Shown piece after piece: positions 1 to 64,000 of a stretch of 64,000 nucleotides of DNA. The translations under genes were made by a program, and so were the position numbers. Below the pieces are notes generated by a model. The model ran no database searches. It was not told where the DNA came from and worked only from the letters and a program-made list of their open reading frames with translations. How positions within the stretch are numbered: the first letter of the stretch is position 1; the number at the start of each line of letters is the position of its first letter. Source of the DNA: Spirochaetota bacterium (GTDB taxonomy: Bacteria > Spirochaetota > Spirochaetia > Treponematales > Rectinemataceae); NCBI GenBank assembly GCA_022711355.1, contig JAKLFE010000003.1, positions 1 through 64,000 on the forward strand. The letters are read 5' to 3'.

Positions 1-170
1 AGATCAGGAGGCGAGGCGTGACCGTCCTCCTCGTCGAGCAGCTCGTGCAGGAGGCCCTCGAGATAGCCGATCGCGGCTACGTGATCCAGACGGGGCGGAT
101 CGTCCACGAGGGGAGCTCCCGCGAGCTGCTCGAGTCGGACGAGGTCAGGAAGGCCTACATGGGCATGTGA
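1..170 (+). CDS. livF: Branched-chain amino acid ABC transporter ATPase, C-terminal end (LivF-like, partial)
   Basis: Only the last 55 codons are in the window; the reading frame enters at base 3 and stops with TGA at 168-170. The visible residues TVLLVEQLVQEALEIADRGY and then GRIVHEGSS match the H-loop/post-H region and the tail of LivF-type ATPases, which hydrolyse ATP on the cytoplasmic side of branched-chain amino acid importers. The ending KAYMGM is typical of LivF (usually KAYLG). The Walker motifs lie outside the window. The assignment rests on this short stretch, so a LivG or urea/amide homologue cannot be fully excluded. Confidence 0.75.
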   Translation, partial: IRRRGVTVLLVEQLVQEALEIADRGYVIQTGRIVHEGSSRELLESDEVRKAYMGM

Positions 171-177
171 GGGGGCC

Positions 178-741
178 CTATCCCCGCTCGAGCGGCTTGC
201 CGCAGTAGGTCGCGATGCGCGACGCCGTTTCGAGGATGGTGGCGCGGCGCCGCTCGGGGACCATGTCCACGAGCCAGTCCTCTCCATCCGCGGCCTCGCA
301 GATAAGGCGGAGGTAGCCTTTCTTGTAGAAGGGGCGGCGCTTGACGAGCTCGCCCTCCCGGCCGTCCCGGCCGGCGAGTACGCGCTCGTTCTCGGCCTTC
401 TCGTCCTCGCTGCCGGGGATGGTGCCGCGGACGAAGGCCTCGACGCGGAAGCGCGCGATGCCCGCCAGGGACAGCTCGCTCCGGCGAGCCGCGATGACCA
501 GGCCCGCCCGGTGCACGGCCAGGCCCCGCGCGGCGTCGAAGCGCCAGCTCTCCTCGTAGAGGGCAGCCGCGGCGGCGAGGGCCAGGATCACCCAGCCGAC
601 GAGGCCCGGGGCCTCGCCGGCGGTGACGAAGGCAGCCGCGAGGAGGGCCGTGACGAGGGCCATGAGGGCCCGGTACCAGAGGGGGACGGCGTAGGTCAGG
701 CTCCCGTCGCGGCGGGACGCGAGGACGAGGGGGATCTCCAT
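178..741 (-). CDS. Small membrane protein of unknown function (187 aa)
   Basis: Not recognised. The chosen ATG (739-741) gives a 187-residue protein with two adjacent hydrophobic segments at about residues 25-62, followed by a soluble part ending CGKPLERG. This resembles PH-like membrane proteins in layout, but no motif proves it. A longer reading of the same frame exists upstream but would run antisense through the cyclophilin gene, so it was rejected. A -10 box (TATCCT) ends 7 nt before the ATG and no ribosome binding site is present, so the mRNA is probably leaderless. It converges on the livF tail (7 bp gap) and is divergent from the cyclophilin gene. Confidence 0.7.
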   Translation of the reverse strand: MEIPLVLASRRDGSLTYAVPLWYRALMALVTALLAAAFVTAGEAPGLVGWVILALAAAAALYEESWRFDAARGLAVHRAGLVIAARRSELSLAGIARFRVEAFVRGTIPGSEDEKAENERVLAGRDGREGELVKRRPFYKKGYLRLICEAADGEDWLVDMVPERRRATILETASRIATYCGKPLERG

Positions 742-748
742 GGACCCG

Positions 749-778
749 AGGATAGCCGCCGGGCCGCGCGAGGCGCAA
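749..778 (-). promoter_or_regulatory. Promoter, probably leaderless, for the 178-741 gene
   Basis: On the minus strand TTGCGC (773-778), an 18-bp spacer and TATCCT (749-754). The ATG follows after 7 nt, so transcription should start at or next to the A of the start codon. It lies back to back with the cyclophilin promoter. Confidence 0.55.
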
Positions 779-782
779 GGCC

Positions 783-812
783 TTGCCCCCGCGGCCCCGG
801 TCGTCGTATCCT
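783..812 (+). promoter_or_regulatory. Promoter of the cyclophilin gene
   Basis: TTGCCC (783-788), 18-bp spacer, TATCCT (807-812). The expected start near 819 leaves a leader of about 10 nt carrying GGAGG at 819-823. Confidence 0.55.
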
Positions 813-828
813 CGCCGCGGAGGATGCC

Positions 829-1332
829 ATGCCAGCTAGCCGCGTTCGGCTCGAGACCAGCCTCGGGGACCTGCTCGTCGAGCTTTTCGACGAGGACTGC
901 CCCGTCACCGTGAAGAACTTCCTCGGATACGTGCGGTCGGGCCATTACGACGGCACGATCTTCCACCGGGTCATCCCCGGCTTCGTGGTCCAGGGCGGGG
1001 GCATGCTCCCCGGCATGGTCGAGAAGGAGACGGGAGAGCCCATAGCCAACGAGGCGGCCAAGGCCCCCCGCAACCTTCGAGGCACCCTGGCCATGGCGAG
1101 GACCATGGACCCCGACAGCGCCACCTGCCAGTTCTACATCAACCTCTCCGACAACCGCAGCCTCGACTACGCGGGCGGGGGCCCCCGGGGCGCCGGCTAC
1201 TGCGCCTTCGGCAAGGTGGTCGAGGGCATGGAGGCGGTGGACGCCATGGCAGCCGCGCCCACGGGCCGCCGCCCCCCCCACGCCGACGTGCCCAAGACCG
1301 ACATCGTCCTCAAGAAGGCGAGCCTCGCCTGA
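829..1332 (+). CDS. Cyclophilin-type peptidyl-prolyl cis-trans isomerase
   Basis: A 167-residue single-domain cyclophilin, which catalyses cis-trans isomerisation of X-Pro bonds during protein folding. Family motifs are clear: FHRVIPGFVVQGG with the catalytic Arg (about residues 45-57), GTLAMAR, and the substrate-binding stretch ATCQFYINL. The ATG at 829 is preceded by GGAGG at a proper distance. No signal peptide is visible, so it should be cytoplasmic, like PpiB. It stands alone, with its own promoter and a strong terminator downstream. Confidence 0.92.
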   Translation: MPASRVRLETSLGDLLVELFDEDCPVTVKNFLGYVRSGHYDGTIFHRVIPGFVVQGGGMLPGMVEKETGEPIANEAAKAPRNLRGTLAMARTMDPDSATCQFYINLSDNRSLDYAGGGPRGAGYCAFGKVVEGMEAVDAMAAAPTGRRPPHADVPKTDIVLKKASLA

Positions 1333-1364
1333 GCCCCGGCCGGTACGGCCGCTCGCGCGTAAAA

Positions 1365-1397
1365 AGCCCCGTCCGGGCAGGCCCGGACGGGGCTTTC
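1365..1397. terminator. Bidirectional rho-independent terminator
   Basis: A 14-bp stem, AGCCCCGTCCGGGC / GCCCGGACGGGGCT, with a 2-nt loop. AAAAA lies on the left and TTTCTC on the right, so it can end transcripts from both the cyclophilin gene and the convergent TrpR-like gene. Confidence 0.85.
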
Positions 1398-1421
1398 TCA
1401 TCTCTCAGCGCGAGGCTCGGG

Positions 1422-1841
1422 CTAGAAGCGGCTCTCGGGCTGCTGGGACGGCCTGGTCTCGATCCGGGGAGCGGGGCGCTGGCGGGGGGCCTTGGGGGCG
1501 GAGGAGACGACCCGGGCGGTTCGCCGGCGCTGGATCCGCTCTTCGGGGATCACGCAGCCCGCGCGCTCGAGCATGCGCTTGAAGGAGGAATCCTCTTTCT
1601 TGAGCTCGCGGGAGCCTCGGGTGATCTTGCACAGGGAGAGGCCGAGCTCCTTGGCTATGTCCCGCTGGGGGATGCCCTCGGCGATCCGCTTGACGAGGGC
1701 CCAGCGCTTGGCCATCTCGTCGGCTTCCGAGGGGGTGAAGAGGCTATACAGGAACTGCTCGACGAGGGCGGGGTCGGAACCCGAGAGGGCGCGCGACATC
1801 TCCGCGATGTTATCCGAGATGAGTTGGGCGTCGGTATTCAT
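1422..1841 (-). CDS. TrpR/YerC-YecD family DNA-binding regulator
   Basis: A 139-residue protein whose first 100 residues match the TrpR superfamily: helical segment NIAEMSRALSGSD, then ADEMAKRWALVKRIAEGIPQ and the helix-turn-helix QRDIAKELGLSLCKITRGS. A basic, Pro/Arg-rich tail of about 40 residues follows, which is longer than usual. The ligand (tryptophan or other) cannot be told. I chose the ATG at 1839-1841. A GTG at 1884-1886 would add 15 residues but has no ribosome binding site either. TATACT lies 9 nt before the ATG, so the leader is a few bases at most. Convergent with the cyclophilin gene and sharing its terminator. Confidence 0.8.
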   Translation of the reverse strand: MNTDAQLISDNIAEMSRALSGSDPALVEQFLYSLFTPSEADEMAKRWALVKRIAEGIPQRDIAKELGLSLCKITRGSRELKKEDSSFKRMLERAGCVIPEERIQRRRTARVVSSAPKAPRQRPAPRIETRPSQQPESRF

Positions 1842-1924
1842 GGTGAGGATAGTATACGCCCTTTCCTTGATTCTGGCGAGAGTCACGTTTGAAAATTCGT
1901 AGCTATCGTTTCAAATTATGAAAT

Positions 1925-3973
1925 CTAGTCGAAGACCCCCAGCTTGTAGGGCAGCCAGGAGGCGAGACCGAGGATGAGGGCTTCCGCTACCGCGGATCTG
2001 TCCCCGCGGCGGTCGGGCCCGCGTCCCTTGCGCTTCATGGCATCGCGCCTGGCGCGGAGCGCCGCTTCGAGCTGCCCGGCGCGGAGGAGGAGGAGGGCGG
2101 CGAGGATCCCGAGCCAAGCCCAGCCGGGGAGTCCGGCCGGCCTCCCCGAGCCGGCGCCGAGGAGTCCGGCCAGGCCGAGGGCGAGGGGAACGAGGGCGAG
2201 GGCTCCCGCCGCGGCCTGGAGGAGCCTCCAGAGAGCCCGTTCCTTGAGCCTGAAGACGAGGATGCCCCGGAAGCCGGCCAGGACCGCGTCGTCCTCGAAG
2301 CCCAGGAGGCGCCGCGCCTCCTCGCGCCCGAGGGGCGGCAGGGGCCATTCGACCCAGTCGCGGCCCGTATCGGCCTCGGGCTCCCCGGGGCTCCGGCGGT
2401 CCGGCCCGGCGCGGGAGGAGCTCGCGTCCTCGAGGGAGAGCGCGACGTCGAGGCGCTCGCCGGAGGAGATGAGGCGTCGCCGCGCGGCGCGCTGGCCGAG
2501 GACGGCGCCGACCATGGGGAAGAGGACCCGGTTGCGTAGGGGGGACATGACCCGGCAAGGCGCGCCGAGGAGGGAGTGGAGGAGCATGTGGGGCGCGTTC
2601 GGCAGGGGCATGCAGCCCTCGGCGAAGCGGTCGGCGAGGGGCGCCGTCCTCCGCGCGCAGGAGCCGATCGCGGCCTTGCGGCCGGGCAGGGCCTGGATGG
2701 CCGTCTCGTCGTAGCTCCCTCCCTCCGCGTCGAACCAGAGCCGCCGGCCGCCGGCCTCGATGCCCCCGCCTAGGATGAGGACGGCCGGGCGACGGGCGCG
2801 AATGCCCTCGGCCTCGAGCATCGAGAAGGCGAATCGGGTCGTGGCTATGCAGCCCCCGCGGCAGGAGGCCTCCATCGCCGCCAGGAACTCGGGGCTCGCC
2901 GCCTCGCCGGGGGCGGGGGGAGGGGGAGGAGGGCCGGCGAGGCGATCCGGCCGGGGCGGGATGCCGAGGAGGATCCGGACCGAGGGACAGAGCTCCCGTA
3001 CCCGCCTCGAGACCAGGGAGGCGTCCGCCGGGCGGAAGGCCAGGGGCTCGGGCTCCCCGCCGCCCCCGGGCCCGAGTACGGTCGCCCCGCCGGCCTCCCC
3101 GAAGCCGAGCTCGTCGGCGACCCGCATGAGCTCGATGGAGGCCGGGTCGAAGCCCATGAGGCGGGTCGCGACCCGGTCGGTCTCCACCGCATGGTCCCCC
3201 GCGATGACGAGGCGCGAATCCACGGGATCCACGGGGGCCGGGCACTCGCCCTCGCCGCCCACGACCCCGTCGATGAGGACGAGGTCGGGCTTGAAGAGGT
3301 AGAGCATCTCGACGAGCTTGCGGTCGATCTGGTAGTGGTGGCTGCGCTGGCGGAGGTTGTAGGGTATGACGCCCATCGCGTTCTTGAAGCCGAGGGTCAC
3401 GCCGGTGTAGAGGTTGGTCTTGAGCTTGGGCAGGGAGACGTAGGCCGCCTCGCCGCGGACCACCGCGGAGAAGGGGCGCGGCACGAGGATCTCGCGCTGG
3501 ACGCTGGCCTTGGGCAGGAGGTAGCGGTCGACCGGCTCCTCGTCGAGGGCCACGAGGCGGCAGCCGCGGCGCCGGGCCAGGCGGTCGATGCCGGCGACCT
3601 TGAAGGATCCCCGCGTGGGCGCGCCCCGGCCCGAGGATTCGACGATGACCAGCTCCGAGGCCAGGCGCGAGAGCCAGAGTACCGCCGCGTCGAGGACGCG
3701 GGGATCGCTCGACTCGGGGTAGGAGCGCCGGACCAGGCCCATTCGGTGGTAGACGGTGACGAGGTTGGGCTTGACGAGGACGGGCCGGCCGCGGAGCCGG
3801 GCCGCGAAGCCCGTCGCCGCGTCGAGGCGGTCGAGGGCCGAGAAGACCGCGTCGCGGATGGCGGCGACCTCGGGCAGGGCCTCCCAGCCCGCGCTCCCGT
3901 AGCTCCGCGGGAGGGCGGCGCAGTCCCGCGCGTAGTCCGCGGGGCCGAGCTTCTCGACGACGACGGTGGCCAT
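1925..3973 (-). CDS. DUF362 domain protein with C-terminal membrane segments
   Basis: 682 residues. The N-terminal half (about 50-330) is a DUF362 domain: VLVKPNLVTVY, the ELVIVESSGRG segment, YVSLPKLKTNLYTGVTLGFKNAMG and a DGVVGGEG motif. Two Cys pairs follow in the middle (SCRGGC near 360; C..C in the GSCARR...FAEGC region), which might bind a metal or Fe-S group. The last 120 residues hold two hydrophobic helices and a second helical tail, suggesting membrane attachment. DUF362 proteins often carry ferredoxin domains; none is seen here. The ATG (3971-3973) has a good site, GGAGG. Divergent from the tocopherol-cyclase-like gene. Exact biochemical role unknown. Confidence 0.8.
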   Translation of the reverse strand: MATVVVEKLGPADYARDCAALPRSYGSAGWEALPEVAAIRDAVFSALDRLDAATGFAARLRGRPVLVKPNLVTVYHRMGLVRRSYPESSDPRVLDAAVLWLSRLASELVIVESSGRGAPTRGSFKVAGIDRLARRRGCRLVALDEEPVDRYLLPKASVQREILVPRPFSAVVRGEAAYVSLPKLKTNLYTGVTLGFKNAMGVIPYNLRQRSHHYQIDRKLVEMLYLFKPDLVLIDGVVGGEGECPAPVDPVDSRLVIAGDHAVETDRVATRLMGFDPASIELMRVADELGFGEAGGATVLGPGGGGEPEPLAFRPADASLVSRRVRELCPSVRILLGIPPRPDRLAGPPPPPPAPGEAASPEFLAAMEASCRGGCIATTRFAFSMLEAEGIRARRPAVLILGGGIEAGGRRLWFDAEGGSYDETAIQALPGRKAAIGSCARRTAPLADRFAEGCMPLPNAPHMLLHSLLGAPCRVMSPLRNRVLFPMVGAVLGQRAARRRLISSGERLDVALSLEDASSSRAGPDRRSPGEPEADTGRDWVEWPLPPLGREEARRLLGFEDDAVLAGFRGILVFRLKERALWRLLQAAAGALALVPLALGLAGLLGAGSGRPAGLPGWAWLGILAALLLLRAGQLEAALRARRDAMKRKGRGPDRRGDRSAVAEALILGLASWLPYKLGVFD

Positions 3974-3990
3974 GGCGCCTCCTCCCGTCG

Positions 3991-4019
3991 ATTGTACACC
4001 CGGCCCGCGGATCAATAAA
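3991..4019 (-). promoter_or_regulatory. Candidate promoter of the DUF362 gene
   Basis: Minus-strand -10 TACAAT (3991-3996) with a weak -35 TTTATT at a 17-bp spacing (4014-4019). It lies 17 bp upstream of the ATG and next to the oppositely directed promoter at 4021. Confidence 0.4.
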
Positions 4020-4020
4020 G

Positions 4021-4049
4021 TTGCAAAATGCAATTAAATATTCTATAAT
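4021..4049 (+). promoter_or_regulatory. Strong sigma70-type promoter
   Basis: TTGCAA (4021-4026), exactly 17 bp of AT-rich spacer, TATAAT (4044-4049). It drives the gene starting at 4079; the leader is about 22 nt and contains GGGGGAGGG as ribosome binding site. Confidence 0.8.
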
Positions 4050-4078
4050 CCGCCCATCATCGTGCAGGGGGAGGGCGT

Positions 4079-5197
4079 ATGGACGATCGCAACGGCTACA
4101 TGCTCAGGGGTCGGCTCGCGCGGCGCGGCTACGACTGGTGGTGGCACTCCTTCGTGGGGATCAGCGAGAGGACGGGCGAGAAGCAGCCCTTCTTCGTCGA
4201 GTACTACGTCGTGAACCCCGCCCTCGCCGAGGCGAAGCCGGTCCTCGGCCAGCTGCCCGCCAACAAGGCCGCCGGGAAGAAGCCTTCCTACGCCATGCTC
4301 AAGGCCGGGCGCTGGGGGGCCGGCGCGGCCGCCCAGATCCACAACTTCTACCCGATCTCGGACTTCTCCGCCGCGGTCGACCGCATGGAAGTCCGCATCG
4401 GCCAGGCGACCGCGACCGAGACCAGGCTCGTCGGCTCGGTCTCCCTGAGCCCCGCCGAGGCGAAGGCCCACCCCGAGTACATGTCGGACCCGGGGGAGAT
4501 GAGCTGGGACCTCAAGGCCGAGAAGGTCCTGCCCTACTCGGTGGGCTACGGCACCTCGCCCTTCTTCCGCGCGCTCCAGTCCTTCCAGATGTACTGGCAC
4601 GCCGCGGGCATGCTGACGCGCTACGAGGGCAAGGTGCGCTTCGGCGGCGAGGACTACCGCGTCGAGCCCGAGAGCTCCTCGGGCTACCAGGACAAGAACT
4701 GGGGCTCGGACTACACGAGCCCCTGGGTCTGGCTCAACTGCAACGGCTTCACGGACCGCGCGACCGGGAAGCGCCTAACGCGCACGAGCCTCGACGTCGG
4801 CGGGGCCCAGCCCGTGGTCTTCGGCGTCTCGCTCCCGCGCCGCCTCCTCGTGGCCTTCCGCCTCGAGGGCGAGCTCTACGAGTTCAACTTCTCGAAGTTC
4901 TGGACCGGCTCGAGGCAGCGCTTCGACTGCCCGGTGACGGACGAGAAGGTCGAGTGGAACATCGAGGCCTGGACCCGGAAGGCCAAGATCGAGATCCGCT
5001 TCTCCTGCCCGCGGCCGACCATGCTCAACGTCAACTACGAGAATCCCGACGGCGAGAAGCGCCACAATGCCCTGTGGAACGGCGGCTTCGCCGCCGGCTC
5101 CGTCTCGCTGTACCGTCGCGAGGCGGGGGCCTGGGCCAAGGCGGGCGACTACGACGGGGAGCTCGGCGGCTGCGAGTACGGGGAGTACGACCGCTAG
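4079..5197 (+). CDS. Tocopherol-cyclase-like protein
   Basis: 372 residues, similar to the tocopherol cyclase family found in plants, cyanobacteria and scattered bacteria. The hallmark is the C-terminal half with GYQDKNWGSDYTSPWVWLNC (about residues 201-220). Bacteria without tocopherol keep such lipocalin-like proteins for unknown hydrophobic ligands, so enzymatic cyclase activity is not claimed. No signal peptide or membrane segment. The ATG at 4079 has a good ribosome binding site and a near-consensus promoter. Its end overlaps the stop of the convergent MarR gene by 4 bp. Confidence 0.75.
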   Translation: MDDRNGYMLRGRLARRGYDWWWHSFVGISERTGEKQPFFVEYYVVNPALAEAKPVLGQLPANKAAGKKPSYAMLKAGRWGAGAAAQIHNFYPISDFSAAVDRMEVRIGQATATETRLVGSVSLSPAEAKAHPEYMSDPGEMSWDLKAEKVLPYSVGYGTSPFFRALQSFQMYWHAAGMLTRYEGKVRFGGEDYRVEPESSSGYQDKNWGSDYTSPWVWLNCNGFTDRATGKRLTRTSLDVGGAQPVVFGVSLPRRLLVAFRLEGELYEFNFSKFWTGSRQRFDCPVTDEKVEWNIEAWTRKAKIEIRFSCPRPTMLNVNYENPDGEKRHNALWNGGFAAGSVSLYRREAGAWAKAGDYDGELGGCEYGEYDR

Positions 5198-5676
5198 GCT
5201 CCCTCGCCCGAGCGCTCCTCCACCCCGAGGAGGGCGCCTATCCGCTCGGCCGCGAGGACGAGGCCCTCGACCTCGCGGCGCGAGAGGCCGCGCAGGTTGG
5301 CCGCTATGCGCCCGTAGTTCTCCGCCTCGATCTCGGCGATGAGGGCCTCGCCCTCGGGGCGGAGGGCGAGCCGCAGGGCCCTCCCGTCCTCGGGGTCGCG
5401 GGCCTTGCGCAGGAAGGACCTCCCCTCGAGCCGCTTGACCGTCCTCGTGGCCGCGAAGAGGGGGAGCTCGAGGGCCTTGGCCGCCTCGCCCACCCGGAGG
5501 CCGGGCCTGCGGCGGAGGAGCTGGAGCAGGCATATCTCCTGGTAGCCCAGGCCGAAGCGGGCGTAGAGGTCACGCTCGAAGTGGTAGATGGCGCGCAGGG
5601 TCGCGTAGAGCGCCTCGTCGACGCGGCCCCGCTCCGGGGCCCCGGCCGCGGGGGCCGCCGCATCCTTCCTAGTCAC
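5194..5676 (-). CDS. MarR family transcriptional regulator
   Basis: 160 residues. The central winged helix spans about 45-115: EICLLQLLRRRPGLRVGEAAKAL followed by TRTVKRLEGRSFLRKARDPEDGRALRL, with the wing pattern (D-DGR) diagnostic of MarR. The GTG start (5674-5676) lies inside the end of the upstream gene (8-bp overlap), so the gene is probably translated by coupling as the last of a three-gene operon with two cyclase-like proteins. Its target is unknown; this operon or the convergent tocopherol-cyclase-like gene are the obvious candidates. Confidence 0.85.
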   Translation of the reverse strand: MTRKDAAAPAAGAPERGRVDEALYATLRAIYHFERDLYARFGLGYQEICLLQLLRRRPGLRVGEAAKALELPLFAATRTVKRLEGRSFLRKARDPEDGRALRLALRPEGEALIAEIEAENYGRIAANLRGLSRREVEGLVLAAERIGALLGVEERSGEGA

Positions 5677-6643
5677 GGAAGCGCTTCGAGGCCGAGAGCC
5701 TGCGGCCCTCGAAGTCGCCCGCGGGGGAGAAGAGGTCGCGGAGGAAGGGGGGCACGGAGCGCTCGGCCTCCTCGGAGGCGACGATGGCCCCGTCGGCGGC
5801 GGCCTTCGTCCCGAGGTGGAAGATGAAGTTCACGTCGTCGGAGACGACGGTGCCCGTGGAGCCCGGCGGCCGCCACATCGTGACTCCCGAGTGGAAGGCG
5901 AAGCGGAAGCTCAAGGGAGTCTCCAGGCGGAAGACCTCGTAGCCGACGAGGGCCCGGTCGAGGAGGAGGCGGAAGGCGGCCAGGACGGGGTTCATGCCCT
6001 CGTCCTTGGGAGGGAAGAGGAGGAGGCTGCCCGACTGGTCGCGGATCCACTCGATGCCCCCACACTCCTTGGCCCAGGGCTCGAGGAAGGCGGCGAAGTC
6101 CTCCTTGAGCTTGTGCAGCCGCTTCTCGCCGATGCGCTCGAGGAGCTCCCGCTGGTTGCCGACGGCGGCGTAGCAGAAGCGGACCTGGACCTGGTCGCCC
6201 GGGGAGAGGGCGCCCCAGCCGGGGAAGGCCGAGGCGGCGGAGTCGGGGGATGGCGCGGCGGCCGGCGCGAGCCCGGCGGAAGCCAGCGCCCTCCCCAGGC
6301 GGCCCGGCGGGAGGCCCTCGCGGGCCAGGCTTTTGCCGATGTAGTCCCGCGCCCCGGCGAAGAAGAGGATCGCGGGATCGGCTATCGCGCCTCCGCGGTC
6401 GACGACGCCCCAGGCGCAGAGGGCGAGGGAGGCCAGCTTCGCGCCCTGGTCCGCCAGGCGGCCGGCGTCGGGCTCGGCCCCGGCGTCGAGGTAGACGAAG
6501 GCCCCGGGGGCCTTCTTCTTGTAGGTCTTCAAGAAGGAGGCGTAGGCCAGGAGCTCGAGCTCGGCTCCCCGGGGCAGGGCCTTCGCGAGGAGGCCCGAGA
6601 GCTTGCGGTCGGCCGGGTCGGCGGCGTAGACGAGTATCCTCAT
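5669..6643 (-). CDS. Degenerate class III nucleotide cyclase-like protein
   Basis: 324 residues. The first 110 residues form a response-regulator-like or Rossmann-like region (MRILVYAADPADRK) without a clear family. From about residue 145 the order of segments follows class III cyclase domains (VQVRFCYAAVGNQ; RDQSGSLLLF; RFAFHSGVTMW; DDVNFIFHLGTKA), but the two metal-binding Asp residues expected in the first two segments are missing. It is likely not catalytic. It overlaps the upstream cyclase-like gene by 4 bp (ATGA), so the two may work as a pair. Confidence in the fold is moderate and rests on segment order only. Confidence 0.5.
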   Translation of the reverse strand: MRILVYAADPADRKLSGLLAKALPRGAELELLAYASFLKTYKKKAPGAFVYLDAGAEPDAGRLADQGAKLASLALCAWGVVDRGGAIADPAILFFAGARDYIGKSLAREGLPPGRLGRALASAGLAPAAAPSPDSAASAFPGWGALSPGDQVQVRFCYAAVGNQRELLERIGEKRLHKLKEDFAAFLEPWAKECGGIEWIRDQSGSLLLFPPKDEGMNPVLAAFRLLLDRALVGYEVFRLETPLSFRFAFHSGVTMWRPPGSTGTVVSDDVNFIFHLGTKAAADGAIVASEEAERSVPPFLRDLFSPAGDFEGRRLSASKRFRD

Positions 6644-7566
6644 GGGCTGCCGAGCCTCACCTCGTACACGAGGAGCCGCGAGGACTCGGCTTGGTCAGGC
6701 CGGAAGCGGTCCAGGATGACCCGGTCGAGCGTGGGGGCCACGGCCGGCGTGATGGAGAGCATGCCGGGGGGGGTCCAGCGCGACTCGGCTTCCATGACCT
6801 CGAGGACGGTCTCCTGCTTGGCTATCTCGCCGACCTCGGGGAAGTAGCGGATGGGGCCGGTGTGGACCGCCGCCCGGACCTTGAGCGGCTCGCCCAGGCT
6901 GTTGTAGATGCGGTCGTAGAGGAAGAGCTCGTGGAGGAGGGCCATGCCGGAGAGGACGGCGCTCGTGGTGGAGTGGCCGAAGAGGAAGGCGGCCAGGGCC
7001 CCGTCGCCCTCCCAGCTCCAGATGCGGCCGGAGCGGAGCTCGACGCAGCGGGCGAGGATGGAGCGGAGGTCGTCGAAGGCGTCGCGCGCCGCCGCCTCCC
7101 CGTAGGTCCGCACGAGCTGGGAATTGCGCACCACGTCGACGCGGAGGAGGGAGAAGCGGTGCTCCTCGCCGGGGATGAGGCGGCCCCAGCTCGGGGTCCG
7201 GCGGATGTGCGGGTCCTCCATGAAGTGGCCCGTCTCCTCGTCCCAGAGGTAGCCTTCCGCCGCTATGCCCTTGAAGACCTCGCGGAGGCCGGTGACCCGG
7301 TAGGCCCGCCCCATGAAGCCCTCGTTGTCGAGGCGGACCAGGCGCTCGGCGAGGTGGAGGAAGCGGCCCTGGGCCACGGCGTCGTCCACGATGCAGTCGA
7401 CGGCGACCTGCCCCGGGACGGCGACGCTCGGGGGGAACCCGGTGCGCTCGTGGAGGTCGTACTCCTCCGCGAAGACCTCGCGGGCGATCCGCTCGAGCAT
7501 GTCCGTGTTCAGGGACTCGTGGAGGCCCCGCTTCATGGTGTTCGCGAGCGGCCCTCGATCCCTCAT
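6640..7566 (-). CDS. Class III nucleotide cyclase-like protein
   Basis: 308 residues. The C-terminal half (from about residue 135) reads like a class III adenylate/guanylate cyclase catalytic domain: FSLLRVDVVRNSQL with the first metal Asp, WSWEGDGALAAF with the second, and KVRAAVHTGPIRYF. The N-terminal 130 residues are unrecognised. If active it would make cAMP or cGMP in the cytoplasm, and a cNMP-binding protein is encoded at 34626. I kept the ATG at 7564-7566; a second ATG 31 codons in is possible. First gene of an operon with a degenerate homologue and a MarR regulator. Confidence 0.6.
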   Translation of the reverse strand: MRDRGPLANTMKRGLHESLNTDMLERIAREVFAEEYDLHERTGFPPSVAVPGQVAVDCIVDDAVAQGRFLHLAERLVRLDNEGFMGRAYRVTGLREVFKGIAAEGYLWDEETGHFMEDPHIRRTPSWGRLIPGEEHRFSLLRVDVVRNSQLVRTYGEAAARDAFDDLRSILARCVELRSGRIWSWEGDGALAAFLFGHSTTSAVLSGMALLHELFLYDRIYNSLGEPLKVRAAVHTGPIRYFPEVGEIAKQETVLEVMEAESRWTPPGMLSITPAVAPTLDRVILDRFRPDQAESSRLLVYEVRLGSP

Positions 7567-7678
7567 CGCCGCTTCGCTCCGGAGGCTTTTTTCACGGGAT
7601 CATCCTAGACTATCGCGCGCGCGGAGTAAAGCGCGGATTCCCGCCCGACGGGCCTCGGCCGGGCCCGCGCCGGCGGAC

Positions 7679-7707
7679 TTGATAAAGCGGGCCGGGAAAA
7701 CTAGTAT
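7679..7707 (+). promoter_or_regulatory. Promoter of a leaderless mRNA
   Basis: TTGATA (7679-7684), 17-bp spacer, TAGTAT (7702-7707). Only 6 nt separate the -10 box from the ATG at 7714, and there is no ribosome binding site. Confidence 0.65.
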
Positions 7708-7713
7708 CCGTGC

Positions 7714-8256
7714 ATGGAGAAGTACTACTTCACGTACGAGGATATCCATCGGACCGCCCGCGACATCGCCGAGCGCGTCGTCTCCTCGGGCTTCGAGCCC
7801 GACGTGATCGTCGCGATCGGCTCCGGCGGCTTCATCCCGGCCCGGATCCTCCGCACCTTCCTCGGCAAGCCCATCCTCGCGGTGGGCATCGCCTACTACG
7901 ACGCCGACGACAAGCCCTCCGAGCTCCCCCGAAAGGTCCAATGGGTCGAGGAGGCCGAGAAGAAGCTCGCGGGCAAGCGCATCCTCCTCGTCGACGAGGT
8001 CGACGATTCCCGCACCACCCTCGAGTACTGCGTCCGCGAGCTTCTGCGCCACCGGCCGGCCGAGATAGCCGTGGCGGTCCTCCACGACAAGCGCAAGGAG
8101 AAGCGGGGCGCCATCCCCCCCGAGGTCAAGCGCTACATCGCGGGCCGGACGATCGAGGATCGCTGGGTCTGCTACCCCTGGGATGCCCTGGACATCGACG
8201 GCCACGTCGCGGCCGCGGCCGCCTCGAGCGACGCCGGGGGCGGGGAGGGGCGCTAG
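7714..8256 (+). CDS. Purine-type phosphoribosyltransferase
   Basis: 180 residues. The PRPP-binding motif is plain: ILLVDEVDDSRTTLEY at residues 90-105, the DEVDDSRTTL form seen in hypoxanthine/xanthine-guanine phosphoribosyltransferases of the yeast Hpt1/Xpt1 type. The upstream AIGSGGFIPAR loop (35-44) and the late W-C-Y-P-W segment (about 157-161), which could stack on the base, also fit. It would salvage purine bases to nucleotides. The next gene starts directly after its stop, so both form an operon. The Ala/Gly-rich C-terminus after IDGH is low complexity. Confidence 0.8.
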   Translation: MEKYYFTYEDIHRTARDIAERVVSSGFEPDVIVAIGSGGFIPARILRTFLGKPILAVGIAYYDADDKPSELPRKVQWVEEAEKKLAGKRILLVDEVDDSRTTLEYCVRELLRHRPAEIAVAVLHDKRKEKRGAIPPEVKRYIAGRTIEDRWVCYPWDALDIDGHVAAAAASSDAGGGEGR

Positions 8257-8658
8257 ATGGGCCCGGCCGGCCGCTCGGCGATCCTCTGCGTCGACGACGA
8301 GGCCATCATACTCCTGTCCATGAAGCAGGAGCTCAAGCGGCGCTTCGGCGGCCGCTTCATCGTCGAGACCGCCCTCGACGCCTCCGAGGCCCAGGCGGTC
8401 ATCGACGAGCTCGCGGCCCGAGAGGTCGATACCTCCCTCGTGATCTCCGACTGGTTCATGCCCGGCGTGCGCGGCGACCAGTTCCTCGTGGAGCTCCACG
8501 CCCGCAAGCCCTGGATCAAAGCCATCCTGGTGACCGGCCACGCGGACGAGGCCGCCGTGGAGCGGGCCCGCCGCGAGGCAGGCCTGGCCGCGGCCCTCCG
8601 CAAGCCCTGGCGCCCCGAGGAGCTCTTCTCGGCCGTCGAGACGGCCCTCGGGCTCTAG
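8257..8658 (+). CDS. Single-domain response regulator (receiver)
   Basis: 133 residues forming one receiver domain: ILCVDDEAIILLSM holds the acidic pair, VISDWFMPG the phospho-acceptor Asp (about residue 66), ILVTGHAD the conserved Thr and LRKPW the Lys. No output domain. The ATG follows the stop of the phosphoribosyltransferase gene without a gap, with GGAGGGG upstream inside that gene. The partner kinase is not visible next to it. Such stand-alone receivers relay phosphate or bind partner proteins such as those of the flagellar motor. Confidence 0.88.
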   Translation: MGPAGRSAILCVDDEAIILLSMKQELKRRFGGRFIVETALDASEAQAVIDELAAREVDTSLVISDWFMPGVRGDQFLVELHARKPWIKAILVTGHADEAAVERARREAGLAAALRKPWRPEELFSAVETALGL

Positions 8659-8679
8659 CCGAGGGCCCGGCCGCGCGGC

Positions 8680-9930
8680 TCAGCGCTGGGCGGCCCGCTT
8701 GCGCTGCTCGGCGATGCGGGCGGCGAGCTCCGCGCCCGGGTCGGCCGGCGGGACCCTCCGCCCCGTCGCCTCGACCAGCCAGGGGCCCAGGGCCTCGGCC
8801 TTGAGCTCGGGCCAGTCGCTCGGCAGGACCTTCGGGGCCGCCAAGCCCCCGGCCGGCGGCATGTGCCCGACGAGGGCCGAGTAGAACCGGGGGAAGTCCT
8901 TCTCGTTGACCGCCCTGATGGAGGAGAAGCCCCCGGCCACGCCGAAGCTCGCGTCGATGGCCCTGGTCTCCTGGGAGAGCTCCAGGAGGGCGCGTTGGCT
9001 GTCCTCGCGGAAGAACCAGGCGAGGAAGGCCCGAGCGGCCCGCTGGCCCCTGCCGGCGCGGGGCACCGCCGCGTAGACGATGTCCTCGGAGACGGGTACC
9101 GAGCCCCCGGAGGCCGCGAACCAGCGGTAGTCGAGGGAGGCGCGCTTCTCCTCGGGGATGGTGAAGAACTCGCTCGAGTCCACGCAGGCGAAGAGGGTCC
9201 GCCCCGAGGCGGCGTACTGGTAGGCGGGCGTGTAGAGGTACTTGAACTGGAACTCGTCCTCCTCCTCGGCGGGGCCGTTGGTCGAGGAGACCCAGGAGCT
9301 GGCCGCGGCTAGCCCGGCCGCGAGGCCGCCTTCGTCCCAGGCGAGGGGCTTGCCCTCCCTGAAGCCCGCGCCCTCCGCCGAGACCAGGAGGGCGAGGAAG
9401 CCCGGATCCCAGCGCGGGGAGAAGCCCATCCGCGAGTAGGCTCCCCCTTCCTTCCGGTTATAGGCCGCCGCCGCCGGGGCCATGTCGGCCATGCCGAGGA
9501 CGAAGTCGTCGCCGACCCGCGCCGCGCCTCGGGCGAAGACTATGGCGGGGAGGTTGAAGGAGACGGGGAGGAGGAGCTGGCGGCCCTCGATGTTGCCGAG
9601 CTCGAGGAGGGCGGGATAGAATGCCTCCTGCCCGAGGTCGAGCTTCCTGACCAGCCCGTCGAGCCCCCGGAAGCGCTCGCGCAGCTCCTGGCTCTTGAGG
9701 TAGCGGCCGACGGCGAGGGCCGGCGGGAGCTTGGCCTGCCTGATCGCCTCGGCGAGGCTCGGCTGCCAGCGCAGCACGACCAGGTGCCGCTCCTGCGAGG
9801 CGTTGAAGAGCTCGACCGCGAGGGCGAGCTCGGGCACGTCGGTCCACAGCTCGGCGGGGCCGGCCTCGGGGCCGGCGCAGGCCGAGGCCAGCGCCGCCGC
9901 CGCGAGGGCGGCGAGGGCGATGCGGCGCAT
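8680..9930 (-). CDS. Solute-binding-like lipoprotein
   Basis: 416 residues. N-terminal lipoprotein signal with lipobox LASAC (Cys about residue 18), so it is exported and lipid-anchored. The body resembles type 1 extracellular solute-binding proteins (ELALAVELFNASQ near the start, AFLAWFFREDSQRALLEL near residue 300 as in sugar-binding proteins). No transporter permease or ATPase is adjacent, so its partner, if any, is elsewhere. The ligand is unknown. It converges with the receiver gene and is divergent from the radical SAM gene. Confidence 0.65.
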   Translation of the reverse strand: MRRIALAALAAAALASACAGPEAGPAELWTDVPELALAVELFNASQERHLVVLRWQPSLAEAIRQAKLPPALAVGRYLKSQELRERFRGLDGLVRKLDLGQEAFYPALLELGNIEGRQLLLPVSFNLPAIVFARGAARVGDDFVLGMADMAPAAAAYNRKEGGAYSRMGFSPRWDPGFLALLVSAEGAGFREGKPLAWDEGGLAAGLAAASSWVSSTNGPAEEEDEFQFKYLYTPAYQYAASGRTLFACVDSSEFFTIPEEKRASLDYRWFAASGGSVPVSEDIVYAAVPRAGRGQRAARAFLAWFFREDSQRALLELSQETRAIDASFGVAGGFSSIRAVNEKDFPRFYSALVGHMPPAGGLAAPKVLPSDWPELKAEALGPWLVEATGRRVPPADPGAELAARIAEQRKRAAQR

Positions 9931-10016
9931 GGCCCACGATAATCCGCGCGGCCCGCCCGGGGCAAGTCCCGCCCGAGTGCCTCGAAGCTTGTTGGCGTCT
10001 AAAAGGGGGGCGATCC

Positions 10017-11012
10017 ACGGTCGAGTCGAGGTTCAACCGCCACTCCGCGAGGCTCGCCGAGCGCCACGGCGGCCGGGTCTGGCGGATCGGCCTCGACGGC
10101 GGCTTCCCCTGCCCGCGGCGCTCGGGCGGGAGGGGGGAGGGGGGCTGCGCCTACTGCTCGCCTCGGGCGGCCCTGGCCCCCTATCAGGGCGAGCCCCTCG
10201 CGGGGCTCGGGGAGCCGGGAGGCCCGGCCGCCCTCGCCTCCCTCGGGGAGCAGGTCCGTTCCGGGGTCGCCTTCCTCCGCCGACGCTACGGGGCCGAGCG
10301 ATTCTTCCTCTACTTCCAGGCCTACACCTCGACCGACGCCCCTGAGGCGGCGATCCGCCGGAGCGTCGACGCGGCGGCCGAGGCCCTCGAGGCGGCGGCG
10401 CCCGGCTCGCTCCGGGGCCTCGTCGTCTCGACCCGGCCCGACCGCTTCGACGCTTCGAAGGCCGGCGCCCTGGCCTCCTACGCCCGCTCCGGCCTCGAGA
10501 CCTGGGTCGAGCTCGGCCTGCAGAGCGCCGTCGAGGCTACCTTGGCCCGCGTTAGGCGCGGCCACGGGGTCGCGGAGTTCCTCGCCGCCCGCCGCGCCGC
10601 CGCCGACGCGGGGCTCCGAGCCGCGGCCCACCTCATCCTCGGCCTGCCGGGGGAGGGCCGGGCCGAGATCCTCCGGGGCGCCGAGCTCCTCGCCGGGCTC
10701 GGCCTCGAGGGCGTCAAGTTCCACGACCTCCAGCTCCCCCGCGGCTCGGGCCTCGCGGCCGAGTACCCGGCCGGCGAGCTGACCCTGATCCATCCCGCGC
10801 GCCTGCCCGGCCTCCTCGCCGACTGCCTCGAGCTCCTGCCGCCCGGCTGCGAGGTGATGCGGCTCTGCTCGGACCTCGGCGCGTCCGAGCGCCTCGCCCC
10901 GCGGCGGCCGGCTGGCAAGGAGCGGCTCTACCGCGCCGTGGAGGCCGAGCTCGCGGCCAGGGGGACGAGGCAGGGCTCCCGTTTTCGGCCGAAAGGCCCG
11001 TTCCGGATATAG
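10017..11012 (+). CDS. TIGR01212/YhcC family radical SAM protein (start codon uncertain)
   Basis: About 330 residues. The family-specific cysteine cluster is present: FPCPRRSGG, then 12 residues on GGCAYC, equal to the family spacing CxxxxxxxxxxxxCxxC that binds the 4Fe-4S cluster and S-adenosylmethionine. RFFLYFQAYTSTDAP, VVSTRPDR, WVELGLQSAVEATL and HLILGLPGEGR also match. Substrate unknown in the family. Homology begins near base 10020 but this frame has no ATG, GTG or TTG before 10542. I give 10017 (ACG, 6 nt after GGGGGG) as a nominal left end. Either the start is non-standard or the G6 run at 10005-10010 carries an indel. Confidence 0.75.
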   Translation, partial: TVESRFNRHSARLAERHGGRVWRIGLDGGFPCPRRSGGRGEGGCAYCSPRAALAPYQGEPLAGLGEPGGPAALASLGEQVRSGVAFLRRRYGAERFFLYFQAYTSTDAPEAAIRRSVDAAAEALEAAAPGSLRGLVVSTRPDRFDASKAGALASYARSGLETWVELGLQSAVEATLARVRRGHGVAEFLAARRAAADAGLRAAAHLILGLPGEGRAEILRGAELLAGLGLEGVKFHDLQLPRGSGLAAEYPAGELTLIHPARLPGLLADCLELLPPGCEVMRLCSDLGASERLAPRRPAGKERLYRAVEAELAARGTRQGSRFRPKGPFRI

Positions 11013-11047
11013 CTTGAGCCGCGGGGATGGGGTATACTGCGCGCGGT

Positions 11048-11536
11048 ATGCAGATCAAGAACCCCGAGATATTCTCGCTCATCGAGTCGATCGCCGAGCA
11101 CTACCGCACGAATATCTCGAACCGCTTCACGCGCCGGGCCCTCTCGTCCATGACCCTCGACCCCGCTACCTGGAACCTCATCGAGGAGCTCACGGAGAAG
11201 GGCGAGAACTACCGCTACCAGGGCTACCACCCGGACGAGCTCTATACGCAGGTCCTGGCCATGGCCCGCTTCATCTACCAGTCCCGGCGCCAGATCCAGC
11301 CCAACCTCCGCTTCCTGACCGGCTCCGCCGGGAGCGCCGGCCTCTCCTCCTCCGACCGGGTCTTCCGCGATATGGCGGTCAACAACTTCGGGCCCAACCT
11401 CAAGATCCTCGCCGACAAGGTGAACGAGCTCTACGTCAAGGTCGTCGCCATCGACAAGGACACTGCCGGCGCCCGTCCGCCCGTCTACTCCCAGATCTCC
11501 GAGCTCAAGGAGCTCGGGCGCTACCTCGTGGAGTGA
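11048..11536 (+). CDS. Conserved-looking protein of unknown function (162 aa)
   Basis: Not recognised. 162 residues, helix-rich and soluble, with an N-terminal NPEIFSLIESIAEHYRTNIS segment and a C-terminal ISELKELGRYLVE. No signal peptide or known motif. The ATG at 11048 is preferred over an upstream in-frame GTG because TATACT (11033-11038) ends 9 nt before it, giving an almost leaderless mRNA. It lies between the radical SAM gene and the tRNA cluster. Confidence 0.65.
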   Translation: MQIKNPEIFSLIESIAEHYRTNISNRFTRRALSSMTLDPATWNLIEELTEKGENYRYQGYHPDELYTQVLAMARFIYQSRRQIQPNLRFLTGSAGSAGLSSSDRVFRDMAVNNFGPNLKILADKVNELYVKVVAIDKDTAGARPPVYSQISELKELGRYLVE

Positions 11537-11552
11537 GGAAGCCTCATCGTCC

Positions 11553-11582
11553 TTGACAAGGGCCTCGCTTTTCCCCTATGTT
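11553..11582 (+). promoter_or_regulatory. Promoter of the tRNA cluster
   Basis: TTGACA (11553-11558), 18-bp spacer, TATGTT (11577-11582), ending 17 bp before the first tRNA. A full consensus -35 box fits a stable RNA promoter. Confidence 0.7.
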
Positions 11583-11599
11583 TGGATACCGCGATCTTT

Positions 11600-11684
11600 G
11601 GAGCGGTGTCCGAGGGGCTTAAGGAGGCGGTCTTGAAAACCGCTGTGCCGCAAGGCACCGAGGGTTCGAATCCCTCCTGCTCCG
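11600..11684 (+). tRNA. tRNA-Ser (UGA)
   Basis: 85-nt class II tRNA. The acceptor GGAGCGG pairs with CTGCTCC, the anticodon loop is CTTGAAA between GCGGT and ACCGC (anticodon TGA), the long variable arm is present and the T arm is GAGGGTTCGAATCCCTC. Discriminator G; CCA is not encoded. Confidence 0.95.
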
Positions 11685-11697
11685 CGACGGAGTCATT

Positions 11698-11785
11698 GGA
11701 GAGGTGCGAGAGCGGCCGAATCGGGCTCCCTGCTAAGGAGTTATACCCCTAAAGGGTATCGGGGGTTCGAATCCCCCCCTCTCCG
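11698..11785 (+). tRNA. tRNA-Ser (GCU)
   Basis: 88-nt class II tRNA: acceptor GGAGAGG / CCTCTCC, anticodon loop CTGCTAA (GCT) closed by CTCC/GGAG, variable arm TACCCCTAAAGGGTA, T arm GGGGGTTCGAATCCCCC. CCA is not encoded. Its 3' end is repeated at 11928-11946. Confidence 0.95.
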
Positions 11786-11946
11786 GTAGATGTAAAAGAT
11801 AGGTGGTGACGCGGGGGATTCGAACCGGAGCCCTCGCCGAGCGAAGCGAGGGAAAGGCGGCAGGGATGCCGCCGACAGAGGGCGAAGGCGGGTCCGAGGA
11901 AGCTTCCACGATGGAAGCGACGAGGACCGAATCCCCCCCCTCTCCG
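11786..11946. repeat. Structured insert ending in a copy of the tRNA-Ser(GCU) 3' end
   Basis: The last 18 nt of the preceding tRNA (11768-11785) recur at 11928-11946 with one extra C in the C run. Between them, a 10-bp stem GGGGGATTCG (11813-11822) / CGAATCCCCC (11928-11937) encloses three perfect hairpins: 11831-11852, 11856-11873 and 11902-11918. It may be the scar of a small element integrated at the tRNA 3' end, a decayed tRNA duplicate or a structured spacer RNA. No gene is seen. Confidence 0.55.
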
Positions 11947-11992
11947 TCATGTATCAGGATGTCTTCGGGCGGCTCGGGCCGCGCGGGGTCTC

Positions 11993-12066
11993 GAGGCTAT
12001 AGCTCAGCTGGATAGAGCATCAGATTGCGGATCTGAAGGTCGGTGGTTCGAATCCACTTAGCCTCA
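11993..12066 (+). tRNA. tRNA-Arg (GCG)
   Basis: 74-nt class I tRNA: acceptor GAGGCTA / TAGCCTC, D arm GCTC...GAGC, anticodon stem TCAGA / TCTGA with loop TTGCGGA, so the anticodon reads GCG (codon CGC, also CGU). T arm GGTGG TTCGAAT CCACT. Discriminator A; no encoded CCA. Bacteria normally carry ACG here. Confidence 0.9.
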
Positions 12067-12074
12067 TCGCTTTT

Positions 12075-12162
12075 GGAGAGATGCGAGAGCGGTTGAATCG
12101 GGCGGTCTCGAAAACCGTTGAGCCCCTCTGGGGTTCCGAGGGTTCGAATCCCTCTCTCTCCG
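12075..12162 (+). tRNA. tRNA-Ser (CGA)
   Basis: 88-nt class II tRNA: acceptor GGAGAGA / TCTCTCC, anticodon loop CTCGAAA (CGA), variable arm with GAGCCCCTCTGGGGTTC, T arm GAGGGTTCGAATCCCTC. No encoded CCA. Confidence 0.95.
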
Positions 12163-12194
12163 GTTCCCGCTAGGTAAAAAGCGTCGTTTTCCAT

Positions 12195-12281
12195 GGAGAG
12201 ATGACCGAGCGGCCGAAGGTGCACGATTGGAAGTCGTGTGTACTCGTAAGGGTACCGAGGGTTCAAATCCCTCTCTCTCCG
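12195..12281 (+). tRNA. tRNA-Ser (GGA)
   Basis: 87-nt class II tRNA: acceptor GGAGAGA / TCTCTCC, anticodon loop TTGGAAG (GGA) closed by CACGA/TCGTG, variable arm TGTACTCGTAAGGGTAC, T arm GAGGGTTCAAATCCCTC. With the other three, the cluster covers all serine codons. Confidence 0.95.
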
Positions 12282-12293
12282 CATAGGGGATTT

Positions 12294-12410
12294 CGAGCGC
12301 CCGAAGCCAGGCACTGCGCACGTGGCCGCCGCCCAAACCCGCCAGGTCCGGAAGGAAGCAACGGTAAGCGGTAGGCGCGGTGATGCAGAGCGCCTGGCTT
12401 CGGGCGCTCG
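12294..12410 (+). ncRNA. ffs: Signal recognition particle RNA (4.5S RNA)
   Basis: A 117-nt RNA closed by a 19-bp terminal stem (CGAGCGCCCGAAGCCAGGC with its complement at 12392-12410). The universally conserved Ffh-binding region CCAGGTCCGGAAGGAAGCAA lies at 12343-12362, followed by the GGTAAGC side of the asymmetric loop. It targets nascent membrane proteins together with Ffh. No Alu domain, so this is the short bacterial form. It directly precedes dnaX, as in Bacillus. Confidence 0.95.
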
Positions 12411-12423
12411 AGGCCCCAACTCC

Positions 12424-12452
12424 TTTACCCCCCGCCCGCCTTGTGCTATTTT
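12424..12452 (+). promoter_or_regulatory. Candidate leaderless promoter of dnaX
   Basis: TTTACC (12424-12429), 17-bp spacer ending TGTGC, TATTTT (12447-12452): an extended -10 (TGC before TATTTT). ATG follows after 6 nt. dnaX could also be read from upstream. Confidence 0.45.
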
Positions 12453-12458
12453 CCTCCC

Positions 12459-14315
12459 ATGCCCTACGAGATCACCGCGACGCGCAAGCGGCCCCAGAGC
12501 TTCGAGGAGTTCAAGGGACAGGAGTTCGTCTCCGCGACCCTCTCCTCCTCGCTCACGAGCGGGCGCATCGCCCACGCCTACCTCTTCTCCGGCCCCCGCG
12601 GCTGCGGAAAGACGAGCGCGGCGCGGATCCTCGCCAAGTCCCTGAACTGCGAGAAGGGGCCCACGGCCAAGCCCTGCGGGACCTGCCGCTCCTGCGTCGA
12701 GATCGCCCGGGGCGCCAGCCTCGACGTGATCGAGATCGACGGCGCCTCCAACACCTCGGTCGACAACGTCCGGCAGATCAAGGACGAGGTCCTCTTCCCC
12801 CCGAACGGCGGCAAGTACAAGGTCTACATCATCGACGAGGTCCACATGCTCTCGACCTCGGCCTTCAACGCCCTGCTGAAGACCATCGAGGAGCCGCCGC
12901 CCTACATCGTCTTCATCTTCGCCACGACCGAGCTGCACAAGGTCCCGGCGACCATCAAGAGCCGCTGCCAGCAGTTCGCCTTCCGCCTCTTCCACGTCGA
13001 CCTCATCAAGTCCCTCCTCGCCCAGGCCGCCTCCGAGGTCGGGGTCGAGGTCGAGGAGGAGGCCCTGCTCTGGATGGCCAAGGAGGCGGGCGGCTCCCTC
13101 AGGGACGCCTACACCCTTTTCGACCAGGTCGTCGCCTTCTCGGAGGGGCGGGTCACGGCCGCCCTCATCCGCGACAAGCTCGGCCTGGTCGGCCTCGACG
13201 CGATGAACGGCCTGTTCCGCTCCTGCGCCGCGGGCGAATCGACGGCCGCCCTCGAGGCCCTCGACGGGATCCTCGACCGCGGCGTCTCGGCGGAGCAGTT
13301 CGTCGTCGACGCGGCCGAGTACTGCCGAGCCCTCCTCCTCCTCTCCCAAGGCATCGACAAGCCCGCCCTCCTCGGCTCCCCGCCCGGGGCTTTCGATCCC
13401 GAGGTCAGGAAGGCCCTCGGCCGGGAGCAGCTCGAGCGGGCCCTCGCGGGCCTCCTCGACCTCTACCGCGACCTCCGCTTCACGGTGGACCCGCGCTTCG
13501 AGCTCGAGCTCGGCGTCTCGCGGCTGTGCAGGCTCAAGGACTACGTGCCGCCCTCCGAGCTCGCCCGCGTGGTGGCCTCGCTCCGCCGGAAGCTCGCCGG
13601 CGGGGCCCCGGCCGCGGGTCCCGGCCAGGCCGCCGCAGAGGGCCCGGATCGACCGAGGCCGGCGAGGGACGAGGAAAAAAAAAAGCCTGAGCCCCCGGGG
13701 GAGCCCGAGCCGCCCAGGGAGCTCAAGCTCCCCCCCCAGCTGAGCGCCGCCTTCGGGAGCCTGGCCGCGGCGGCCTCCGAAGCCGCCCTCGAGGAGGCCT
13801 TCCCGGAGGCCGAAGGCCCCGAGGCCTCCCCTCCCGCCGCGCGGGCGGCGGCCCGGCCCTCGGCGCCGGCCCGCTCCCCCCTCGCCGAGGACCCGGGAGC
13901 CGAGGAGGAGCCCTGGTCTCCTCCCCTTCCCGCCGCCCCTGCCCCGGCCGGGCCTCCCTCCGAGTCCGAGGCCCTGCGCGCCGCCGTGATCGAGGCGATC
14001 GGCCGCTCGAGCCCCCTTTTGAAGACGGGGCTCTCCTCCTCCCTGCCCTGGCGCCTCGAGGAGGGGCGGCTCATCGTGCCCTTCCGCTCGGGCATGGACG
14101 AGAGCGTCGTGAAGGGGAGCGTCGCCGACATCGCCGCCAAGGCCTCGCAGCTCGCCGGCCGCCAGCTCAAGGTCGAGCTCCGCGTCGAGCGCCCGGAGCG
14201 CCAGGCCCGGCCGCGGCCCTCGGCCGAGGGCGAGGCCCCCGCCGAGGCGGCCCCCGACCCGGCGGCCGTCGTCGAGCGCGTATTCAGGGGCTCGCGCCTG
14301 AGCCCCCAGCCCTAA
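12459..14315 (+). CDS. dnaX: DNA polymerase III subunits tau and gamma
   Basis: 618 residues (tau). The N-terminal AAA+ clamp-loader ATPase has Walker A GPRGCGKTSAARIL (about 46-59), the zinc-binding Cys set (CEKG...CGTCRSC), the DEVH Walker B (YIIDEVHMLS) and sensor SRCQQF. Residues 380-500 are a long acidic Pro/Ala linker, followed by a C-terminal domain that should bind polymerase and helicase as in tau. An A10 run with A AAA AAG in frame at 13679-13685 predicts a -1 shift to a TGA at 13688, giving a 410-residue gamma. First of the operon dnaX-ybaB-recR, 48 bp after the 4.5S RNA gene. Confidence 0.95.
   Translation: MPYEITATRKRPQSFEEFKGQEFVSATLSSSLTSGRIAHAYLFSGPRGCGKTSAARILAKSLNCEKGPTAKPCGTCRSCVEIARGASLDVIEIDGASNTSVDNVRQIKDEVLFPPNGGKYKVYIIDEVHMLSTSAFNALLKTIEEPPPYIVFIFATTELHKVPATIKSRCQQFAFRLFHVDLIKSLLAQAASEVGVEVEEEALLWMAKEAGGSLRDAYTLFDQVVAFSEGRVTAALIRDKLGLVGLDAMNGLFRSCAAGESTAALEALDGILDRGVSAEQFVVDAAEYCRALLLLSQGIDKPALLGSPPGAFDPEVRKALGREQLERALAGLLDLYRDLRFTVDPRFELELGVSRLCRLKDYVPPSELARVVASLRRKLAGGAPAAGPGQAAAEGPDRPRPARDEEKKKPEPPGEPEPPRELKLPPQLSAAFGSLAAAASEAALEEAFPEAEGPEASPPAARAAARPSAPARSPLAEDPGAEEEPWSPPLPAAPAPAGPPSESEALRAAVIEAIGRSSPLLKTGLSSSLPWRLEEGRLIVPFRSGMDESVVKGSVADIAAKASQLAGRQLKVELRVERPERQARPRPSAEGEAPAEAAPDPAAVVERVFRGSRLSPQP
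13675..13690 (+). promoter_or_regulatory. Predicted programmed -1 frameshift site in dnaX
   Basis: Ten A residues (13675-13684) followed by G give the zero-frame slippery heptamer A AAA AAG used by E. coli dnaX. Purine-rich GAGGGACGAGG lies just upstream (possible internal Shine-Dalgarno). A stable hairpin GGGAGC/GCTCCC lies about 40 nt downstream. Shifting by -1 adds one Ala and reaches TGA at 13688-13690. Confidence 0.6.
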
Positions 14316-14325
14316 GGAGAGCGCA

Positions 14326-14655
14326 GTGAACTTCGCCGATATCATGGAGATGCTCCGCAATCCCCAGGCCCTCCAGGCCCGGGTCGAGGAGCTGCGGGCC
14401 AGGACCGCGCGCGTGCAGGCGACCGGGAGCTCCGGCGGCGGCATGGTCAAGGTGACGCTGAACGGGGCCATGGACATGCTCGGCTGCGAGATCGCCCCCG
14501 AGGCCGTCGATCCCCGCGAGGCCGTCCTCCTCCAGGACCTCGTGCGGGCCGCCTACAACGACGCCGCGGCCAAGGTGAAGGAAGCCCTGCAGGCGGAGCT
14601 CGCCGAGGGCGCGGGCGGCCTGCCCTTCCCCCCCGGCTTCCCGGGGAGCGCCTAG
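14326..14655 (+). CDS. ybaB: YbaB/EbfC nucleoid-associated protein
   Basis: 109 residues, the usual family length. Starts MNFADIMEMLRNPQALQARV with GTG at 14326 and a strong site AAGGAGA. The body VKVTLNGAMDMLGCEIAPEAVD matches the central beta sheet of YbaB/EbfC, a dimeric DNA-binding protein first studied in Borrelia as EbfC. It sits between dnaX and recR, the near-universal bacterial arrangement, 10 bp after dnaX and directly before recR. Confidence 0.95.
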   Translation: MNFADIMEMLRNPQALQARVEELRARTARVQATGSSGGGMVKVTLNGAMDMLGCEIAPEAVDPREAVLLQDLVRAAYNDAAAKVKEALQAELAEGAGGLPFPPGFPGSA

Positions 14656-15243
14656 GTGCGGGCCCTCGAGGAGCTCGTCGGCCTGCTGACGCGGCTGCCC
14701 GGCATCGGGCGCAAGAGCGCGCTCCGGGTGGCCTACCACATCCTCAAGTCCGACGAGGCCTTCGCCGCGGCCCTCGCGGAGCGGATCCGCGCCCTCAAGT
14801 CCCAGATCGTCTTCTGCTCGGTCTGCGGGGCCTACACCGAGGCCGATCCCTGCCCCGTCTGCTCCTCGCCGAGCCGCGACCGGAGCCTCGTCTGCGCCGT
14901 CGAGCAGCCCCAGGACATCGTGACCATCGAGGCCTCGCGCGAGTACCGCGGCCTCTACCACGTGCTCGGAGGCCTGATCTCCCCCCTCGACGGGGTCGGG
15001 CCCGAGCAGCTGCGCCTCCAGGGACTCATGGCCCGCCTGCGCTCGGGCGAGGTGCGGGAGGTGGTGGTCGCCACCAACCCCACGGTCGAGGGCGACACGA
15101 CGGCCCTCTACCTCAAGCGCCTCATCGAGCCCTCCGGCGTCGCGGTGACCCGCCTAGCGACGGGCATCCCCGTGGGCGGCGATCTCGAGTACGCGGATCG
15201 CCTAACACTCGCCCGCTCCTTCCGCGGCCGGACGAAGCTGTAG
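14656..15243 (+). CDS. recR: Recombination mediator RecR
   Basis: 195 residues. Helix-hairpin-helix LLTRLPGIGRKSALRVAYHIL (about 9-29), the four-Cys zinc motif CSVCGAYTEADPCPVC (about 55-70) and a Toprim domain with VEQPQDIVTIE and VVVATNPTVEGDTTALYL. With RecO and RecF it loads RecA at gaps. The GTG start directly follows the ybaB stop, so translation is coupled. The end GRTKL is normal. Confidence 0.96.
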   Translation: MRALEELVGLLTRLPGIGRKSALRVAYHILKSDEAFAAALAERIRALKSQIVFCSVCGAYTEADPCPVCSSPSRDRSLVCAVEQPQDIVTIEASREYRGLYHVLGGLISPLDGVGPEQLRLQGLMARLRSGEVREVVVATNPTVEGDTTALYLKRLIEPSGVAVTRLATGIPVGGDLEYADRLTLARSFRGRTKL

Positions 15244-15288
15244 ATCGGAGCTGGCTTCAGGTCGCGGGACTCGCTCATTGCAAGCGGA

Positions 15289-17049
15289 TCACAGCTTCTT
15301 GAAGCAGGCCTCGATGATCGGGTCGAGGCGGGGCATCGAGTAGCCGAGGGCCTCGACTGCCGCGCGCTCCGCGGAGGCCTCCCAGTCCATGAAGGGGTCG
15401 TCGTAATGGGCGACCATGTAGCCGTAGATGTGGTTCTCGGCCTCGTTGGAGGCGGTGTCGAAGAGGCTGTGGGCGCGCGAGGGGTGGGCGAGGAGCTCGC
15501 GGTGGATGTCGTCGCGCACCCGCTCGAGGAAGATCTCCCGGTAGACGTCGTAGGCCTTGCCCGAGAGGGCCCTGATCTTGTCGGAGATGGAGCCCTTGCC
15601 CCTGAGCTCCGGCACGGGGGCCGGGCCCGAGGGCGGCCGCTTGAGGAGCTTCGCGCCCCGCGGCCTGGGGGCCCGCTCGAGGCTCGGCTTCGGGGGGCTC
15701 GAGGCCGGAGCCCTGGCCTTGGCCGCCTTCGGGGCGGCTGGTCTCGGGGCGGCGGCCGCGCGGGGCTTGGCCGCCCGCGGTTTCGCCGCGGCGCTCCCGC
15801 GGCGCCCGCCCGCCGGCTCGGTGGCCTTCGGCCTCGGGACGGCGGCGGCCGCCCTGCCGAGGCTCCGGGCCGGGGAAGGCTCGGCGGCGGCCCGCGCCGG
15901 CTCGGGCGGGCGCGCTGTTCCGGCCTTCTCGGGCCCCTGCCTGGCGGCCCTGACCTTGGACTCCGGCCCGGGCGCGGCGAGGCGTTGCGCGACCTCGCGA
16001 GCCTCCATCCGCGCGCGGAGCCTCCGCCACATGACCTGCATGTACAGGTCCCCGCTCAGGGAATACTCGTAGCCCGAGGAGAGGATGGCGGAGACGGCGC
16101 TCAGGATCTCGTCGTCGGTGGCCCCCCGCGCGCGCCCGAGCTTGACCGCGCGGAGTATCTCGTAGTGCCTCGTGCCGTACTTGCGGGCGTAGAGGAAGAC
16201 CACGCGCTCGAAGGCGGGATCGCGCGCCCGGGGCCAGTATTTGGCGCAGAAGGCGAGGACCTTGTCCTCGCGCCGGGAAAGCGCGGGGGATATCTCGACC
16301 GAGGCGCGCTCGGCGGCGGTGAACTTGATCCTTGCGGGATCGAAGAAGCCCCCCCGTGTTCCGCTCGCGGCCGCGCGGCCGCGCTCGCGGGCCGCGCTCC
16401 TGGCGACGAAGTCCCAGCCCTCCTCCGCGCGTGCGGTCCCCGGGGCCGCCGCGGGCCGGCGCAGCCCGGCGGCCCGGCGGCGGCCCGCCTCGAGGGCCTC
16501 GCTCCGCGCCACGAAGTCGTAGTCGGCGGGGGCGTCCGAGCGGGAGACCGCGTCGTACTCGCGGAGGAGCTCGAGGGCCCGCCTCGCTTCCGCGGCCCGG
16601 TAGCCGAGGACCCCGGCGTAGTCGGCGTAGCGGGCGAGGAGGGCCAGGGCCGCCTCGGAGTCGCGGCCGAGCCGCGCGAGCAGTCCCTCGATGGCCTTGA
16701 GGGCACCCATCGCGTCGTCGAGGCGGGCGCCGGCGAGGGGCTGGACTACGAGGTCGATGTTGCGGACGAGGCTCGCCGCGAGCCGCGAGGCCAGCTCGGC
16801 GAGGAGGCGCTCCTGGAGCTCGGCGTAGCCCGGGTCCCTGGCCCGGTACAGGCCGAGGAGCTCGACGCGGTCGCGGTCGGCGGGGTAGCGCACCCGGAGT
16901 ACGCCGTTGTAGACGGAGAGGGCCTCGGCCAGGCGTCCCGAGCGGCGGAGCTCGAAGTAGCGCTCCACCTCCGGGTCGCCGCCGAAGCGGAGCTCCGGGA
17001 AGACGCGCTTCAGTATCTCGCGTTTGACGTCGGGGCTGAGCGCGTCCAT
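15289..17049 (-). CDS. Large protein of unknown function with Ala/Pro/Lys-rich linker (586 aa)
   Basis: Not recognised. Two folded parts flank a low-complexity region. Residues 1-180 are helical (PDVKREILKRVFPEL at the start). A middle part has two DFVARS repeats and LAFCAKYWPRARDPAFERVVFLYARKYG. Residues about 370-480 are Ala/Pro/Lys/Arg-rich. The last 100 residues (SDKIRALSGKAYDVYREIFLERV...) form a new folded unit. No signal peptide. The basic linker suggests DNA, RNA or membrane contact, but this is only inference. A TATAAT box ends 7 nt before the ATG at 17047-17049 (TTGTGC 18 bp upstream), so the mRNA is probably leaderless. Confidence 0.7.
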   Translation of the reverse strand: MDALSPDVKREILKRVFPELRFGGDPEVERYFELRRSGRLAEALSVYNGVLRVRYPADRDRVELLGLYRARDPGYAELQERLLAELASRLAASLVRNIDLVVQPLAGARLDDAMGALKAIEGLLARLGRDSEAALALLARYADYAGVLGYRAAEARRALELLREYDAVSRSDAPADYDFVARSEALEAGRRRAAGLRRPAAAPGTARAEEGWDFVARSAARERGRAAASGTRGGFFDPARIKFTAAERASVEISPALSRREDKVLAFCAKYWPRARDPAFERVVFLYARKYGTRHYEILRAVKLGRARGATDDEILSAVSAILSSGYEYSLSGDLYMQVMWRRLRARMEAREVAQRLAAPGPESKVRAARQGPEKAGTARPPEPARAAAEPSPARSLGRAAAAVPRPKATEPAGGRRGSAAAKPRAAKPRAAAAPRPAAPKAAKARAPASSPPKPSLERAPRPRGAKLLKRPPSGPAPVPELRGKGSISDKIRALSGKAYDVYREIFLERVRDDIHRELLAHPSRAHSLFDTASNEAENHIYGYMVAHYDDPFMDWEASAERAAVEALGYSMPRLDPIIEACFKKL

Positions 17050-17056
17050 CGGGCCG

Positions 17057-17086
17057 ATTATACGCGCGGAGGGCCCCGAGGCACAA
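17057..17086 (-). promoter_or_regulatory. Leaderless-type promoter
   Basis: Minus-strand TTGTGC (17081-17086), 18-bp spacer, consensus TATAAT (17057-17062), then 7 nt to the ATG at 17049. The -35 box overlaps the gap after the kinase gene stop. Confidence 0.6.
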
Positions 17087-17093
17087 CACCGCC

Positions 17094-18926
17094 TCACTCG
17101 GCGGCGGGCAGGCGGACGACGAAGCGGGCTCCCCCTCCCTCGGCCCGCCCGGCCTCGATGGAGCCGCCTAGCTTGGCCGCTATGCCGTAGGCGATGGAGA
17201 GCCCGAGGCCCATGTGCCCCTCGGAGCCGCTCTTCGTGGAGAAGAAGGGGAGGAAGGCCCGGGCCTGGGCCTCGGCGCCCAGCCCGGGGCCCTGGTCCTC
17301 GACGGCCCCGACCGCCCAGGCCCCATGCTCCGCCGCCTCCCGCGAGAGCCGGAGGGAGAGGGCGCCCCCGCCGGGCATGGCCTCGATCCCGTTCTTGAGG
17401 AGGTTGATGAAGACCTGCCGCACCTCGGTCCTCGAGGCCCGGACCAGCAGGGGGGCGAGGGGCGGGTCGAAGCGGATCTCCCGGCCCGCGAAGCTCTCGT
17501 TGTGCCTGAGCAGGGACAGGGTCTCGCCGAGGAGCTCGCCGAGGTCGAGGCGCTCGGCCCGCTCCTGGCGCTTGCCGGAGAAGGCCATGAGGTTCGACAC
17601 GATGTGGCCGATGGAGGAGACCTCCTCCTCGATCCGCGCGAGGGCCGCCGCCTGGCGCCCGCCCTCCACCTTCATCTTGAGGAAGTCGACCGAGTTGCAG
17701 ATGGTCTCGAGGGGGTTGTTGATCTCGTGGGCGACGCCGGCCGAGAGGAGCCCGACCGCGGCGAGCTTCTCCGAGAGGATCATGCGCTCCCGGAGCGCCG
17801 CCTGCTCGGTGATGTCGTTGAAGATGAGCATGCCGCCGATGAAGCGGTCGCCGTCCATGATCGGGTCGAAGGTGAGGTCGATGGTCCGCGCCTCGCCCCC
17901 GAGGACGAGCCTCATGCCGTAGACGCACTCGTAGGCCCGGCCCGCCACGACGGCCTCGGCCGCGGCCAGGGCCTCCTCGTTCCCCGCGGGGAAGAGGGCC
18001 TCGAGCCCCCGTCCCGCCTCCCCGGGCTCGCCGAGGGAGAAGAACTCCTGGGCGCGGCGGTTTCGCAGCTTGATCTCCCCCTCCCGGTCGACGACGACGA
18101 GGCTCACGGGCAGGTGCTCGAGGATGGCCTCGTTGTACTTGAGGAAATGGTAGAACTCGCTGTTGCCGTCGAGGGCGCGGGGCCGGTTCATGATCTGCGT
18201 GTAGGCGAGCTTGATGAGGCTCACCTTGTCGACGTTGCGCGACCGATCCGTCATGAGTATCTCGCCGGCGCGGAGGATGGTGATGCGGTCGGCGAAGTCG
18301 TAGATGTCGTCGATGCGGTGCGTGATGACGAGGACCGAGCCCCCGGCGGCGGCGATCGCCCTGAGCCTGGGCCGCGCGAGCTCGAGGCCCCGGGCCGAGA
18401 GCTTCTCGAGGGCCTCGTCGAGGATGAGGAGGCGGGGACCGGAATAGAGGGCGCGGAGCAGCTCGACGAGGACCCGGTCGGGGAGGGCGAGGGACTGCGC
18501 GGGCGCGGCCGCGTCGACGCCGGCCCCGCAGTCCCCGAGGTAGCGCGCCGCCTCGTCCACCAGCCGGCGCGGCCGGAAGCCGATGCCCGCGAAGAAGCTG
18601 CGCCGGTTGACGAGGAGGTTGAAGGCGACCGTCTGGTTCAGGAAGAGCCCGTTCTCCTGGGCGACGAATTCCACGCCCAGGCCGCGGGCTATGTCGCGGT
18701 CGTAGGGCGAGACGGGCGCCCCCTCCCAGAGCACGCGGCCGGGCTCGGGCCTGACCGCCCCGGCGAGGACGCGGGCGAGGGAGGACTTGCCGGCGCCGTG
18801 CTCGCCGACTATCGCGTGGATCTCGCCGGGCCTGACCTCGAAGTCGAGGCCGTCGAGGGCGTCGAGGCTCCCGTAGCGGACGCTCGCGCCCTCAAGCGCG
18901 ATGAGCGGCGCCGTTCCCGATGCCAT
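17094..18926 (-). CDS. Hybrid protein: RbsA-like ABC ATPase domain fused to a PAS histidine kinase
   Basis: 610 residues with an unusual architecture. Residues about 8-235 are an ABC ATPase domain of the ribose/galactose importer type: Walker A GEHGAGKSS, Q-loop VAQENG, Walker B LLILDEALEK, H-loop ITHRID. The LSGGQ signature is replaced by SLALPDR. A PAS-like region follows (about 250-365: LEHLPVSLVVVDREGEIKLRN). The kinase has H-box VAHEINNPLE (His about 400), N-box INLLKNGIEAM, G1 EDQGPGL and G2 GLGLSI. No membrane segment, so it is cytoplasmic. It overlaps the upstream response regulator by 35 bp. Divergent to both is a ribose-type ABC importer. The ABC domain probably docks on that permease, which is inference. 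Confidence 0.88.
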   Translation of the reverse strand: MASGTAPLIALEGASVRYGSLDALDGLDFEVRPGEIHAIVGEHGAGKSSLARVLAGAVRPEPGRVLWEGAPVSPYDRDIARGLGVEFVAQENGLFLNQTVAFNLLVNRRSFFAGIGFRPRRLVDEAARYLGDCGAGVDAAAPAQSLALPDRVLVELLRALYSGPRLLILDEALEKLSARGLELARPRLRAIAAAGGSVLVITHRIDDIYDFADRITILRAGEILMTDRSRNVDKVSLIKLAYTQIMNRPRALDGNSEFYHFLKYNEAILEHLPVSLVVVDREGEIKLRNRRAQEFFSLGEPGEAGRGLEALFPAGNEEALAAAEAVVAGRAYECVYGMRLVLGGEARTIDLTFDPIMDGDRFIGGMLIFNDITEQAALRERMILSEKLAAVGLLSAGVAHEINNPLETICNSVDFLKMKVEGGRQAAALARIEEEVSSIGHIVSNLMAFSGKRQERAERLDLGELLGETLSLLRHNESFAGREIRFDPPLAPLLVRASRTEVRQVFINLLKNGIEAMPGGGALSLRLSREAAEHGAWAVGAVEDQGPGLGAEAQARAFLPFFSTKSGSEGHMGLGLSIAYGIAAKLGGSIEAGRAEGGGARFVVRLPAAE

Positions 18927-20235
18927 ACTTCCCCATCTTGCTGTAGAGGGTCACGCGGCTCATCTCGAGCCGGCGCGCCGCCTCGGCCTTGTTGAAGCCG
19001 GACTCGGCGAGGGCGCGGAGGATGAGGCCGCGCTCCGCCTCCTCCCGCGGGCCGAGGGCGCCGCCGCCCGGCGCTCCCCCGTCCCGCGGCCCGCGCACGC
19101 AATCGGGCAGGTCGCCGGGCAGGATGGCCGGGCCCGAGGAGACGGTGAGGGCGTACTGGACCGCGCTCTTGAGCTCCCGCACGTTGCCCGGCCAGGAGTA
19201 GCGGAGCAGCGCCTCCTCGGTCTCCGGGGCGAGGGCGGAGGCGGGGGCTCCCGACTCCGCCAGGAAGCCGCGCGCGAGGCCCGCGATGTCCTCGGGTCGC
19301 TCGCGCAGGGGAGGGACGAGGACCGTCGCGGCGTTGAGGCGGTACAGGAGGTCGCTGCGGAAGCTCCCCGCCGCCACCATCGACTCGAGGTCCTTGTTCG
19401 TCGCGGCGACGAAGCGCGCGTCGACGGTGATCGTGCTCGAGCCCCCGAGGCGGCGGACCTCCTTGTTCTGGATCGCCCGGAGGATCTTGGCCTGGATCGA
19501 GGGAGGCATGTCCCCGACCTCGTCGAGGAAGAGGGTCCCCCCCTGCGCCCGCTCGAAGACGCCGCGGAAGGCCGAGCTCGCCCCGGTGAAGGCGCCCCGC
19601 TCGTGGCCGAAGAGCTCGTTGTCGAGGAGGGATTCCGGGAAGGCCGCGCAGTTGACCTTCTCGAGGGCCCCGCGCGAGCGGGCGGAGGCGGCGTGCACGT
19701 ACTCGGCCACGAGCTCCTTGCCCGTGCCGCTCTCCCCGCGGATGAGGATGGGCATGTCCGAGGCCGCGAGCTTGGCCAGGCGCTCGAGCATCGAGCGCAT
19801 CCGCGGGGAGGAGGAGCCGGCGGGCGAGGGGCGGCCCCTGCCCCGGAGCTCGCGGTTCTCGCGCTCGAGGAGGGAGAGCCGGAGCGCGTTCTCGAGGACC
19901 TTGAGGAGCTTCTCGACCTTGATGGGCTTCTGCAGGTAGTCGAAGGCCCCGTCCTTGATGGCGGCCACCGCGCTCTCCACAGTGCCGTAGCCGGTCACGA
20001 CGATGACGGGCACGAGAGGGTCCAGGGCGCGGAATCGGGGCAGGACCGCGAGGCCGTCCTCCTCCCCGAGGCGCACGTCGAGGAGGACGGCGTCGACCTT
20101 CTCGGCGGCGAAGCGGGCGAGGGCCTCGGCCGCGGCCGTGGCTATCAGGGCGCGATAGCCGCGCTCCTCGAGGCTGGCCTGGAGGCTTTCGCAGAGGCGG
20201 AGCCGGTCGTCGACGATCAGGATGGTGGCAGGCAT
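18892..20235 (-). CDS. NtrC-family sigma54-dependent response regulator
   Basis: 447 residues. Receiver domain 1-120 with Asp53 in AVLLDVRLG, AAA+ domain about 140-380 with Walker A GESGTGKE (167-174), the sigma54-contacting loop GAFTGA (214-219), Walker B GGTLFLDEVGD and arginine-finger region FRSDLLYRLN. A Fis-type helix-turn-helix ends the protein (FNKAEAARRLEMSRVTLYSKM). It should be phosphorylated by the kinase encoded next, with which it overlaps by 35 bp. It would activate the sigma54 promoter at 20422 from upstream sites in the 282-bp divergent gap. ATG 20233-20235 is chosen because the receiver begins right there. Confidence 0.95.
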   Translation of the reverse strand: MPATILIVDDRLRLCESLQASLEERGYRALIATAAAEALARFAAEKVDAVLLDVRLGEEDGLAVLPRFRALDPLVPVIVVTGYGTVESAVAAIKDGAFDYLQKPIKVEKLLKVLENALRLSLLERENRELRGRGRPSPAGSSSPRMRSMLERLAKLAASDMPILIRGESGTGKELVAEYVHAASARSRGALEKVNCAAFPESLLDNELFGHERGAFTGASSAFRGVFERAQGGTLFLDEVGDMPPSIQAKILRAIQNKEVRRLGGSSTITVDARFVAATNKDLESMVAAGSFRSDLLYRLNAATVLVPPLRERPEDIAGLARGFLAESGAPASALAPETEEALLRYSWPGNVRELKSAVQYALTVSSGPAILPGDLPDCVRGPRDGGAPGGGALGPREEAERGLILRALAESGFNKAEAARRLEMSRVTLYSKMGKYGIGNGAAHRA

Positions 20236-20267
20236 GTTAAGAAAATGAACGCTCCTTCGATATAAAC

Positions 20268-20302
20268 GTACAACTACTGTACAAGCGCTTTTCAAATAGC
20301 GC
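20268..20302. promoter_or_regulatory. Candidate activator binding sites upstream of the sigma54 promoter
   Basis: Two direct GTACAA copies (20268-20273 and 20279-20284) are 11 bp apart, one helical turn. Directly after them is the palindrome GCGCT-N8-AGCGC (20285-20302). They lie 120-155 bp upstream of the -24/-12 promoter, a normal place for NtrC-type enhancers, and also near the start of the regulator gene. Confidence 0.4.
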
Positions 20303-20421
20303 AACGAAAAATCGGCTACCTTTCCCCTCTCCTACGAGATCGCCTGGCATGGTTCGCGGATGGCGACATACGGAGCGTTCTATTCGGGTCGCCCCGCGTC
20401 TGGGCAAGGATTAGGGACTAG

Positions 20422-20437
20422 TGGCATGGAATATGCA
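20422..20437 (+). promoter_or_regulatory. Sigma54 (-24/-12) promoter of the ABC importer operon
   Basis: TGGCATG-GAAT-ATGCA against the consensus TGGCACG-N4-TTGCA. The key GG (20423-20424) and GC (20435-20436) are 12 bp apart as required. Transcription should start near 20448, about 70 nt before the binding-protein gene. An NtrC-type activator gene is divergent. Confidence 0.7.
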
Positions 20438-20517
20438 TTAGTGCTCTGGTCGAGCCTCGCCCCCAGCCGAGCACGGGCTGGACGACGCGCGGCCGTCCCT
20501 GAATCAAGGAGGCTTAC

Positions 20518-21468
20518 ATGTCGAGAAGGAATCAATGGTTCGCCCTGCTCCTGGCCTTGCTCGTCGCCCTGCCGGCCTCGAACGCGGCCGCCCAGGCGAA
20601 GAAGTACAAGTTCGTCGTCATCACCCACGCCACGGCCGTGCCCTTCTTCGTGCCCGTCCGCAAGGGCGCGGAGGAGGCCGGGGCCGCCCTCGGCTGCGAC
20701 GTCGTCTACACCGGCCCCTCGGGCTTCGATATCCAGAAGCAGGTCGACTACATCAAGAACGCCATCGCCCAGAAGGTCGACGGCATCGCGACGACCATGC
20801 CCGATCCCGCCGCCTTCAACGACGTGGTCAAGGAGGCAATGTCGAAGGGCATCCCGGTGCTGGCGCTCAACGCGGACGCGCCGGCCTCCGGCCGCCTCGC
20901 CTACGTCGGCCAGGGCAACTACGAGGCCGGCCAGTCGATGGGCAGGCAGATCGTGAAGCTCCTCCCCCAGGGCGGCGACGTCCTTTTGTGCATCCACACC
21001 GCCGGCGCCGAGAACCTCGAGGCCCGCGTGAAGGGAGCCAAGGACGTCCTGGACGCCCAGGGCGGCAAGTTCAAGTACCGCGTCGTGGCGACCGGGACCG
21101 ATATGGTCAAGGCCGTGTCGCTCATCGGCTCGGCCTACCAGGCCAACCCCGCGATCAAGGGCATGTTCGGCGTCGAGGACGTCACCGGCTCCGCGATCGC
21201 CCAGATCATCGAGCGCGACAAGCTCAAGGGCAAGGTCGTGGGCGGCGGATTCGACCTCGTGGCCGACGTCCTCGCCGGCATCAAGAAGGGCACGATGTCC
21301 TTCACGATCGACCAGCAGCCCTACCTCCAGGGCTACCAGAGCGTGGTCGAGCTCTTCCTCCTCGCGAAGTACAAGCTGACCCCCTGCGACATCAACACGG
21401 GGATCGCGCCGGTCACCGCCGACAACGTCGCGGCGGTCATGGACCTCGCGGCCAAGGGCTATCGCTGA
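20518..21468 (+). CDS. Ribose-type ABC importer, substrate-binding protein
   Basis: 316 residues. Signal peptide 1-26 (ALLLALLVALPASNAAAQA) and a periplasmic-binding-protein fold of the RbsB class: KYKFVVITHATAVPFFVPVRKGAEEAG, the GFDIQKQVDYIKNAIAQKVDGI segment, GQGNYEAGQSMG and a late GFDLVADVLAGIKKG hinge region. It should capture a sugar, inositol, autoinducer-like or similar small polar ligand in the periplasm. The ligand cannot be read from the sequence. AAGGAGG precedes the ATG. First gene of an importer operon under the sigma54 promoter. Confidence 0.9.
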   Translation: MSRRNQWFALLLALLVALPASNAAAQAKKYKFVVITHATAVPFFVPVRKGAEEAGAALGCDVVYTGPSGFDIQKQVDYIKNAIAQKVDGIATTMPDPAAFNDVVKEAMSKGIPVLALNADAPASGRLAYVGQGNYEAGQSMGRQIVKLLPQGGDVLLCIHTAGAENLEARVKGAKDVLDAQGGKFKYRVVATGTDMVKAVSLIGSAYQANPAIKGMFGVEDVTGSAIAQIIERDKLKGKVVGGGFDLVADVLAGIKKGTMSFTIDQQPYLQGYQSVVELFLLAKYKLTPCDINTGIAPVTADNVAAVMDLAAKGYR

Positions 21469-21475
21469 GCCCGGG

Positions 21476-21528
21476 CGGGAGCCGGGCGGCCGTGCCCGAC
21501 GCGTCGGGCGGCGGCCGCCCGGCTCCCG
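21476..21528 (+). other. Intercistronic stem-loop
   Basis: A 17-bp arm CGGGAGCCGGGCGGCCG pairs with CGGCCGCCCGGCTCCCG, and a second small palindrome sits in the loop. No U tract follows. In binding-protein operons such stems protect the upstream message and raise the level of the binding protein over the transporter. Confidence 0.6.
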
Positions 21529-21557
21529 ATCCTCGGCCCATCGGCGCGGGTTACTGC

Positions 21558-23048
21558 ATGGACGGGAAGCTCATCCTCGAGGCGAGGGACGTCTCGAAGC
21601 GCTTCGGCGGGGCGACGGCCCTCGACGGCGTCTCGCTCGGCGTGGAGCGGGGGCGCATCCTCGGGCTGGCCGGCGAGAACGGGGCCGGCAAGTCGACCCT
21701 CATCAAGATACTCTGCGGGGTGCACCGGGCCGACTCGGGCTCCCTCGAGCTCGACGGCCGGCCCTACCGGCCGCGCGGCCCCGAGGACGCCGAGCGGCGA
21801 GGGCTCAGCGTCTTCCATCAGGAGATCCCGGTCTGCCCCCACCTCTCGATCGCGGCCAACGTCTTCCTCGGGCCCTTCATGCCGCGGCGGGGGCTCGGGC
21901 CCGACTGGCGGCGGATGAACGAGGAGTGCCGCGGCCTGTACCGCGACCTCCTGGGCGAGGAGATCGACCCCTCGCGGCTGGTCGGGGACTGCACGGCCGC
22001 CGAGACCCAGCTCGCCCTCCTCGTGCGCGTGCTTTCGCGCAACGCGTCGCTCGTGGTCCTCGACGAGCCGACCACGGCGCTCACGCCCCCCGAGGTCGAG
22101 CGGCTCTTCGCCATCCTCCGCCGGCTCCGCGACCGCGGGGTCTCCTTCGTCTTCGTGAGCCACATGCTCGAGGAGCTCACCTCGCTGTCGGACCGGATCG
22201 CCGTGCTCCGCGACGGCCGCCTCGTCGGCGAGCTCGCCGAGGGCGAGTTCGACAGCCGGAGGCTCTCCTCGCTGATCGCCGGCCGGGCCGTCGAGGGAGG
22301 TTCGCCCCGCTCGGCCCCTCCCCCCGGCGAGCCCTTCCTCGAGGCGAGGGGCATCGGGAACGGGAGGAGCTTCTCGGGCCTGTCCTTCTCGCTCCGGGCC
22401 GGCGGCATCCTCGGGGTAGCCGGGCTCGCGGGATCGGGGCGCTCCGACCTCGCGCGATCCCTCTTCGGCTCGCCGCCGCTGTCCGAGGGCGTCCTCGCGA
22501 TCGACGGCGCGGCGCGCTCCCTGCGGTCGCCGGCCGACGCCATAGCCCTCGGGATCGGCTTCGTCCCCGAGGACCGGAAGGCCGACGGGCTCTTCCACAA
22601 GCTCGACGTCAAGCTCAACCTCTGCATGGCCGGCCTCGAGCGCTTCTCGGGCGGGATAGCCCTCCGCGAGGACCGGCTCAGGCGCGAGGCCGAGGCCGCA
22701 GCGGCGGCCGTCCGCGTGAAGATGGCCGGCCCCGACGCGGCCATCGGCTCGCTCTCCGGGGGGAACCAGCAGAAGGTCCTCATCGCTCGGTGGCTGGCGC
22801 TCAGGCCCCGGCTCATCGTCATGAGCGAGCCGACGCGGGGCGTCGACGTCGGGGCGAAGCAGGAGATCCTCGAGATGATCCTGGGGCTGAGCGCCGAGGG
22901 CTGCGCCTTCATCATCGCCTCGTCGGAGATCGAGGAGCTGCTCGCCCTCTCGGACGAGATACTCGTGCTGAACCGCGGCCGCCGGGCGGCCATCCTGCCG
23001 AGGGCCGAGGCGACGAAGGAGTCCGTGCTCCTCGCCGCGACGACCTAG
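21558..23048 (+). CDS. Ribose-type ABC importer, double ATPase subunit (RbsA-like)
   Basis: 496 residues with two ATPase domains, as in RbsA/MglA. Domain 1 (about 8-235) has Walker A GENGAGKST and Walker B LVVLDEPTTAL, but the signature region reads CTAAETQ. Domain 2 (about 255-490) has the signature LSGGNQQKV, while its Walker B reads IVMSEPTRGVD with Ser replacing the usual Asp. Its Walker A is GLAGSGRSD, normal for this family. So one composite ATP site looks intact and the other degenerate. The ATG at 21558 follows the stem-loop. Confidence 0.92.
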   Translation: MDGKLILEARDVSKRFGGATALDGVSLGVERGRILGLAGENGAGKSTLIKILCGVHRADSGSLELDGRPYRPRGPEDAERRGLSVFHQEIPVCPHLSIAANVFLGPFMPRRGLGPDWRRMNEECRGLYRDLLGEEIDPSRLVGDCTAAETQLALLVRVLSRNASLVVLDEPTTALTPPEVERLFAILRRLRDRGVSFVFVSHMLEELTSLSDRIAVLRDGRLVGELAEGEFDSRRLSSLIAGRAVEGGSPRSAPPPGEPFLEARGIGNGRSFSGLSFSLRAGGILGVAGLAGSGRSDLARSLFGSPPLSEGVLAIDGAARSLRSPADAIALGIGFVPEDRKADGLFHKLDVKLNLCMAGLERFSGGIALREDRLRREAEAAAAAVRVKMAGPDAAIGSLSGGNQQKVLIARWLALRPRLIVMSEPTRGVDVGAKQEILEMILGLSAEGCAFIIASSEIEELLALSDEILVLNRGRRAAILPRAEATKESVLLAATT

Positions 23049-23075
23049 GGCCCCGGACGCAAGGAGAGACATCGA

Positions 23076-24065
23076 ATGGGCAACGCGAACGCTTCCAGGG
23101 GCGGGGTGGCGGCCTTCAAGCGGCTGTTCGGATTCCGCGACTTCGGCGTCGTGGCGGCGGCCTTGCTGATCGCCGCCTTCTTCTCGCTGACCTCACCCGT
23201 CTTCCTGACGGCGTACAACTTCTTCAACCTGCTCAGGCAGACGGCCGGCCTCGGCATCGTGGCCATGGCCATGACCGTCCTCATCGTGTCGGGGGAATTC
23301 GACCTCTCGGTCGGGGCGATCTACGCCGTCACGGGGGTCGTGACCGGGCTCGCCACCAAGAGCCTCGGCCTCAATATCTGGCTCTCGGCCGTCCTGGGGC
23401 TCTCGAGCGCGATGCTCCTCGGCCTCCTCAACGGCCTCCTGGTCACCCTGACGAAGATCAATTCCTTCATCGCCACCCTCGCCACGCAGATGGTGTATCG
23501 CGGGATCGCCATGGTGCTCTCGCAGGGCCAGCCCGTGTCCAACTTCGACGAGGATCCCTTCTACTCGATACTCGGCCGCTCCGAGGTCTTCGGCCTCGTG
23601 CCCGTGCAGATCCTCTGGCTCCTCGCCAGCGGCCTCGTCCTGTTCGCGGCCCTGCACCGGACGACCTTCGGCGTGCGCGTGTACGCCTCGGGCGACAACC
23701 GCGACGCGGCCGAGCTCGCGGGCATCAAGACCGCGCGGGTCAAGCGCGCCTGCTTCCTCGTCACCGCGGCCGCGGCGGGCCTCGCCTCGCTCGTGTCCCT
23801 CGGCTACCTGAAGACGGTCACGCCGACCCAGGGCACGAACCTCGAGCTCGAGGCCATCGCCGCCGCGGTCATCGGCGGCACCTCGATGTCGGGGGGGATC
23901 GGCAGCATCGTCGGGACCTTCATCGGGACCTTCATCATGGCCGAGGTCCGCACGGGGCTCGTCCTCCTGGGCACGGACGCCTACGTGCAGGACGCCTTCG
24001 TGGGGCTGGTGATCGCGCTCGCCGTGATCGTCAACGTCAAGGTCAGCGGCAGGAAGGCCATCTAG
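23076..24065 (+). CDS. Ribose-type ABC importer, permease (RbsC-like)
   Basis: 329 residues with about 8-10 membrane segments. Family motifs: IVSGEFDLSVGAIYAVTG near residue 70, NDALGL-type region GLLNGLLVTLTKINSFIATL, and the coupling stretch RTTFGVRVYASGDNRDAAELAGI near 195-215, followed by EAIAAAVIGGTSMSGGIGSI. It forms the inner-membrane channel of the importer. AAGGAGAG lies before the ATG, 27 bp after the ATPase gene. Last gene of the sigma54-controlled operon. It is also the likely docking partner of the ABC domain of the kinase at 17094-18926 (inference). Confidence 0.93.
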   Translation: MGNANASRGGVAAFKRLFGFRDFGVVAAALLIAAFFSLTSPVFLTAYNFFNLLRQTAGLGIVAMAMTVLIVSGEFDLSVGAIYAVTGVVTGLATKSLGLNIWLSAVLGLSSAMLLGLLNGLLVTLTKINSFIATLATQMVYRGIAMVLSQGQPVSNFDEDPFYSILGRSEVFGLVPVQILWLLASGLVLFAALHRTTFGVRVYASGDNRDAAELAGIKTARVKRACFLVTAAAAGLASLVSLGYLKTVTPTQGTNLELEAIAAAVIGGTSMSGGIGSIVGTFIGTFIMAEVRTGLVLLGTDAYVQDAFVGLVIALAVIVNVKVSGRKAI

Positions 24066-24075
24066 CCGCCGCTTC

Positions 24076-24110
24076 GCGGGGCCGCGGCGCCCGTAGGGCC
24101 GCGGCCCCGC
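24076..24110. terminator. Strong palindrome between convergent genes, probable terminator
   Basis: A perfect 13-bp stem GCGGGGCCGCGGC / GCCGCGGCCCCGC between the permease gene and the convergent H1-like gene. The U tract is weak, so it may act with Rho or from both sides. Confidence 0.55.
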
Positions 24111-24114
24111 GGGC

Positions 24115-24390
24115 TTACTTGGCCTTGGCGGCCGGCTTGGCCGCAGGCTTGGAAGCCGCCTTGGCGGGCCTGCCCCGCTTCTTCGCGGCGCCGGCGGCCT
24201 TCTTGGCGGGCGCCTTCTTCGCGGTCTTCTTGGCGGGAGCCTTGGGAACGGCGGCCTTCTTGCTCTCCTGCTTCGCCTTCGTCGACTTTATGATCTTCGT
24301 GGTCTTGTCGAGCTCCCTCTGCATTTTCACGATCATCTGAAGGTAGATTTTCTGCTTGAGCTCGAGCATTTCCAGCGACAATTTGGGCAT
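24115..24390 (-). CDS. Small basic histone H1-like protein
   Basis: 91 residues. The first 40 are helical (SLEMLELKQKIYLQMIVKMQ). The rest is a Lys/Ala/Pro-rich tail with repeated PAKK and AAKKRGRPAKAA, the GRP core of an AT-hook. This composition is typical of bacterial H1-like DNA-binding proteins that shape the nucleoid. The ATG (24388-24390) has an excellent site, TTAGGAGGACAAGAA. A longer frame upstream starts without a ribosome binding site and was rejected. Convergent with the importer operon. Confidence 0.75.
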   Translation of the reverse strand: MPKLSLEMLELKQKIYLQMIVKMQRELDKTTKIIKSTKAKQESKKAAVPKAPAKKTAKKAPAKKAAGAAKKRGRPAKAASKPAAKPAAKAK

Positions 24391-24550
24391 TTCTTGTCCT
24401 CCTAAGGCAATTCTACTCCATCGAAGCCATATATACCACCGGAATAAAACGATTTTTATTTTGCCCGGCATGCCGCTCCGGGGCGCGCGATCGCGACGAT
24501 CGGGCCGAAAAACGGCCATGGGAAGGGCGCGTCCGTCCATGGCCGCGCCC

Positions 24551-24861
24551 CGCCTCGCAGAATAGCCGCGCTATTCTGCCATGCTTGTCTCGCCATCCCT
24601 GGCTCGACTGCGTTTTAAAAAATAAGCGGCCACCGGCGTCGCGAGTCCATCCTTGGCCTCGCGACGCCTCGCAGAATGGCTGCGCCATTCTGCCATGCTT
24701 GTCTCGCCATCCATGGCTCGACGTCGTTTAAAAAATAAGCGGCCACCGGCGTCGCGAGTCCATCCATGGCCTCGCGACGCCTCGCAGAATGGCTGCGCCA
24801 TTCTGCCATGCTTGTCTCGCCATCCCTGGCTCGACTGCGTTTTAAAAAATAAGCGGCCACC
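24551..24861. repeat. Three tandem copies of a ~113-bp palindrome-rich unit
   Basis: Units start at 24551, 24665 and 24778 (periods 114 and 113 bp). Each carries an AGAATGG-type palindrome (AGAATGGctgcgCCATTCT in copies 2-3; variant AGAATAGccgcgCTATTCT in copy 1), the stretch CTTGTCTCGCCATCC(C/A)TGGCTCGAC and a TTTAAAAAATAAGCGGCCACC segment. Copies 2 and 3 are also joined by GTCGCGAG...CTCGCGAC stems. The last segment equals half of the flaB terminator. Short open frames across the units change with frame and look non-coding. Confidence 0.85.
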
Positions 24862-24877
24862 CGCTGGGGTGGCCGCT
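24840..24877 (-). terminator. Rho-independent terminator of flaB
   Basis: Stem AGCGGCCACCC / GGGTGGCCGCT (24852-24862 and 24867-24877), loop of 4. On the minus strand TTATTTTTTAAAA follows. It starts 20 bp after the flaB stop codon. Confidence 0.85.
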
Positions 24878-24896
24878 GCGTCGCCGCGCGACAGGA

Positions 24897-25757
24897 TCAC
24901 TGGAGGAGCTGCAGTACCTGCTGGGTCTTCTGGTTGGCCTGGGCGAGCATCGCGTTGCCGGACTGGGCGAGGATGCGGTTCTTGGTGTAGCCCACCATCT
25001 CGTTGGCCATATCGGCGTCCCTGATGCGGCTCTCGGCGGCCTGGACGTTCTCGGCGCCCACGTCGATGCCGCGTATCGCGTGCTCGAGGCGGTTCTGGTA
25101 GGCGCCGAGGTCGGCGCGCTGCTTGTTGACCTTCTTGAGCGCCGCGTCCAGGGTCCCGATCGCGCGGTTCGACCCGTCGGGCGACTCGAGCGATATGATC
25201 GAGTTGTCGCCGACGTTCCGGACGCCGAGGGCCTTCGAGCTCATGGTGCCGATGTAGACCTGCACCCGCTGGTCCATGTTGGCCCCGATGTGGAACCACA
25301 TGGATCCGGTCACGATGTTCTCTCCCGTCTCGCGGGCGAAGCGGCCCGTGAGGAGGTTGAGGCCGTTGAACTGCGCGTGGCTGGCGATCCGGTCCACCTC
25401 GTCGACGAGCTGGCTCACCTCGACCTGGATCTGCATCCGGTCCTCCATCGTGTAGACCCCGTTGGAGGCCTGCACGGCGAGCTCGCGGAGCCGCTGGATG
25501 ATGTCCTGCGACTCCTGGAGGTAGCCTTCCGTCGTCTGGATGAACGAGATGCCGTCCTGCGCGTTCTTCGACGCCCGCTCGAGGCCGCGGATCTGGCTGC
25601 GCATCTTCTCGGAGACGGCGAGCCCGGAGGCGTCGTCTCCCGCGCGGTTGATCCGCAGGCCCGAGGACAGTTTCTCCATGCCCTTCTCGACGTTGAGGTT
25701 GGTCACTCTGAGTGAACGGTCCGCGAACATAGCGCTGAGGTTGTGATTGATGATCAT
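24897..25757 (-). CDS. flaB: Flagellar filament core protein (FlaB flagellin)
   Basis: 286 residues, the usual size of spirochaete FlaB. The N-terminus [18 protein letters not shown] and the D0/D1 stretch [20 protein letters not shown] are diagnostic. The C-terminus ([20 protein letters not shown]...) also matches. There is no signal peptide, because export goes through the flagellar type III apparatus, and the filament runs in the periplasm. A good ribosome binding site (AAAGGAG) precedes the ATG. The middle (about 120-190) is short, as expected for FlaB, which lacks variable D2/D3 domains. Single flagellin gene in the window. Confidence 0.97.
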
Positions 25758-25798
25758 GCCCTACTCCTTTTCTGGCTGACGGCGGCCCTCCCGGGGCC

Positions 25799-25826
25799 GC
25801 CTCGGCTTCCGTGCCGGCTCCATTTA
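25799..25826 (-). promoter_or_regulatory. Possible sigma28 promoter of flaB
   Basis: Minus-strand TAAA (25823-25826), 16-bp spacer and GCCGAGGC (25799-25806), against TAAA-N15-GCCGATAA. The -10 part overlaps a GGCGGCCC/GGGCCGCC hairpin (25781-25801). A weak match; support comes mainly from the gene it precedes. Confidence 0.35.
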
Positions 25827-26049
25827 CGCGCCGGTTCCGATCTCGTTCCCCCCGCGAATCCTTCCGCGGCGTCGACGCTCGGGTATGACGGGTCCCGGTT
25901 CGGGGCGATCGCGCCGCCCGTGCTCCGGGGCCTTCCTTCCGAATATCGGAGCCGGGCCGCCGGGCTTTAGGGAAAGAGTCGCCGCGCCCTCCGATTTGCG
26001 CGGGGCCGCCGTCCCGGGGCCTTCCGCCGCCCGGGCGCGCCGTCCCGGC

Positions 26050-26079
26050 TTGAGGGCGGGCCGCCACCCGTGCTACACT
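26050..26079 (+). promoter_or_regulatory. Promoter of the hydrogenase-like operon
   Basis: TTGAGG (26050-26055), 18-bp spacer ending TGC, TACACT (26074-26079): an extended -10. The leader to the ATG at 26096 is about 10 nt with AGGGAAGG. The rest of the 338-bp gap after flaB (25758-26095) shows no gene. Confidence 0.55.
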
Positions 26080-26095
26080 GCCGCAGGGAAGGCCT

Positions 26096-26455
26096 ATGAC
26101 AGTACGAAGCATCATGGAGATACTCGAAGCCCGGCTCTACGCGGGCCAGGACACGCTCGACCTCGAGGTAAACGCCGCCTGCGGCGCCGACCTCATGAGC
26201 GACGTCATGGCCTTCGTCAAGGAGAAGGTGGTCCTGCTCACGGGGCTCGTGAACCCCCAGGCCATCCGGACGGCCGACCTCATGGACATCAAGGTGATCG
26301 TCTTCGTGCGGGGCAAGTCTCCCACGGAGGATCTCGTCGCTATGGCCGAGGAGAACGGCATGGTCCTCCTCGGCACCAAGTACTCCATGTTCCTCGCCTG
26401 CGGCCGCCTCTACGAGGCGGGCCTGCGCGGCGGAGGCGTGCGAGAGATCGACTAG
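26096..26455 (+). CDS. DRTGG domain protein
   Basis: 119 residues forming a single DRTGG-like domain: ACGADLMSDVMAFVKEKVVLLTGLVNP and IKVIVFVRGKSPTEDLVAMAEENGMVLL. Such small proteins recur next to iron-hydrogenase-like and ATP-binding proteins in anaerobes such as Clostridia and Thermotogae, where they are thought to be regulatory. No membrane or signal segment. First gene of a three-gene operon; the next starts 12 bp on. Confidence 0.8.
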   Translation: MTVRSIMEILEARLYAGQDTLDLEVNAACGADLMSDVMAFVKEKVVLLTGLVNPQAIRTADLMDIKVIVFVRGKSPTEDLVAMAEENGMVLLGTKYSMFLACGRLYEAGLRGGGVREID

Positions 26456-26467
26456 AAGGCGCGGGCC

Positions 26468-26893
26468 GTGAAGCTCCGCTTCGAGGTCAGCGGCGAGGAC
26501 TTCTCCCTCGCGGGACGGGCGTCGACGGAGCTCAAGCGCGCCCTCGGCCGGCTCGGCATCGACCCGGGCGCGGTGCGGCGCGCCGCCGTCGCCATGTACG
26601 AGGCCGAGATCAACATGGTCATCCACGCCGGCGGGGGCGTCGCCGAGGCCGAGATCCTCCCCGACCGCGTCGTCCTCGTCCTCGCCGACCGCGGGCCCGG
26701 CATACCGAACCTCGAGCTCGCCATGCGGGAGGGCTGGTCCACCGCGGCCGACCGCTTCCGCGAGCTGGGCTTCGGGGCCGGCATGGGCCTGCCGAACATG
26801 AAGCGGAACGCGGACGAGCTCCGCGTCGAGAGCTCCCCCGGCTCGGGCACCACCGTCACCATGACCATCCTCCTCGGGAAGGGGGCGCCGTGA
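26468..26893 (+). CDS. Anti-sigma/serine-kinase-type ATP-binding protein
   Basis: 141 residues of the GHKL ATPase fold as in SpoIIAB/RsbW: N-box VAMYEAEINMVIHAG, G1 LADRGPGIPNLELAM and GFGAGMGLPNMKRNAD, followed by GSGTTVTM. It could phosphorylate or bind a protein partner. GTG start with upstream purines. Its stop overlaps the start of the hydrogenase-like gene (GTGA), so translation is coupled. In this conserved neighbourhood it is thought to act in redox regulation, not classical sigma control. Confidence 0.8.
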   Translation: MKLRFEVSGEDFSLAGRASTELKRALGRLGIDPGAVRRAAVAMYEAEINMVIHAGGGVAEAEILPDRVVLVLADRGPGIPNLELAMREGWSTAADRFRELGFGAGMGLPNMKRNADELRVESSPGSGTTVTMTILLGKGAP

Positions 26894-28194
26894 CCCCGAC
26901 GGTCTTCCATTCGGTGCGCCTCGAGGAGGAGAAGTGCGTCGGCTGCACGACCTGCATCAAGCACTGCCCGACCGAGGCGATCCGGGTCCGCAAGGGCCGC
27001 GCGAGCATCATCGAGGAGCGCTGCATCGACTGCGGGGAGTGCATCCGCACCTGCCCCCACGGCGCGAAGAAGGCGGTCTCCGATCCCCTGGCGATGCTCT
27101 CGGCTTTCTCGTACAAAGTCGCCCTGCCCGCCCCCTCCCTGTATAGCCAGTTCCCCGAGTCGACGAGCGTCGACCGCGTCCTCTCGGGCCTCGTCGAGCT
27201 CGGCTTCGACGAGGTCTACGAGGTGGCCGAGGCCGCCGAGCTCGTGACCGAGGCCACCAAGCGCCTCCTCGAGGAGCCCGGCAGGCCCCGGCCCCTCATC
27301 TCCAGCGCCTGCCCGGCGGTCGTCAAGCTCCTCCAGCTCCGCTTCCCGAGCCTCCTCGGCCAGCTCGTGCCCCTCCTGCCGCCCATGGAAGTGGCCGCCC
27401 GGGTCGTCAAGGAGCGCCTCCACCCGGGCAAGGCGGGCGTGGGCGTCTTCTTCATCACCCCCTGCGCCGGCAAGGTGACGGCGACGCGCTCGCCCCTGGG
27501 CTACGAGCGCTCCTTCCTCGACGGGGTCATCGGCATCAAGGACCTCTACCTGCCCCTGCGCGGCGCCCTGTCCCAGGCCCCCTCGCGGCGCCTGGCGCGG
27601 GCCGGGGCCCGGGGCATCGGCTGGGGCAGGGTCGAGGGCGAGAGCGGCGCCGTGGGCGAGCGGCGCTCCATCTCGGTGGACGGGATCGGCAACGTCATCG
27701 GGGTCCTCGAGGCCCTCGAGAACGGCGAGCTCAAGGACGTCGACTTCATCGAGGCCCTGGCCTGCCCGGGCGGCTGCGTGGGCGGGCCCCTGACCGTGGA
27801 GAACCCCTACATCGCCAAGACCAGGCTCCGGCACCGCGAGGACGCGGCCCCGCCCGCGGGCGAGGGCCCCCGGGCCCCCCTCGATTCCCTGGCCTGGACC
27901 GAGGGCCTGCGCTCGCGCCTCGCCCTCGCCCTCGACCCGGACATGCTCAAGGCCCTCGTCATGATGGAGGAGATGGAGCTGATCGCCGAGGGCCTGCCCG
28001 GCCTCGACTGCGGCTCCTGCGGCGCCCCGACCTGCCGAGCCCTGGCGGAGGACATCGTGCGGGGCAAGGCCTCGAGCTCGGACTGCGTCTTCAAGCTCCG
28101 GGAGAGCGTGCGCAAGCTCGCCCGCGAGCTCATCGCCCTCGAGGAGCTCCAGCCCCCGGGCCTCGACCGGGAAGACAAGGCCGCGAAGAGCTGA
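26890..28194 (+). CDS. Iron-hydrogenase-like Fe-S protein (sensory type)
   Basis: 434 residues. Two 4Fe-4S ferredoxin motifs at the start (CVGCTTCIKHCP, about 15-26; CIDCGECIRTCPHG, about 45-58). An [FeFe]-hydrogenase large-subunit-like region follows: SSACPAVVKLL, FFITPCAGKVTA, and ALACPGGCVGGPL in place of the H-cluster L3 Cys region. The C-terminus has another Cys set (LDCGSCGAPTCRALAEDI, a 4Fe-4S domain as in DUF/Fe-S cluster domains). The architecture matches putative sensory hydrogenases rather than H2-producing enzymes. GTG start inside the previous stop. Suggests an anaerobic or fermentative host. Confidence 0.85.
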   Translation: MTPTVFHSVRLEEEKCVGCTTCIKHCPTEAIRVRKGRASIIEERCIDCGECIRTCPHGAKKAVSDPLAMLSAFSYKVALPAPSLYSQFPESTSVDRVLSGLVELGFDEVYEVAEAAELVTEATKRLLEEPGRPRPLISSACPAVVKLLQLRFPSLLGQLVPLLPPMEVAARVVKERLHPGKAGVGVFFITPCAGKVTATRSPLGYERSFLDGVIGIKDLYLPLRGALSQAPSRRLARAGARGIGWGRVEGESGAVGERRSISVDGIGNVIGVLEALENGELKDVDFIEALACPGGCVGGPLTVENPYIAKTRLRHREDAAPPAGEGPRAPLDSLAWTEGLRSRLALALDPDMLKALVMMEEMELIAEGLPGLDCGSCGAPTCRALAEDIVRGKASSSDCVFKLRESVRKLARELIALEELQPPGLDREDKAAKS

Positions 28195-28230
28195 AGGGAA
28201 CGCGGCGCGCGAAGCCTCCCTCGGGCGGCT

Positions 28231-28539
28231 TCAGCCGATTGCCGTTACCCGCGTCTCGCCCAGCGCCTCGGCCAGGCCCTCGCTCGCGGAGAAGCCCGAG
28301 CGGCTGAAGGTGTACAGGAGGCGGTAGCCGTCCTTGAGCCGGCGAGCGACGAGGGAGCGGATCATCCTGTCCCGGTCGGCGAGCTTCTCGAAGCGGTGGA
28401 GCCGCTCGCGCTCGCGCCCGAGCCCGACGCGGAAGGCCGCGCTCAGGGCGAAGGGCGCGTCGAGGAGCTGCTGGCGGTCGTGTATGGTGTAGTAGAGCGT
28501 CTTGCCGCCCGCTCCGGTCTTGTACAGGGTGATGATCAT
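28231..28539 (-). CDS. Small protein of unknown function (102 aa)
   Basis: Not recognised. Starts MIITLYKTGAGGKTLYYTIHD with ATG and AAGGG 4-8 nt upstream. Basic, with many Arg/Lys in the middle (ERERLHRFEKLADRDRMIRSL), and ends GETRVTAIG. No signal peptide. Convergent with the hydrogenase-like gene, 36 bp gap. It is downstream of the terminator at 28580-28621, so it needs its own start of transcription. Confidence 0.7.
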   Translation of the reverse strand: MIITLYKTGAGGKTLYYTIHDRQQLLDAPFALSAAFRVGLGRERERLHRFEKLADRDRMIRSLVARRLKDGYRLLYTFSRSGFSASEGLAEALGETRVTAIG

Positions 28540-28579
28540 GTGCCCTTATCCTATCGGCCGGGGCGAGGGCCGGCGCGAC

Positions 28580-28621
28580 AAAAAAAGGGGGGCCGGCGAG
28601 ATGCTTCTCGGCCCGGCCCCC
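28580..28621 (-). terminator. Rho-independent terminator on the minus strand
   Basis: Stem GGGGGCCGG / CCGGCCCCC with an inner CGAG/CTCG extension, followed on the minus strand by seven T. No protein gene lies upstream on that strand for 2 kb, so it must end a non-coding transcript. Confidence 0.85.
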
Positions 28622-29058
28622 TGATCCTGCGATCGTCGCCCCACGGGCCTTCACGGCCCTTTGCGAATGTCTCGCGGGCGACTCGCAATGCTTTGAAGAA
28701 AAGCATTCTCGAGCCTTCCTTCGGCTCGACCCATCCCTCGCGGCGCGCGCGTTCGCGCGCGCCGTTTGCAACGTGAAACGTTGCCTGGATGCGGATCGTC
28801 GCGGCGAAACCCTTCGCCCGCCCGTCTCGCATCCCCGTGCAGTAACCGGCGGCGGCCGTACTGGACCGTCGCGCTCGACGCTCGAAATCGCGACCGGCAG
28901 CTCGGACGAAAAGCTAGGATCTATCCGAGCCCGGTCCGGAACCCTCGGGGGGAGCTTCCATTGGCAGGCCCTCCTTTGCGAATCGTTCCGGTTTTCCGGT
29001 CCCACGGATGGGTTGCCGGAAGGACTTCGTACGTAGCACCTCTTGCCCTAAACCTACT
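28580..29058 (-). ncRNA. Candidate large structured non-coding RNA (~480 nt)
   Basis: Bounded by a good minus-strand promoter (29065-29093) and a canonical terminator. The transcript would fold into many stems: TTCCGG/CCGGAA around CCCA-TCCG-TGGG; GACCGG-(G)CTCGGA with TCCGAG-(CTG)CCGGTC; then, towards the 3' end, GCAACG/CGTTGC, a GC-repeat hairpin GGCGCGCGCG/CGCGCGCGCC, CGAGCC/GGCTCG and AATGCTTT/AAAGCATT. I see no match to tmRNA, RNase P RNA, 6S RNA or a known riboswitch. Short frames in it are rich in repeat-like peptides and lack ribosome binding sites. Alternatively the 3' half (28627-28815) is a dispersed hairpin repeat. Confidence 0.5.
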
Positions 29059-29064
29059 ATCGCC

Positions 29065-29093
29065 AGGATAAAAAACAAGGGAGACTAGTACAA
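29065..29093 (-). promoter_or_regulatory. Minus-strand promoter of the candidate ncRNA
   Basis: TTGTAC (29088-29093), 17-bp spacer, TATCCT (29065-29070). Expected start near 29058. Confidence 0.55.
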
Positions 29094-29237
29094 TTTTGTT
29101 GAGTTTTTCCTCGTTTTTTGAGATCTGTACAGGCACGCCTGATGCTAAACTAGCTCCTCGGAACGAGGCCGAGCCGGATCGGCTCGCCTAAAGTTCCATG
29201 CGATAACGTGTTCGGCCGAGTCTCCGTTTCATTCAAT

Positions 29238-29266
29238 TTGACAAAGCCTATAAAGGACACTATATT
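29238..29266 (+). promoter_or_regulatory. Near-consensus promoter of the glycosidase gene
   Basis: TTGACA (29238-29243), 17-bp spacer, TATATT (29261-29266). The leader to the start codon at 29372 is about 100 nt, long for this window, so it could hold regulation; no known riboswitch is recognised. Confidence 0.8.
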
Positions 29267-29371
29267 GACTGTCTAACTAAAGGTGCCATATCTCCGAAAA
29301 GCGTAGAAAACGATGCGGTCTGTTGCGGTGATAGTCTCCGGGGGACGCTGATTCGGATAAGGGGTTCGTGC

Positions 29372-30844
29372 TTGAATAAACGGGATTTTCCGCGAGTGCA
29401 CTTCTATGACCAGGATTTTGTCGAGATGTACGACAGGACCTGGGCCTGGGCCGCCGATTGCTGGGCTTCCGGCGGGCCGAAGAGCGGCCTCGAGAAGGCC
29501 AAGTACTTTTCGTATCCCCCCGAGCCCGCCGTGGACCTCATGGAGCAGGTCTTCTCCTCCTTCTTCCTCGTCTACTCGAACCGGATCTACGCCGCCTCGA
29601 GCGGCCTCGACGCCCTCTACGCCCTCCAGGAGGAGTCGGGCGCCATCCGCTCCCGCTACGACGCCACCACGGGCAAGCCCATCTTCCCCGCCGACAACCC
29701 GGAGGGCCTCGGCCTCCCCATCTTCGCCTGGGCCGAGTACAACCTCTACCACAAGACCGCCAACAAGAAGCGCGTGAAGGAGGTCATGCCCGTCCTCCAG
29801 AAGCACTGGGCCTGGGTCGAGGCGACCTTCAAGCGCGAGAACGGCCTCTACGGGGTGCCCGTCTCCGCCACCGGCATGGAAAACTCGCCCCGGGGCGGGG
29901 CCCTCTACCTCGCCGACTTCAACGCCGCCATGGCCATGAACGCCCTCTACCTCTCCGCGATGGGCGACATCCTCAACGACAAGGAAGCCTCCTTCCAGTT
30001 CAAGCGCAGCTACTTCTCCCTCAAGACCCGCATCAACTCCCTCATGTGGAGCTCAGAGGACGGCTTCTACTACGACCTGGACAAGGACGAGAAGCAGGTC
30101 AAGACCAAGACCGTGGGCGGCTACTGGCCCCTGCTCGCGGAGATCCCCAACGAGGACCGGGCCGAGCGCCTCATCGCCCACCTCAAGGACCCGAAGGCCT
30201 TCGGCACCGAGCACCCCTTCCCGACCCTCGCGGCCGACCACCCCGACTACGACAAGCGCGGCGGCGGCTACCGGGGCTCGGTGCTCCCCACCTTCACCTA
30301 CATGGTCATCAAGGGCCTCGAGAAGTACAACCAGTACGAGCTCGCCCGCGACTGCGCGATCCGCCACCTCTACTTCGTCCTCGACTCGATGCACCAGAAC
30401 GGGAACGGGGAGGAGGATGCCGAGGAGCGCGCCGAGCGGCACGGGGGCAAGGAGCAGCGCCCCACCATCTGGGAGGCCTACCAGCCCCAGGGCGAGGGCA
30501 AGGCCGTCTGGCCCGGCCGCCCCGAGTGGCCCCGCCCCCAGCTCCTGGCCTACGCGGGCCTGTCCACCGTCGCCCTCATGATCGAGAACATCGTGGGCCT
30601 GTACATCTCCCTGCCCCGCAAGACCGTGGACTGGATCATCCCCAACCTCGAGATCATGGGCATCGAGAACCTCTCGCTCAAGCGGAACCTCGTCACCATC
30701 CTCTCGAACAAGTCGGGCCGGGGCTGGGAGATCCACATGGAGAGCGAGAAGCTCTACTACTTCACGATCAACGTGCTCGGCAAGAAGAAGAAGACCCTCC
30801 CCATCCCCTCGGGCAAGTGCTCGATGCTCATCGACAAGATCTAG
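29372..30844 (+). CDS. Trehalase/MGH1-like glycoside hydrolase
   Basis: 490 residues with an (alpha/alpha)6-barrel type sequence as in GH37/GH63 and mannosylglycerate hydrolase MGH1-like proteins: YSNRIYAASSGLDALYALQEE, LPIFAWAEYNLYHKT, ENSPRGG, SLMWSSEDGFYYDLD and IWEAYQPQGEG near the C-terminal end, then RPQLLAYAGL. No signal peptide, so it acts on a cytoplasmic sugar or glycoside; the substrate is not certain. TTG start (29372) with AAGGGG upstream; no ATG fits better. It has its own strong promoter and no operon partner. Confidence 0.8.
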   Translation: MNKRDFPRVHFYDQDFVEMYDRTWAWAADCWASGGPKSGLEKAKYFSYPPEPAVDLMEQVFSSFFLVYSNRIYAASSGLDALYALQEESGAIRSRYDATTGKPIFPADNPEGLGLPIFAWAEYNLYHKTANKKRVKEVMPVLQKHWAWVEATFKRENGLYGVPVSATGMENSPRGGALYLADFNAAMAMNALYLSAMGDILNDKEASFQFKRSYFSLKTRINSLMWSSEDGFYYDLDKDEKQVKTKTVGGYWPLLAEIPNEDRAERLIAHLKDPKAFGTEHPFPTLAADHPDYDKRGGGYRGSVLPTFTYMVIKGLEKYNQYELARDCAIRHLYFVLDSMHQNGNGEEDAEERAERHGGKEQRPTIWEAYQPQGEGKAVWPGRPEWPRPQLLAYAGLSTVALMIENIVGLYISLPRKTVDWIIPNLEIMGIENLSLKRNLVTILSNKSGRGWEIHMESEKLYYFTINVLGKKKKTLPIPSGKCSMLIDKI

Positions 30845-30879
30845 CGGGCGCGCCGGCGGGCGCCCCGCCGCGGCGCTCC

Positions 30880-31110
30880 TTCCCTCGATCGGCGCGAGCC
30901 GCCCGCCGTCGGGCTGTCCGCGGGTAGTCCTCGCGCCTTGCGGCGCTCCGGGCTACCCGCTCCCATCCCTCGCGCGGAGAGCAGGCGGCGCGGTAGCCGC
31001 TTTCGGCGGTGCCGCCGCCTGCCGGTGGGCGTGGGCCCCAGGCTCCTTGCTCGGTGGCCCAGGCCGCGGGCCGCGCCGAGCGGGGCCGAGCGGCGCGAGG
31101 CAAGGGAAAC
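30880..31110. repeat. Hairpin-rich intergenic repeat region
   Basis: No gene seen. Consecutive palindromes include GCGGGTAG...CTACCCGC (arms at 30919-30926 and 30952-30961) and GGCGGC-type stems near 31008-31022. On the minus strand it shares GCGAGGGATGGG with the repeat at 28627-28815 and AGGGATGG with the tandem repeats at 24551. Likely a member of a dispersed element family. Confidence 0.45.
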
Positions 31111-31115
31111 CGCCA

Positions 31116-31144
31116 TTGCCCTGCTATCCCAACAAGACTATACT
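31116..31144 (+). promoter_or_regulatory. Promoter followed at once by a terminator
   Basis: TTGCCC (31116-31121), 17-bp spacer, TATACT (31139-31144). The start near 31151 lies only 3 nt before the terminator hairpin at 31154. Confidence 0.55.
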
Positions 31145-31153
31145 CTCCTCGAA

Positions 31154-31183
31154 GACACCCGCTATCGGGTGTCCTTTTCGTTT
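31154..31183 (+). terminator. Rho-independent terminator
   Basis: Stem GACACCCG / CGGGTGTC with loop CTAT, then CTTTTCGTTT. It can end the glycosidase transcript and would cut the RNA from the promoter at 31116 to about 30 nt. The stretch 31184-31361 shows nothing else. Confidence 0.75.
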
Positions 31184-31361
31184 ACGGCCGCGGGTCGTAA
31201 GCTTCCGTGAGAACGGTGGGCGAAGGGGACCGTCCCGAAGGGGAGGGCTGTCCAAGGCGCCGCCCGTGGAGGACGGTGCTTCGCTCGAGCCTGCAGGCGG
31301 CAGTAACCAAGGCACGGCGCGCGACGAGGTGGCTTGATGCGCCGAGTGCGGGGATTATACG

Positions 31362-31895
31362 GTGAACTACACGGATCCTACGGGGTTACGGCATGAAGTA
31401 GATACGGACGCTGAAGGGCATAGGTATACATCTGATAAAGATGGCAATATTCGTGATGACTCTGGGAGAGATAAAGATCTCAAAGAATATAACAAGGAAG
31501 TTGAAAGAGTTGATAAGGATATAAAGCGCGAGAAACGTGAGAAAGAAAATGAGAAAAAACTCAAAAATCCAACGGGATATCGAGTGGTTCATACGAGTAA
31601 GGCAGAGTATGTATATGATGAAACAGGCGTCCCTGCGAAACCGATTAATGATAAAGAAGGATACCCCAGAGTAAGTAAGGATTACTTGCCAGATACTTAT
31701 CCTTCTGAAAGAATTGCTATTGATGCTGCTCGCAAGGCTGCTTCTGACTATCAAGATACTTACGGAGGTAAATCGGGCATCTATGATGATGCTTATGCAG
31801 TAACTAAAAAGGGTTCGAGTGCTATGGATAAAAGGGGCAATTGGTATTCAATGGAATACACAGATACTTGGAGTAGTCAGGAGATTCCAAGATGA
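31362..31895 (+). CDS. RHS-repeat protein C-terminal fragment (orphan toxin tip)
   Basis: 177 codons in an AT-rich stretch unlike its surroundings. It begins VNYTDPTGL, the end of the RHS-associated core, and continues with a unique charged tail (KEYNKEVERVDKDIKREKRE...; ends WYSMEYTDTWSSQEIPR) like the variable toxin tips of RHS proteins. The in-frame stop at 31335 removes any longer RHS body and there is no good ribosome binding site at the GTG, so it is either a displaced C-terminal cassette or a remnant. Toxin activity not recognisable. It overlaps the next gene by 4 bp (ATGA), the usual toxin-immunity spacing. Confidence 0.6.
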   Translation: MNYTDPTGLRHEVDTDAEGHRYTSDKDGNIRDDSGRDKDLKEYNKEVERVDKDIKREKREKENEKKLKNPTGYRVVHTSKAEYVYDETGVPAKPINDKEGYPRVSKDYLPDTYPSERIAIDAARKAASDYQDTYGGKSGIYDDAYAVTKKGSSAMDKRGNWYSMEYTDTWSSQEIPR

Positions 31896-32734
31896 GAAAA
31901 ATACTATTGTTTTTTTCGGTCATTTTTTCGATAGCCGTTTTGCATGCTGAATCCACATCCGCATTACTGCAACGCTACAGTGTGCTCTATGAGGACTTGA
32001 GCAACATAAGAACCCCCGGATACAGAACCACGTACAAATGGCGTGAGAAAAAAAGTTACTTTGAAAAAAGTTCTATTTATAATACTAATAACCTACATAC
32101 ACTAGCAAACAATATGAACGGTTTTTTTAGAGTCATTGAAAACGAAACTGGAGATGTTTTCTATACGCGTTGTGGGGATTTCATTCGAGAAAAGAAATCC
32201 GGGGAAAGATACTTCTTTATAGGATCAAGATCTTTTACGTTAACAAGCGAAGTAGTTGGTGAAATAAATAATAATACAGAATCGCGTACTCAAGCTGTTT
32301 ATACCGAACTATTCCTACCCAAAGAAGGAGCTCGAATAGAAAAAGATGGTGTCCTTTTTTCTTTCGATGAGGTTGAAAGTCTAGGGCAGGTATCTGTCAT
32401 TGCGGGGATGCTCGAGGAGTCGAGTGTTGATTCTGTAGTCACAGTATCTGAGATGCAAAAAATACTCATGGAGCTGAGGGGGAAAGGCAGATCACTGAGA
32501 CTATTAAGCGATAGCAAAATGTACTACCTTGATAAGATCCTAGATATATGTATTCAAGCAGGAAAGGATAGAGAATTACTAGAGGACATCTACAACTTTC
32601 TAGATGAAAATACGAAAAAGGTTTTTGATGCGAATAGAAATAGAGCGGCAGAGCTGCATTTTTTTACCACGAGATATAAACACATGATTCAGAAGATGCT
32701 TCCATATGTATCGATGTCTGAGTATGCACCCTGA
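31892..32734 (+). CDS. Secreted protein resembling flagellar rod/hook proteins (280 aa)
   Basis: 280 residues, AT-rich gene. N-terminal signal peptide (MRKILLFFSVIFSIAVLHAE). Residues 22-120 recall FlgF/FlgG-type proteins: LYEDLSNIRTPGYRTTYK matches the NNLANVNTPGYK box, and NGFFRVIENETGDVFYTRCGDF matches the GFFQV...YTRDGSF segment. The C-terminal half is unrelated. True rod proteins have no Sec signal, so this is a divergent paralogue with another job. Placed directly after an RHS tip with 4-bp overlap, it could be the immunity protein, but this is only a guess from position. Confidence 0.55.
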   Translation: MRKILLFFSVIFSIAVLHAESTSALLQRYSVLYEDLSNIRTPGYRTTYKWREKKSYFEKSSIYNTNNLHTLANNMNGFFRVIENETGDVFYTRCGDFIREKKSGERYFFIGSRSFTLTSEVVGEINNNTESRTQAVYTELFLPKEGARIEKDGVLFSFDEVESLGQVSVIAGMLEESSVDSVVTVSEMQKILMELRGKGRSLRLLSDSKMYYLDKILDICIQAGKDRELLEDIYNFLDENTKKVFDANRNRAAELHFFTTRYKHMIQKMLPYVSMSEYAP

Positions 32735-33000
32735 CGTACTCCATGAAGAGAATTGCTTGGCTTCAATCAGTGGTTGCGACGATTTACGTGCAAGTGTTTT
32801 TGTGCAAACGAGTGTCGCGTGTCCGCGGGGGGCTGTGCTGCGTTCAATCAAGAAGGCCCGTCGAGTGCGTAATGGGTATATGAGAATGCCACATAAAACC
32901 AGGAGTGTGTGTGGTATAATGTGCTGGCCTGGGCCAAACGGGGGGATCCTCGACACGAGTTCGATATGGAGAGAACGCTGCAGGGGATAGAGCCCAGGAA

Positions 33001-33062
33001 TGCCTAACGTCGCTTCGACCTGACAAGCCTGACGGCTTGCAGGTCAAGCGGGAGGTTAGGCA
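33001..33062. other. attC-like recombination site
   Basis: A 62-bp imperfect palindrome: outer boxes TGCCTAAC (33001-33008) and GTTAGGCA (33055-33062), inner boxes CGCTTcGACCTG and CAGGTCAAGCG with one extrahelical C, unpaired spacers GT and GGAG between boxes, and a terminal hairpin CAAGCC/GGCTTG. This order (RYYYAAC, spacer, inner box with extra base, loop, GTTRRRY) is that of integron attC sites. No integrase gene is in the window. Confidence 0.5.
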
Positions 33063-33230
33063 AAGAGCATGATTCCAGCAATGTAGTGAACTTCGTAGCA
33101 GTGAGCCGGCATTGCGTTGTTTGGGCCGTACGAAGGTTATGCGAATTTTCTCATTCGCTTGACCGGCAAGCCGACGCGACGGGGTTGAACCACGCGACAC
33201 TATCGCATGATTCCGTAGGGCGGCGGGTGC

Positions 33231-33284
33231 GAGAAAAAAGGCGGCGGTCCGCGAGTACTCGAGCGGATTGTCGCCTTTTTTCTC
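33231..33284. terminator. Long bidirectional terminator-like hairpin
   Basis: A 13-bp arm GAGAAAAAAGGCG pairs with CGCCTTTTTTCTC around a GC-rich inner palindrome. T runs exist on both strands. It lies in the gene-free stretch 32735-33609. Confidence 0.6.
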
Positions 33285-33358
33285 ACAGGACTCGCCATAC
33301 GAAGTCATTAGAAAGTATGCGTCGGCTTCTACCCAATCAATCGAGTGCGCTTGCCACT

Positions 33359-33587
33359 CGAGCCAATAAAAGATCCCGCTTAACCTGCGAGCGACCGAAG
33401 GGAGCGAGTCAGGTTGAAGCGTTCTTTTTATTTCTCGCCGGCTCGATAACGTCAACGTTTTTTTCGCATTCTGCTGCGTCATGGATGACGAAGGATCCGC
33501 CCTACGCAGCCAGAAAAAAGTATGCACCGGCTTGATTGCGTAGGTGCAGCGTGCCGTTCGAGCCAATAAAGGATCCCGCCTAACCTG
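33359..33587 (-). repeat. Pair of direct repeats with attC-like cores
   Basis: A 29-bp sequence (minus strand CAGGTTARGCGGGATC..., with TTTATTGGCTCG) occurs at 33359-33387 and 33559-33587, exactly 200 bp apart, with 2 differences. Each carries GTTRRRY (GTTAAGC, GTTAGGC). About 110 bp next to each copy are also similar. Copy 1 sits in a palindrome with CGCTT-(C)AACCTG / CAGGTTAAGCG, like the inner boxes at 33001-33062. Open frames over it look non-coding. Confidence 0.5.
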
Positions 33588-33609
33588 TGGTCGGGCGGGC
33601 GGCCCGCTC

Positions 33610-34542
33610 CTAGGCCTTCGCTTCCGGCCGCCCCTCGAGCTGGGAGACGATCGCCCCCGCGAGCATCAAGAGGCCGCCGATCGCGAGCCGCCAGGTGAGG
33701 GCCTCCCCCAGGATGAGCACCCCGCCTATGCCGGCGAAGAGGGACTCCATCGACATGAGGATCGAGGCGTGGGCGGGGTGGGCCGTCCTTTGCCCGAGGA
33801 TCTGGAGGGTGAAGGCGACGCCGCAGGACATGATACCGCCGTAGAGGATGGGGACGGCCGCGGCGAGCGCGCCGGCGAAGGGCGCGGGCTCGAGGAGGAG
33901 GGCGGAGGCGAGGCTGTAGGCCGCGCAGACGGCGAACTGCCCCGCGGAGAGCTCGATGGGGTCGATGCGGTGGACCAGGTGGGCCAGGACGAGGATGTGG
34001 AAGGCCCAGAAGAGGGAGCCCGCGAGGACGAGGAGGTCGCCCTCGGCCATCGTGAAGCCCGCGCCCACGCTGAGGATGTATAGCCCCGCGAGGGCGAGGA
34101 GGACGCCCGCCCAGATGTGCAGCCTCGCGCGCCTGCCGGCCAGGAGGCCGAGGATGGGCACGAGGACCACGTAGAGGCTCGTGATGAAGCCCGCGTTGCC
34201 CGCCGTCGTCGAGACCAGGCCGAGCTGCTGGAGGATGGATCCCGAGAAGAGCACGGTCCCGGCGAGGGCCACCCCGCCGGCCTTGGCCCAGCCGCGCAGG
34301 GGCGCCGGGCTCCCCGCCGCGGCGGCTCCGCGCGCGGGATCGCCGCCCGCGGCCGCGCGCCGGCGCCGCAGCGCGATGAGGGGGAGGAGGACGAGGGCCC
34401 CGAGGAGGTAGCGCACGCCGTTGTAGGCCAGGGGCCCGATGTGCTCCATGCCGCTCCGCTGGGCGGAGAAGGCGAAGCCCCAGATGATCGCCGCGGTGAG
34501 GAGGAGGGCGTCGGCGCCGAGGGCCTGCTTCGTCAGACTCAT
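33610..34542 (-). CDS. EamA/DMT-superfamily transporter
   Basis: 310 residues, ten hydrophobic segments in two EamA halves: ADALLLTAAIIWGFAFSAQRSGM with the typical W-G-F start, GPLAYNGVRYLLGALVLLPL, then GDLLVLAGSLFWAFHILVL opening the second half and ESLFAGIGGVLILGEALTW near the end. Members export or import amino acids, nucleosides or other metabolites; the substrate cannot be told. The mRNA looks leaderless (TTGCCT-18-TACCCT-7-ATG). Its stop TAG at 33610 lies next to the last attC-like repeat. Confidence 0.9.
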   Translation of the reverse strand: MSLTKQALGADALLLTAAIIWGFAFSAQRSGMEHIGPLAYNGVRYLLGALVLLPLIALRRRRAAAGGDPARGAAAAGSPAPLRGWAKAGGVALAGTVLFSGSILQQLGLVSTTAGNAGFITSLYVVLVPILGLLAGRRARLHIWAGVLLALAGLYILSVGAGFTMAEGDLLVLAGSLFWAFHILVLAHLVHRIDPIELSAGQFAVCAAYSLASALLLEPAPFAGALAAAVPILYGGIMSCGVAFTLQILGQRTAHPAHASILMSMESLFAGIGGVLILGEALTWRLAIGGLLMLAGAIVSQLEGRPEAKA

Positions 34543-34589
34543 GGGCTCGAGGGTAGCCGCCCCCGGCCGCGGGAGGCAAGCCCCCGCCC

Positions 34590-34618
34590 TTGCGCCGCCG
34601 GGCCGCCGAGGCTAGGCT
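34590..34618 (+). promoter_or_regulatory. Leaderless-type promoter
   Basis: TTGCGC (34590-34595), 17-bp spacer, TAGGCT (34613-34618), 7 nt to the ATG at 34626. The divergent EamA promoter (34550-34579) is next to it. Confidence 0.5.
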
Positions 34619-34625
34619 AGGCCCC

Positions 34626-36656
34626 ATGCAGCCTGGCCTCGCCGAGCGCCTCTCCGCCATCGTGCCCTTCCGCTACCTCCCCCGGATCGAGCTCGAATCC
34701 CTCGTCGAAGACTCGGAGGCGCGGAGCTACCGCCCCGGCGAGTCCCTCGTGCGCCAGGGCGACGAGCGCTCCGACGAGGTCTTCGTCCTCCTCTCGGGCT
34801 CCGCCGAGTCGGTGGACCTCTCGAGGAGCCCGCCCTTCCGCGTGGGCGTCATCGACGCGGGCTCCTACTTCGGCGAGCGCTCCTGCCTCCTCGGCGCCCC
34901 GCGCCAGTTCGAGGTGCGGGCCCTCGCGGAGAGCGAGGCCCTCGCCGTGCCGGGCCCCCGCTTCCTCCGCCTCCTTTCCGAGTCGCGGAGCTTCGCCCAG
35001 GGCTTCGGCACCAAGCTCCGAGAGGGCCTCGGCCTCTTCGAGGCCTTCGACCGCTTCAACGCCGAGGTGCAGAGCGGGGTGGCCGCGGGCCACATCGAGA
35101 TCCGGCGCCTGGCCGAGCTGTACAAGGCCCTCGAGCCTGCCCTCCATCCCCTGGCCTCCGAGCCCGGGAGGATCGACTGGGGGGCCCTGGCCTACGCGGT
35201 GCGGCGCCTGCCCGAGAACGTCACGCGGAGCTTCGTCTTCCTCCTCACCGACAACCTGCCCACCGTCTACGCCAAGGTCGAGCTCCTCTTCCCCTTCGTG
35301 CCCACCGAGGCGAGGCACCGCTTCGTCTACGAGATGATGAGCGGCAAGGACATGGTACTCGTGCGCGACGGGATCTCGGACCTCCTGGACTTCGTCACCT
35401 GCCTCTGCCTCTTCGCGGTGGAGGCGAGGAAGATCCGCTACCGCCTGAACCACCCCGATCTCCTCCTCGCCCTCGCGCGCTCGGGCGCCCCCGCCGGGGG
35501 AGGGCACCCCGGGGCGGCGCCCGGGCTGCCGGGGGAGGGCCTCGAGGGCCTGCCCTTCGACGAGGAGGAGAAGGCCGAGCTGCGCCGGCTCTGGCCCGAG
35601 CGCCCCGGCGAGCGCGTGCGCGAGATCGTCTTCCACCGCCAGGCCTACTCGGTGGACGTGCGCAAGCAGGTGAACAACTACAACAGCCGCCTGGCCGAGC
35701 GTTGGGCGAGCGAGGTCGGCGAGGCCGCCGAGTCCCTCGTCGGCGCCCGGCCCTCCGACCTCCCCGAGGCCTTCGAGGTCCACATCGTGTCCTCGAACGC
35801 CCACTCGGTCTCCAACTGCCTCTCGCCCTACTTAGGCTCGATGCGCGGCGAGATCCTGCGCTGGGCCGAGGGCCGGGGCCTCCGCCTCCCCGGCTGGGCC
35901 GAGCCCGACGACGAGCTCTACCACCTCGCCCGGCCCTGGCTCGAGGCTTTCCCCGGGCGCCGCCGCGAGGCGGCCGAGGCCGAGGCCGCCGCGGGCATCC
36001 TCCGCCTCCCCGAGACCGTGACCACGGGCATCCAGGTCCAGCTCGTCGACCTGGCGCGGGCCGCCGGCATGGGCAGGCCCGGCCTCCTGGTGAACATCGA
36101 CTTCGCCTTCGGCGAGCAGGCCGAGGAGATCATGCGGAGCCTGCTGCTCCTCTTCGGCCGCAACGTGCGCTCGATCAACGTCCTCGGCAAGGCCGGGGCC
36201 CTCGCAGGCGCGCGCGGCGACGTCCTCGTCCCCACGGCCTTCATCGAGCAGGCGAACGACGCCTTCCGGCCCCTCCCCGGCGAGCCCGGCGGCCTCGAGG
36301 GGACCTCCTCCCGCCTCGGCGCCGCCCTCCTGGGCCGGGGGGTCGCGGAGGGGCCCCTGCTCACGGTGGGCGGCACCCTCCTGCAGAACCGAGCCATGCT
36401 CCAGTTCTACCGGCGCATCTGGGGCTGCGTCGGCATCGAGATGGAGGGGATCTGGTACCTCAGGGCCATCCTCGAGGCCGAGGAGCTCGGGGTCCTCAGG
36501 CCCGGCGCCCTCCGGCGCTTCCTCTACTACGTGAGCGACCTCCCCCTCGAGGCCGGGCAGCGCCTCTCCGAGCGCATGGGCCCCCTCGAGGGCATCCCGC
36601 CGCTCTACGCGATCACGCGCGAGGTCCTCAGTGGCATTAGCCACTCGGCGGCATAG
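34626..36656 (+). CDS. cNMP-binding domain protein with nucleosidase-like C-terminus
   Basis: 676 residues. The N-terminal part (about 15-125) is a cyclic-nucleotide-binding domain: YRPGESLVRQGDERSDEVFVLLSGSAE and the cassette region GSYFGERSCLLGAPRQFEVRA. A middle helical part follows. The C-terminal 300 residues contain VHIVSSNAHSVSNCLSPYLG and, near the end, CVGIEMEGIWYLRAI and YYVSDLPLE, which recall the IEME and SD motifs of nucleoside phosphorylases/nucleosidases. A function linking cAMP or cGMP to nucleoside handling is plausible, not shown. The last codons lie in a tandem 30-bp duplication. Confidence 0.65.
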   Translation: MQPGLAERLSAIVPFRYLPRIELESLVEDSEARSYRPGESLVRQGDERSDEVFVLLSGSAESVDLSRSPPFRVGVIDAGSYFGERSCLLGAPRQFEVRALAESEALAVPGPRFLRLLSESRSFAQGFGTKLREGLGLFEAFDRFNAEVQSGVAAGHIEIRRLAELYKALEPALHPLASEPGRIDWGALAYAVRRLPENVTRSFVFLLTDNLPTVYAKVELLFPFVPTEARHRFVYEMMSGKDMVLVRDGISDLLDFVTCLCLFAVEARKIRYRLNHPDLLLALARSGAPAGGGHPGAAPGLPGEGLEGLPFDEEEKAELRRLWPERPGERVREIVFHRQAYSVDVRKQVNNYNSRLAERWASEVGEAAESLVGARPSDLPEAFEVHIVSSNAHSVSNCLSPYLGSMRGEILRWAEGRGLRLPGWAEPDDELYHLARPWLEAFPGRRREAAEAEAAAGILRLPETVTTGIQVQLVDLARAAGMGRPGLLVNIDFAFGEQAEEIMRSLLLLFGRNVRSINVLGKAGALAGARGDVLVPTAFIEQANDAFRPLPGEPGGLEGTSSRLGAALLGRGVAEGPLLTVGGTLLQNRAMLQFYRRIWGCVGIEMEGIWYLRAILEAEELGVLRPGALRRFLYYVSDLPLEAGQRLSERMGPLEGIPPLYAITREVLSGISHSAA

Positions 36657-36691
36657 CCGCCTGGCATTAGCCACTCGGCGGCATAGCCGCT
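36632..36691 (+). repeat. Tandem 30-bp duplication across a stop codon
   Basis: TGGCATTAGCCACTCGGCGG and the following CATAGCCGC occur at 36632 and again at 36662 (period 30), with a third partial copy at 36692. The stop codon TAG of the preceding gene is inside copy 1. Each unit contains TGGCATTAGCCA and GCGGCATAGCCGC palindromes. Confidence 0.8.
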
Positions 36692-36757
36692 TGGCAGTAG
36701 CCGCCCGCGGCGGCCCTCGGGGCCCCGGACCCAGGCGGGGGGCGCCTCCGGCGGCCA

Positions 36758-36787
36758 TTGTGGCGCCGGCCCCGGCGGCGGTACTAT
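36758..36787 (+). promoter_or_regulatory. Promoter of the Mla-like operon
   Basis: TTGTGG (36758-36763), 18-bp spacer, TACTAT (36782-36787); leader of about 40 nt with GCGGGAGA before the ATG. Confidence 0.5.
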
Positions 36788-36833
36788 GGGGCAGGGGCGG
36801 GGGCCGCGGGCCGCCGCCCCGAGCGGGAGAACT

Positions 36834-37613
36834 ATGCTTGAACGCCTCGGCCGCGCGACGATCCGCCGCGCGGAAGAAGCCTCCTACGCCTTCGGGTTCT
36901 TCGCCCAGGTGATGCGGGAGTCGATCCTCTTCTTCCGGAGGAGGCAGGTCGGCTTCAAGGTCCTCGTCATGCAGATCCTCTTCACGGGGGTCGAGGCCCT
37001 CCGCATCTCGGCGGTCCTCGCCGTGGCCATCGGCGCCGCCATCAACCTGATCGGCTCCTCCCTCCTCGCCGAGTTCGGCCAGTCCAAGCTCATGTACAGC
37101 CTCCTGATCATCGTGATCACGCGCGAGCTCGGGCCCCTGCTCACCGCCTTCATCGTCATCGCCCGCTCGGGCACGGCCATAGCCACGGAGCTGGGCGGCA
37201 TGGTGGTCGCCCACGAGATCGAGGCCTACGTGGCGGTGGGCGTGAACCCGATCTCCTACCTCGCCGCCCCCCGCCTCCTCGGGGTCGTCGCCTCCATGCT
37301 CACCCTGGACGTCTACTTCAACCTCTTCGGCCTGGCCGGCTCCTTCGCCGTGGTCCAGCTCATCAAGCCCATCGCCTTCGACGAGTACTTCCGCAACCTC
37401 CTCGAGGTCCTCGGCGCGGGCGACCTCCTCATGGGGCTCCTGAAGAGCCTCGTCTTCGGCGTCATCATCGCCGTCGCCTCCCTCTACCGCGGCTTCGCGG
37501 TGGAGCGGGCGAGCACCGAGGTCCCGGTCGCCGGCATCCGCGCGGTCGGGTCGAGCTTCATGCTCTGCATCGTGGCGGACGTCCTCCTGACCGCGATGCA
37601 GTACCTGGGCTGA
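36834..37613 (+). CDS. mlaE: Mla-type lipid ABC transporter permease
   Basis: 259 residues, single MlaE (DUF140) domain with about five membrane segments. Family stretches: GVEALRISAVLAVAIGAA, IIVITRELGPLLTAFIVIARSGTAIATELG (the conserved E-L-G-P and S-G region) and HEIEAYVAVGVNPISYLAAPR. It forms the inner-membrane part of a phospholipid transport complex. First of four genes (E, F, D, TPR lipoprotein), spaced 4 bp or overlapping. No MlaC or MlaB is present in the window. Confidence 0.94.
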   Translation: MLERLGRATIRRAEEASYAFGFFAQVMRESILFFRRRQVGFKVLVMQILFTGVEALRISAVLAVAIGAAINLIGSSLLAEFGQSKLMYSLLIIVITRELGPLLTAFIVIARSGTAIATELGGMVVAHEIEAYVAVGVNPISYLAAPRLLGVVASMLTLDVYFNLFGLAGSFAVVQLIKPIAFDEYFRNLLEVLGAGDLLMGLLKSLVFGVIIAVASLYRGFAVERASTEVPVAGIRAVGSSFMLCIVADVLLTAMQYLG

Positions 37614-37617
37614 TCGC

Positions 37618-38550
37618 GTGGCCGCGCCCGTCCTCGAGCTGCGCTCGGTCACCTGCACCCGCGGCGAGGCCGTCATCCTCGACGAGGTCTCCCTCCGCCT
37701 GGAGGAGGGCGAGGCCGCCTTCTTCATGGGCGCCGCCGGCTCGGGCAAGTCGGCCCTCCTGAAGGCCGCCTCCGGCCTCGACGTGGCCTCGGCGGGGGAG
37801 ATACTCTTCCGCGGCCGCGAGCTCTCGCGCATGACGCGCCGCGAGGAGGCCGAGTTCCGCCGCAAGACCGGCTTCGTCTTCCAGGACGCGGCGCTCTGGG
37901 CCAACCAGAGCCTCTACGACAACCTGGCCCTGCCGGTGCGCATCCACGAGCCGGGCCTGGGCGCCGCGGCGATCGACGCGGCGGTGCGCCGGGCCGCGGA
38001 GCTCGTCGGCTACGACGAGGAGCTCAGGGCCCGCCCCGCCGAGCTCTCGCTGGGGGAGCGCCGCCTCATCGGCCTGGCGAGGGCCCTGGTCCTCGATCCC
38101 GAGCTCCTGTACATGGACGAGCCGGCGGCCAACCTCGACGAGGAGTCGGCCGAGCGCGTCCACGAGATCCAGGCGGCCCTGAAGGATCGGGGCCGGAGCC
38201 TGTTCGTGGCCAGCTCGAGCTCGGCCGCGGTCTCGCGCTTCGCCGACCGGGTGGGCGTGCTCCGCGGCGGGCGGCTCCTGGCCTACGGGAGCTTCGACGA
38301 GGCGGCCGCCTGGACCGATCCCGCCCTCCGCGGGATCACCGGCCGGCTCAAGGCGCGCAAGGCCCCGCCCCGGCCCGAGTGGGCGAGCTCCCTGGCGGGG
38401 GCCTGGGCCGACGCCCTGGCCGAGGACAAGTCCGCCGTCGACGAGCCCGAGTGGAAGCTCCGCGACGGCGCGTCGGGCGATGGCGATATCGATAGCGACG
38501 CCGATGCCGGCCCCTCCGAGGGCGGCGGCGAGGAGGATGGACGAGGATGA
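37618..38550 (+). CDS. mlaF: Mla-type lipid ABC transporter ATPase
   Basis: 310 residues. ABC ATPase with Walker A GAAGSGKSALL (about 39-49), Q-loop FVFQDAALWANQS, signature LSLGERR, Walker B LLYMDEPAANLDEES; the MlaF-like AL(W/F)...NQSLYDN stretch is present. The usual H-loop His is not obvious (VASSSSAAVSRFADRV), which is unusual and may weaken hydrolysis. The C-terminal 70 residues are an extra acidic, low-complexity tail ending GGGEEDGRG. GTG start 4 bp after mlaE. Confidence 0.9.
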   Translation: MAAPVLELRSVTCTRGEAVILDEVSLRLEEGEAAFFMGAAGSGKSALLKAASGLDVASAGEILFRGRELSRMTRREEAEFRRKTGFVFQDAALWANQSLYDNLALPVRIHEPGLGAAAIDAAVRRAAELVGYDEELRARPAELSLGERRLIGLARALVLDPELLYMDEPAANLDEESAERVHEIQAALKDRGRSLFVASSSSAAVSRFADRVGVLRGGRLLAYGSFDEAAAWTDPALRGITGRLKARKAPPRPEWASSLAGAWADALAEDKSAVDEPEWKLRDGASGDGDIDSDADAGPSEGGGEEDGRG

Positions 38551-39599
38551 AATTCAGGATTCGCCACGCCGACCGGATCGTCGGCGCCTTCGTCCTCGTC
38601 GCGGCGGCCGCGCTCTGCGGGAGCATCGTCCTGGTCGGCGCGAACCAGCGATGGTTCGCCCGCGACTACCGCTTCGAGACCCGCTTCGCCTCGGCCGCGG
38701 GCGTGGCCCCGGGCACGGCCATCTACATGAAGGGCTTCCAGATCGGCAAGATCCAGCGCATAACGCTCAACGAGGGCAACGAGGTCGACGCGACCTTCGT
38801 CGTCTACGACGACTACTACCCCAAGGCGCGCAAGGACTCGGTCCTCGAGCTGGTCACCTCGCCCATCGGCCTCGGGACCCAGCTCCTGTTCCATCCGGGC
38901 AAGGCCGAGGAAGTCCTCGCCGAGGGCTCCTTCGTGCCGCTCGCGGGCTCCGAGGAGGGGAGGTTCCTCATCGAGGAGGGCCTCGTGGAGATCCCGCCCA
39001 AGGACGACACGATCACGCGGCTCCTCGCCGGGATCAACCCCCTCATCGAGGATCTCGACAAGACCGTCGTCACCGTCAACCGGACCCTCACCGAGGTCAA
39101 CCGCGCCCTCGCCGGCCAGAGCTCCGGCCCCGCCGGCCGCATCGTCAACGACGCCGCGAAGGCGGTGGCGACCGCGGAGTCCTACGTCGACACCCTCATG
39201 GCCCAGGTCTCGGACCTCCTTAAGTCGGCCAACGCGGTGGCGGACAACGCCGCGGCCATGAGCGCCGAGCTGCGCGACCCCACGGGCCTCGTGCCCCGGC
39301 TCCTCGACGCCAAGGGCTCGGTGAAGACCCTCCTCGACGACAAGAACGTCCTCTTCGACCGGCTGACCTCGAGCCTCGCCGAGACCGAGAAGACGCTCAA
39401 GAACGTGCAGGGGATCACGCAGGAGCTCAGGGCCCAGATGCCCTCCATCGGCGTGGCGATCGACGAGGGCAGGACGGCGATCAAGCAGGCCCAGGACGTC
39501 CTCGAGGGCCTCAAGAACAACCCCCTGCTCCGGGGCGGGGTGCCCGAGCGCCGCGAGCAGCAGCCGCTCTATCAAAGCCTGCGCGAGGGGGAGTTCTGA
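38547..39599 (+). CDS. mlaD: MCE-domain lipid-binding protein (MlaD-like)
   Basis: 350 residues. One N-terminal membrane anchor (IVGAFVLVAAAALCGSIVLV), then a single MCE domain (about 42-120: RFASAAGVAPGTAIYMKGFQIGKIQRI) and a long C-terminal helical region (130-330) that may form a tube or bridge across the periplasm as in longer MCE proteins. The ATG overlaps the mlaF stop by 4 bp. It would ferry phospholipids between the inner and outer membrane with MlaE and MlaF. Confidence 0.93.
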   Translation: MKFRIRHADRIVGAFVLVAAAALCGSIVLVGANQRWFARDYRFETRFASAAGVAPGTAIYMKGFQIGKIQRITLNEGNEVDATFVVYDDYYPKARKDSVLELVTSPIGLGTQLLFHPGKAEEVLAEGSFVPLAGSEEGRFLIEEGLVEIPPKDDTITRLLAGINPLIEDLDKTVVTVNRTLTEVNRALAGQSSGPAGRIVNDAAKAVATAESYVDTLMAQVSDLLKSANAVADNAAAMSAELRDPTGLVPRLLDAKGSVKTLLDDKNVLFDRLTSSLAETEKTLKNVQGITQELRAQMPSIGVAIDEGRTAIKQAQDVLEGLKNNPLLRGGVPERREQQPLYQSLREGEF

Positions 39600-40618
39600 T
39601 GAGCGCACTAGCACGCGCCGCGCGGCGCCCGGGCCTCCGGCCGGCCCGCCTCGCCTCGGGCCTCGCCGCCCTCGTCCTCGCGGCCGGCTGCTCCTCGGCC
39701 CCCAAGTCCACGGGCGTCGTCTACGCGGTCAGGGACAAGGCGGCCGAGCTCGCCAAGCTCGGCGACGGCTTCATGGGCACGGGCCAGTACGAGTCGGCCC
39801 GCAGGTACTACGACGAGGCCCTGCGCGCGAGCAACTCGGTGGACGACCTCGAGGGAGGGGCCGCGGCCCTCGCCTCGATGGGCCGGGCCTACCTCGCCGG
39901 GGGCATGCCGGCCGAGGCCCGCTCGGCCTTCGAGCTCTCCCTCGAGCGCGCCGTCCTCGCCGGCGCGGGCTCCGCCCAGTCGACGGCCCTGGCCGGCCTG
40001 GGCGAGGTCCTCGTCGCCGAGGGCGACCACGCGGGAGCCCTCGAGCTCTTCGCCCGGGCCGTCGCCCTCGCCGAGGCCGCCCTCAAGGGCGCGAAGACCG
40101 AGGCTCCCTCCCGCGCCCTCGCCGTGGCCGTCCACGACCGCGCGGTGGCCCAGGCGGCCCTCGGCCTCAGGGCCGAGGCCCTGGCGAGCCTCGCCCGGGC
40201 CGAGGAGCTCAACCTCAAGGGCAAGCGCTCGAGCGAGCTCGCGGCCAACCGCTACGTGCGGGCCTCGATCCTCGCCTCCGAGGGCCGGCTCGAGGAGGCC
40301 CTCGCCTCGGCCCTTTCCGCCCTCGAGGCGGACAAGGCCGCGGAGAACGGGCGCGGCGTAGCCGGGGACCTGGGCGCGGCCGGCCGCCTCTGCGAGCGGC
40401 TCGGGCGCGGCCCCGAGGCCCTGGGCTACTGGAAGCGCTCCCTCGACGCGGCCCTCGCGGTCGACCACGCGAAGGCGGCCCGGGCGGCCCTCGAGGCCCT
40501 CGGCCCCCTCGCCGCCTCGCTCGGCCGGGAGGCGGAGGCGGCGCGCTACGCGGCGCTGCTCGCCAAGCTCGACGCGGCGGAGGGCCGCCCCGCCCCGGCT
40601 CCCGCGGCCGCCCCCTAG
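39599..40618 (+). CDS. TPR-repeat lipoprotein of the Mla-like operon
   Basis: 339 residues. Lipoprotein signal with lipobox LAAGC (Cys about 31). Tetratricopeptide-like repeats over most of the length (GDGFMGTGQYESARRYYDEAL, ALAGLGEVLVAEGDHAGALEL, RASILASEGRLEEALASALS). It starts 1 nt inside the mlaD stop (TGATG), so it is translation-coupled and may be an outer-membrane or periplasmic partner of the MCE protein, in the place of ABC-type component MlaA/PqiC in other species. Confidence 0.85.
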   Translation: MSALARAARRPGLRPARLASGLAALVLAAGCSSAPKSTGVVYAVRDKAAELAKLGDGFMGTGQYESARRYYDEALRASNSVDDLEGGAAALASMGRAYLAGGMPAEARSAFELSLERAVLAGAGSAQSTALAGLGEVLVAEGDHAGALELFARAVALAEAALKGAKTEAPSRALAVAVHDRAVAQAALGLRAEALASLARAEELNLKGKRSSELAANRYVRASILASEGRLEEALASALSALEADKAAENGRGVAGDLGAAGRLCERLGRGPEALGYWKRSLDAALAVDHAKAARAALEALGPLAASLGREAEAARYAALLAKLDAAEGRPAPAPAAAP

Positions 40619-40648
40619 CGGGGGGCTCGGGCCCGGCCCGAGCGTCGC

Positions 40649-43600
40649 CTAACGCGCCGCCGGGAAGGAGAAGGAGGCGTAGAGGTTGTCCCGGTCGACG
40701 ACGGGGTGCTGGCGGGCCCGCGGGTCGAGGCTCCGCAGCTTCCTGGGGACGGCGGCGGAGACGTAGGCGCGCAGCTCGTCCGCGGAGAGGCTGCCGTCCC
40801 CGTCCCGGTCCGCTGCCTTGGAGGCGAAGGCCTCGAGGATGGCCGAGGTGAAGGCCCCCTGCTTCCAGGCATCCGACTCGTAGGAGGCCTCGTCGGCGCG
40901 GCAGGCCGAGAAGACGACGGCGCCCGAGCGCCGGGCGAGGTCGTTCCAGATGAAGCGGTCCCGGTCTGCCAGGGCCTCGCCGGCTGGGCCGGGGACCAGG
41001 GCGAGGCCGCGCGCCGCGCTCGCCGGGATGACCCTCGCCCTCGCGCCGGCGGCCGCGGCGGCGAGGGAGGCGGCCGGCGCCCGGTCGGCCTCCCCCGACT
41101 GGCAGGTGTCGATGAGGAAGAGCTTCTGCCGCGGCGCGACGCCCGAGACGAGGGCCTCGAGCTCGGCGAAGGGTATCGACTTCTCCTGTATCGTGGCTAG
41201 CTTCGAGTCCCCCGTCACGTAGTAGTACTCGTAGCCGCCGCGGCCCGACTCGAGCTGGATGCCGTGGCCTGCGATGAAGAGCACGAAGAGGTCCCCGGGG
41301 CGGGCCGGGGCGGCGAAGCGGCCGATCGCCTCGAGGCTCTTCCGGGTGACCTTGCCGTCGCCGAGGACGAGGGTCCTGACCTCGCGGAAGGGCCGGCCCT
41401 TCATGGCCGCGAAGGCCCCGGCCAGGGCGAGGGCGTCCTTCGCGGGATAGGCGAGGTCGGGTATGGCTCGGTCGGCGTAGCGAGCCACGCCCAGGCCGAC
41501 GTAGTAGAGGTCGGGCGCGGCGGGCTCCTCGAGGTCGAGGAGGACCTGCGCGCGGTAGCTCTCGGCTCCCGAGCGGTCGAGGCAGGAGAGCTCGAGCTTG
41601 TTGCGGCCGGGGACGAGCTCGACGCGCTCGGAGGCCGAGGCGGAGCGGCCCGAGAGGCCCTTGCCCGGGGAGCCGAGGAGGGGGACGTCGTTGGCGTAGA
41701 CCTGGTAGCTCGCCAGCCCGGGCCCCGCGGACTCGAAGGCGAGCTCGAGGAGGGCGAAACGGCCCTCGCGCTTGACGGACGCGATGCGCGACTTCGGAAC
41801 CCTCGGCTCGGCGGCCTGGGCCGCCTCCCCGAGGCCGAGCTTGCGCAGGCGGGCCTCGTGGCGCTCGCGGAAGAGGGCGGCGAGCTCGGGCGGCGCGCCC
41901 AGGCGCTCGGCGAGGATGTCCGGCCGGTTCGTGCGCGCGGCGAACTGGTCGATGCCGTAGGCTATCCTGCCCTCGACCATGTTGACCAGGCTCCCGCCCT
42001 TGGCCGAGGCGTCCCAGTAGCCGTCCGGGGCCACGAGGGCCCAGTCGCCGCCCTGGAAGACGTAGCCGGTCAGGACGAGCTCGCGCGAGCCGGGGAGCCA
42101 GAGCCGCAGGGCCCCGTCGAGGCCGGCGGTCGCGAGGATATCCCGGCCGCCGACCCGGGCGAAGCCCAGGCCGCGGACCTCGCCCTCGTGGGCCGCGAAG
42201 GAGCCGAGGAGCTCGCCGCCCCGCGCGGCGCGGACCTCAACCCTGCCCGTGCGGCAGCCGAGGTAGAGCTCCTCGCCCGAGGGGGAGAAGGCGATGGCCC
42301 TGACCTCGGCCTCGGGCCTGAGCTCGGCGAGGACCTTCTTGGTCGAGGCCTCCCAGACTCTCCGCTCGGTGGCGAAGAGCTCGCCGCCGCGCGAGAAGGC
42401 GGCGCAATAGGGGCCCGCGCTCGCCTCGCCCGGGGGGCCGGAGGCCCAGAGCCGCTGGCCGCTCCTCGCGTCCCAGAGCTTGGCTATGGAGTCGGCGCCC
42501 GTGCTGAGGATGGCCGAGCCGTCGGGGGAGTAGGCGAGGGCGTAGCAGCCCTTCGAGGAGGTCGGCGCCTTGGTGATCGGGTCGAAGGCCTGATGGGTCC
42601 CGACCCGCCGGGCGAGGACGCCCATGCCCTTGGCCGGGTCGTAGAGCTCGAGGGCCCCGTACCAGGACTCGCCCAGCGCGAGGAGGCCGCCCGAGGGGGC
42701 GAACTCGAGATCGAAGCAGGAGACCTTGTCCTGGGAGCCGAGGAGCTCGCCCGAGCGCGCGTCGTAGAGGAAGGTCCCCGAAACGCCGCCTAACGCGGCT
42801 TTTGAGCCGTCGGGCGAGATGGCGGAGCCGTTGACGAGGCCCGCGCGCCCGGGCCTGAGGTAGATGCCTTTCAGCCGCCCGAGGTCCCAGACCGCCCCGC
42901 CTCCCTCGTCGAAGCCGAGAACGACGAGCCCGCCCGATGCCTCGAGGGACCTGACGCGATGCGCGGCCCTGTTCAGGGGCGCCGTCGCGCCCGACCAGGG
43001 GGCCGAGACGAGGATCTCGCCCGACTGGAGGCCGACTACGGAGACGCCGGACTCGGGGTCGAAGAGTCGTTTCGCATAACGTTCCTCGTCTCCCGGGAGC
43101 TTCGAGAATTCGAGGACCTTCTCCTTGCCGCCCGGGCCGAGCCGGTACAGGGTCCGGAGCTCGAGGGCGTAGAGCTCGCCGCGGCCCTCGTCGATGTGTA
43201 GCGTCGCGTCGTAGAGGCTCTCCCAGGCGCGGATCTGCTTCGGCCCCTCGTCGGCGAGGGGGTCCATCGCGTAGAGCTTGTCGGGATAGAGGAAATACAG
43301 GAGCCCGCGGCCGATGCGGAGGCGCCCCGGCTCGTTCCAGACCTTCTTCTCGCGCCGGGCCATCGAGGGCAGCTCGTAGAGGTGGAGCCGGCCCTCCCCG
43401 ATGCCCATGACGCCCAGGCGATCCTCGCCGAAGAAGCCCATGCCCTGGCCGTCGAGGACGAAGCCCGCGGGCCTCGACTCGCCGACGAGGGAGGCCGTGG
43501 CCAGGTCGTAGACCCCGACCCAGCCGGCGACCGCGACGGCCGCCAGCCGGCCCGAGGGCGAGAAGGCCGCGCCGAGGAATTTGACGCCGGGCACCGCCGC

Positions 43601-43969
43601 GGCGGACCCCTCGCCCGCCGCGTTCGATACGATGAGCTTCCCGTCCTCGACCCGCCAGAGCCGGAAGCGGCCCGCGCCGCTCCGGGCGGCGACGTGGGCC
43701 CCGTCGGGGGAGATGAGCAGGTCGCGCAGCTCCTCGCCGCCCTTCGCCTCGCCGAAGGAGAGGACCCTGACGAGGCGGCCGGACTCGCGCTGCCAGACGC
43801 GTACGGTCAAGTCGTTCCCGGCCGAGGCGATATAAGCCTTGTCCGCGCTGAGGGCGAGGGCGGCGCAGCCCTTGCCGTGGCCCGAGTTGACGCTGAGCCT
43901 GGTCTCCGCCTGGGCCGAGAGGGCGAGCGCGAGGAGGAAGGCCGCCGCCGGCGGCCGCTGCTTGGTCAT
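40649..43969 (-). CDS. Secreted WD40-repeat caspase-family protein
   Basis: 1106 residues. Signal peptide 1-21 (AAAFLLALALSAQAE). WD40-like repeats fill about 28-640 (AALALSADKAYIASAGNDLTVRVWQ; ALAYSPDGSAILSTGADSIAKLWD; GLGFARVGGRDILATAGLDG). A caspase/metacaspase-like peptidase C14 domain lies at about 820-1090, with catalytic His in FIAGHGIQLE (about 901) and Cys in LIDTCQSGE (about 955). An EF-hand-like DRDGDGSLSADEL follows. It would be a periplasmic or surface cysteine peptidase using repeats for protein contact. The mRNA looks leaderless (TTGACC-17-TAGAGT-7-ATG). Confidence 0.9.
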   Translation of the reverse strand: MTKQRPPAAAFLLALALSAQAETRLSVNSGHGKGCAALALSADKAYIASAGNDLTVRVWQRESGRLVRVLSFGEAKGGEELRDLLISPDGAHVAARSGAGRFRLWRVEDGKLIVSNAAGEGSAAAVPGVKFLGAAFSPSGRLAAVAVAGWVGVYDLATASLVGESRPAGFVLDGQGMGFFGEDRLGVMGIGEGRLHLYELPSMARREKKVWNEPGRLRIGRGLLYFLYPDKLYAMDPLADEGPKQIRAWESLYDATLHIDEGRGELYALELRTLYRLGPGGKEKVLEFSKLPGDEERYAKRLFDPESGVSVVGLQSGEILVSAPWSGATAPLNRAAHRVRSLEASGGLVVLGFDEGGGAVWDLGRLKGIYLRPGRAGLVNGSAISPDGSKAALGGVSGTFLYDARSGELLGSQDKVSCFDLEFAPSGGLLALGESWYGALELYDPAKGMGVLARRVGTHQAFDPITKAPTSSKGCYALAYSPDGSAILSTGADSIAKLWDARSGQRLWASGPPGEASAGPYCAAFSRGGELFATERRVWEASTKKVLAELRPEAEVRAIAFSPSGEELYLGCRTGRVEVRAARGGELLGSFAAHEGEVRGLGFARVGGRDILATAGLDGALRLWLPGSRELVLTGYVFQGGDWALVAPDGYWDASAKGGSLVNMVEGRIAYGIDQFAARTNRPDILAERLGAPPELAALFRERHEARLRKLGLGEAAQAAEPRVPKSRIASVKREGRFALLELAFESAGPGLASYQVYANDVPLLGSPGKGLSGRSASASERVELVPGRNKLELSCLDRSGAESYRAQVLLDLEEPAAPDLYYVGLGVARYADRAIPDLAYPAKDALALAGAFAAMKGRPFREVRTLVLGDGKVTRKSLEAIGRFAAPARPGDLFVLFIAGHGIQLESGRGGYEYYYVTGDSKLATIQEKSIPFAELEALVSGVAPRQKLFLIDTCQSGEADRAPAASLAAAAAGARARVIPASAARGLALVPGPAGEALADRDRFIWNDLARRSGAVVFSACRADEASYESDAWKQGAFTSAILEAFASKAADRDGDGSLSADELRAYVSAAVPRKLRSLDPRARQHPVVDRDNLYASFSFPAAR

Positions 43970-43976
43970 GGGGAAG

Positions 43977-44005
43977 ACTCTAGCGCCCCGCGCGCGGGCG
44001 GTCAA
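43977..44005 (-). promoter_or_regulatory. Leaderless-type promoter of the WD40-caspase gene
   Basis: Minus-strand TTGACC (44000-44005), 17-bp spacer, TAGAGT (43977-43982), then 7 nt to the ATG at 43969. Confidence 0.65.
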
Positions 44006-44055
44006 CGAAGGGGGCCTGGCGAGGCGGCCCGGGTACGCCGCTCCCCGGCCCGCCT

Positions 44056-45765
44056 TCACGCGCCGCGGACAGCGTTCTTGCCCGCGGCCTTGGCGCGGTA
44101 GAGGGCCCGGTCGGCCTCGGCGACGAGGTCCCCGACCTCCTCGCCCTCGGCCGGGACCCGCGCCGCAGCGCCCACGCTCACGGTGACGCCGAGCCTGGCC
44201 CCCTTCCGTCCCTGGTCCTCGGGGGAGGGCGCGGCCTCCACGCCCGCGCGCAGGCGCTCGGCCGCGTGGAGGGCCTCGTCGAGGCCGGTGTTCGGGAGGA
44301 GGAGGGTGAACTCCTCGCCGCCGTAGCGGGCCGCCAGGTCCCCGGCCCGGCGCGCCGAGGAGGCGAGGACGGCCGCGACGGCGCGCAGGCACTGGTCGCC
44401 GGCCCGGTGGCCGCGCTCGTCGTTGTAGCGCTTGAAGTCGTCGATGTCGACCATGAGGAGGGCCAGGGGCGATCCCGAGCGGCGGGAGCGGCTCCACTCG
44501 CGCTCGAGCTCCTCGTCGAGGCAGCGGCGGTTGGCGAGGCCGGTGAGGGCGTCCACCCGCGCGAGGGCGGCCTCGCGCGAGCGGCGGCGGACGACGGCCC
44601 AGCCGAGGCCCGCCAGGGCGAGGGCGAGGGAGGCGGGGAGCATCAGGCGCTCGGCGCGGGGATAGGGCAACAGGCCGTGGATCCGCAGGAAGTCCGCGAC
44701 GGCGACGAGGTGGGGGAGGAGCCAGGCGGCGGCGAAGAGCCCCGCGTTAGGCGCTCCCTTAGCCCAGAGGGCGAGGGCTATGGCGATCGAGGAGAGGGGC
44801 CCGACGAGGTTGACCAGGACCGAGGCGGCGAGGGCGGCCGGGACCGAGAGGAGGGCGAGGAAGGGGAGGGCCAGGGCGAGGAGCTCGAGGGCCAGCATGG
44901 CCCCGTCCAGGGCCCGGCTTTGGGAGCGGAGCCCGAGGAAGGAGCGGAAGAAGGCCGTGCCCGTGAAGAAGAGGGCCCCGATCGCCGCCAGGTTGGCGAG
45001 GTTGGCGAGGGGCAGCGCCGCCGGGCCGAGGAGGAGGCGGAGGTAGCCGGCGCGGATCGCCACGTGGAGGGCCAGGGCCAGGGCGTAGGCGCAGTACCAG
45101 CGGAGCCAGGCCTCGCGGCGGGGCGAGGCGAGGAGGTAGAGGAGGAACCACGCGAGGCTCCCGAACAGCAGCCCGTGGCAGAGCGAGTCCCGGAGCGTCT
45201 CCCGCGCGAGCTCTCCCTCCTCGAGGACGCGCACGGGCAGGCTCATGCCCGCGCTGCTCCTGACCCTGAGGAGGCAGGCGACCCGCTCCGAGGGGCCGAG
45301 CTCGAGGGGGAAGGCGAAGCCGCGGGCGAGGGGGAGGGGCGGCGACTCGGGGACCGAGTCGCCCGAGACGAAGGAGTCGACGCGGCCGCCCTCGCGGAAC
45401 GCGATGAGCGACACCGAGTCGGCCACGGGATAGCCGAACTCGACGTAGGCGCGGCGGGCCTCGGAGCCCCCGTTCGCCAGCTCGAAGCGGAGCCAGACCG
45501 CGTCGCCGGTGAGGCCGAGGTTGGGGACCCGGCCGCCGGCGGGGGCGAAGTCGGCGGCCCGGGCCTCGGCCTGGGCGGGGGAGAGCGAGGCGCCGGGGTC
45601 GCGCAGGAGCTCGAGCCGGCCCTCCGTCCGGTAGCCGCCGGCGCCGTCCACGACGATCGGCTCGAGGGCCCGGGCGGCCGGGGCGGCGGCGAGGAGGAGG
45701 AGGAGGGCGGCGAGGCGGGACGGGGCGTGGAGGCGGGGCGCGCGCGGCGCGGGACCGGGTCGCAT
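44056..45765 (-). CDS. 7TM-DISM diguanylate cyclase
   Basis: 569 residues. Signal peptide, then a periplasmic 7TMR-DISM extracellular domain (about 35-180: LGLTGDAVWLRFELAN), seven membrane helices (about 190-395), and a cytoplasmic GGDEF domain with DALTGLANRR, LMVDIDDFKRYND and YGGEEF (about 483-488). It should make c-di-GMP in response to an external ligand. The RxxD-type inhibitory site before GGEEF is not obvious. It runs in the same direction as the caspase gene but has its own leaderless promoter. Confidence 0.93.
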   Translation of the reverse strand: MRPGPAPRAPRLHAPSRLAALLLLLAAAPAARALEPIVVDGAGGYRTEGRLELLRDPGASLSPAQAEARAADFAPAGGRVPNLGLTGDAVWLRFELANGGSEARRAYVEFGYPVADSVSLIAFREGGRVDSFVSGDSVPESPPLPLARGFAFPLELGPSERVACLLRVRSSAGMSLPVRVLEEGELARETLRDSLCHGLLFGSLAWFLLYLLASPRREAWLRWYCAYALALALHVAIRAGYLRLLLGPAALPLANLANLAAIGALFFTGTAFFRSFLGLRSQSRALDGAMLALELLALALPFLALLSVPAALAASVLVNLVGPLSSIAIALALWAKGAPNAGLFAAAWLLPHLVAVADFLRIHGLLPYPRAERLMLPASLALALAGLGWAVVRRRSREAALARVDALTGLANRRCLDEELEREWSRSRRSGSPLALLMVDIDDFKRYNDERGHRAGDQCLRAVAAVLASSARRAGDLAARYGGEEFTLLLPNTGLDEALHAAERLRAGVEAAPSPEDQGRKGARLGVTVSVGAAARVPAEGEEVGDLVAEADRALYRAKAAGKNAVRGA

Positions 45766-45771
45766 GGCGCG

Positions 45772-45800
45772 AGTGTAGCGCCGTCCCGGGCCGCGGTCAA
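45772..45800 (-). promoter_or_regulatory. Leaderless-type promoter of the diguanylate cyclase gene
   Basis: Minus-strand TTGACC (45795-45800), 17-bp spacer, TACACT (45772-45777), then 6 nt to the ATG at 45765. Nearly the same boxes as the caspase gene promoter. Confidence 0.7.
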
Positions 45801-45836
45801 CGAAGCCGCGGTCGGCGCGGCCTTGGAAAGGGAGGC

Positions 45837-45872
45837 GCGGAGGGGAAACCTTGCCGAAGGTTGCCCCTCCGC
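45837..45872 (-). terminator. Terminator after the UMP kinase-like gene
   Basis: A 15-bp stem GCGGAGGGG-AACCTT / AAGGTT-CCCCTCCGC with one mismatch and a 4-nt loop, 5 bp after the stop; a CCCTTTCC stretch follows. Confidence 0.7.
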
Positions 45873-45876
45873 TCGC

Positions 45877-46605
45877 TCATTTGGGACCGATGACCGTGCC
45901 GACGAAGCTTCCCCCGCCGAGGATGGCGCGGAGGTTCGGCAGGTCGCGGCCCGCGGCGCAGACCACCTCGAGGCCGAGCTCGGCGGCCCGGCGCGAGGCC
46001 ACGGGGTCGAAGGGCACGTTCTTGCCCGGCACCCATTCGTCGCCGACGAGGAGGCGGAACTGCTCCCAGGAGATGGAGTCGATGGGCGTCGCCTTCGGGT
46101 CGACGCGGGGGTCGGCGGTGTAGACCTTGGCCACGTTCGAGAGGTTGAGCACCCGCCCGGCGCCGAAGCGCTCGGCGAGGAGGACGGCGTCGAAGTCGGT
46201 GGAGAAGCCGGGCTTCCAGCCCGCGGCCACGAGGACCCGGCCGCGGAAGACCGTCACGGCGCTCGGGTCGGTGACGACCTCCATGGGGCAGAGCCCGCCC
46301 AGGACGGCCTTGACGAGCTGGGCGTTGAGCCGCGTGGCCATGATGCCGACCCAGTCCTGGGCGTCGGCGTCGGGGGCTTCGGCGGGCGAGTTAGGCGATT
46401 CCGATCCGGGCGCGGCCGCGAGGGCCTCGCGGTAGGCCTTCTGCCAGGCCCGCGCGGGCCCGCCCCCGCCCACGACCAGGATGAGCCTGCGCTCGGCGTC
46501 GGCGGCCAGGTGCTCGCGCGCCAGGGCCGCGAAGGAGGCGACGAAGGCCGCGTCGGGGCCTTCGGGGGCGACGATGGAGCCGCCGAGGGAAAGTACGGTA
46601 GTCAT
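45877..46605 (-). CDS. Archaeal-type UMP kinase-like protein
   Basis: 242 residues of the amino-acid-kinase fold: SLGGSIVAPEGPD at the start, ILVVGGGGPARAW, NAQLVKAVLG, KPGFSTDFDAVLLAERFGA, NLSNVAKVYTADPRVDPKATP and VPFDPVA. These follow archaeal UMP kinases more closely than E. coli PyrH. The family adds phosphate to UMP. A Pro/Ser/Asp-rich loop (ESPNSPAEAPDADAQ) is an extra insertion. GGAGG precedes the ATG; 31 bp after the FecR gene. Not in the usual tsf-pyrH-frr setting. Confidence 0.75.
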   Translation of the reverse strand: MTTVLSLGGSIVAPEGPDAAFVASFAALAREHLAADAERRLILVVGGGGPARAWQKAYREALAAAPGSESPNSPAEAPDADAQDWVGIMATRLNAQLVKAVLGGLCPMEVVTDPSAVTVFRGRVLVAAGWKPGFSTDFDAVLLAERFGAGRVLNLSNVAKVYTADPRVDPKATPIDSISWEQFRLLVGDEWVPGKNVPFDPVASRRAAELGLEVVCAAGRDLPNLRAILGGGSFVGTVIGPK

Positions 46606-46636
46606 GCGAGCCTCCGCGTCGTTGCGCCCTCAGGCG

Positions 46637-47746
46637 TCAGAAGTCCTCGTCCCCGAAGAAGCCGTCGTCGCCGCCCTCGCCTATGAACTCGCCGTCGGGG
46701 TTGCGCGAGGCGTAGAGGGACTCGGCGTAGCGGAAGAGGGCCGTGTTCCGCGCGAGCTGGTCGCGCTCGGCCTTGACGCGGCGGAGGAAGTCCCCGGCGG
46801 TGAGGCCGGGCCGGAGCTCGCGGCGCTCGGCGGGCGTTCCCTCGACGATCGCGAGGACCTCGTCCACGCGGTAGTAGACCCGCTCGAAGACGAAGAGGGT
46901 CTTGCGGAGCTTGAGCAGGTGGGAGGCCATCTCCTTCTTGTCGCGGAGGTTGGCGGGATCCATCGGGTTGACCTTGGCGCCGGAGCGGTCCTCGTCGAGC
47001 CACTTCTTGAGGACGGCCGACTTCTGGAAGGGGCCGAAGTCCGAGGAGAACTGCGAGGCGAGCTTGGTGTAGCGCTTCTCGAAGTCGGCGAGGGCCCGGC
47101 CCGGGTCGGCGCGGAAGGCCCCGATCTCGTCGGCCAGCCACTTCTGGCGGAATTCGCGGACCGAGGAGACGGCGACGGGGAGGTAGCGTAGCTTCTCGCC
47201 CGAGCGCTTCTCCGCGACCTTGCCCGCGGGCACGGGGAACTCGCCCTTGCCGTCGTCGCAGTAGACCTGGCCCTCGGCGCAGGTCACGAGGATGGACTCG
47301 TTGACCGACACGGCCACCTCGTACTCGGTGCCGCGCACCCCCATGACCGTGCCCGAGGTCTGGACGGCCATGGCGGGGGTCCCGGCGATCTTGGCCACCT
47401 TGGAGCCCAGGGAGCCGGCGAGGAGGTCGATCGAGGTCTTGGGCTGGCCCTTGAAGGACTCCAGCTTGAGGTAGAGGGAGGTCCGGGCGTTGACGGTGAG
47501 GGTCCCGTTCATGCCCGTGTTCTTGTCGAAGGCTATGACGAGCCGCCCGTCGCCCGCGGTCTTGACGAGGTCTCCCGACTGGAGGACGTCGTCGATGTTC
47601 GGGCTCGCGATGGTCTTGCCGGCGCGGCTTATGGAGACGCCGCCCTCGACGTAGTCGATGCGCCCCACCCTCGGCTGCTGGACCGCCCAGGCGGAGATCG
47701 AGGCGAGGAGGCAGAGGGCCAAGGCGGCGATGATCGCGCGTTTCAT
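46637..47746 (-). CDS. FecR-domain exported protein
   Basis: 369 residues. Signal peptide 1-21 (IAALALCLLASISAWA). A FecR domain fills about 25-165: VGRIDYVEGGVSISRAGK, DVLQSGDLVKTAGDGRLVI and TSGTVMGVRGTEYEVAV. A long helical C-terminal part follows and the tail is acidic (GEGGDDGFFGDEDF). No TonB receptor or sigma factor is next to it, so iron signalling is not implied. Such periplasmic FecR proteins are common in spirochaetes. AAGGAG before the ATG at 47744-47746. Confidence 0.85.
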   Translation of the reverse strand: MKRAIIAALALCLLASISAWAVQQPRVGRIDYVEGGVSISRAGKTIASPNIDDVLQSGDLVKTAGDGRLVIAFDKNTGMNGTLTVNARTSLYLKLESFKGQPKTSIDLLAGSLGSKVAKIAGTPAMAVQTSGTVMGVRGTEYEVAVSVNESILVTCAEGQVYCDDGKGEFPVPAGKVAEKRSGEKLRYLPVAVSSVREFRQKWLADEIGAFRADPGRALADFEKRYTKLASQFSSDFGPFQKSAVLKKWLDEDRSGAKVNPMDPANLRDKKEMASHLLKLRKTLFVFERVYYRVDEVLAIVEGTPAERRELRPGLTAGDFLRRVKAERDQLARNTALFRYAESLYASRNPDGEFIGEGGDDGFFGDEDF

Positions 47747-47869
47747 GCTCGTACTCCTTCTGGGCCGGCTCGGCCCGGGAACGGGCCCGGGAAGCCGGCC
47801 GGACACCAGTATAGCGCGGCGCGGCGCCGCTTTCGAGTGCCCGGGAGCGCCGGGCACCCCCGGCCGAGC

Positions 47870-49099
47870 CTAGAACGCGAGGCCGAGGTAGAGCTTCGTC
47901 CAGGCGCGGTAGTCGACTCCGAAGAGCTCCGACGAATGCGCGCGGCCCCGCTTGAGGGCCTCGGGCAGGCGCGGGGCGTCGGCGAGGTCGAAGTCGACCT
48001 TGAGCCCGCCCACGAGCCGGAGCTTGCCGGCCAGGGGCAGGCCCAGGCAGGCGCGCAGGGAGGGGAAGGGGATAAGGTCGGAGGCCGCCTCGTCCGCGAG
48101 GGGGCGGCCCTCGTCGAGGGCCTCGCCGATGGCCGGGAGCTGGGGCCCGACGAGGGAGAGGGCGGAGAGGTCGAGGTCGAGGCAGGCCTGCCCGAGCTCG
48201 AGCCTCGTGCCCAGGCCGTAGCCGAGGAGGAGGTCGCGGCTCCTTCGGCCCCAGTCCTCGCGGGGCATCCCCGCCGAGATCAGGGCGTAGAGGCGGCGGG
48301 AGCCCGACTGCAGGGCCCCGTACAGGTAGTCCGTGTCGGGCTCGTAGAAGCCGCCCGTCGAGCTCAGGCCGGGGGAGAGGGCTATGTTGACCAAGCCGAT
48401 CTGGACCCCGTCCATGCGGTCGGCGATATTGACGAGCCCGATCTGCAGGCCGTCGAGCTCCTCCGCGACGTTGAGGACGGCGGCGACTTGGGAGCCTTCG
48501 ACCCTTTCCGCCACGTTGAAGACCCCCGCGGCCTGGAAGCCGTCGAGGTCGCCGGCTATGTTGAAGACCCCGGCGGCCTGGAAGCCATCCACCTCGCCAT
48601 CGGCTATGTTGAAGACACCGGCGCCCTGGAAGCCCTCGATCGCGCCGCCCGCGATGGTGAAGACGCCCGCTGCCTGGACGCCCTCGACCGCGCCGCCCGC
48701 GAGGGAGAAGACGCCCGCGGCCTGGAAGCCCTCGACCTCCGCCTCGGCGATGGCGAAGACGTTGGCGAGCTGGAGCCCCTCGACCGAGCCCGCGAGGGAG
48801 CCGACGAGGCCGAGATGGACGGTGGCGTCGTAGGTCCCGAAGGGAAAGGAGAGGCCGGGCACGAGGGAGAGGACGAATGGCGCGTAGGGCCGCTCGCGCG
48901 CCTTCGCGGGGGATTCGGCCGCTTCGGTTTCTCCGCCCTGGGGGAGGGATTCGTCTCGCTCGGGCAGCTCCTTTTCGGAGAAATACTTGGAGCGGGCGGT
49001 TTCGAGGACTGATCCTTCGTCTGGTTCGAGGGTTCCTTGCGAGGCCGCGGCCTGCCCGAGCAGCGCCGCCAGCGCGACGATGAAGAGAAAACGGTTCAT
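47870..49099 (-). CDS. LA_2272-like surface repeat protein
   Basis: 409 residues. Signal peptide (FLFIVALAALLGQAAAS), then a linker, and nine repeats of 15-16 residues from about 115 to 255, such as VEGFQAAGVFSLAGG, VDGFQAAGVFNIAGD and MDGVQIGLVNIALS. This pattern is that of LA_2272-type surface proteins first named in Leptospira, probably forming beta structure. The C-terminal 150 residues look like an outer-membrane beta-barrel end (KLYLGLAF, aromatic last residue). AGGGGAGA precedes the ATG at 49097-49099. Confidence 0.8.
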   Translation of the reverse strand: MNRFLFIVALAALLGQAAASQGTLEPDEGSVLETARSKYFSEKELPERDESLPQGGETEAAESPAKARERPYAPFVLSLVPGLSFPFGTYDATVHLGLVGSLAGSVEGLQLANVFAIAEAEVEGFQAAGVFSLAGGAVEGVQAAGVFTIAGGAIEGFQGAGVFNIADGEVDGFQAAGVFNIAGDLDGFQAAGVFNVAERVEGSQVAAVLNVAEELDGLQIGLVNIADRMDGVQIGLVNIALSPGLSSTGGFYEPDTDYLYGALQSGSRRLYALISAGMPREDWGRRSRDLLLGYGLGTRLELGQACLDLDLSALSLVGPQLPAIGEALDEGRPLADEAASDLIPFPSLRACLGLPLAGKLRLVGGLKVDFDLADAPRLPEALKRGRAHSSELFGVDYRAWTKLYLGLAF

Positions 49100-49236
49100 G
49101 GCTCTCCCCTTGAGGCGAGAATGATGCGTGCCTCCGCTGCGGGAGCGCACGCGGAAAACTATAGCGCGAGGTGATAGGAAAATCCATGGACCCTACCGCT
49201 AGCCCTCGGCGGGGCGGGAGGGCTATCCTCCATCCG

Positions 49237-50061
49237 ATGGGACTCTTCTCGCCCTTCCGCGCCGCCCGGCGCCGCCGCATCCTCGAGCGCTCCCCGATCG
49301 GGGATGGGCTGTGGGACTGGGCGATCAAGGAGCACCGCATCTTCCGCTGGCTCGGCCCGGCCGACGCGGCTAGGCTCCGCGAGCTCGCGACGGTCTTTCT
49401 CGGCGAGAAGCGCTTCGACCCGGTGGGCGGGGCCGCGCTCGACGACCGGCTCCGGGTCTCCATCGCGGCCCAGGCCTGCCTCCCCCTCCTCGGCCTCGAC
49501 CTGGACTGGTACTCGGACTGGTCGACGATCATCGTGACCCCGCGGGAATACGGGGTATCCAAGCGCGACGTGGACGAGGCCGGGGTGGTGCACGAGTACG
49601 AGGACGAGTTCTCCGGCGAGGCCTTCGACCTCGGGCCCGTGGCCCTCTCGAAGCTCGACGTGGAGGCCTCGGGCTGGGGGGACGGCTACAACGTGGTGAT
49701 CCACGAGATGGCCCACAAGCTCGACGGCCGCGACGGCGAGTTCGACGGCTGCCCGCCCCTGCCCCGCGATATGGGCTACGCGGACTGGAGGGCGGCTTTC
49801 ATGCCCGCCTTCGAGGATATCCGCGAGAAGGCCGGCCGGGCCCCCAAGCGCCGCTCCCGGCGCCGGGGCCCCCGCATCGATCCCTACGCCGCCGAGTCCC
49901 CGGACGAGTTCTTCGCGGTCTGCTGCGAGTACTTCTACGAGAAGCCCTTCGTCCTCGCGTCCGAGTACCCGGCGGTCTTCGCCCAGCTCGCCCGCTTCTT
50001 CCGGCGCGACCCGAGGGGGGAGGGCCGCGGGGACCCGCTCGAGCCCGGCCCGATCCTCTGA
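49237..50061 (+). CDS. MtfA-like zinc peptidase
   Basis: 274 residues. Zinc-binding motif HEMAHKLD (His156, His160) within VVIHEMAH, and the downstream ESPDEFFAVCCEYFYEKP segment with the third ligand Glu, both typical of MtfA (glucose regulation factor A family). The EFSGEAFDLGPVALS region also fits. No signal peptide; likely cytosolic. ATG 49237 is preferred over an upstream ATG at 49183 because family homology starts there and TATCCT ends 7 nt before it. Confidence 0.88.
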   Translation: MGLFSPFRAARRRRILERSPIGDGLWDWAIKEHRIFRWLGPADAARLRELATVFLGEKRFDPVGGAALDDRLRVSIAAQACLPLLGLDLDWYSDWSTIIVTPREYGVSKRDVDEAGVVHEYEDEFSGEAFDLGPVALSKLDVEASGWGDGYNVVIHEMAHKLDGRDGEFDGCPPLPRDMGYADWRAAFMPAFEDIREKAGRAPKRRSRRRGPRIDPYAAESPDEFFAVCCEYFYEKPFVLASEYPAVFAQLARFFRRDPRGEGRGDPLEPGPIL

Positions 50062-50126
50062 GCCGAGATCCCCGTCCCGGTCCCCGCCGTTTGCATCACC
50101 TCCCCCGCCGGCATTAAGCTTTCCGC

Positions 50127-51314
50127 ATGAAGCCGAAGATCACCCCGATCAGGCTCAGGCTCGTCGTCCTCGTCATCGGCCTCTTCTCCCTCATTTCCTT
50201 CCTCGCCTTCTTCTTCCAGATGCGGACCCTGCAGCTCGACATAGAGCGGACGCGACAGTCGAGGAACATTTCCTCGGTCAGGATCGTGGAGCTCTTCGTC
50301 GAGCTCAGCTATCCCGGGGATTGGGAGGTCGCCGGATCCGAGCTGCTGAAGGGCGGCGCGCGGCTGCCGGCCGGCGAAGAGGTCGTCGGATCGCTCTCCG
50401 CCTACCTGCGATCCGACAGCGAAGTCCGATTCGTCGCGGGGAGCCCTCCCCTGGGGATCGCCCTCCGCCTACCGCTGTCCCCGCCCGAACTGGGGGCCGA
50501 AGGCCGCGCCTTCCCGATCGGGCGCCCGCCCCCCACCGAAGGGCGGGCTGCTTCCCGTGCCGACCGGCCCTTCGCCACCGCGCGCGGGGCTGGGGTCGCG
50601 GTGCGGGACGCCGCCGGGGAGATCGCCGGCTGGATCGAGCTCAGGGCCGGGGACGCGGAGTCCGGCCCGAAGGGCGACCGCCTGGGGCGGGCGATCTTCT
50701 TCGCCTTCGCCGGCTTCAACCTCCTCATCGTCGCGGCGCTGGGCTTCCTCGTCTTCCTCCTCTCGAAGCCCATCGACCGGATCGCCGAGGCCCATGCGCT
50801 CGAGGCCGCCCGCAGCGCCGAGCTGGCGAGCATCTCCTGCACCGACCACCTGACGGGCCTCAAGAACCGGCGGGGGATCGAGGCCCTGCTCGCGGGCGGC
50901 GCGGCCGAGGGCGAGGCGCCGAGCCACGTCGCCATCCTCGATCTCGACCATTTCAAGCAGATCAACGACCGCCTGGGCCACGAGGAGGGCGACCGGGTGC
51001 TGGCCGCCTTGGGCGAGCTCATCCCGGCGAGCGTGCGGCGCACGGACGAGTGCTGCCGCTGGGGCGGGGAGGAATTCGTCATGCTCTTCCGCGGGGAGAG
51101 CGACGCGGGCGCCGCGGGCTCGGCCGAGCGCGTCCGCGCGGCCATCGAGGCCCATCGCTTCGGGAGCGGGGGCTTTCCCGTCACCGCGACGATCGGCCTG
51201 GCGCCGATAGGCGAGGGGGGCTTCGCGGCCGCCCTCGCGGCCGCCGACGAGGCGCTGTACCGGGGCAAGCGGGAGGGGCGGAACCGGGTGGTCCTCGCCG
51301 AGGCGGCGGGCTAG
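50127..51314 (+). CDS. Membrane-bound diguanylate cyclase
   Basis: 395 residues. Two membrane segments (about 11-31 and 191-213) enclose a periplasmic sensor part, then a GGDEF domain with DHLTGLKNRRG, ILDLDHFKQINDRLGHEEGD and WGGEEF. It makes c-di-GMP. A short HAMP-like linker (LSKPIDRIAEAHALEAARS) joins the parts. Possible leaderless promoter TTGCAT-18-TAAGCT-6-ATG. The sensor domain is unrecognised. Confidence 0.9.
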   Translation: MKPKITPIRLRLVVLVIGLFSLISFLAFFFQMRTLQLDIERTRQSRNISSVRIVELFVELSYPGDWEVAGSELLKGGARLPAGEEVVGSLSAYLRSDSEVRFVAGSPPLGIALRLPLSPPELGAEGRAFPIGRPPPTEGRAASRADRPFATARGAGVAVRDAAGEIAGWIELRAGDAESGPKGDRLGRAIFFAFAGFNLLIVAALGFLVFLLSKPIDRIAEAHALEAARSAELASISCTDHLTGLKNRRGIEALLAGGAAEGEAPSHVAILDLDHFKQINDRLGHEEGDRVLAALGELIPASVRRTDECCRWGGEEFVMLFRGESDAGAAGSAERVRAAIEAHRFGSGGFPVTATIGLAPIGEGGFAAALAAADEALYRGKREGRNRVVLAEAAG

Positions 51315-51335
51315 GCGGGCGACCCGGACTCGGCC

Positions 51336-51722
51336 TCAGGCCTTGCGCACGTAGAGGGGCGAGGTGAGGACCTCGCGGCCGTCGATGGACAGGGTGATGC
51401 CGACGACGCCCTCGCGCTGCATGGGGGTGTTCACGAAGGTGAAGACCGAGTGGACGACGCGCGAGGAGCCGGCGAAGTCGGAGACCGCGAGCTCGCCCTC
51501 GATGGGGCCGGCGGCGTCGGCGCCGTCGGGGCCGGCGAAGGCGATGCGCATCGAGTGCGAGCCCGCCTCGTGGATGTAGAAGCGCAGGCGCAGGGCGAGG
51601 CACATGAAGGGATGGGTCGCGGGGAACTGGCGGGCGTAGATCGTGTCGAAGGCGCCCACGACCGTCATCTTGCCGTCGCTCTCCTGGGCGAAATCGCACA
51701 ACGTGAAGATGTCGGCGGTCAT
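51336..51722 (-). CDS. DUF6941-like protein (128 aa)
   Basis: 128 residues, beta-rich: MTADIFTLCDFAQESDGKMTVVGAFD, then ALRLRFYIHEAGSHSMRIAF and VVGITLSIDGREVLTSPLYV. This is the pattern of the small conserved DUF6941 family of unknown role. Its ATG overlaps the stop of the upstream diguanylate cyclase gene by 4 bp, so the two are translated together. No signal peptide or membrane part. Confidence 0.7.
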   Translation of the reverse strand: MTADIFTLCDFAQESDGKMTVVGAFDTIYARQFPATHPFMCLALRLRFYIHEAGSHSMRIAFAGPDGADAAGPIEGELAVSDFAGSSRVVHSVFTFVNTPMQREGVVGITLSIDGREVLTSPLYVRKA

Positions 51723-52774
51723 TCCTCGGAGCCCCTCCGCTCGGCGTCGAGGGCCTCGAGGAGGCTCTCGCCGAGGACGAGGGAGCCGCCTTTGCGGCGG
51801 TACAGGTCCCGGTCGGAGCCGCGGAAGATCTCGTCGAAGTCGACGTCCTGCGAGGTGTGGGCGCCGAGGGTGACGCTGTATGGCACCGGGCTCGAGCTCC
51901 CGGCCTTCTCGAGAAGCTCGGCGAGGCGGACCCGGGCGATCTCCGCCTCCTCGGGCCCGGTCTGGGGCAGGACGACGAGGAACTCGTCCCCGCCGTAGCG
52001 CGCCACCGAGTCGGGGCGCCGGACCGCGGCCATGAGGGTCGCGGCCACGCTCTTGAGCACCTCGTCGCCGGCGGCGTGCCCCTGGCTGTCGTTGATGGCC
52101 TTGAACTTGTCGACGTCGGCGAGCACGACCGAGAGGCTGCCCCCGTAGCGGGCGAGGCGGGAGGTCTCCCGCTCGATGACCTTGGCCAGGCCCCGCCGGT
52201 TGAGGGCGCCCGTGAGGGGATCGAGCTCGGAGAGGCGGCGGGCCTCGGCGAGGTAGAAGGCCTTCTCGACCCCGATGGCAGCGAAGTCGGCTATCGTCGA
52301 GAGCACGCGCATGTCGAAGGCGCTGAAGGCCCGGCCGTCGAGGCGGTTCAGGAGCTCGATGACCCCGAAGACCTTGTCGCCCGAGCGCAGGGGGACGGCG
52401 ACGACCGACTCGGTGCGGAAGCCGGTGATGCCGTCCATCCGCTCGGAGAAGCGCGAGTCGGCCCCGGTCTCCTCCACGATGGCGGGGGTGCCGTGGGTGG
52501 CCACCCAGCCCGCTATGCCCTCGCTCAGGGGCAGCCGCGTCCCTACCAGGCTCTTCCCCGCCCTCCCCACGGCCAGGGCGAAGACCAGCTCCGAGCGCGC
52601 CGCGTCGACGAGGAGGAGGGACCAGTTGAGGGGCCCGAAGAAGGAGGCGACGTGCTCCATGACGCGGTCGAGGACGCCCCTGATGCTCCGCTCGGACACG
52701 ATGCTCGTGCCGATGGAGGAGAACACGGAGAGCCGTATGAGGTCGTCCATGCCCGGTTCCTTCTCTTCAGCCAT
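51719..52774 (-). CDS. GAF-GGDEF diguanylate cyclase
   Basis: 351 residues. GAF domain at about 20-165 (PLNWSLLLVDAARSELVFALAVG; LSEGIAGWVATHGTPAIVEE; VVAVPLRSGDKVFGVIELLNR) and GGDEF domain at about 180-340 with DPLTGALNRRG, LADVDKFKAINDSQGHAAGD and YGGDEF. Soluble, so the signal is cytoplasmic. ATG 52772-52774 with GGGGGG upstream; an internal ATG 8 codons in (MDDLIRL) is possible. Operon with the DUF6941-like gene. Third c-di-GMP synthase in 9 kb. Confidence 0.92.
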   Translation of the reverse strand: MAEEKEPGMDDLIRLSVFSSIGTSIVSERSIRGVLDRVMEHVASFFGPLNWSLLLVDAARSELVFALAVGRAGKSLVGTRLPLSEGIAGWVATHGTPAIVEETGADSRFSERMDGITGFRTESVVAVPLRSGDKVFGVIELLNRLDGRAFSAFDMRVLSTIADFAAIGVEKAFYLAEARRLSELDPLTGALNRRGLAKVIERETSRLARYGGSLSVVLADVDKFKAINDSQGHAAGDEVLKSVAATLMAAVRRPDSVARYGGDEFLVVLPQTGPEEAEIARVRLAELLEKAGSSSPVPYSVTLGAHTSQDVDFDEIFRGSDRDLYRRKGGSLVLGESLLEALDAERRGSEE

Positions 52775-52883
52775 CGCGCCCCCCGTGCCACAACTATGAC
52801 ACGCCGTCGCCGCCCAAACAAGGGAGCCGGCCTTCGCGCCGGCCCGCCCGCCGGCGGGCGGGCCGGGAGGCGGATGGCCGAGC

Positions 52884-52912
52884 TTGACAGGAGCCCGGCC
52901 CGGGGCGAGACT
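52884..52912 (+). promoter_or_regulatory. Promoter of the gamma-glutamyltransferase gene
   Basis: TTGACA (52884-52889), 17-bp spacer, GAGACT (52907-52912): a perfect -35 with a poor -10. A GC palindrome GCCCGCCCGCCGGCGGGCGGGC (arms of 11) lies just upstream at about 52842-52863. Confidence 0.45.
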
Positions 52913-52948
52913 GGGATCGCGCCGTCCCCTGACGGCAAGGAGGTCATC

Positions 52949-54640
52949 GTGAAAAAAGTCCTGGCGTCGGCCCTCGCGATCGTCGCGCTGGCGCTCTCGC
53001 CCCTCGCCGCGCAGGTGCCCGTCAACCTGCACGGCCGCTCGGCCGACGGGGCCAACGGCGTCGTGGCCGCGGCCAAGCCCGAGGCTTCGCAGGTCGGCGT
53101 CGATATCCTCAAGAAGGGCGGCAACGCGGTCGACGCGGCCATCGCCACCGCCTTCGCCCTCGGGGTCCTCGAGCCGAACGCCTCCGGCGTGGGCGGCGGC
53201 GGCTTCATGATCATCAAGCTCGCGAACATGAAGGAGGCCGTGGTGGTCGACTTCCGCGAGTGCGCCCCCGCCGCCTCGACCCCCGACATGTACAAGTTCG
53301 ACGAGAAGGGCAAGGTGATCGACAACGCCACCTTCGAGGGCGGGCTCTCCGTCGGCGTGCCCGGCGAGGTCAAGGGCCTGCTCTACGCCTTCGACAAATT
53401 CGGCTCCAAGAAGCTCAGCCGCGCCCAGGTCCTCCAGCCCGCCATCGACTACGCGGAGAAGGGCTACAAGGTCACCGTCAACCTCGAGCAGATCATCAAG
53501 GACAACTTCGAGAAGCTCAAGAAGTTCGAGAACGGCGGCGCCATCTACTTCGACGGCGGCCTGCCCTACGAGCTCGGCGCCACCATCAAGAACCCCGACT
53601 ACGCCAAGACCCTCAAGGCTGTCGCCGCCAAGGGCGCCGACGCGATCTACAAGGGCGAGATCGCCAAGGCGATCGTCGACGAGGTGCGCAAGCGCGGCGG
53701 CATCCTCAGCCTCGAGGACCTGGCCAACTACCAGGTCAAGGAGCGCAAGCCCGTCGTCGGGACCTACCGCGGCTACACCATCATGTCCGTGCCCCCCGCC
53801 TCCTCGGGCGGCACCCACTTGGTCGAGCTCCTGAACATCATGGAGAACTTCGACCTGGCCAAGACCGGCGAGGGCACGCCCGCCACCGGCCACCTCTGGG
53901 CCGAGGCCATGAAGCTGGTCTTCGCCGACCGCTCCAAGTACATGGCCGACACCGACTTCGTGCAGGTCCCCCTCAAGGGCCTCGCCTCCAAGGCCTACGC
54001 CAAGGAGCTGGCCGCCCTCATCGCCGCCGACAAGTCCATGCCCTCGGCAACCGCCGGCGACCCCTCCAAGTACGAATCCGGCTCCACCACCCACCTCTCG
54101 GTCATGGACAAGGCCGGCAACATGGTGGCCATCACCAAGTCGATCAACTACTTCTTCGGCTCCGGCGTGGTGGTCCCCGGCTGGGGCATCATCATGAACG
54201 ACCACATGGACGACTTCGTGCCCAAGCCGGGCTCGGCCAACTCCGTCGAGCCGGGCAAGCGCCCCCTGTCCTCCATGAGCCCCACCCTCGTCCTCGACCC
54301 CAAGGGCCGCTCCTTCATGACCCTCGGCTCCCCCGGCGCCACCCGCATCTTCCCGACGGTCGCCCAGGTCATCTCGAACATCGTGGACCACGGCATGTCG
54401 GTGCAGGAGGCCATCCTCGCGCCCCGCTACTTCCAGATGGCCTCGGGCAAGCTCAACGTCGAGGGCCGGGTGCCCATCAATACCTACAACGCCCTCGGGC
54501 CCCTGGGCCACGAGCTGGCGCTCAAGCTCGACTGGGACGCCTACTTCGGCGGCGTCCACGCCGTCCTTTACGACTACGACGCGAAGATGCTCCGCGGCGG
54601 CGCCGACCCGCGCCGCGACGGGCAGGCCGCGGCCTACTGA
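52949..54640 (+). CDS. ggt: Gamma-glutamyltransferase
   Basis: 563 residues. Signal peptide 1-21 (LASALAIVALALSPLAAQ), so periplasmic. Family stretches: VVAAAKPEASQVGVDILKKGGNAVDAAIA, GVGGGGFMIIK and, in the small subunit, SGSTTHLSVMDKAGNMVA with the nucleophile Thr380 (first T of TTHLSV) where the precursor cuts itself. It releases glutamate from glutathione and other gamma-glutamyl compounds. Late motif PLSSMSPTLVLD. GTG start with AAGGAGG. It heads a region rich in peptide- and oxoproline-related genes. Confidence 0.96.
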   Translation: MKKVLASALAIVALALSPLAAQVPVNLHGRSADGANGVVAAAKPEASQVGVDILKKGGNAVDAAIATAFALGVLEPNASGVGGGGFMIIKLANMKEAVVVDFRECAPAASTPDMYKFDEKGKVIDNATFEGGLSVGVPGEVKGLLYAFDKFGSKKLSRAQVLQPAIDYAEKGYKVTVNLEQIIKDNFEKLKKFENGGAIYFDGGLPYELGATIKNPDYAKTLKAVAAKGADAIYKGEIAKAIVDEVRKRGGILSLEDLANYQVKERKPVVGTYRGYTIMSVPPASSGGTHLVELLNIMENFDLAKTGEGTPATGHLWAEAMKLVFADRSKYMADTDFVQVPLKGLASKAYAKELAALIAADKSMPSATAGDPSKYESGSTTHLSVMDKAGNMVAITKSINYFFGSGVVVPGWGIIMNDHMDDFVPKPGSANSVEPGKRPLSSMSPTLVLDPKGRSFMTLGSPGATRIFPTVAQVISNIVDHGMSVQEAILAPRYFQMASGKLNVEGRVPINTYNALGPLGHELALKLDWDAYFGGVHAVLYDYDAKMLRGGADPRRDGQAAAY

Positions 54641-54648
54641 CGTCACCC

Positions 54649-54687
54649 GGGCGGGTTCCCGGGTGCCTCGCGCCCGGGAACCCGCCC
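54649..54687 (+). terminator. Perfect 15-bp stem after ggt
   Basis: GGGCGGGTTCCCGGG pairs with CCCGGGAACCCGCCC, loop of 9, followed by CATCTTCCCCTCT (weak U tract). It may partly terminate ggt transcripts or protect them from decay. Confidence 0.55.
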
Positions 54688-54712
54688 CATCTTCCCCTCT
54701 AGAGGTCCGATC

Positions 54713-55282
54713 ATGAAGCGCTCCCTACTCTCCCTCCTCGCGATCCTGGCCCTGGCGGCCGGACTCGCGGCCCAGTCCCCGGCCTACAACCTGAAATCGC
54801 CCATCGCGTCCAAGCCGGCCTTCCTCAGCTCGGCGGGGCAGAGCGCCGACGTGGAGATGGTCAAGGTCCTCCTCGACCGCTCCAAGATCCCCTTCAAGGC
54901 CGACGCCCAGGCCAAGGCCCCCGCCCTCGCCGCCTCGGGGGCCAAGACCCTCGTCCTGGCGATCGGGGGCTCCTCCAAGGGCCTCGGCGCCGCGGGCATC
55001 TCCGCGGAGGCCGAGCTCGAGCGGGTAAAGGCCGTCATCGCCGAGGCGAAGCGCCTCGGCATGAAGGTGATCGGCCTCCACGTCGGCGGCGAGGCCCGCC
55101 GCGGCGAGCTCTCCGACAAGTTCATCCTCGCGGCCCTCCCCGCCTGCGACTACTTCATCGTCGTCGCCGACGGGAACAAGGACGGCCTGTTCACCAAGCT
55201 CTGCTCCGAGCGGAAAATCGCCCTCGACGCGGTGGAGAAGATCTCCAAGGCCGGCGACCCCCTCGCCAAGGCCTTCAAGTAG
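54713..55282 (+). CDS. DUF6305-like exported protein
   Basis: 189 residues. Signal peptide 1-20 (LLSLLAILALAAGLAAQ). The rest is a Rossmann-like alpha/beta unit (KTLVLAIGGSSKGLGAAG; MKVIGLHVGGEARRGELSDKF; CDYFIVVADGNKDGLF) as in the DUF6305 family. Function unknown. Position right before the DctM-like permease suggests a periplasmic partner of that transporter, for example a ligand-binding part; this is inference. Confidence 0.7.
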   Translation: MKRSLLSLLAILALAAGLAAQSPAYNLKSPIASKPAFLSSAGQSADVEMVKVLLDRSKIPFKADAQAKAPALAASGAKTLVLAIGGSSKGLGAAGISAEAELERVKAVIAEAKRLGMKVIGLHVGGEARRGELSDKFILAALPACDYFIVVADGNKDGLFTKLCSERKIALDAVEKISKAGDPLAKAFK

Positions 55283-55292
55283 GGGGCGCGGC

Positions 55293-56561
55293 GTGGGCTC
55301 CGAGCTCCTGGTCCTCCTGGTCATGGTCGGCGTCTTCGCCGCCGCCTGCTTCGCGCTCAAGTGGCCCGTCTCGGTGGCCATGCTCCTCGCCTCCGTCGCG
55401 GGCGCCCTGGCCGGCGGCCAGGGCCTGCCGATCCGCCATCTCGTCGAGGGGAGCTTCGGCTACGTCGACACGATCCTCACCATCGCGACGGCCATGGTCT
55501 TCATGAACGGGGTCAGGGCCTCGGGGGCCCTCGAGGCCCTCTCGGTGGCGGCCATCCGGCGCTTCCACCGCCGCCCGGCCCTCCTCCTCGTCCTCCTCAC
55601 CCTCGTCGCCATGTTCCCCGGCATGATCACCGGGAGCTCAAGCGCCTCGGTCCTCACGGCCGGGGCCGTCGTCGCTCCCGTCCTCCTCCTCCTCGGCCTG
55701 CCGGGCGAGGACGCGGCCGCCCTCATCGCCATGGCCGGCATCCTCGGCATGATCGCGCCCCCGGTCAACATCCCCGCGATGATCATCGGCGGGGGCATCG
55801 ACATGCCCTACGTCGGCTTCGAGCTGCCCCTCCTCCTCCTCACGATGCCCCTCGCCGTCGCCTCCGCGCTCTGGTTCGGCTACCGCCACGCGCGCAGGAC
55901 GGACCGGGAGAAGGTCCTCGCCGCCCTCGACGCCGAGGCCCTCGACCGCTACGGGATGCGCCTCTTCCTCCCCGTCATCCTCGTGGTGGCCCTCATGGTC
56001 CTCGACAAGGCCCTGCCGCGGGTCTTCAACCTCGGCATGCCCCTGATCTTCGCGCTCGGCGCGGCCGCCACGGCCTTCGCTGGCAGGCGCTTCGATCCCT
56101 TCAAAGCCGCCAAGGAGGCCATGGACCAGGCCCTGCCCGTCCTGGGCATCCTCGTGGGCGTGGGCATGTTCATCCAGGTGATGACCCTCACCGGCGTCCG
56201 AGGCCTCATCGTCGTGAGCGCCCTCTCGGTCCCGCCCGCCCTCCTGTACGCCGCGATCGCGGTCACGATGCCCCTCTTCGGGGCGGTCTCGGCCTTCGGG
56301 GCCGCGAGCGTCCTCGGGGTGCCCTTCCTCCTCGCCCTCCTGGACAAGGACCAGATCGTCACCGCCTCGGCCCTCTCGCTCATCGCCGCTCTCGGCGACT
56401 TCATGCCGCCGACCGCCCTCTCGGCCATCTTCGCCGCCCAGGTCGTCGGCCTCGACGGCTACGGCAAGACCTTGAAGAAGCTCGTCCTGCCCTCGCTCGC
56501 CGTCGTCGCCTGGGCCCTGGCCTTCATCGTCTTCTCGAAGCAGATACGCGCCATGTACTGA
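55293..56561 (+). CDS. TRAP-type large permease (DctM-like)
   Basis: 422 residues with about 12 membrane helices. DctM features: GMITGSSSASVLTAGAVVAPVLL with the S/G-rich re-entrant stretch, MIAPPVNIPAMIIGGG and the second-half ALGDFMPPTALSAIF. TRAP large subunits move organic acids using a sodium gradient. A separate DctQ-like subunit is not obvious, although a 50-residue membrane protein follows directly. GTG start 10 bp after the DUF6305-like gene. Confidence 0.85.
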   Translation: MGSELLVLLVMVGVFAAACFALKWPVSVAMLLASVAGALAGGQGLPIRHLVEGSFGYVDTILTIATAMVFMNGVRASGALEALSVAAIRRFHRRPALLLVLLTLVAMFPGMITGSSSASVLTAGAVVAPVLLLLGLPGEDAAALIAMAGILGMIAPPVNIPAMIIGGGIDMPYVGFELPLLLLTMPLAVASALWFGYRHARRTDREKVLAALDAEALDRYGMRLFLPVILVVALMVLDKALPRVFNLGMPLIFALGAAATAFAGRRFDPFKAAKEAMDQALPVLGILVGVGMFIQVMTLTGVRGLIVVSALSVPPALLYAAIAVTMPLFGAVSAFGAASVLGVPFLLALLDKDQIVTASALSLIAALGDFMPPTALSAIFAAQVVGLDGYGKTLKKLVLPSLAVVAWALAFIVFSKQIRAMY

Positions 56562-56574
56562 CAAGGGGAATGCC

Positions 56575-56727
56575 GTGGACCTGAACATGATCGTCTACCT
56601 CGCCATCACCGCCGCGGTCGCCGCCTTGGCGATCGCCTGCCTCTTCGCGGAGGAGAAGCCGACCCGGCAGGCGACGGCCGCCATGGTCGTCGTGCCCCTC
56701 CTCCTCCGCCTCTTCCTGATCAAGTGA
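56575..56727 (+). CDS. Small membrane protein, 50 aa
   Basis: GTG at 56575 with AAGGGG 7 nt upstream; 50 residues ending LLLRLFLIK. Two hydrophobic segments (MIVYLAITAAVAALAIACLF and MVVVPLLLRLFLI) are joined by EEKPTRQATA. It fits tightly between the DctM-like permease and the next gene, whose alternative start overlaps its stop (GTGA). Probably an accessory subunit of the permease, a reduced counterpart of DctQ; no known family is recognised. Confidence 0.65.
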   Translation: MDLNMIVYLAITAAVAALAIACLFAEEKPTRQATAAMVVVPLLLRLFLIK

Positions 56728-56735
56728 GGGACTCC

Positions 56736-57860
56736 GTGAAACGACGTTATGCGACAGCGATCCTCTTCCTCGCCCTCGCCCTCGCCGCCGGCGCGGTCGC
56801 CGGCGCCTCCTTCCTCTCGATGAGGGAGCCCGAGCCCATCGCGCGCGGGCCGGGGGTCTCCGAGATCCGCAAGCTCTCCGACTGGTTCCCCGGCCTGGCC
56901 GGGGGGCCCGGCGACACCGAGGTCTACGTCCTCCGGGGCGAGGCCCCCGGCGGCTCGATGCTGGTCCTCGGCGGGACCCACCCCAACGAGCCGGCGGGAT
57001 TCCTCGCCGCCGTCCTCCTGGTCGAGAACGCGCGGGTCTCGAGCGGCGCCCTCTACGTGATCCCCCGGGCCAACGCGAGCGCCTTCACCCACAACGATCC
57101 CCAGGAGGCGGCGCCCCAGCGGCTCCATATCCGGACGCCCTGGGGCGAGCGGGTCTTCCGCTACGGCTCCCGGGCCACCAATCCCCTGCACCAGTGGCCG
57201 GATCCCGACGTGTACATACACGCATCCTCGGGCCAGCGCCTCTCCGGCAACGAGACGAGGAACCTCAACCGCGGCTACCCCGGCCGACCCGACGGAAAGC
57301 TCACCGAGCGGGTCTGCTACGGCATCACGCAGCTCATCCGCAAGGAGGCCGTGGGCATAGCGATCGACCTCCACGAGGCCTCCCCCGAGTATCCGGTGAA
57401 CATGGCCGTGGTCGCCCATCCCCGCGCCATGCCGGTGGCCTCCCAGGTGGTGATGGGCCTCGAGATGGAGGACATCGCGATGCGGCTCGAGCCCTCGCCG
57501 GTCAACCTGCGGGGCCTCACGCACCGGGAGCTCGGCGACCATACCGAGACCCTCGCCGTCCTTATGGAGTCGCCCAACGCGTCGCAGGGCCGCCTCCGCG
57601 GCCGCACCGACGAGGCCCTGGCCCTTACGGGCAAGGACGGCTGGTACGTCAAGGCCCAGAAGCTCGGGCGGCTCTTCGTGCCCTACGGCGAGAAGGGGCA
57701 CCCCATCGAGGAGCGGGTCGGGCGCCACCTCGCGGGCATAGCGGAATTCGCGGCGGCCTTCACGCGGGAGTATCCCGACCGGCCCCTGGGGATCGAGGGC
57801 ATGCCCTCCTTCGAGGAGCTCGGGGAGGGAGGCCTCGGAGCCTTCCTCCGCAGGCCCTAG
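56736..57860 (+). CDS. AstE/AspA-like zinc deacylase, membrane-anchored
   Basis: 374 residues. N-terminal hydrophobic anchor (AILFLALALAAGAVAGASF). Catalytic domain of the succinylglutamate desuccinylase/aspartoacylase class (M14-like): GGTHPNEPAG carries the zinc His and Glu, and AIDLHEASPEYPV the later His-Glu pair. It removes acyl groups from acylated amino acids or cleaves small amides. The start at 56736 (GTG with GAGGG) is preferred over GTG 56724, which lies in the stop of the previous gene. Close relatives usually lack the long insert NPLHQWPDPDVYIHASSGQR. Confidence 0.82.
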   Translation: MKRRYATAILFLALALAAGAVAGASFLSMREPEPIARGPGVSEIRKLSDWFPGLAGGPGDTEVYVLRGEAPGGSMLVLGGTHPNEPAGFLAAVLLVENARVSSGALYVIPRANASAFTHNDPQEAAPQRLHIRTPWGERVFRYGSRATNPLHQWPDPDVYIHASSGQRLSGNETRNLNRGYPGRPDGKLTERVCYGITQLIRKEAVGIAIDLHEASPEYPVNMAVVAHPRAMPVASQVVMGLEMEDIAMRLEPSPVNLRGLTHRELGDHTETLAVLMESPNASQGRLRGRTDEALALTGKDGWYVKAQKLGRLFVPYGEKGHPIEERVGRHLAGIAEFAAAFTREYPDRPLGIEGMPSFEELGEGGLGAFLRRP

Positions 57861-57869
57861 GGGGGCGTC

Positions 57870-58559
57870 CTGCGCGCCCTCGCCGCGGCGGCCCTCTGCG
57901 CCGCCTCCGCCTTCGGGGCGGCCGCCGAGGCGGTGCCGGCCTTCCTCCTCCTCGATTCGGGCCTGCCGGGGCCCGCGGTCGCGGTCGTCGCGGGCATCCA
58001 CGGCGACGAGGGCTCGGGCCCGATCGCCGCGCGCGAGCTCGCCTCCGCCGGCCCGCCGCGCCGGGGCCGACTCCTCGTCCTCGCCGAGGCCAATCCGGCG
58101 GCCCTCGCCGCCAGCTCCCGCGCGGCCCCCGGGGGCCGGGACCTGAACCGGCTCTTCCCCCGGACGGGGTCCGGCCCCGCGGAGGCCGCCCCCGCGGCCG
58201 GCCGCGATCCGGAGGAGGCGCGGGCCGAGGCCCTGCTCGGGGTCCTCCTCGGCGAGGCCGACCTCGTCCTCGACCTCCACGAGGAGGGAGGGGCCTGGGA
58301 CGAGGCCGACCTCCCGACCCTCGTGCTGACCGAGGCGGCGGCTGAACTGGCCCTCGAGCTCGTGGAGGAGTTGCGCGATCTCGGAATGCCTTTCGATTTC
58401 GTCCGCGGCGCCCCGGAGGGGAGCCTCGCGGGCGAGCTGGGCGGGCGGGGAAGGGCCGCCCTCGTCGTGGAGGCTCCCGCCCGGCTGCCCTTCGAGGAGC
58501 GGGTCCGCGTCCATCTCGCCGCCGTACGCGGCGCGCTCGGCCTTTTAGGGATGCGTTGA
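57870..58559 (+). CDS. Exported AstE/AspA-like zinc deacylase with apparent CTG start
   Basis: 229 residues if read from CTG 57870. This start gives a proper signal peptide (RALAAAALCAASAFGAAAEA) and has GGGGGGC upstream, whereas the first standard start (GTG 57933) would cut the signal off. The domain is a compact deacylase like its neighbour: VVAGIHGDEGSGP (zinc His/Glu), GGRDLNRLFPRT and LVLDLHEEGGAWDE. Likely periplasmic. It follows the previous gene by 9 bp and closes the operon. Confidence 0.75.
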   Translation: MRALAAAALCAASAFGAAAEAVPAFLLLDSGLPGPAVAVVAGIHGDEGSGPIAARELASAGPPRRGRLLVLAEANPAALAASSRAAPGGRDLNRLFPRTGSGPAEAAPAAGRDPEEARAEALLGVLLGEADLVLDLHEEGGAWDEADLPTLVLTEAAAELALELVEELRDLGMPFDFVRGAPEGSLAGELGGRGRAALVVEAPARLPFEERVRVHLAAVRGALGLLGMR

Positions 58560-58586
58560 GCGAACGAGGAAGGGCGCCGGGGCCCC

Positions 58587-58979
58587 TCAATCCGCGCCGA
58601 CGAGGAAAAGGACGCCTGCCTCGAGGGCGAGGTAGGCGAGGGCGATGAGGGTCTGGATGGCCCGGTGCCGGGGATCGCCCCCGATGTCCCGGCGGCCAAG
58701 GCGCGAGGCGAGGAAGTACCAGGAATAGAAGAGCCCCGTGAGGACGTTGATGAGGTAGAGATAGGACCGGGTCGTCGCCTCGTCCAGATGCTTCGCTGCG
58801 GGACGGACGGTAGGCTGGGAGGGCTTGGCCTCCATGGCCGAGCGAGCGGGGAGGGGGAGGCCCCGCCGGAGGAATTCCTCCTCGAAGGCCGAGCGCTCAT
58901 CCTCGTCGAGGCGCTCGAAGAAGTTCATGTACAGGCTCACGAGCTCGATCCTCGGGATGCCCCCCAAGCCTTCGTCCAT
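58587..58979 (-). CDS. Small membrane protein of unknown function (130 aa)
   Basis: Not recognised. 130 residues; the first 60 are soluble and acidic (GIPRIELVSLYMNFFERLDEDERSAF) and the C-terminal 60 contain two hydrophobic helices (YLYLINVLTGLFYSWYFLAS and LIALAYLALEAGVLFLVG). Its ATG is 27 bp from the divergent peptidase ATG, and the promoter signals suggest a leaderless mRNA. Confidence 0.7.
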   Translation of the reverse strand: MDEGLGGIPRIELVSLYMNFFERLDEDERSAFEEEFLRRGLPLPARSAMEAKPSQPTVRPAAKHLDEATTRSYLYLINVLTGLFYSWYFLASRLGRRDIGGDPRHRAIQTLIALAYLALEAGVLFLVGAD

Positions 58980-59014
58980 ATTTCGAGTATGTGCTATGAT
59001 CCCGGAATGCACAA
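58971..59014. promoter_or_regulatory. Interlocked divergent leaderless promoters
   Basis: Minus: TTGTGC (59009-59014), 17 bp, CATACT (58986-58991), 6 nt, ATG at 58979. Plus: TTCGTC (58971-58976), 18 bp, TGC-TATGAT (58995-59000, extended -10), 6 nt, ATG at 59007. Each -35 box lies in the first codons of the opposite gene. Confidence 0.6.
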
Positions 59015-62000
59015 GCTCGAAGTTGCCCCGCGCTGCCCCGCCCAGCTCCGCGAGCTCGCCGTCGAGGTCGCCGCGATCCTCGGCTTCCGCTCCCTTTCGA
59101 TGGATTTTCCCATCCTCGCGCCCGCCGGGGGAGCGAGGCCGGGCCCCGGGGGCCTTGCCTTCCGCCTCGGGCCCGCAGGCTCGGGGGATGCCGCCTGGTC
59201 GATCCGCCGCTCGGGCCCTGGGGTCGAGCTCGCGCTCGGTGCTCCGGCCGCCGCGCCGGCCCTCCTGCGGGCCCTTCTCTCGCGCTTCTCCGAGCTCGAG
59301 GCCGACGCCTCCTTCGCCGCCCGGGGGGACGAGGCCGAGGCGGGGCCCGCTCCCGCCCGGCCGGCGCCGCGGAAGCCCGGGGTCATGGAGTCGGGCTACC
59401 ACCCCCTGCCCCGGGCGCGGGGCCTCGAGTGCCTCTTCGAGCGCGAGTACCTCGTGAAGGACGAGGACTACGACTTCCTCCCAGACCGTATCGACGCCTC
59501 GATCATCCTCGAGCCGGGCTTCGGGGACGAGGAGCTCTCGGCGGCCTGCGACCTCGCGGCCCGCTTGGGCATGGAGAGCCTCGGCCTCGAGCTCCCCCTC
59601 CTCGAGATCGCGGGCCGCCCCGCCAGGGTCCCTGGCCGCGGGAGCAGCATCAGGATCGAAGGCTCCGGCCAGCCCGCGCTCTCCCTGTCCGAGGAGGAGG
59701 GGCGCCGCGTCCTTTGCCTGCGCGGTCCCGGGCCCGGGCTCGCCGCCATGGCCTCGGCCCTCTGCCGCGCGATGCCCGGCACCGGCGACGACTCCCCCCT
59801 GGCCGAGCTCCGCGACGGCCTGGTCGAGGCCCTCGGCCTGCGGAGCCTGGACGGCAAGCTCGCCTGGCTCGAGTCGGGCGGGGCCCCCTGCGGCGCCCTG
59901 CTGCCCTGCGGGCCGATCCCCGCGGCCAGGCGGGCCGAGCTCGCCGCGCGCTTCCCCTCCTCCCGCTTCGTGGAGGCCCGCCCCCTCGCCGTGGCGGCCG
60001 GAGGCGAGATCGAGCTGCCCTGGGAGCTGGAGGCCTGCCGCGCCCTCCTCGAGCGCGAGCTCTACCCGCGCATCCGGCCCGGCTCCGAGGCCGAGGTCCT
60101 CGTCGTGATCGGCGAGGGCGCGGCGATCCGGCGGGAGCTCGCGGCCGAGATCGGCGAGGCCTGCGCCGCGCGGGGGGCCGCGGGCGCCCGCGTCCGGGTC
60201 CTCTGCGCCTTCAAGCAGGGCCTGTCCTGGCTGCGCGACGGCGAGCTGCCCGAGCTGGCCGCCCTGGGGAAGGTCGGCTCCGTCGAGATATCCTTCTCCC
60301 CCTTCCTTCCCGCCGGCCGAGCGTCCTGGAACGACGAGGACGGGGCGACGCCGCGCATCGCGCCCAACCGCCCCGACGATCCCGAGGCCTGGCTCGATCC
60401 GCCGATACGGCTCCTCCAGGAGCTCTACCCGGCCGACGACCTCCTCGCCGAGGCCCTCGGCATCGAACGAGATCGCATAACCTTTACCCTGGCCGCCCCG
60501 GGCGGCGCGCCCCGCGGGGCGCCGGGATACGCCCTCGTGGCCCGCGACCGGGAGGGCAGGGTCATCCGCGAGTCGGCCTACGCGCCGGCCCTCTCGGAGC
60601 GGCCCTACCTCGACGAGTTCCCCGGCCTCGGCAAAGTCCATCCCGGCGCGGGATGCCTGCGCCTGACGCTCGGTGGCGAGACGGCCTGGGAGGGCCGCTT
60701 CAAGACCGACCTCGAGTCCGCCTGGGAAGCCTACCAAGGCACGATACTCCCCGCGGCGCGGGCCCTCGTCGAGGCCCGGCTCGCGGCCGCGGCTGGCGCG
60801 GGCGGCGCCCCCTCGGCCCAGAGCTTCTTCTCGCGCCTGGTCGTCGAGCTCGAGGCAAGCGAGCCGGAGGAGGAGCTCGGCTGCCGCCACGACCGGCTTT
60901 CCTCGCTCGAGTCCTTCCACGAGGATCTCTACTTCGCGGGGCTCGACTACTTCCAGACCCTCGGCATCAAGCTCGCGGGCAGGGGCTTCGACTCCCCCGG
61001 CCTCATCCTGCCCAAGCTCAGGGCGGCGGCCGGGAGGCCGAGGATGCGTTATGCGATTATGGTCGACGACCCCGCGGGGGCGGCCCCGTCCGCCCTGGCC
61101 GGCGGGGCGGGCGCGGTCGAGGCGCCCTGCCCCGGGGCCTCGGCCTACGTGGACGAGCTCGCCTACGATGCTCGGAGCGGGAGCTTCTCTCCCCGGCTCC
61201 GCCTACGGGCCCCCGGCCGCGAGGCCGAGGCCGCCGCCTTCGCCGCCGCCTACGCCCGTCTCCTCTCCGAGGGCCTCCTCGAGGCCTCCCGCCCGGCCTC
61301 GGCCTTCGCCTCGCTGCGCATCGCCCTCGAGGGCGCGCCCGGTCCCGCCGCCGAGATCCTGGCTAGGCCCCCCGCGCCGCCGGCTCCCCCCGAGCGCGTG
61401 GATATCGGCGGCATCGAAGTGAGCGAGGACTCGCTCATCGGGCCAGCAGAATTCGAGGCAGTCGCGGAAGGCCTCGGGCGGGTCCGGGGGCTCAGGCTGC
61501 GCCGCGTGGGAGAGAGCCGCCTCGGCCGGCCCATCCGGGCGATCGAGCTCGATCCGGGCCTGGGCGGCTACGTCTCCCGGACCAAGCTCGCTGCCTTGAG
61601 GCCGACGGTCTACGTCAACGGGCGCCACCACGCCAACGAGGTCTCCTCGACCAACTCGGCCCTCATGCTCGCCAAGCGACTGGTCGCGGATCCGGAGCTC
61701 GCCGGCCTGGCCCGCCGCCTCAACATCGTCATCCTCCCCCTCGAGAACCCCGACGGCGCGGCCCTCCACGAGGAGCTCGCCCGCGGCAACCCCGAGTGGA
61801 TCCTCCACGCGGCCCGCTACGATTCCCTCGGCTGCGAGTTCGCGCGCGAGTACTTCAACGACGCCACCCTCCACCCCGAGGCCCGCGCCTTCTCGAGGCT
61901 CTGGCGCGACTGGCTCCCCGACGTGGTGGTGGACGACCATGGAGTGCCGAGCCACGAGTGGTGCCAGCCCTTCTCGGGCTACACCTCGCCCTGGTTCAAG

Positions 62001-62513
62001 GGCTTCTGGATGCCCCGGGCCCTCCTGTACGGGTATTTCTGGTTCGTCACCGACGAGGCCTACGCGGCGAACAAGGCCGTGGCCGAGGGCATGCTCGAGG
62101 CCGTGGCCGGAGCCATGGGCGAAGGGCCGGAATATCGGCAGCTCAACGCTGAGTGGCGGGACCGCTTCGAGAAGTACGCCCACGCCTGGATGCCCAAGCT
62201 CTTCCCCGCCGAGTACCACCGGGACGTCATCTTCTACTGGGTGCCCTACGCGTATAAACCGGATTATTACTACGTTTCCGTGCGCTTCCCCTGGGTCACG
62301 GCAGCGAGTTTCGTTTCCGAAGTAGCCGACGAGACGGCGGTCGGGCCCTACCTCGGCCTCTGCGCCCGGGCCCACCTCGACGAGGACCTCGCCGTCCTGG
62401 AGCTCCTGGCGGGGGCGGAGCCGGAAATCGAGGAGGAGTGCTGGATCGAGGGACAGACCCTGCGAGCGCGGCGGCGGAGGCGACGCCCCCTGAAGCTCGA
62501 GCCGAGGGTTTGA
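59007..62513 (+). CDS. Large M14-family zinc carboxypeptidase-like protein
   Basis: 1168 residues. The C-terminal 330 hold an M14 peptidase domain: RPTVYVNGRHHANEVSSTN with zinc ligands His875 and Glu878, ILPLENPDGAALHEEL, and VVVDDHGVPSHEW. The first 840 residues are unrecognised, with hints of a repeated alpha/beta unit (EREYLVKDEDYDFLPDRIDAS; RELAAEIGEACAARGAAGARV). No signal peptide, so it is probably cytoplasmic. It follows the deacylase cluster and precedes the oxoproline transporter genes, consistent with peptide breakdown. Far longer than ordinary M14 enzymes (300-450). Confidence 0.85.
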   Translation: MHKLEVAPRCPAQLRELAVEVAAILGFRSLSMDFPILAPAGGARPGPGGLAFRLGPAGSGDAAWSIRRSGPGVELALGAPAAAPALLRALLSRFSELEADASFAARGDEAEAGPAPARPAPRKPGVMESGYHPLPRARGLECLFEREYLVKDEDYDFLPDRIDASIILEPGFGDEELSAACDLAARLGMESLGLELPLLEIAGRPARVPGRGSSIRIEGSGQPALSLSEEEGRRVLCLRGPGPGLAAMASALCRAMPGTGDDSPLAELRDGLVEALGLRSLDGKLAWLESGGAPCGALLPCGPIPAARRAELAARFPSSRFVEARPLAVAAGGEIELPWELEACRALLERELYPRIRPGSEAEVLVVIGEGAAIRRELAAEIGEACAARGAAGARVRVLCAFKQGLSWLRDGELPELAALGKVGSVEISFSPFLPAGRASWNDEDGATPRIAPNRPDDPEAWLDPPIRLLQELYPADDLLAEALGIERDRITFTLAAPGGAPRGAPGYALVARDREGRVIRESAYAPALSERPYLDEFPGLGKVHPGAGCLRLTLGGETAWEGRFKTDLESAWEAYQGTILPAARALVEARLAAAAGAGGAPSAQSFFSRLVVELEASEPEEELGCRHDRLSSLESFHEDLYFAGLDYFQTLGIKLAGRGFDSPGLILPKLRAAAGRPRMRYAIMVDDPAGAAPSALAGGAGAVEAPCPGASAYVDELAYDARSGSFSPRLRLRAPGREAEAAAFAAAYARLLSEGLLEASRPASAFASLRIALEGAPGPAAEILARPPAPPAPPERVDIGGIEVSEDSLIGPAEFEAVAEGLGRVRGLRLRRVGESRLGRPIRAIELDPGLGGYVSRTKLAALRPTVYVNGRHHANEVSSTNSALMLAKRLVADPELAGLARRLNIVILPLENPDGAALHEELARGNPEWILHAARYDSLGCEFAREYFNDATLHPEARAFSRLWRDWLPDVVVDDHGVPSHEWCQPFSGYTSPWFKGFWMPRALLYGYFWFVTDEAYAANKAVAEGMLEAVAGAMGEGPEYRQLNAEWRDRFEKYAHAWMPKLFPAEYHRDVIFYWVPYAYKPDYYYVSVRFPWVTAASFVSEVADETAVGPYLGLCARAHLDEDLAVLELLAGAEPEIEEECWIEGQTLRARRRRRRPLKLEPRV

Positions 62514-62594
62514 AATATCACTTAAATTTTAGCATTTGCATTTTTATGCTCCTGTGGTATCGTTACCGCAATTTTACGTCGCTAGGAGGCGAAG

Positions 62595-63269
62595 ATGATC
62601 AAACTCATCGGCGTCGCGATCGTTATCCTGGGCTTCGCGCTGAAGCTCGATAACATCGCGATCATCCTCGTGGCGGGGCTCGTGACGGGCCTCGTCGGCG
62701 GAATGGACATTGTAAAAATACTCGAGACCCTCGGGAACAGCTTCGTGGCCAACCGCGGCATGGCGATCTTCGTCGTGGTCATGCTGGTCACGGGCACCCT
62801 CGAGCGCAACGGCCTGCGCGAGATGGCGGCCAAGCTGATCGGCAAGATCAAGAACGCGACCGCGGGCATGGTGATCGGCGCCTACGGCGTCCTCCGCCTC
62901 ATCCTCGCCGCCTTCAACGTGAGCCTGGGCGGCACGGCCGGCTTCGTCCGCCCCGTCGTCATGCCGATGGCCACCGGCGCCGTCGAGGCCAAGCACGGCT
63001 CGGTCGACGAGAAGCACCTCGAGGAGCTCAAGGGGATGAGCTCGGGCATGGAGAACATCACCTGGTTCTTCGGCCAGGTCCTCTTCGTCGGCGGCTCCGG
63101 CGCCCTCCTCGTCCAGTCCACCCTGAAGGGCCTCGGGTACGAGACCGAGCTGGGCGCCCTCGCGACCGTGGAGCTCCCCGTCGCCCTGTTCGCACTCGTC
63201 GTCGGCGCCGTCATGTATTTCTTCAAGGACAAGCGCCTGAGCAAGACCCTATACGGGCAGAAGAAGTAG
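62595..63269 (+). CDS. 5-oxoproline transporter, DUF969 subunit
   Basis: 224 residues with about six membrane helices: IIIVAGLVTGLV-like start (AIILVAGLVTGLVGGMD), VANRGMAIFVVVMLVTGTLERNGL, AFNVSLGGTAGFVRPVV and ENITWFFGQVLFVGGSGALLV. These match DUF969, named as one half of a 5-oxoproline (pyroglutamate) permease found with DUF979. A clear AGGAGG lies before the ATG. The 81-bp gap upstream is AT-rich with a TTGCAT-16-TATCGT promoter candidate (62536-62563). Confidence 0.9.
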   Translation: MIKLIGVAIVILGFALKLDNIAIILVAGLVTGLVGGMDIVKILETLGNSFVANRGMAIFVVVMLVTGTLERNGLREMAAKLIGKIKNATAGMVIGAYGVLRLILAAFNVSLGGTAGFVRPVVMPMATGAVEAKHGSVDEKHLEELKGMSSGMENITWFFGQVLFVGGSGALLVQSTLKGLGYETELGALATVELPVALFALVVGAVMYFFKDKRLSKTLYGQKK

Positions 63270-63282
63270 GGAGGGACGGAAT

Positions 63283-64000
63283 ATGCAGTTCTTCATGGAT
63301 CCCAAGGTCCTTCTCGGCGCGAAGCTCCTCGAGTGCCTCTACATCCTCATGGGCATCATCGCCGGCTACGCCGGGGTGAAGACCCTCTTCGAGAAGGAGC
63401 ACAAGGCGAAGATCGGCACGGCCGTCTTCTGGATCTCCCTGGCGGTCGTCCTCGCCTTCGGGCGCTGGATCCCCAAGATGGTCAACGGCATCCTCGTCGT
63501 GGTCATGGCCATCCCCGCCGTACTCCGCCAGGTGAAGCCGGGCGCCGACCGCTCGGCGACCAAGGCCGAGACCAAGGCCAAGGCCGACAAGATCGGCTAC
63601 AAGATCTTCGTGCCGACCCTCATGATGGGGACCTTCGCCATCCTCTTCGCCGTCTTCACGAAGATCAGCCCCCTCGTCGGCGTCGGCGTCGGCGTCATCG
63701 TCGCGGCCATCCTCCTCATGGTCTTCTCGAGGGACAACAAGCCGACGACCTTCCTCGACGACTCCAAGCGCCTCCTGGACACGGTCGGCCCCCTGTCGAT
63801 GCTGCCCATGCTCCTCGCCGCCCTCGGCGCGATCTTCACCGCGGCCGGCGTCGGCCAGGTCATCGCCAGCCTCGTCGGCAAGGTCATCCCCCAGGGCAAC
63901 ATGACCGTCGGCATCATCGTCTTCGCGATCGCCATGCCCCTGTTCACGATGATCATGGGCAACGCCTTCGCGGCCATCACGGTGATCACGGTCGGCATCG
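63283..64000 (+). CDS. 5-oxoproline transporter, DUF979 subunit (cut by window end)
   Basis: 239 codons seen, the frame runs off the window. Membrane protein with helices at KLLECLYILMGIIAGYAGV, AVFWISLAVVLAFGRWIP and GPLSMLPMLLAALGAIFTAAG, as in DUF979. It is paired with the DUF969 gene 13 bp upstream (site GGGAGGGACGG). The pair would import 5-oxoproline; a pyroglutamate peptidase or oxoprolinase gene is expected further downstream. Confidence 0.9.
   Translation, partial: MQFFMDPKVLLGAKLLECLYILMGIIAGYAGVKTLFEKEHKAKIGTAVFWISLAVVLAFGRWIPKMVNGILVVVMAIPAVLRQVKPGADRSATKAETKAKADKIGYKIFVPTLMMGTFAILFAVFTKISPLVGVGVGVIVAAILLMVFSRDNKPTTFLDDSKRLLDTVGPLSMLPMLLAALGAIFTAAGVGQVIASLVGKVIPQGNMTVGIIVFAIAMPLFTMIMGNAFAAITVITVGI

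Follow-up and report, generated by a model that had tools for sequence, protein, structure and literature searches.

The minus strand of the window (the whole 64,000-nt stretch of DNA that was analysed) carries, with high confidence, a real, previously uncatalogued and conserved RNA unit (Table 1). Judged from its sequence, it is an undescribed small RNA gene of the class Spirochaetia with a promoter and a terminator of its own, and no description of it was found in the open-access literature. The initial annotation had proposed an undescribed structured RNA of about 480 nt without a convincing gene. This proposal stands in that the unit is conserved and has its own predicted promoter and terminator. 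However, the RNA is not purely non-coding, as it has a Shine-Dalgarno (SD) sequence followed by an M-[DEN]-x-P-P start, and the size of about 480 nt is specific to the window's genome because length and overall fold differ strongly among relatives.

Table 1. Features of the RNA locus and its surroundings in the window.
Feature	Position	Strand	Remarks
RNA transcription unit	28580-29070	-	-10 box to end of terminator T-run, 490 nt
Promoter TTGTAC-17-TATCCT	29065-29093	-	Weak match; co-located with stronger promoters in homologues
5' hairpin P2, CCGG-CAA-CCCA-UCCG-UGGG-A-CCGG	28996-29019	-	Same layout recurs in other families with differing sequences (by eye)
SD sequence AGGAGG	28970-28975	-	Predicted pairing with Pro-Pro codons, AUG left in loop
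Micro-ORF, MEAPPEGSGPGSDRS*	28914-28961	-	15 codons; consensus M-[EDN]-[NTA]-P-P-[EDK...]
Hairpin starting at nt +26 from A of AUG, GACCGGGCTCGGA...TCCGAGCTGCCGGTC	28892-28936	-	Constant distance from AUG in family
Lineage-specific middle insertion	28740-28890 (approx.)	-	Extra hairpins; about 150 nt; missing from relatives of 340-350 nt
3' hairpin P5, UCGAGCC...GGCUCGA	28709-28729	-	Preceded by conserved GGGAUGGG; two-sided changes at three pairs
3' hairpin P6, AAUGCUUU...AAAGCAUU	28687-28707	-	Covaries, as does P5
Intrinsic terminator	28580-28621	-	GGGGGCCGGGCCGAG-loop-CTCGCCGGCCCCCC, then T7; strong
102-aa gene (MIITLYKTG...)	28231-28539	-	Conserved in 15/34 relatives and 19/23 f4 genomes
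Glycosidase gene	29372-30844	+	MGH1-like/trehalase-like; TTG start
Flagellin-like gene	24897-25757	-	Close to 102-aa gene
Tandem array	24527-24861		Directly downstream of flagellin-like gene; 113-bp unit, 2.9 copies, 91% match
tRNA genes and small SRP RNA	11600-12402	+	Row of five tRNA genes (four Ser, one Arg)

The RNA unit and its distribution

The strong minus-strand terminator of the initial annotation was borne out. The annotated promoter lies where it had been placed but is weak taken alone, with 7/12 positions matching and no flag from the promoter scanner; it gains support because homologues carry better boxes at the equivalent position (TTGACA, TTGATT and TTGACT, with TATACT, TAAATT and TACCTT). 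Among 40 homologues, a terminator was present in 31 (6% of shuffles) and a promoter in 26 (34% of shuffles, a modest excess), comparisons in which shuffles overstate independence since the 40 copies share ancestry. An independent promoter and terminator, as in dual-function small RNAs, are thus both represented, the terminator being the stronger half of this evidence. The window RNA is also more stable than its dinucleotide shuffles (z = -4.7, 0/100). A repeat or mobile element, which would have undone the initial proposal, was dropped as a reading since the genome of origin carries a single copy.

Searching 59 relatives at the DNA level produced collinear, partial matches to the RNA, and syntenic loci were recovered with the 102-aa protein, whose gene directly follows the RNA, as query. 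Upstream of this gene, a homologous RNA was found in all genomes of family f1 in which the gene was located and in some genomes of family f4, with promoter, hairpins and terminator in equivalent places. The 11 other syntenic copies first measured are 284-465 nt in length; the window copy is long because of its extra middle part. ORF length, 3' sequence and neighbours differ among homologues. Pattern searches detected the SD/micro-ORF block elsewhere in the order as well, in further families and different surroundings, and matched 27 of 288 genomes of the order, compared with 3 matches for the reversed pattern; chance occurrence of the motif is thus rare. Loci were read in context; 40 copies were accepted, and about nine matches were set aside as chance. 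Matches within other genes were discarded in this way (antisense to xseA at L088 and L091, ATPase at L094, and L106, L107, L112 and L129), and L139 was rejected as having no convincing unit.

The 40 homologues represent five families of the order plus one genome of the same class (G471), the only convincing copy among the sampled genomes outside the order. Within family f3, the genus-level groups g16, g22 and g25 yielded no matching copy. Genome G164 carries two copies 3.5 kb apart (L125 and L127) with different peptides (MENPPERYVPDGAYN and MENPPEIECLSEAKN). Scanning of genome contigs for the 3' core GGGATGGGTCGAG-N-CTCGAGA returned 37 matches, five of which are contigs of known copies; the remainder come from unrelated bacteria and were attributed to chance without individual inspection.

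The micro-ORF and the conserved hairpins

The claim that the region holds no convincing gene did not survive, as a 15-codon ORF preceded by AGGAGG is conserved in all homologues. The best-conserved block of the RNA is AGGAGG-N4-9-ATG-GAN-NNT-CCN-CCN. In the 13 copies located by DNA similarity or synteny, for which the motif was not used, M-x-x-P-P is encoded in all 13, the proline codons differ at third positions only (CCG/CCC; CCT/CCC/CCG), and codon 2 is GAA, GAT, GAC, AAC or GTG. Pro4-Pro5 is present in 40/40 copies, 27 of which were identified or verified by means of a pattern that prescribes the proline codons, and position 2 holds E, D or N in 39/40. Both SD and AUG are retained while their spacing ranges from 3 to 9 nt. 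Conserved SD and AUG together with silent third-position changes point to translation, and the micro-ORF is very likely translated. Its acidic and proline codons fall within the first six codons of a short ORF, as in leaders of the MgtL/MgtQ type. Programmed frameshifting was rejected, as frames beyond codon 5 have no conserved length. CsrA-type GGA binding was considered since AUGGA is common, but was rejected, as four copies have AUGAA.

The nested stems in the 5' half and the row of hairpins in the 3' half that were described initially correspond to one minimum free energy fold; some of the stems are conserved, but others are not, and about 150 nt of the middle is absent from shorter relatives. 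Outside the hairpins listed in Table 1, the fold is not conserved between families. Covariation in homologues, the check suggested at the outset, was found for the two 3' hairpins P5 and P6. In family f1 these are 97% paired with four pairs altered on both sides, and their covariation score was reached by 0/500 shuffles.

Local pairing averaged over the 40 copies leaves the AUG mostly unpaired and allows the SD to pair with the proline codons, and the 5'-arm probability climbs sharply to about 0.9 at +27 to +30. The most stable hairpin past codon 5 begins at +24 to +28 in 22/40 copies (related by descent, as above) versus 8.5% of shuffles, and its arms vary in sequence (GCCGG, GACCG, GCTCC, GCCTC, GGGGAT). 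Stop codons occur from nt 25 to 118, before, in or past this hairpin; therefore, the fixed quantity is its distance from the AUG, not from the stop.

These features bear on whether the RNA is a tiny messenger whose product, a peptide M-[ED]-[NT]-P-P-E..., binds a partner through its first six residues. Conservation is indeed strongest in the first six codons, with silent changes, and copies have SD, start and stop, most with a recognisable promoter and terminator. However, the ORF varies from 8 to 39 codons and is unalignable past residue 6, the copies measured have 150-330 nt of structured 3' RNA beyond the stop codon, and the +26 hairpin is retained whether it lies inside the ORF or past it. 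A messenger of this kind is therefore considered unlikely.

Neighbouring genes and alternative readings

The RNA had been placed between a sensory-hydrogenase operon and a glycosidase gene. A divergent glycosidase gene does lie on one side, as in the f1 and f4 copies, but on the other side the 102-aa gene intervenes before the [FeFe] hydrogenase-like gene. The 102-aa product had no match in Pfam or NCBIfam. In f1 and f4, GCCGATAR occurs about 10-20 nt ahead of the ATG of this gene, and in most of these copies TMAA is found at sigma-28 spacing (by eye), with a poor -35 half in the window; the combination looks like the gene's own promoter. Because it is preceded by the sigma-28 (FliA)-like GCCGATAR, the 102-aa gene is possibly in the motility regulon. 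Other features recorded in the window were a flagellin-like gene, a tandem array, and a cluster of tRNA genes with a small SRP RNA (Table 1).

About ten copies are tail-to-tail with the next gene. Convergent next genes encode RNase Y (G118, G213), an RRM protein (G038 group), GH18 (G274) and a Na/H antiporter (G164b), all identified by Pfam, and an MCP-like protein in G060, which was named by reading and had no Pfam match. Next genes of other copies, also named by reading, are radA, ychF, apt, rplM or a radical SAM gene. Such changing neighbours leave no constant gene for cis control. In four copies from three families (L111, L113, L123 and L126), the gene immediately downstream encodes a radical SAM protein whose N-terminus is of the CxxCGxxR type, an adjacency that may be an old linkage.

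Cis-acting attenuation, in which translation of a leader peptide sets terminator read-through into a downstream gene (the 102-aa gene in the window), would account for a leader-like ORF followed by a terminator, and all but one of the f1 and f4 copies near the glycosidase gene have the 102-aa gene next. Yet the RNA of G060, which adjoins the glycosidase gene, is followed by a convergent gene, with the 102-aa gene 1.7 kb away, and copies in other families have unrelated or tail-to-tail neighbours. The 102-aa gene also has its own GCCGATAR past the terminator and occurs without the RNA. The tail-to-tail copies and this sigma-28-like -10 indicate that the RNA is not an ordinary cis leader. Attenuation in cis is improbable, and as a general function acting on the 102-aa gene it was rejected.

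A purely non-coding structured RNA, with an incidental ORF and with SD and CC-CC kept for mutual pairing, would agree with the predicted SD/Pro-codon pairing and with the covariation of P5 and P6. Perfect pairing would favour CCU-CC, yet codon 4 ends in G in 32/40 copies, and AUG and an acidic or Asn codon 2 are retained at varying distance from the SD, which makes such an RNA very improbable.

Known RNA families were searched with Rfam 15 (4227 models). Some of its families share general traits with this RNA (structured, intergenic), but neither the window RNA, at gathering and relaxed thresholds, nor 20 homologous loci gave a match, in agreement with the initial statement that no known large RNA was recognised. 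ARAGORN and Rfam detected no tmRNA (tRNA-like domain and tag frame) at the window RNA, and the RNase P RNA core (RF00010) was not found in it; RNase P, tmRNA and known Rfam families were ruled out on these negatives. The RNase P type A model also had no match in the 79%-complete genome of origin (G000), probably because of an assembly gap. A diverged RNase P, tmRNA or 6S RNA missed by the models, to which the size range and the missing RNase P match would lend themselves, is extremely improbable given the negative searches, and to our knowledge none of the three begins with an SD-AUG ORF.

Proposed mechanism and its significance

Dual-function small RNAs such as SgrS/SgrT, Spot 42/SpfP and RNAIII are independent, terminated transcripts with a short ORF. 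The predicted spirochaete RNA resembles them in these respects, but their ORFs are not known to retain a Pro-Pro start followed by a hairpin at constant spacing, and no sequence relation between them and this RNA is known.

Leader peptides provide a closer comparison. The MgtL leader of mgtA in Escherichia and Salmonella likewise combines a short ORF, acidic and proline codons straight after the AUG, and alternative RNA structure, and the stalled ribosome has been mapped with Pro3 in the P site and drop-off described (PMC11282234). In MgtQ, which lies between mgtC and mgtB in Salmonella, Asp2 and Glu5 induce ribosome destabilisation, abort translation and switch RNA structure (PMC8092293). The peptide start of the spirochaete RNA (acidic, x, Pro, Pro, acidic) resembles both, with acidic residues likened to those at positions 2 and 5 of MgtQ, although MgtL has E-P-D-P where this RNA has x-x-P-P. 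MgtL is a 5' leader controlling a downstream Mg2+ transporter gene and MgtQ, likewise not a free-standing RNA, acts in cis on mgtB, whereas this RNA has its own terminator and unrelated or convergent neighbours, so that control of a gene on the same transcript is not a feature of the family.

By analogy with these systems, we tentatively favour a free-standing small RNA that may be gated by ribosome pausing or aborting at an MgtL/MgtQ-like Pro-Pro/acidic start, a reading we hold at somewhat short of an even chance. A sigma-70-type promoter would produce a 200-490 nt RNA ending at the strong terminator. Ribosomes would load at AGGAGG/AUG and read M-[D/E/N]-x-Pro-Pro-[E/D...], and a pause or drop-off would be expected at Pro4-Pro5 after the acidic residue, as with MgtL (MEPDP) and MgtQ (Asp2, Glu5). 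In E. coli, a pair of prolines by itself makes a weak stall site. Judged by the usual toeprint offset, a ribosome whose P site holds Pro4 and whose A site holds Pro5 would extend to about +25. The front edge of a paused ribosome would therefore abut the hairpin beginning at about +26, and the SD itself could pair with the proline codons. Pausing, drop-off or smooth passage might depend on Mg2+, EF-P/ABC-F factors or the availability of proline, and the state of the ribosome would determine what portion of the RNA is left free and, through this, RNA stability or the ability to act in trans.

That the family represents a new kind of trans-acting bacterial RNA, a stand-alone "ribosome-health" sensor switched by the state of a ribosome that is parked at a Pro-Pro/acidic start or aborts there, is conceivable but rather doubtful. 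If true, the leader-peptide principle would no longer be tied to a downstream gene. Translation-sensing leader peptides, MgtL and MgtQ among them, are known as cis elements that precede the gene under their control; a conserved RNA that stands alone, carries such a module and is followed by no constant gene would show ribosome sensing uncoupled from that arrangement and used in trans. Because a simple pattern (GGAGG-N3-10-ATG-RAN-NNT-CCN-CCN) finds the family easily, it can be annotated and tested immediately in Spirochaetota, a phylum with few described small RNAs.
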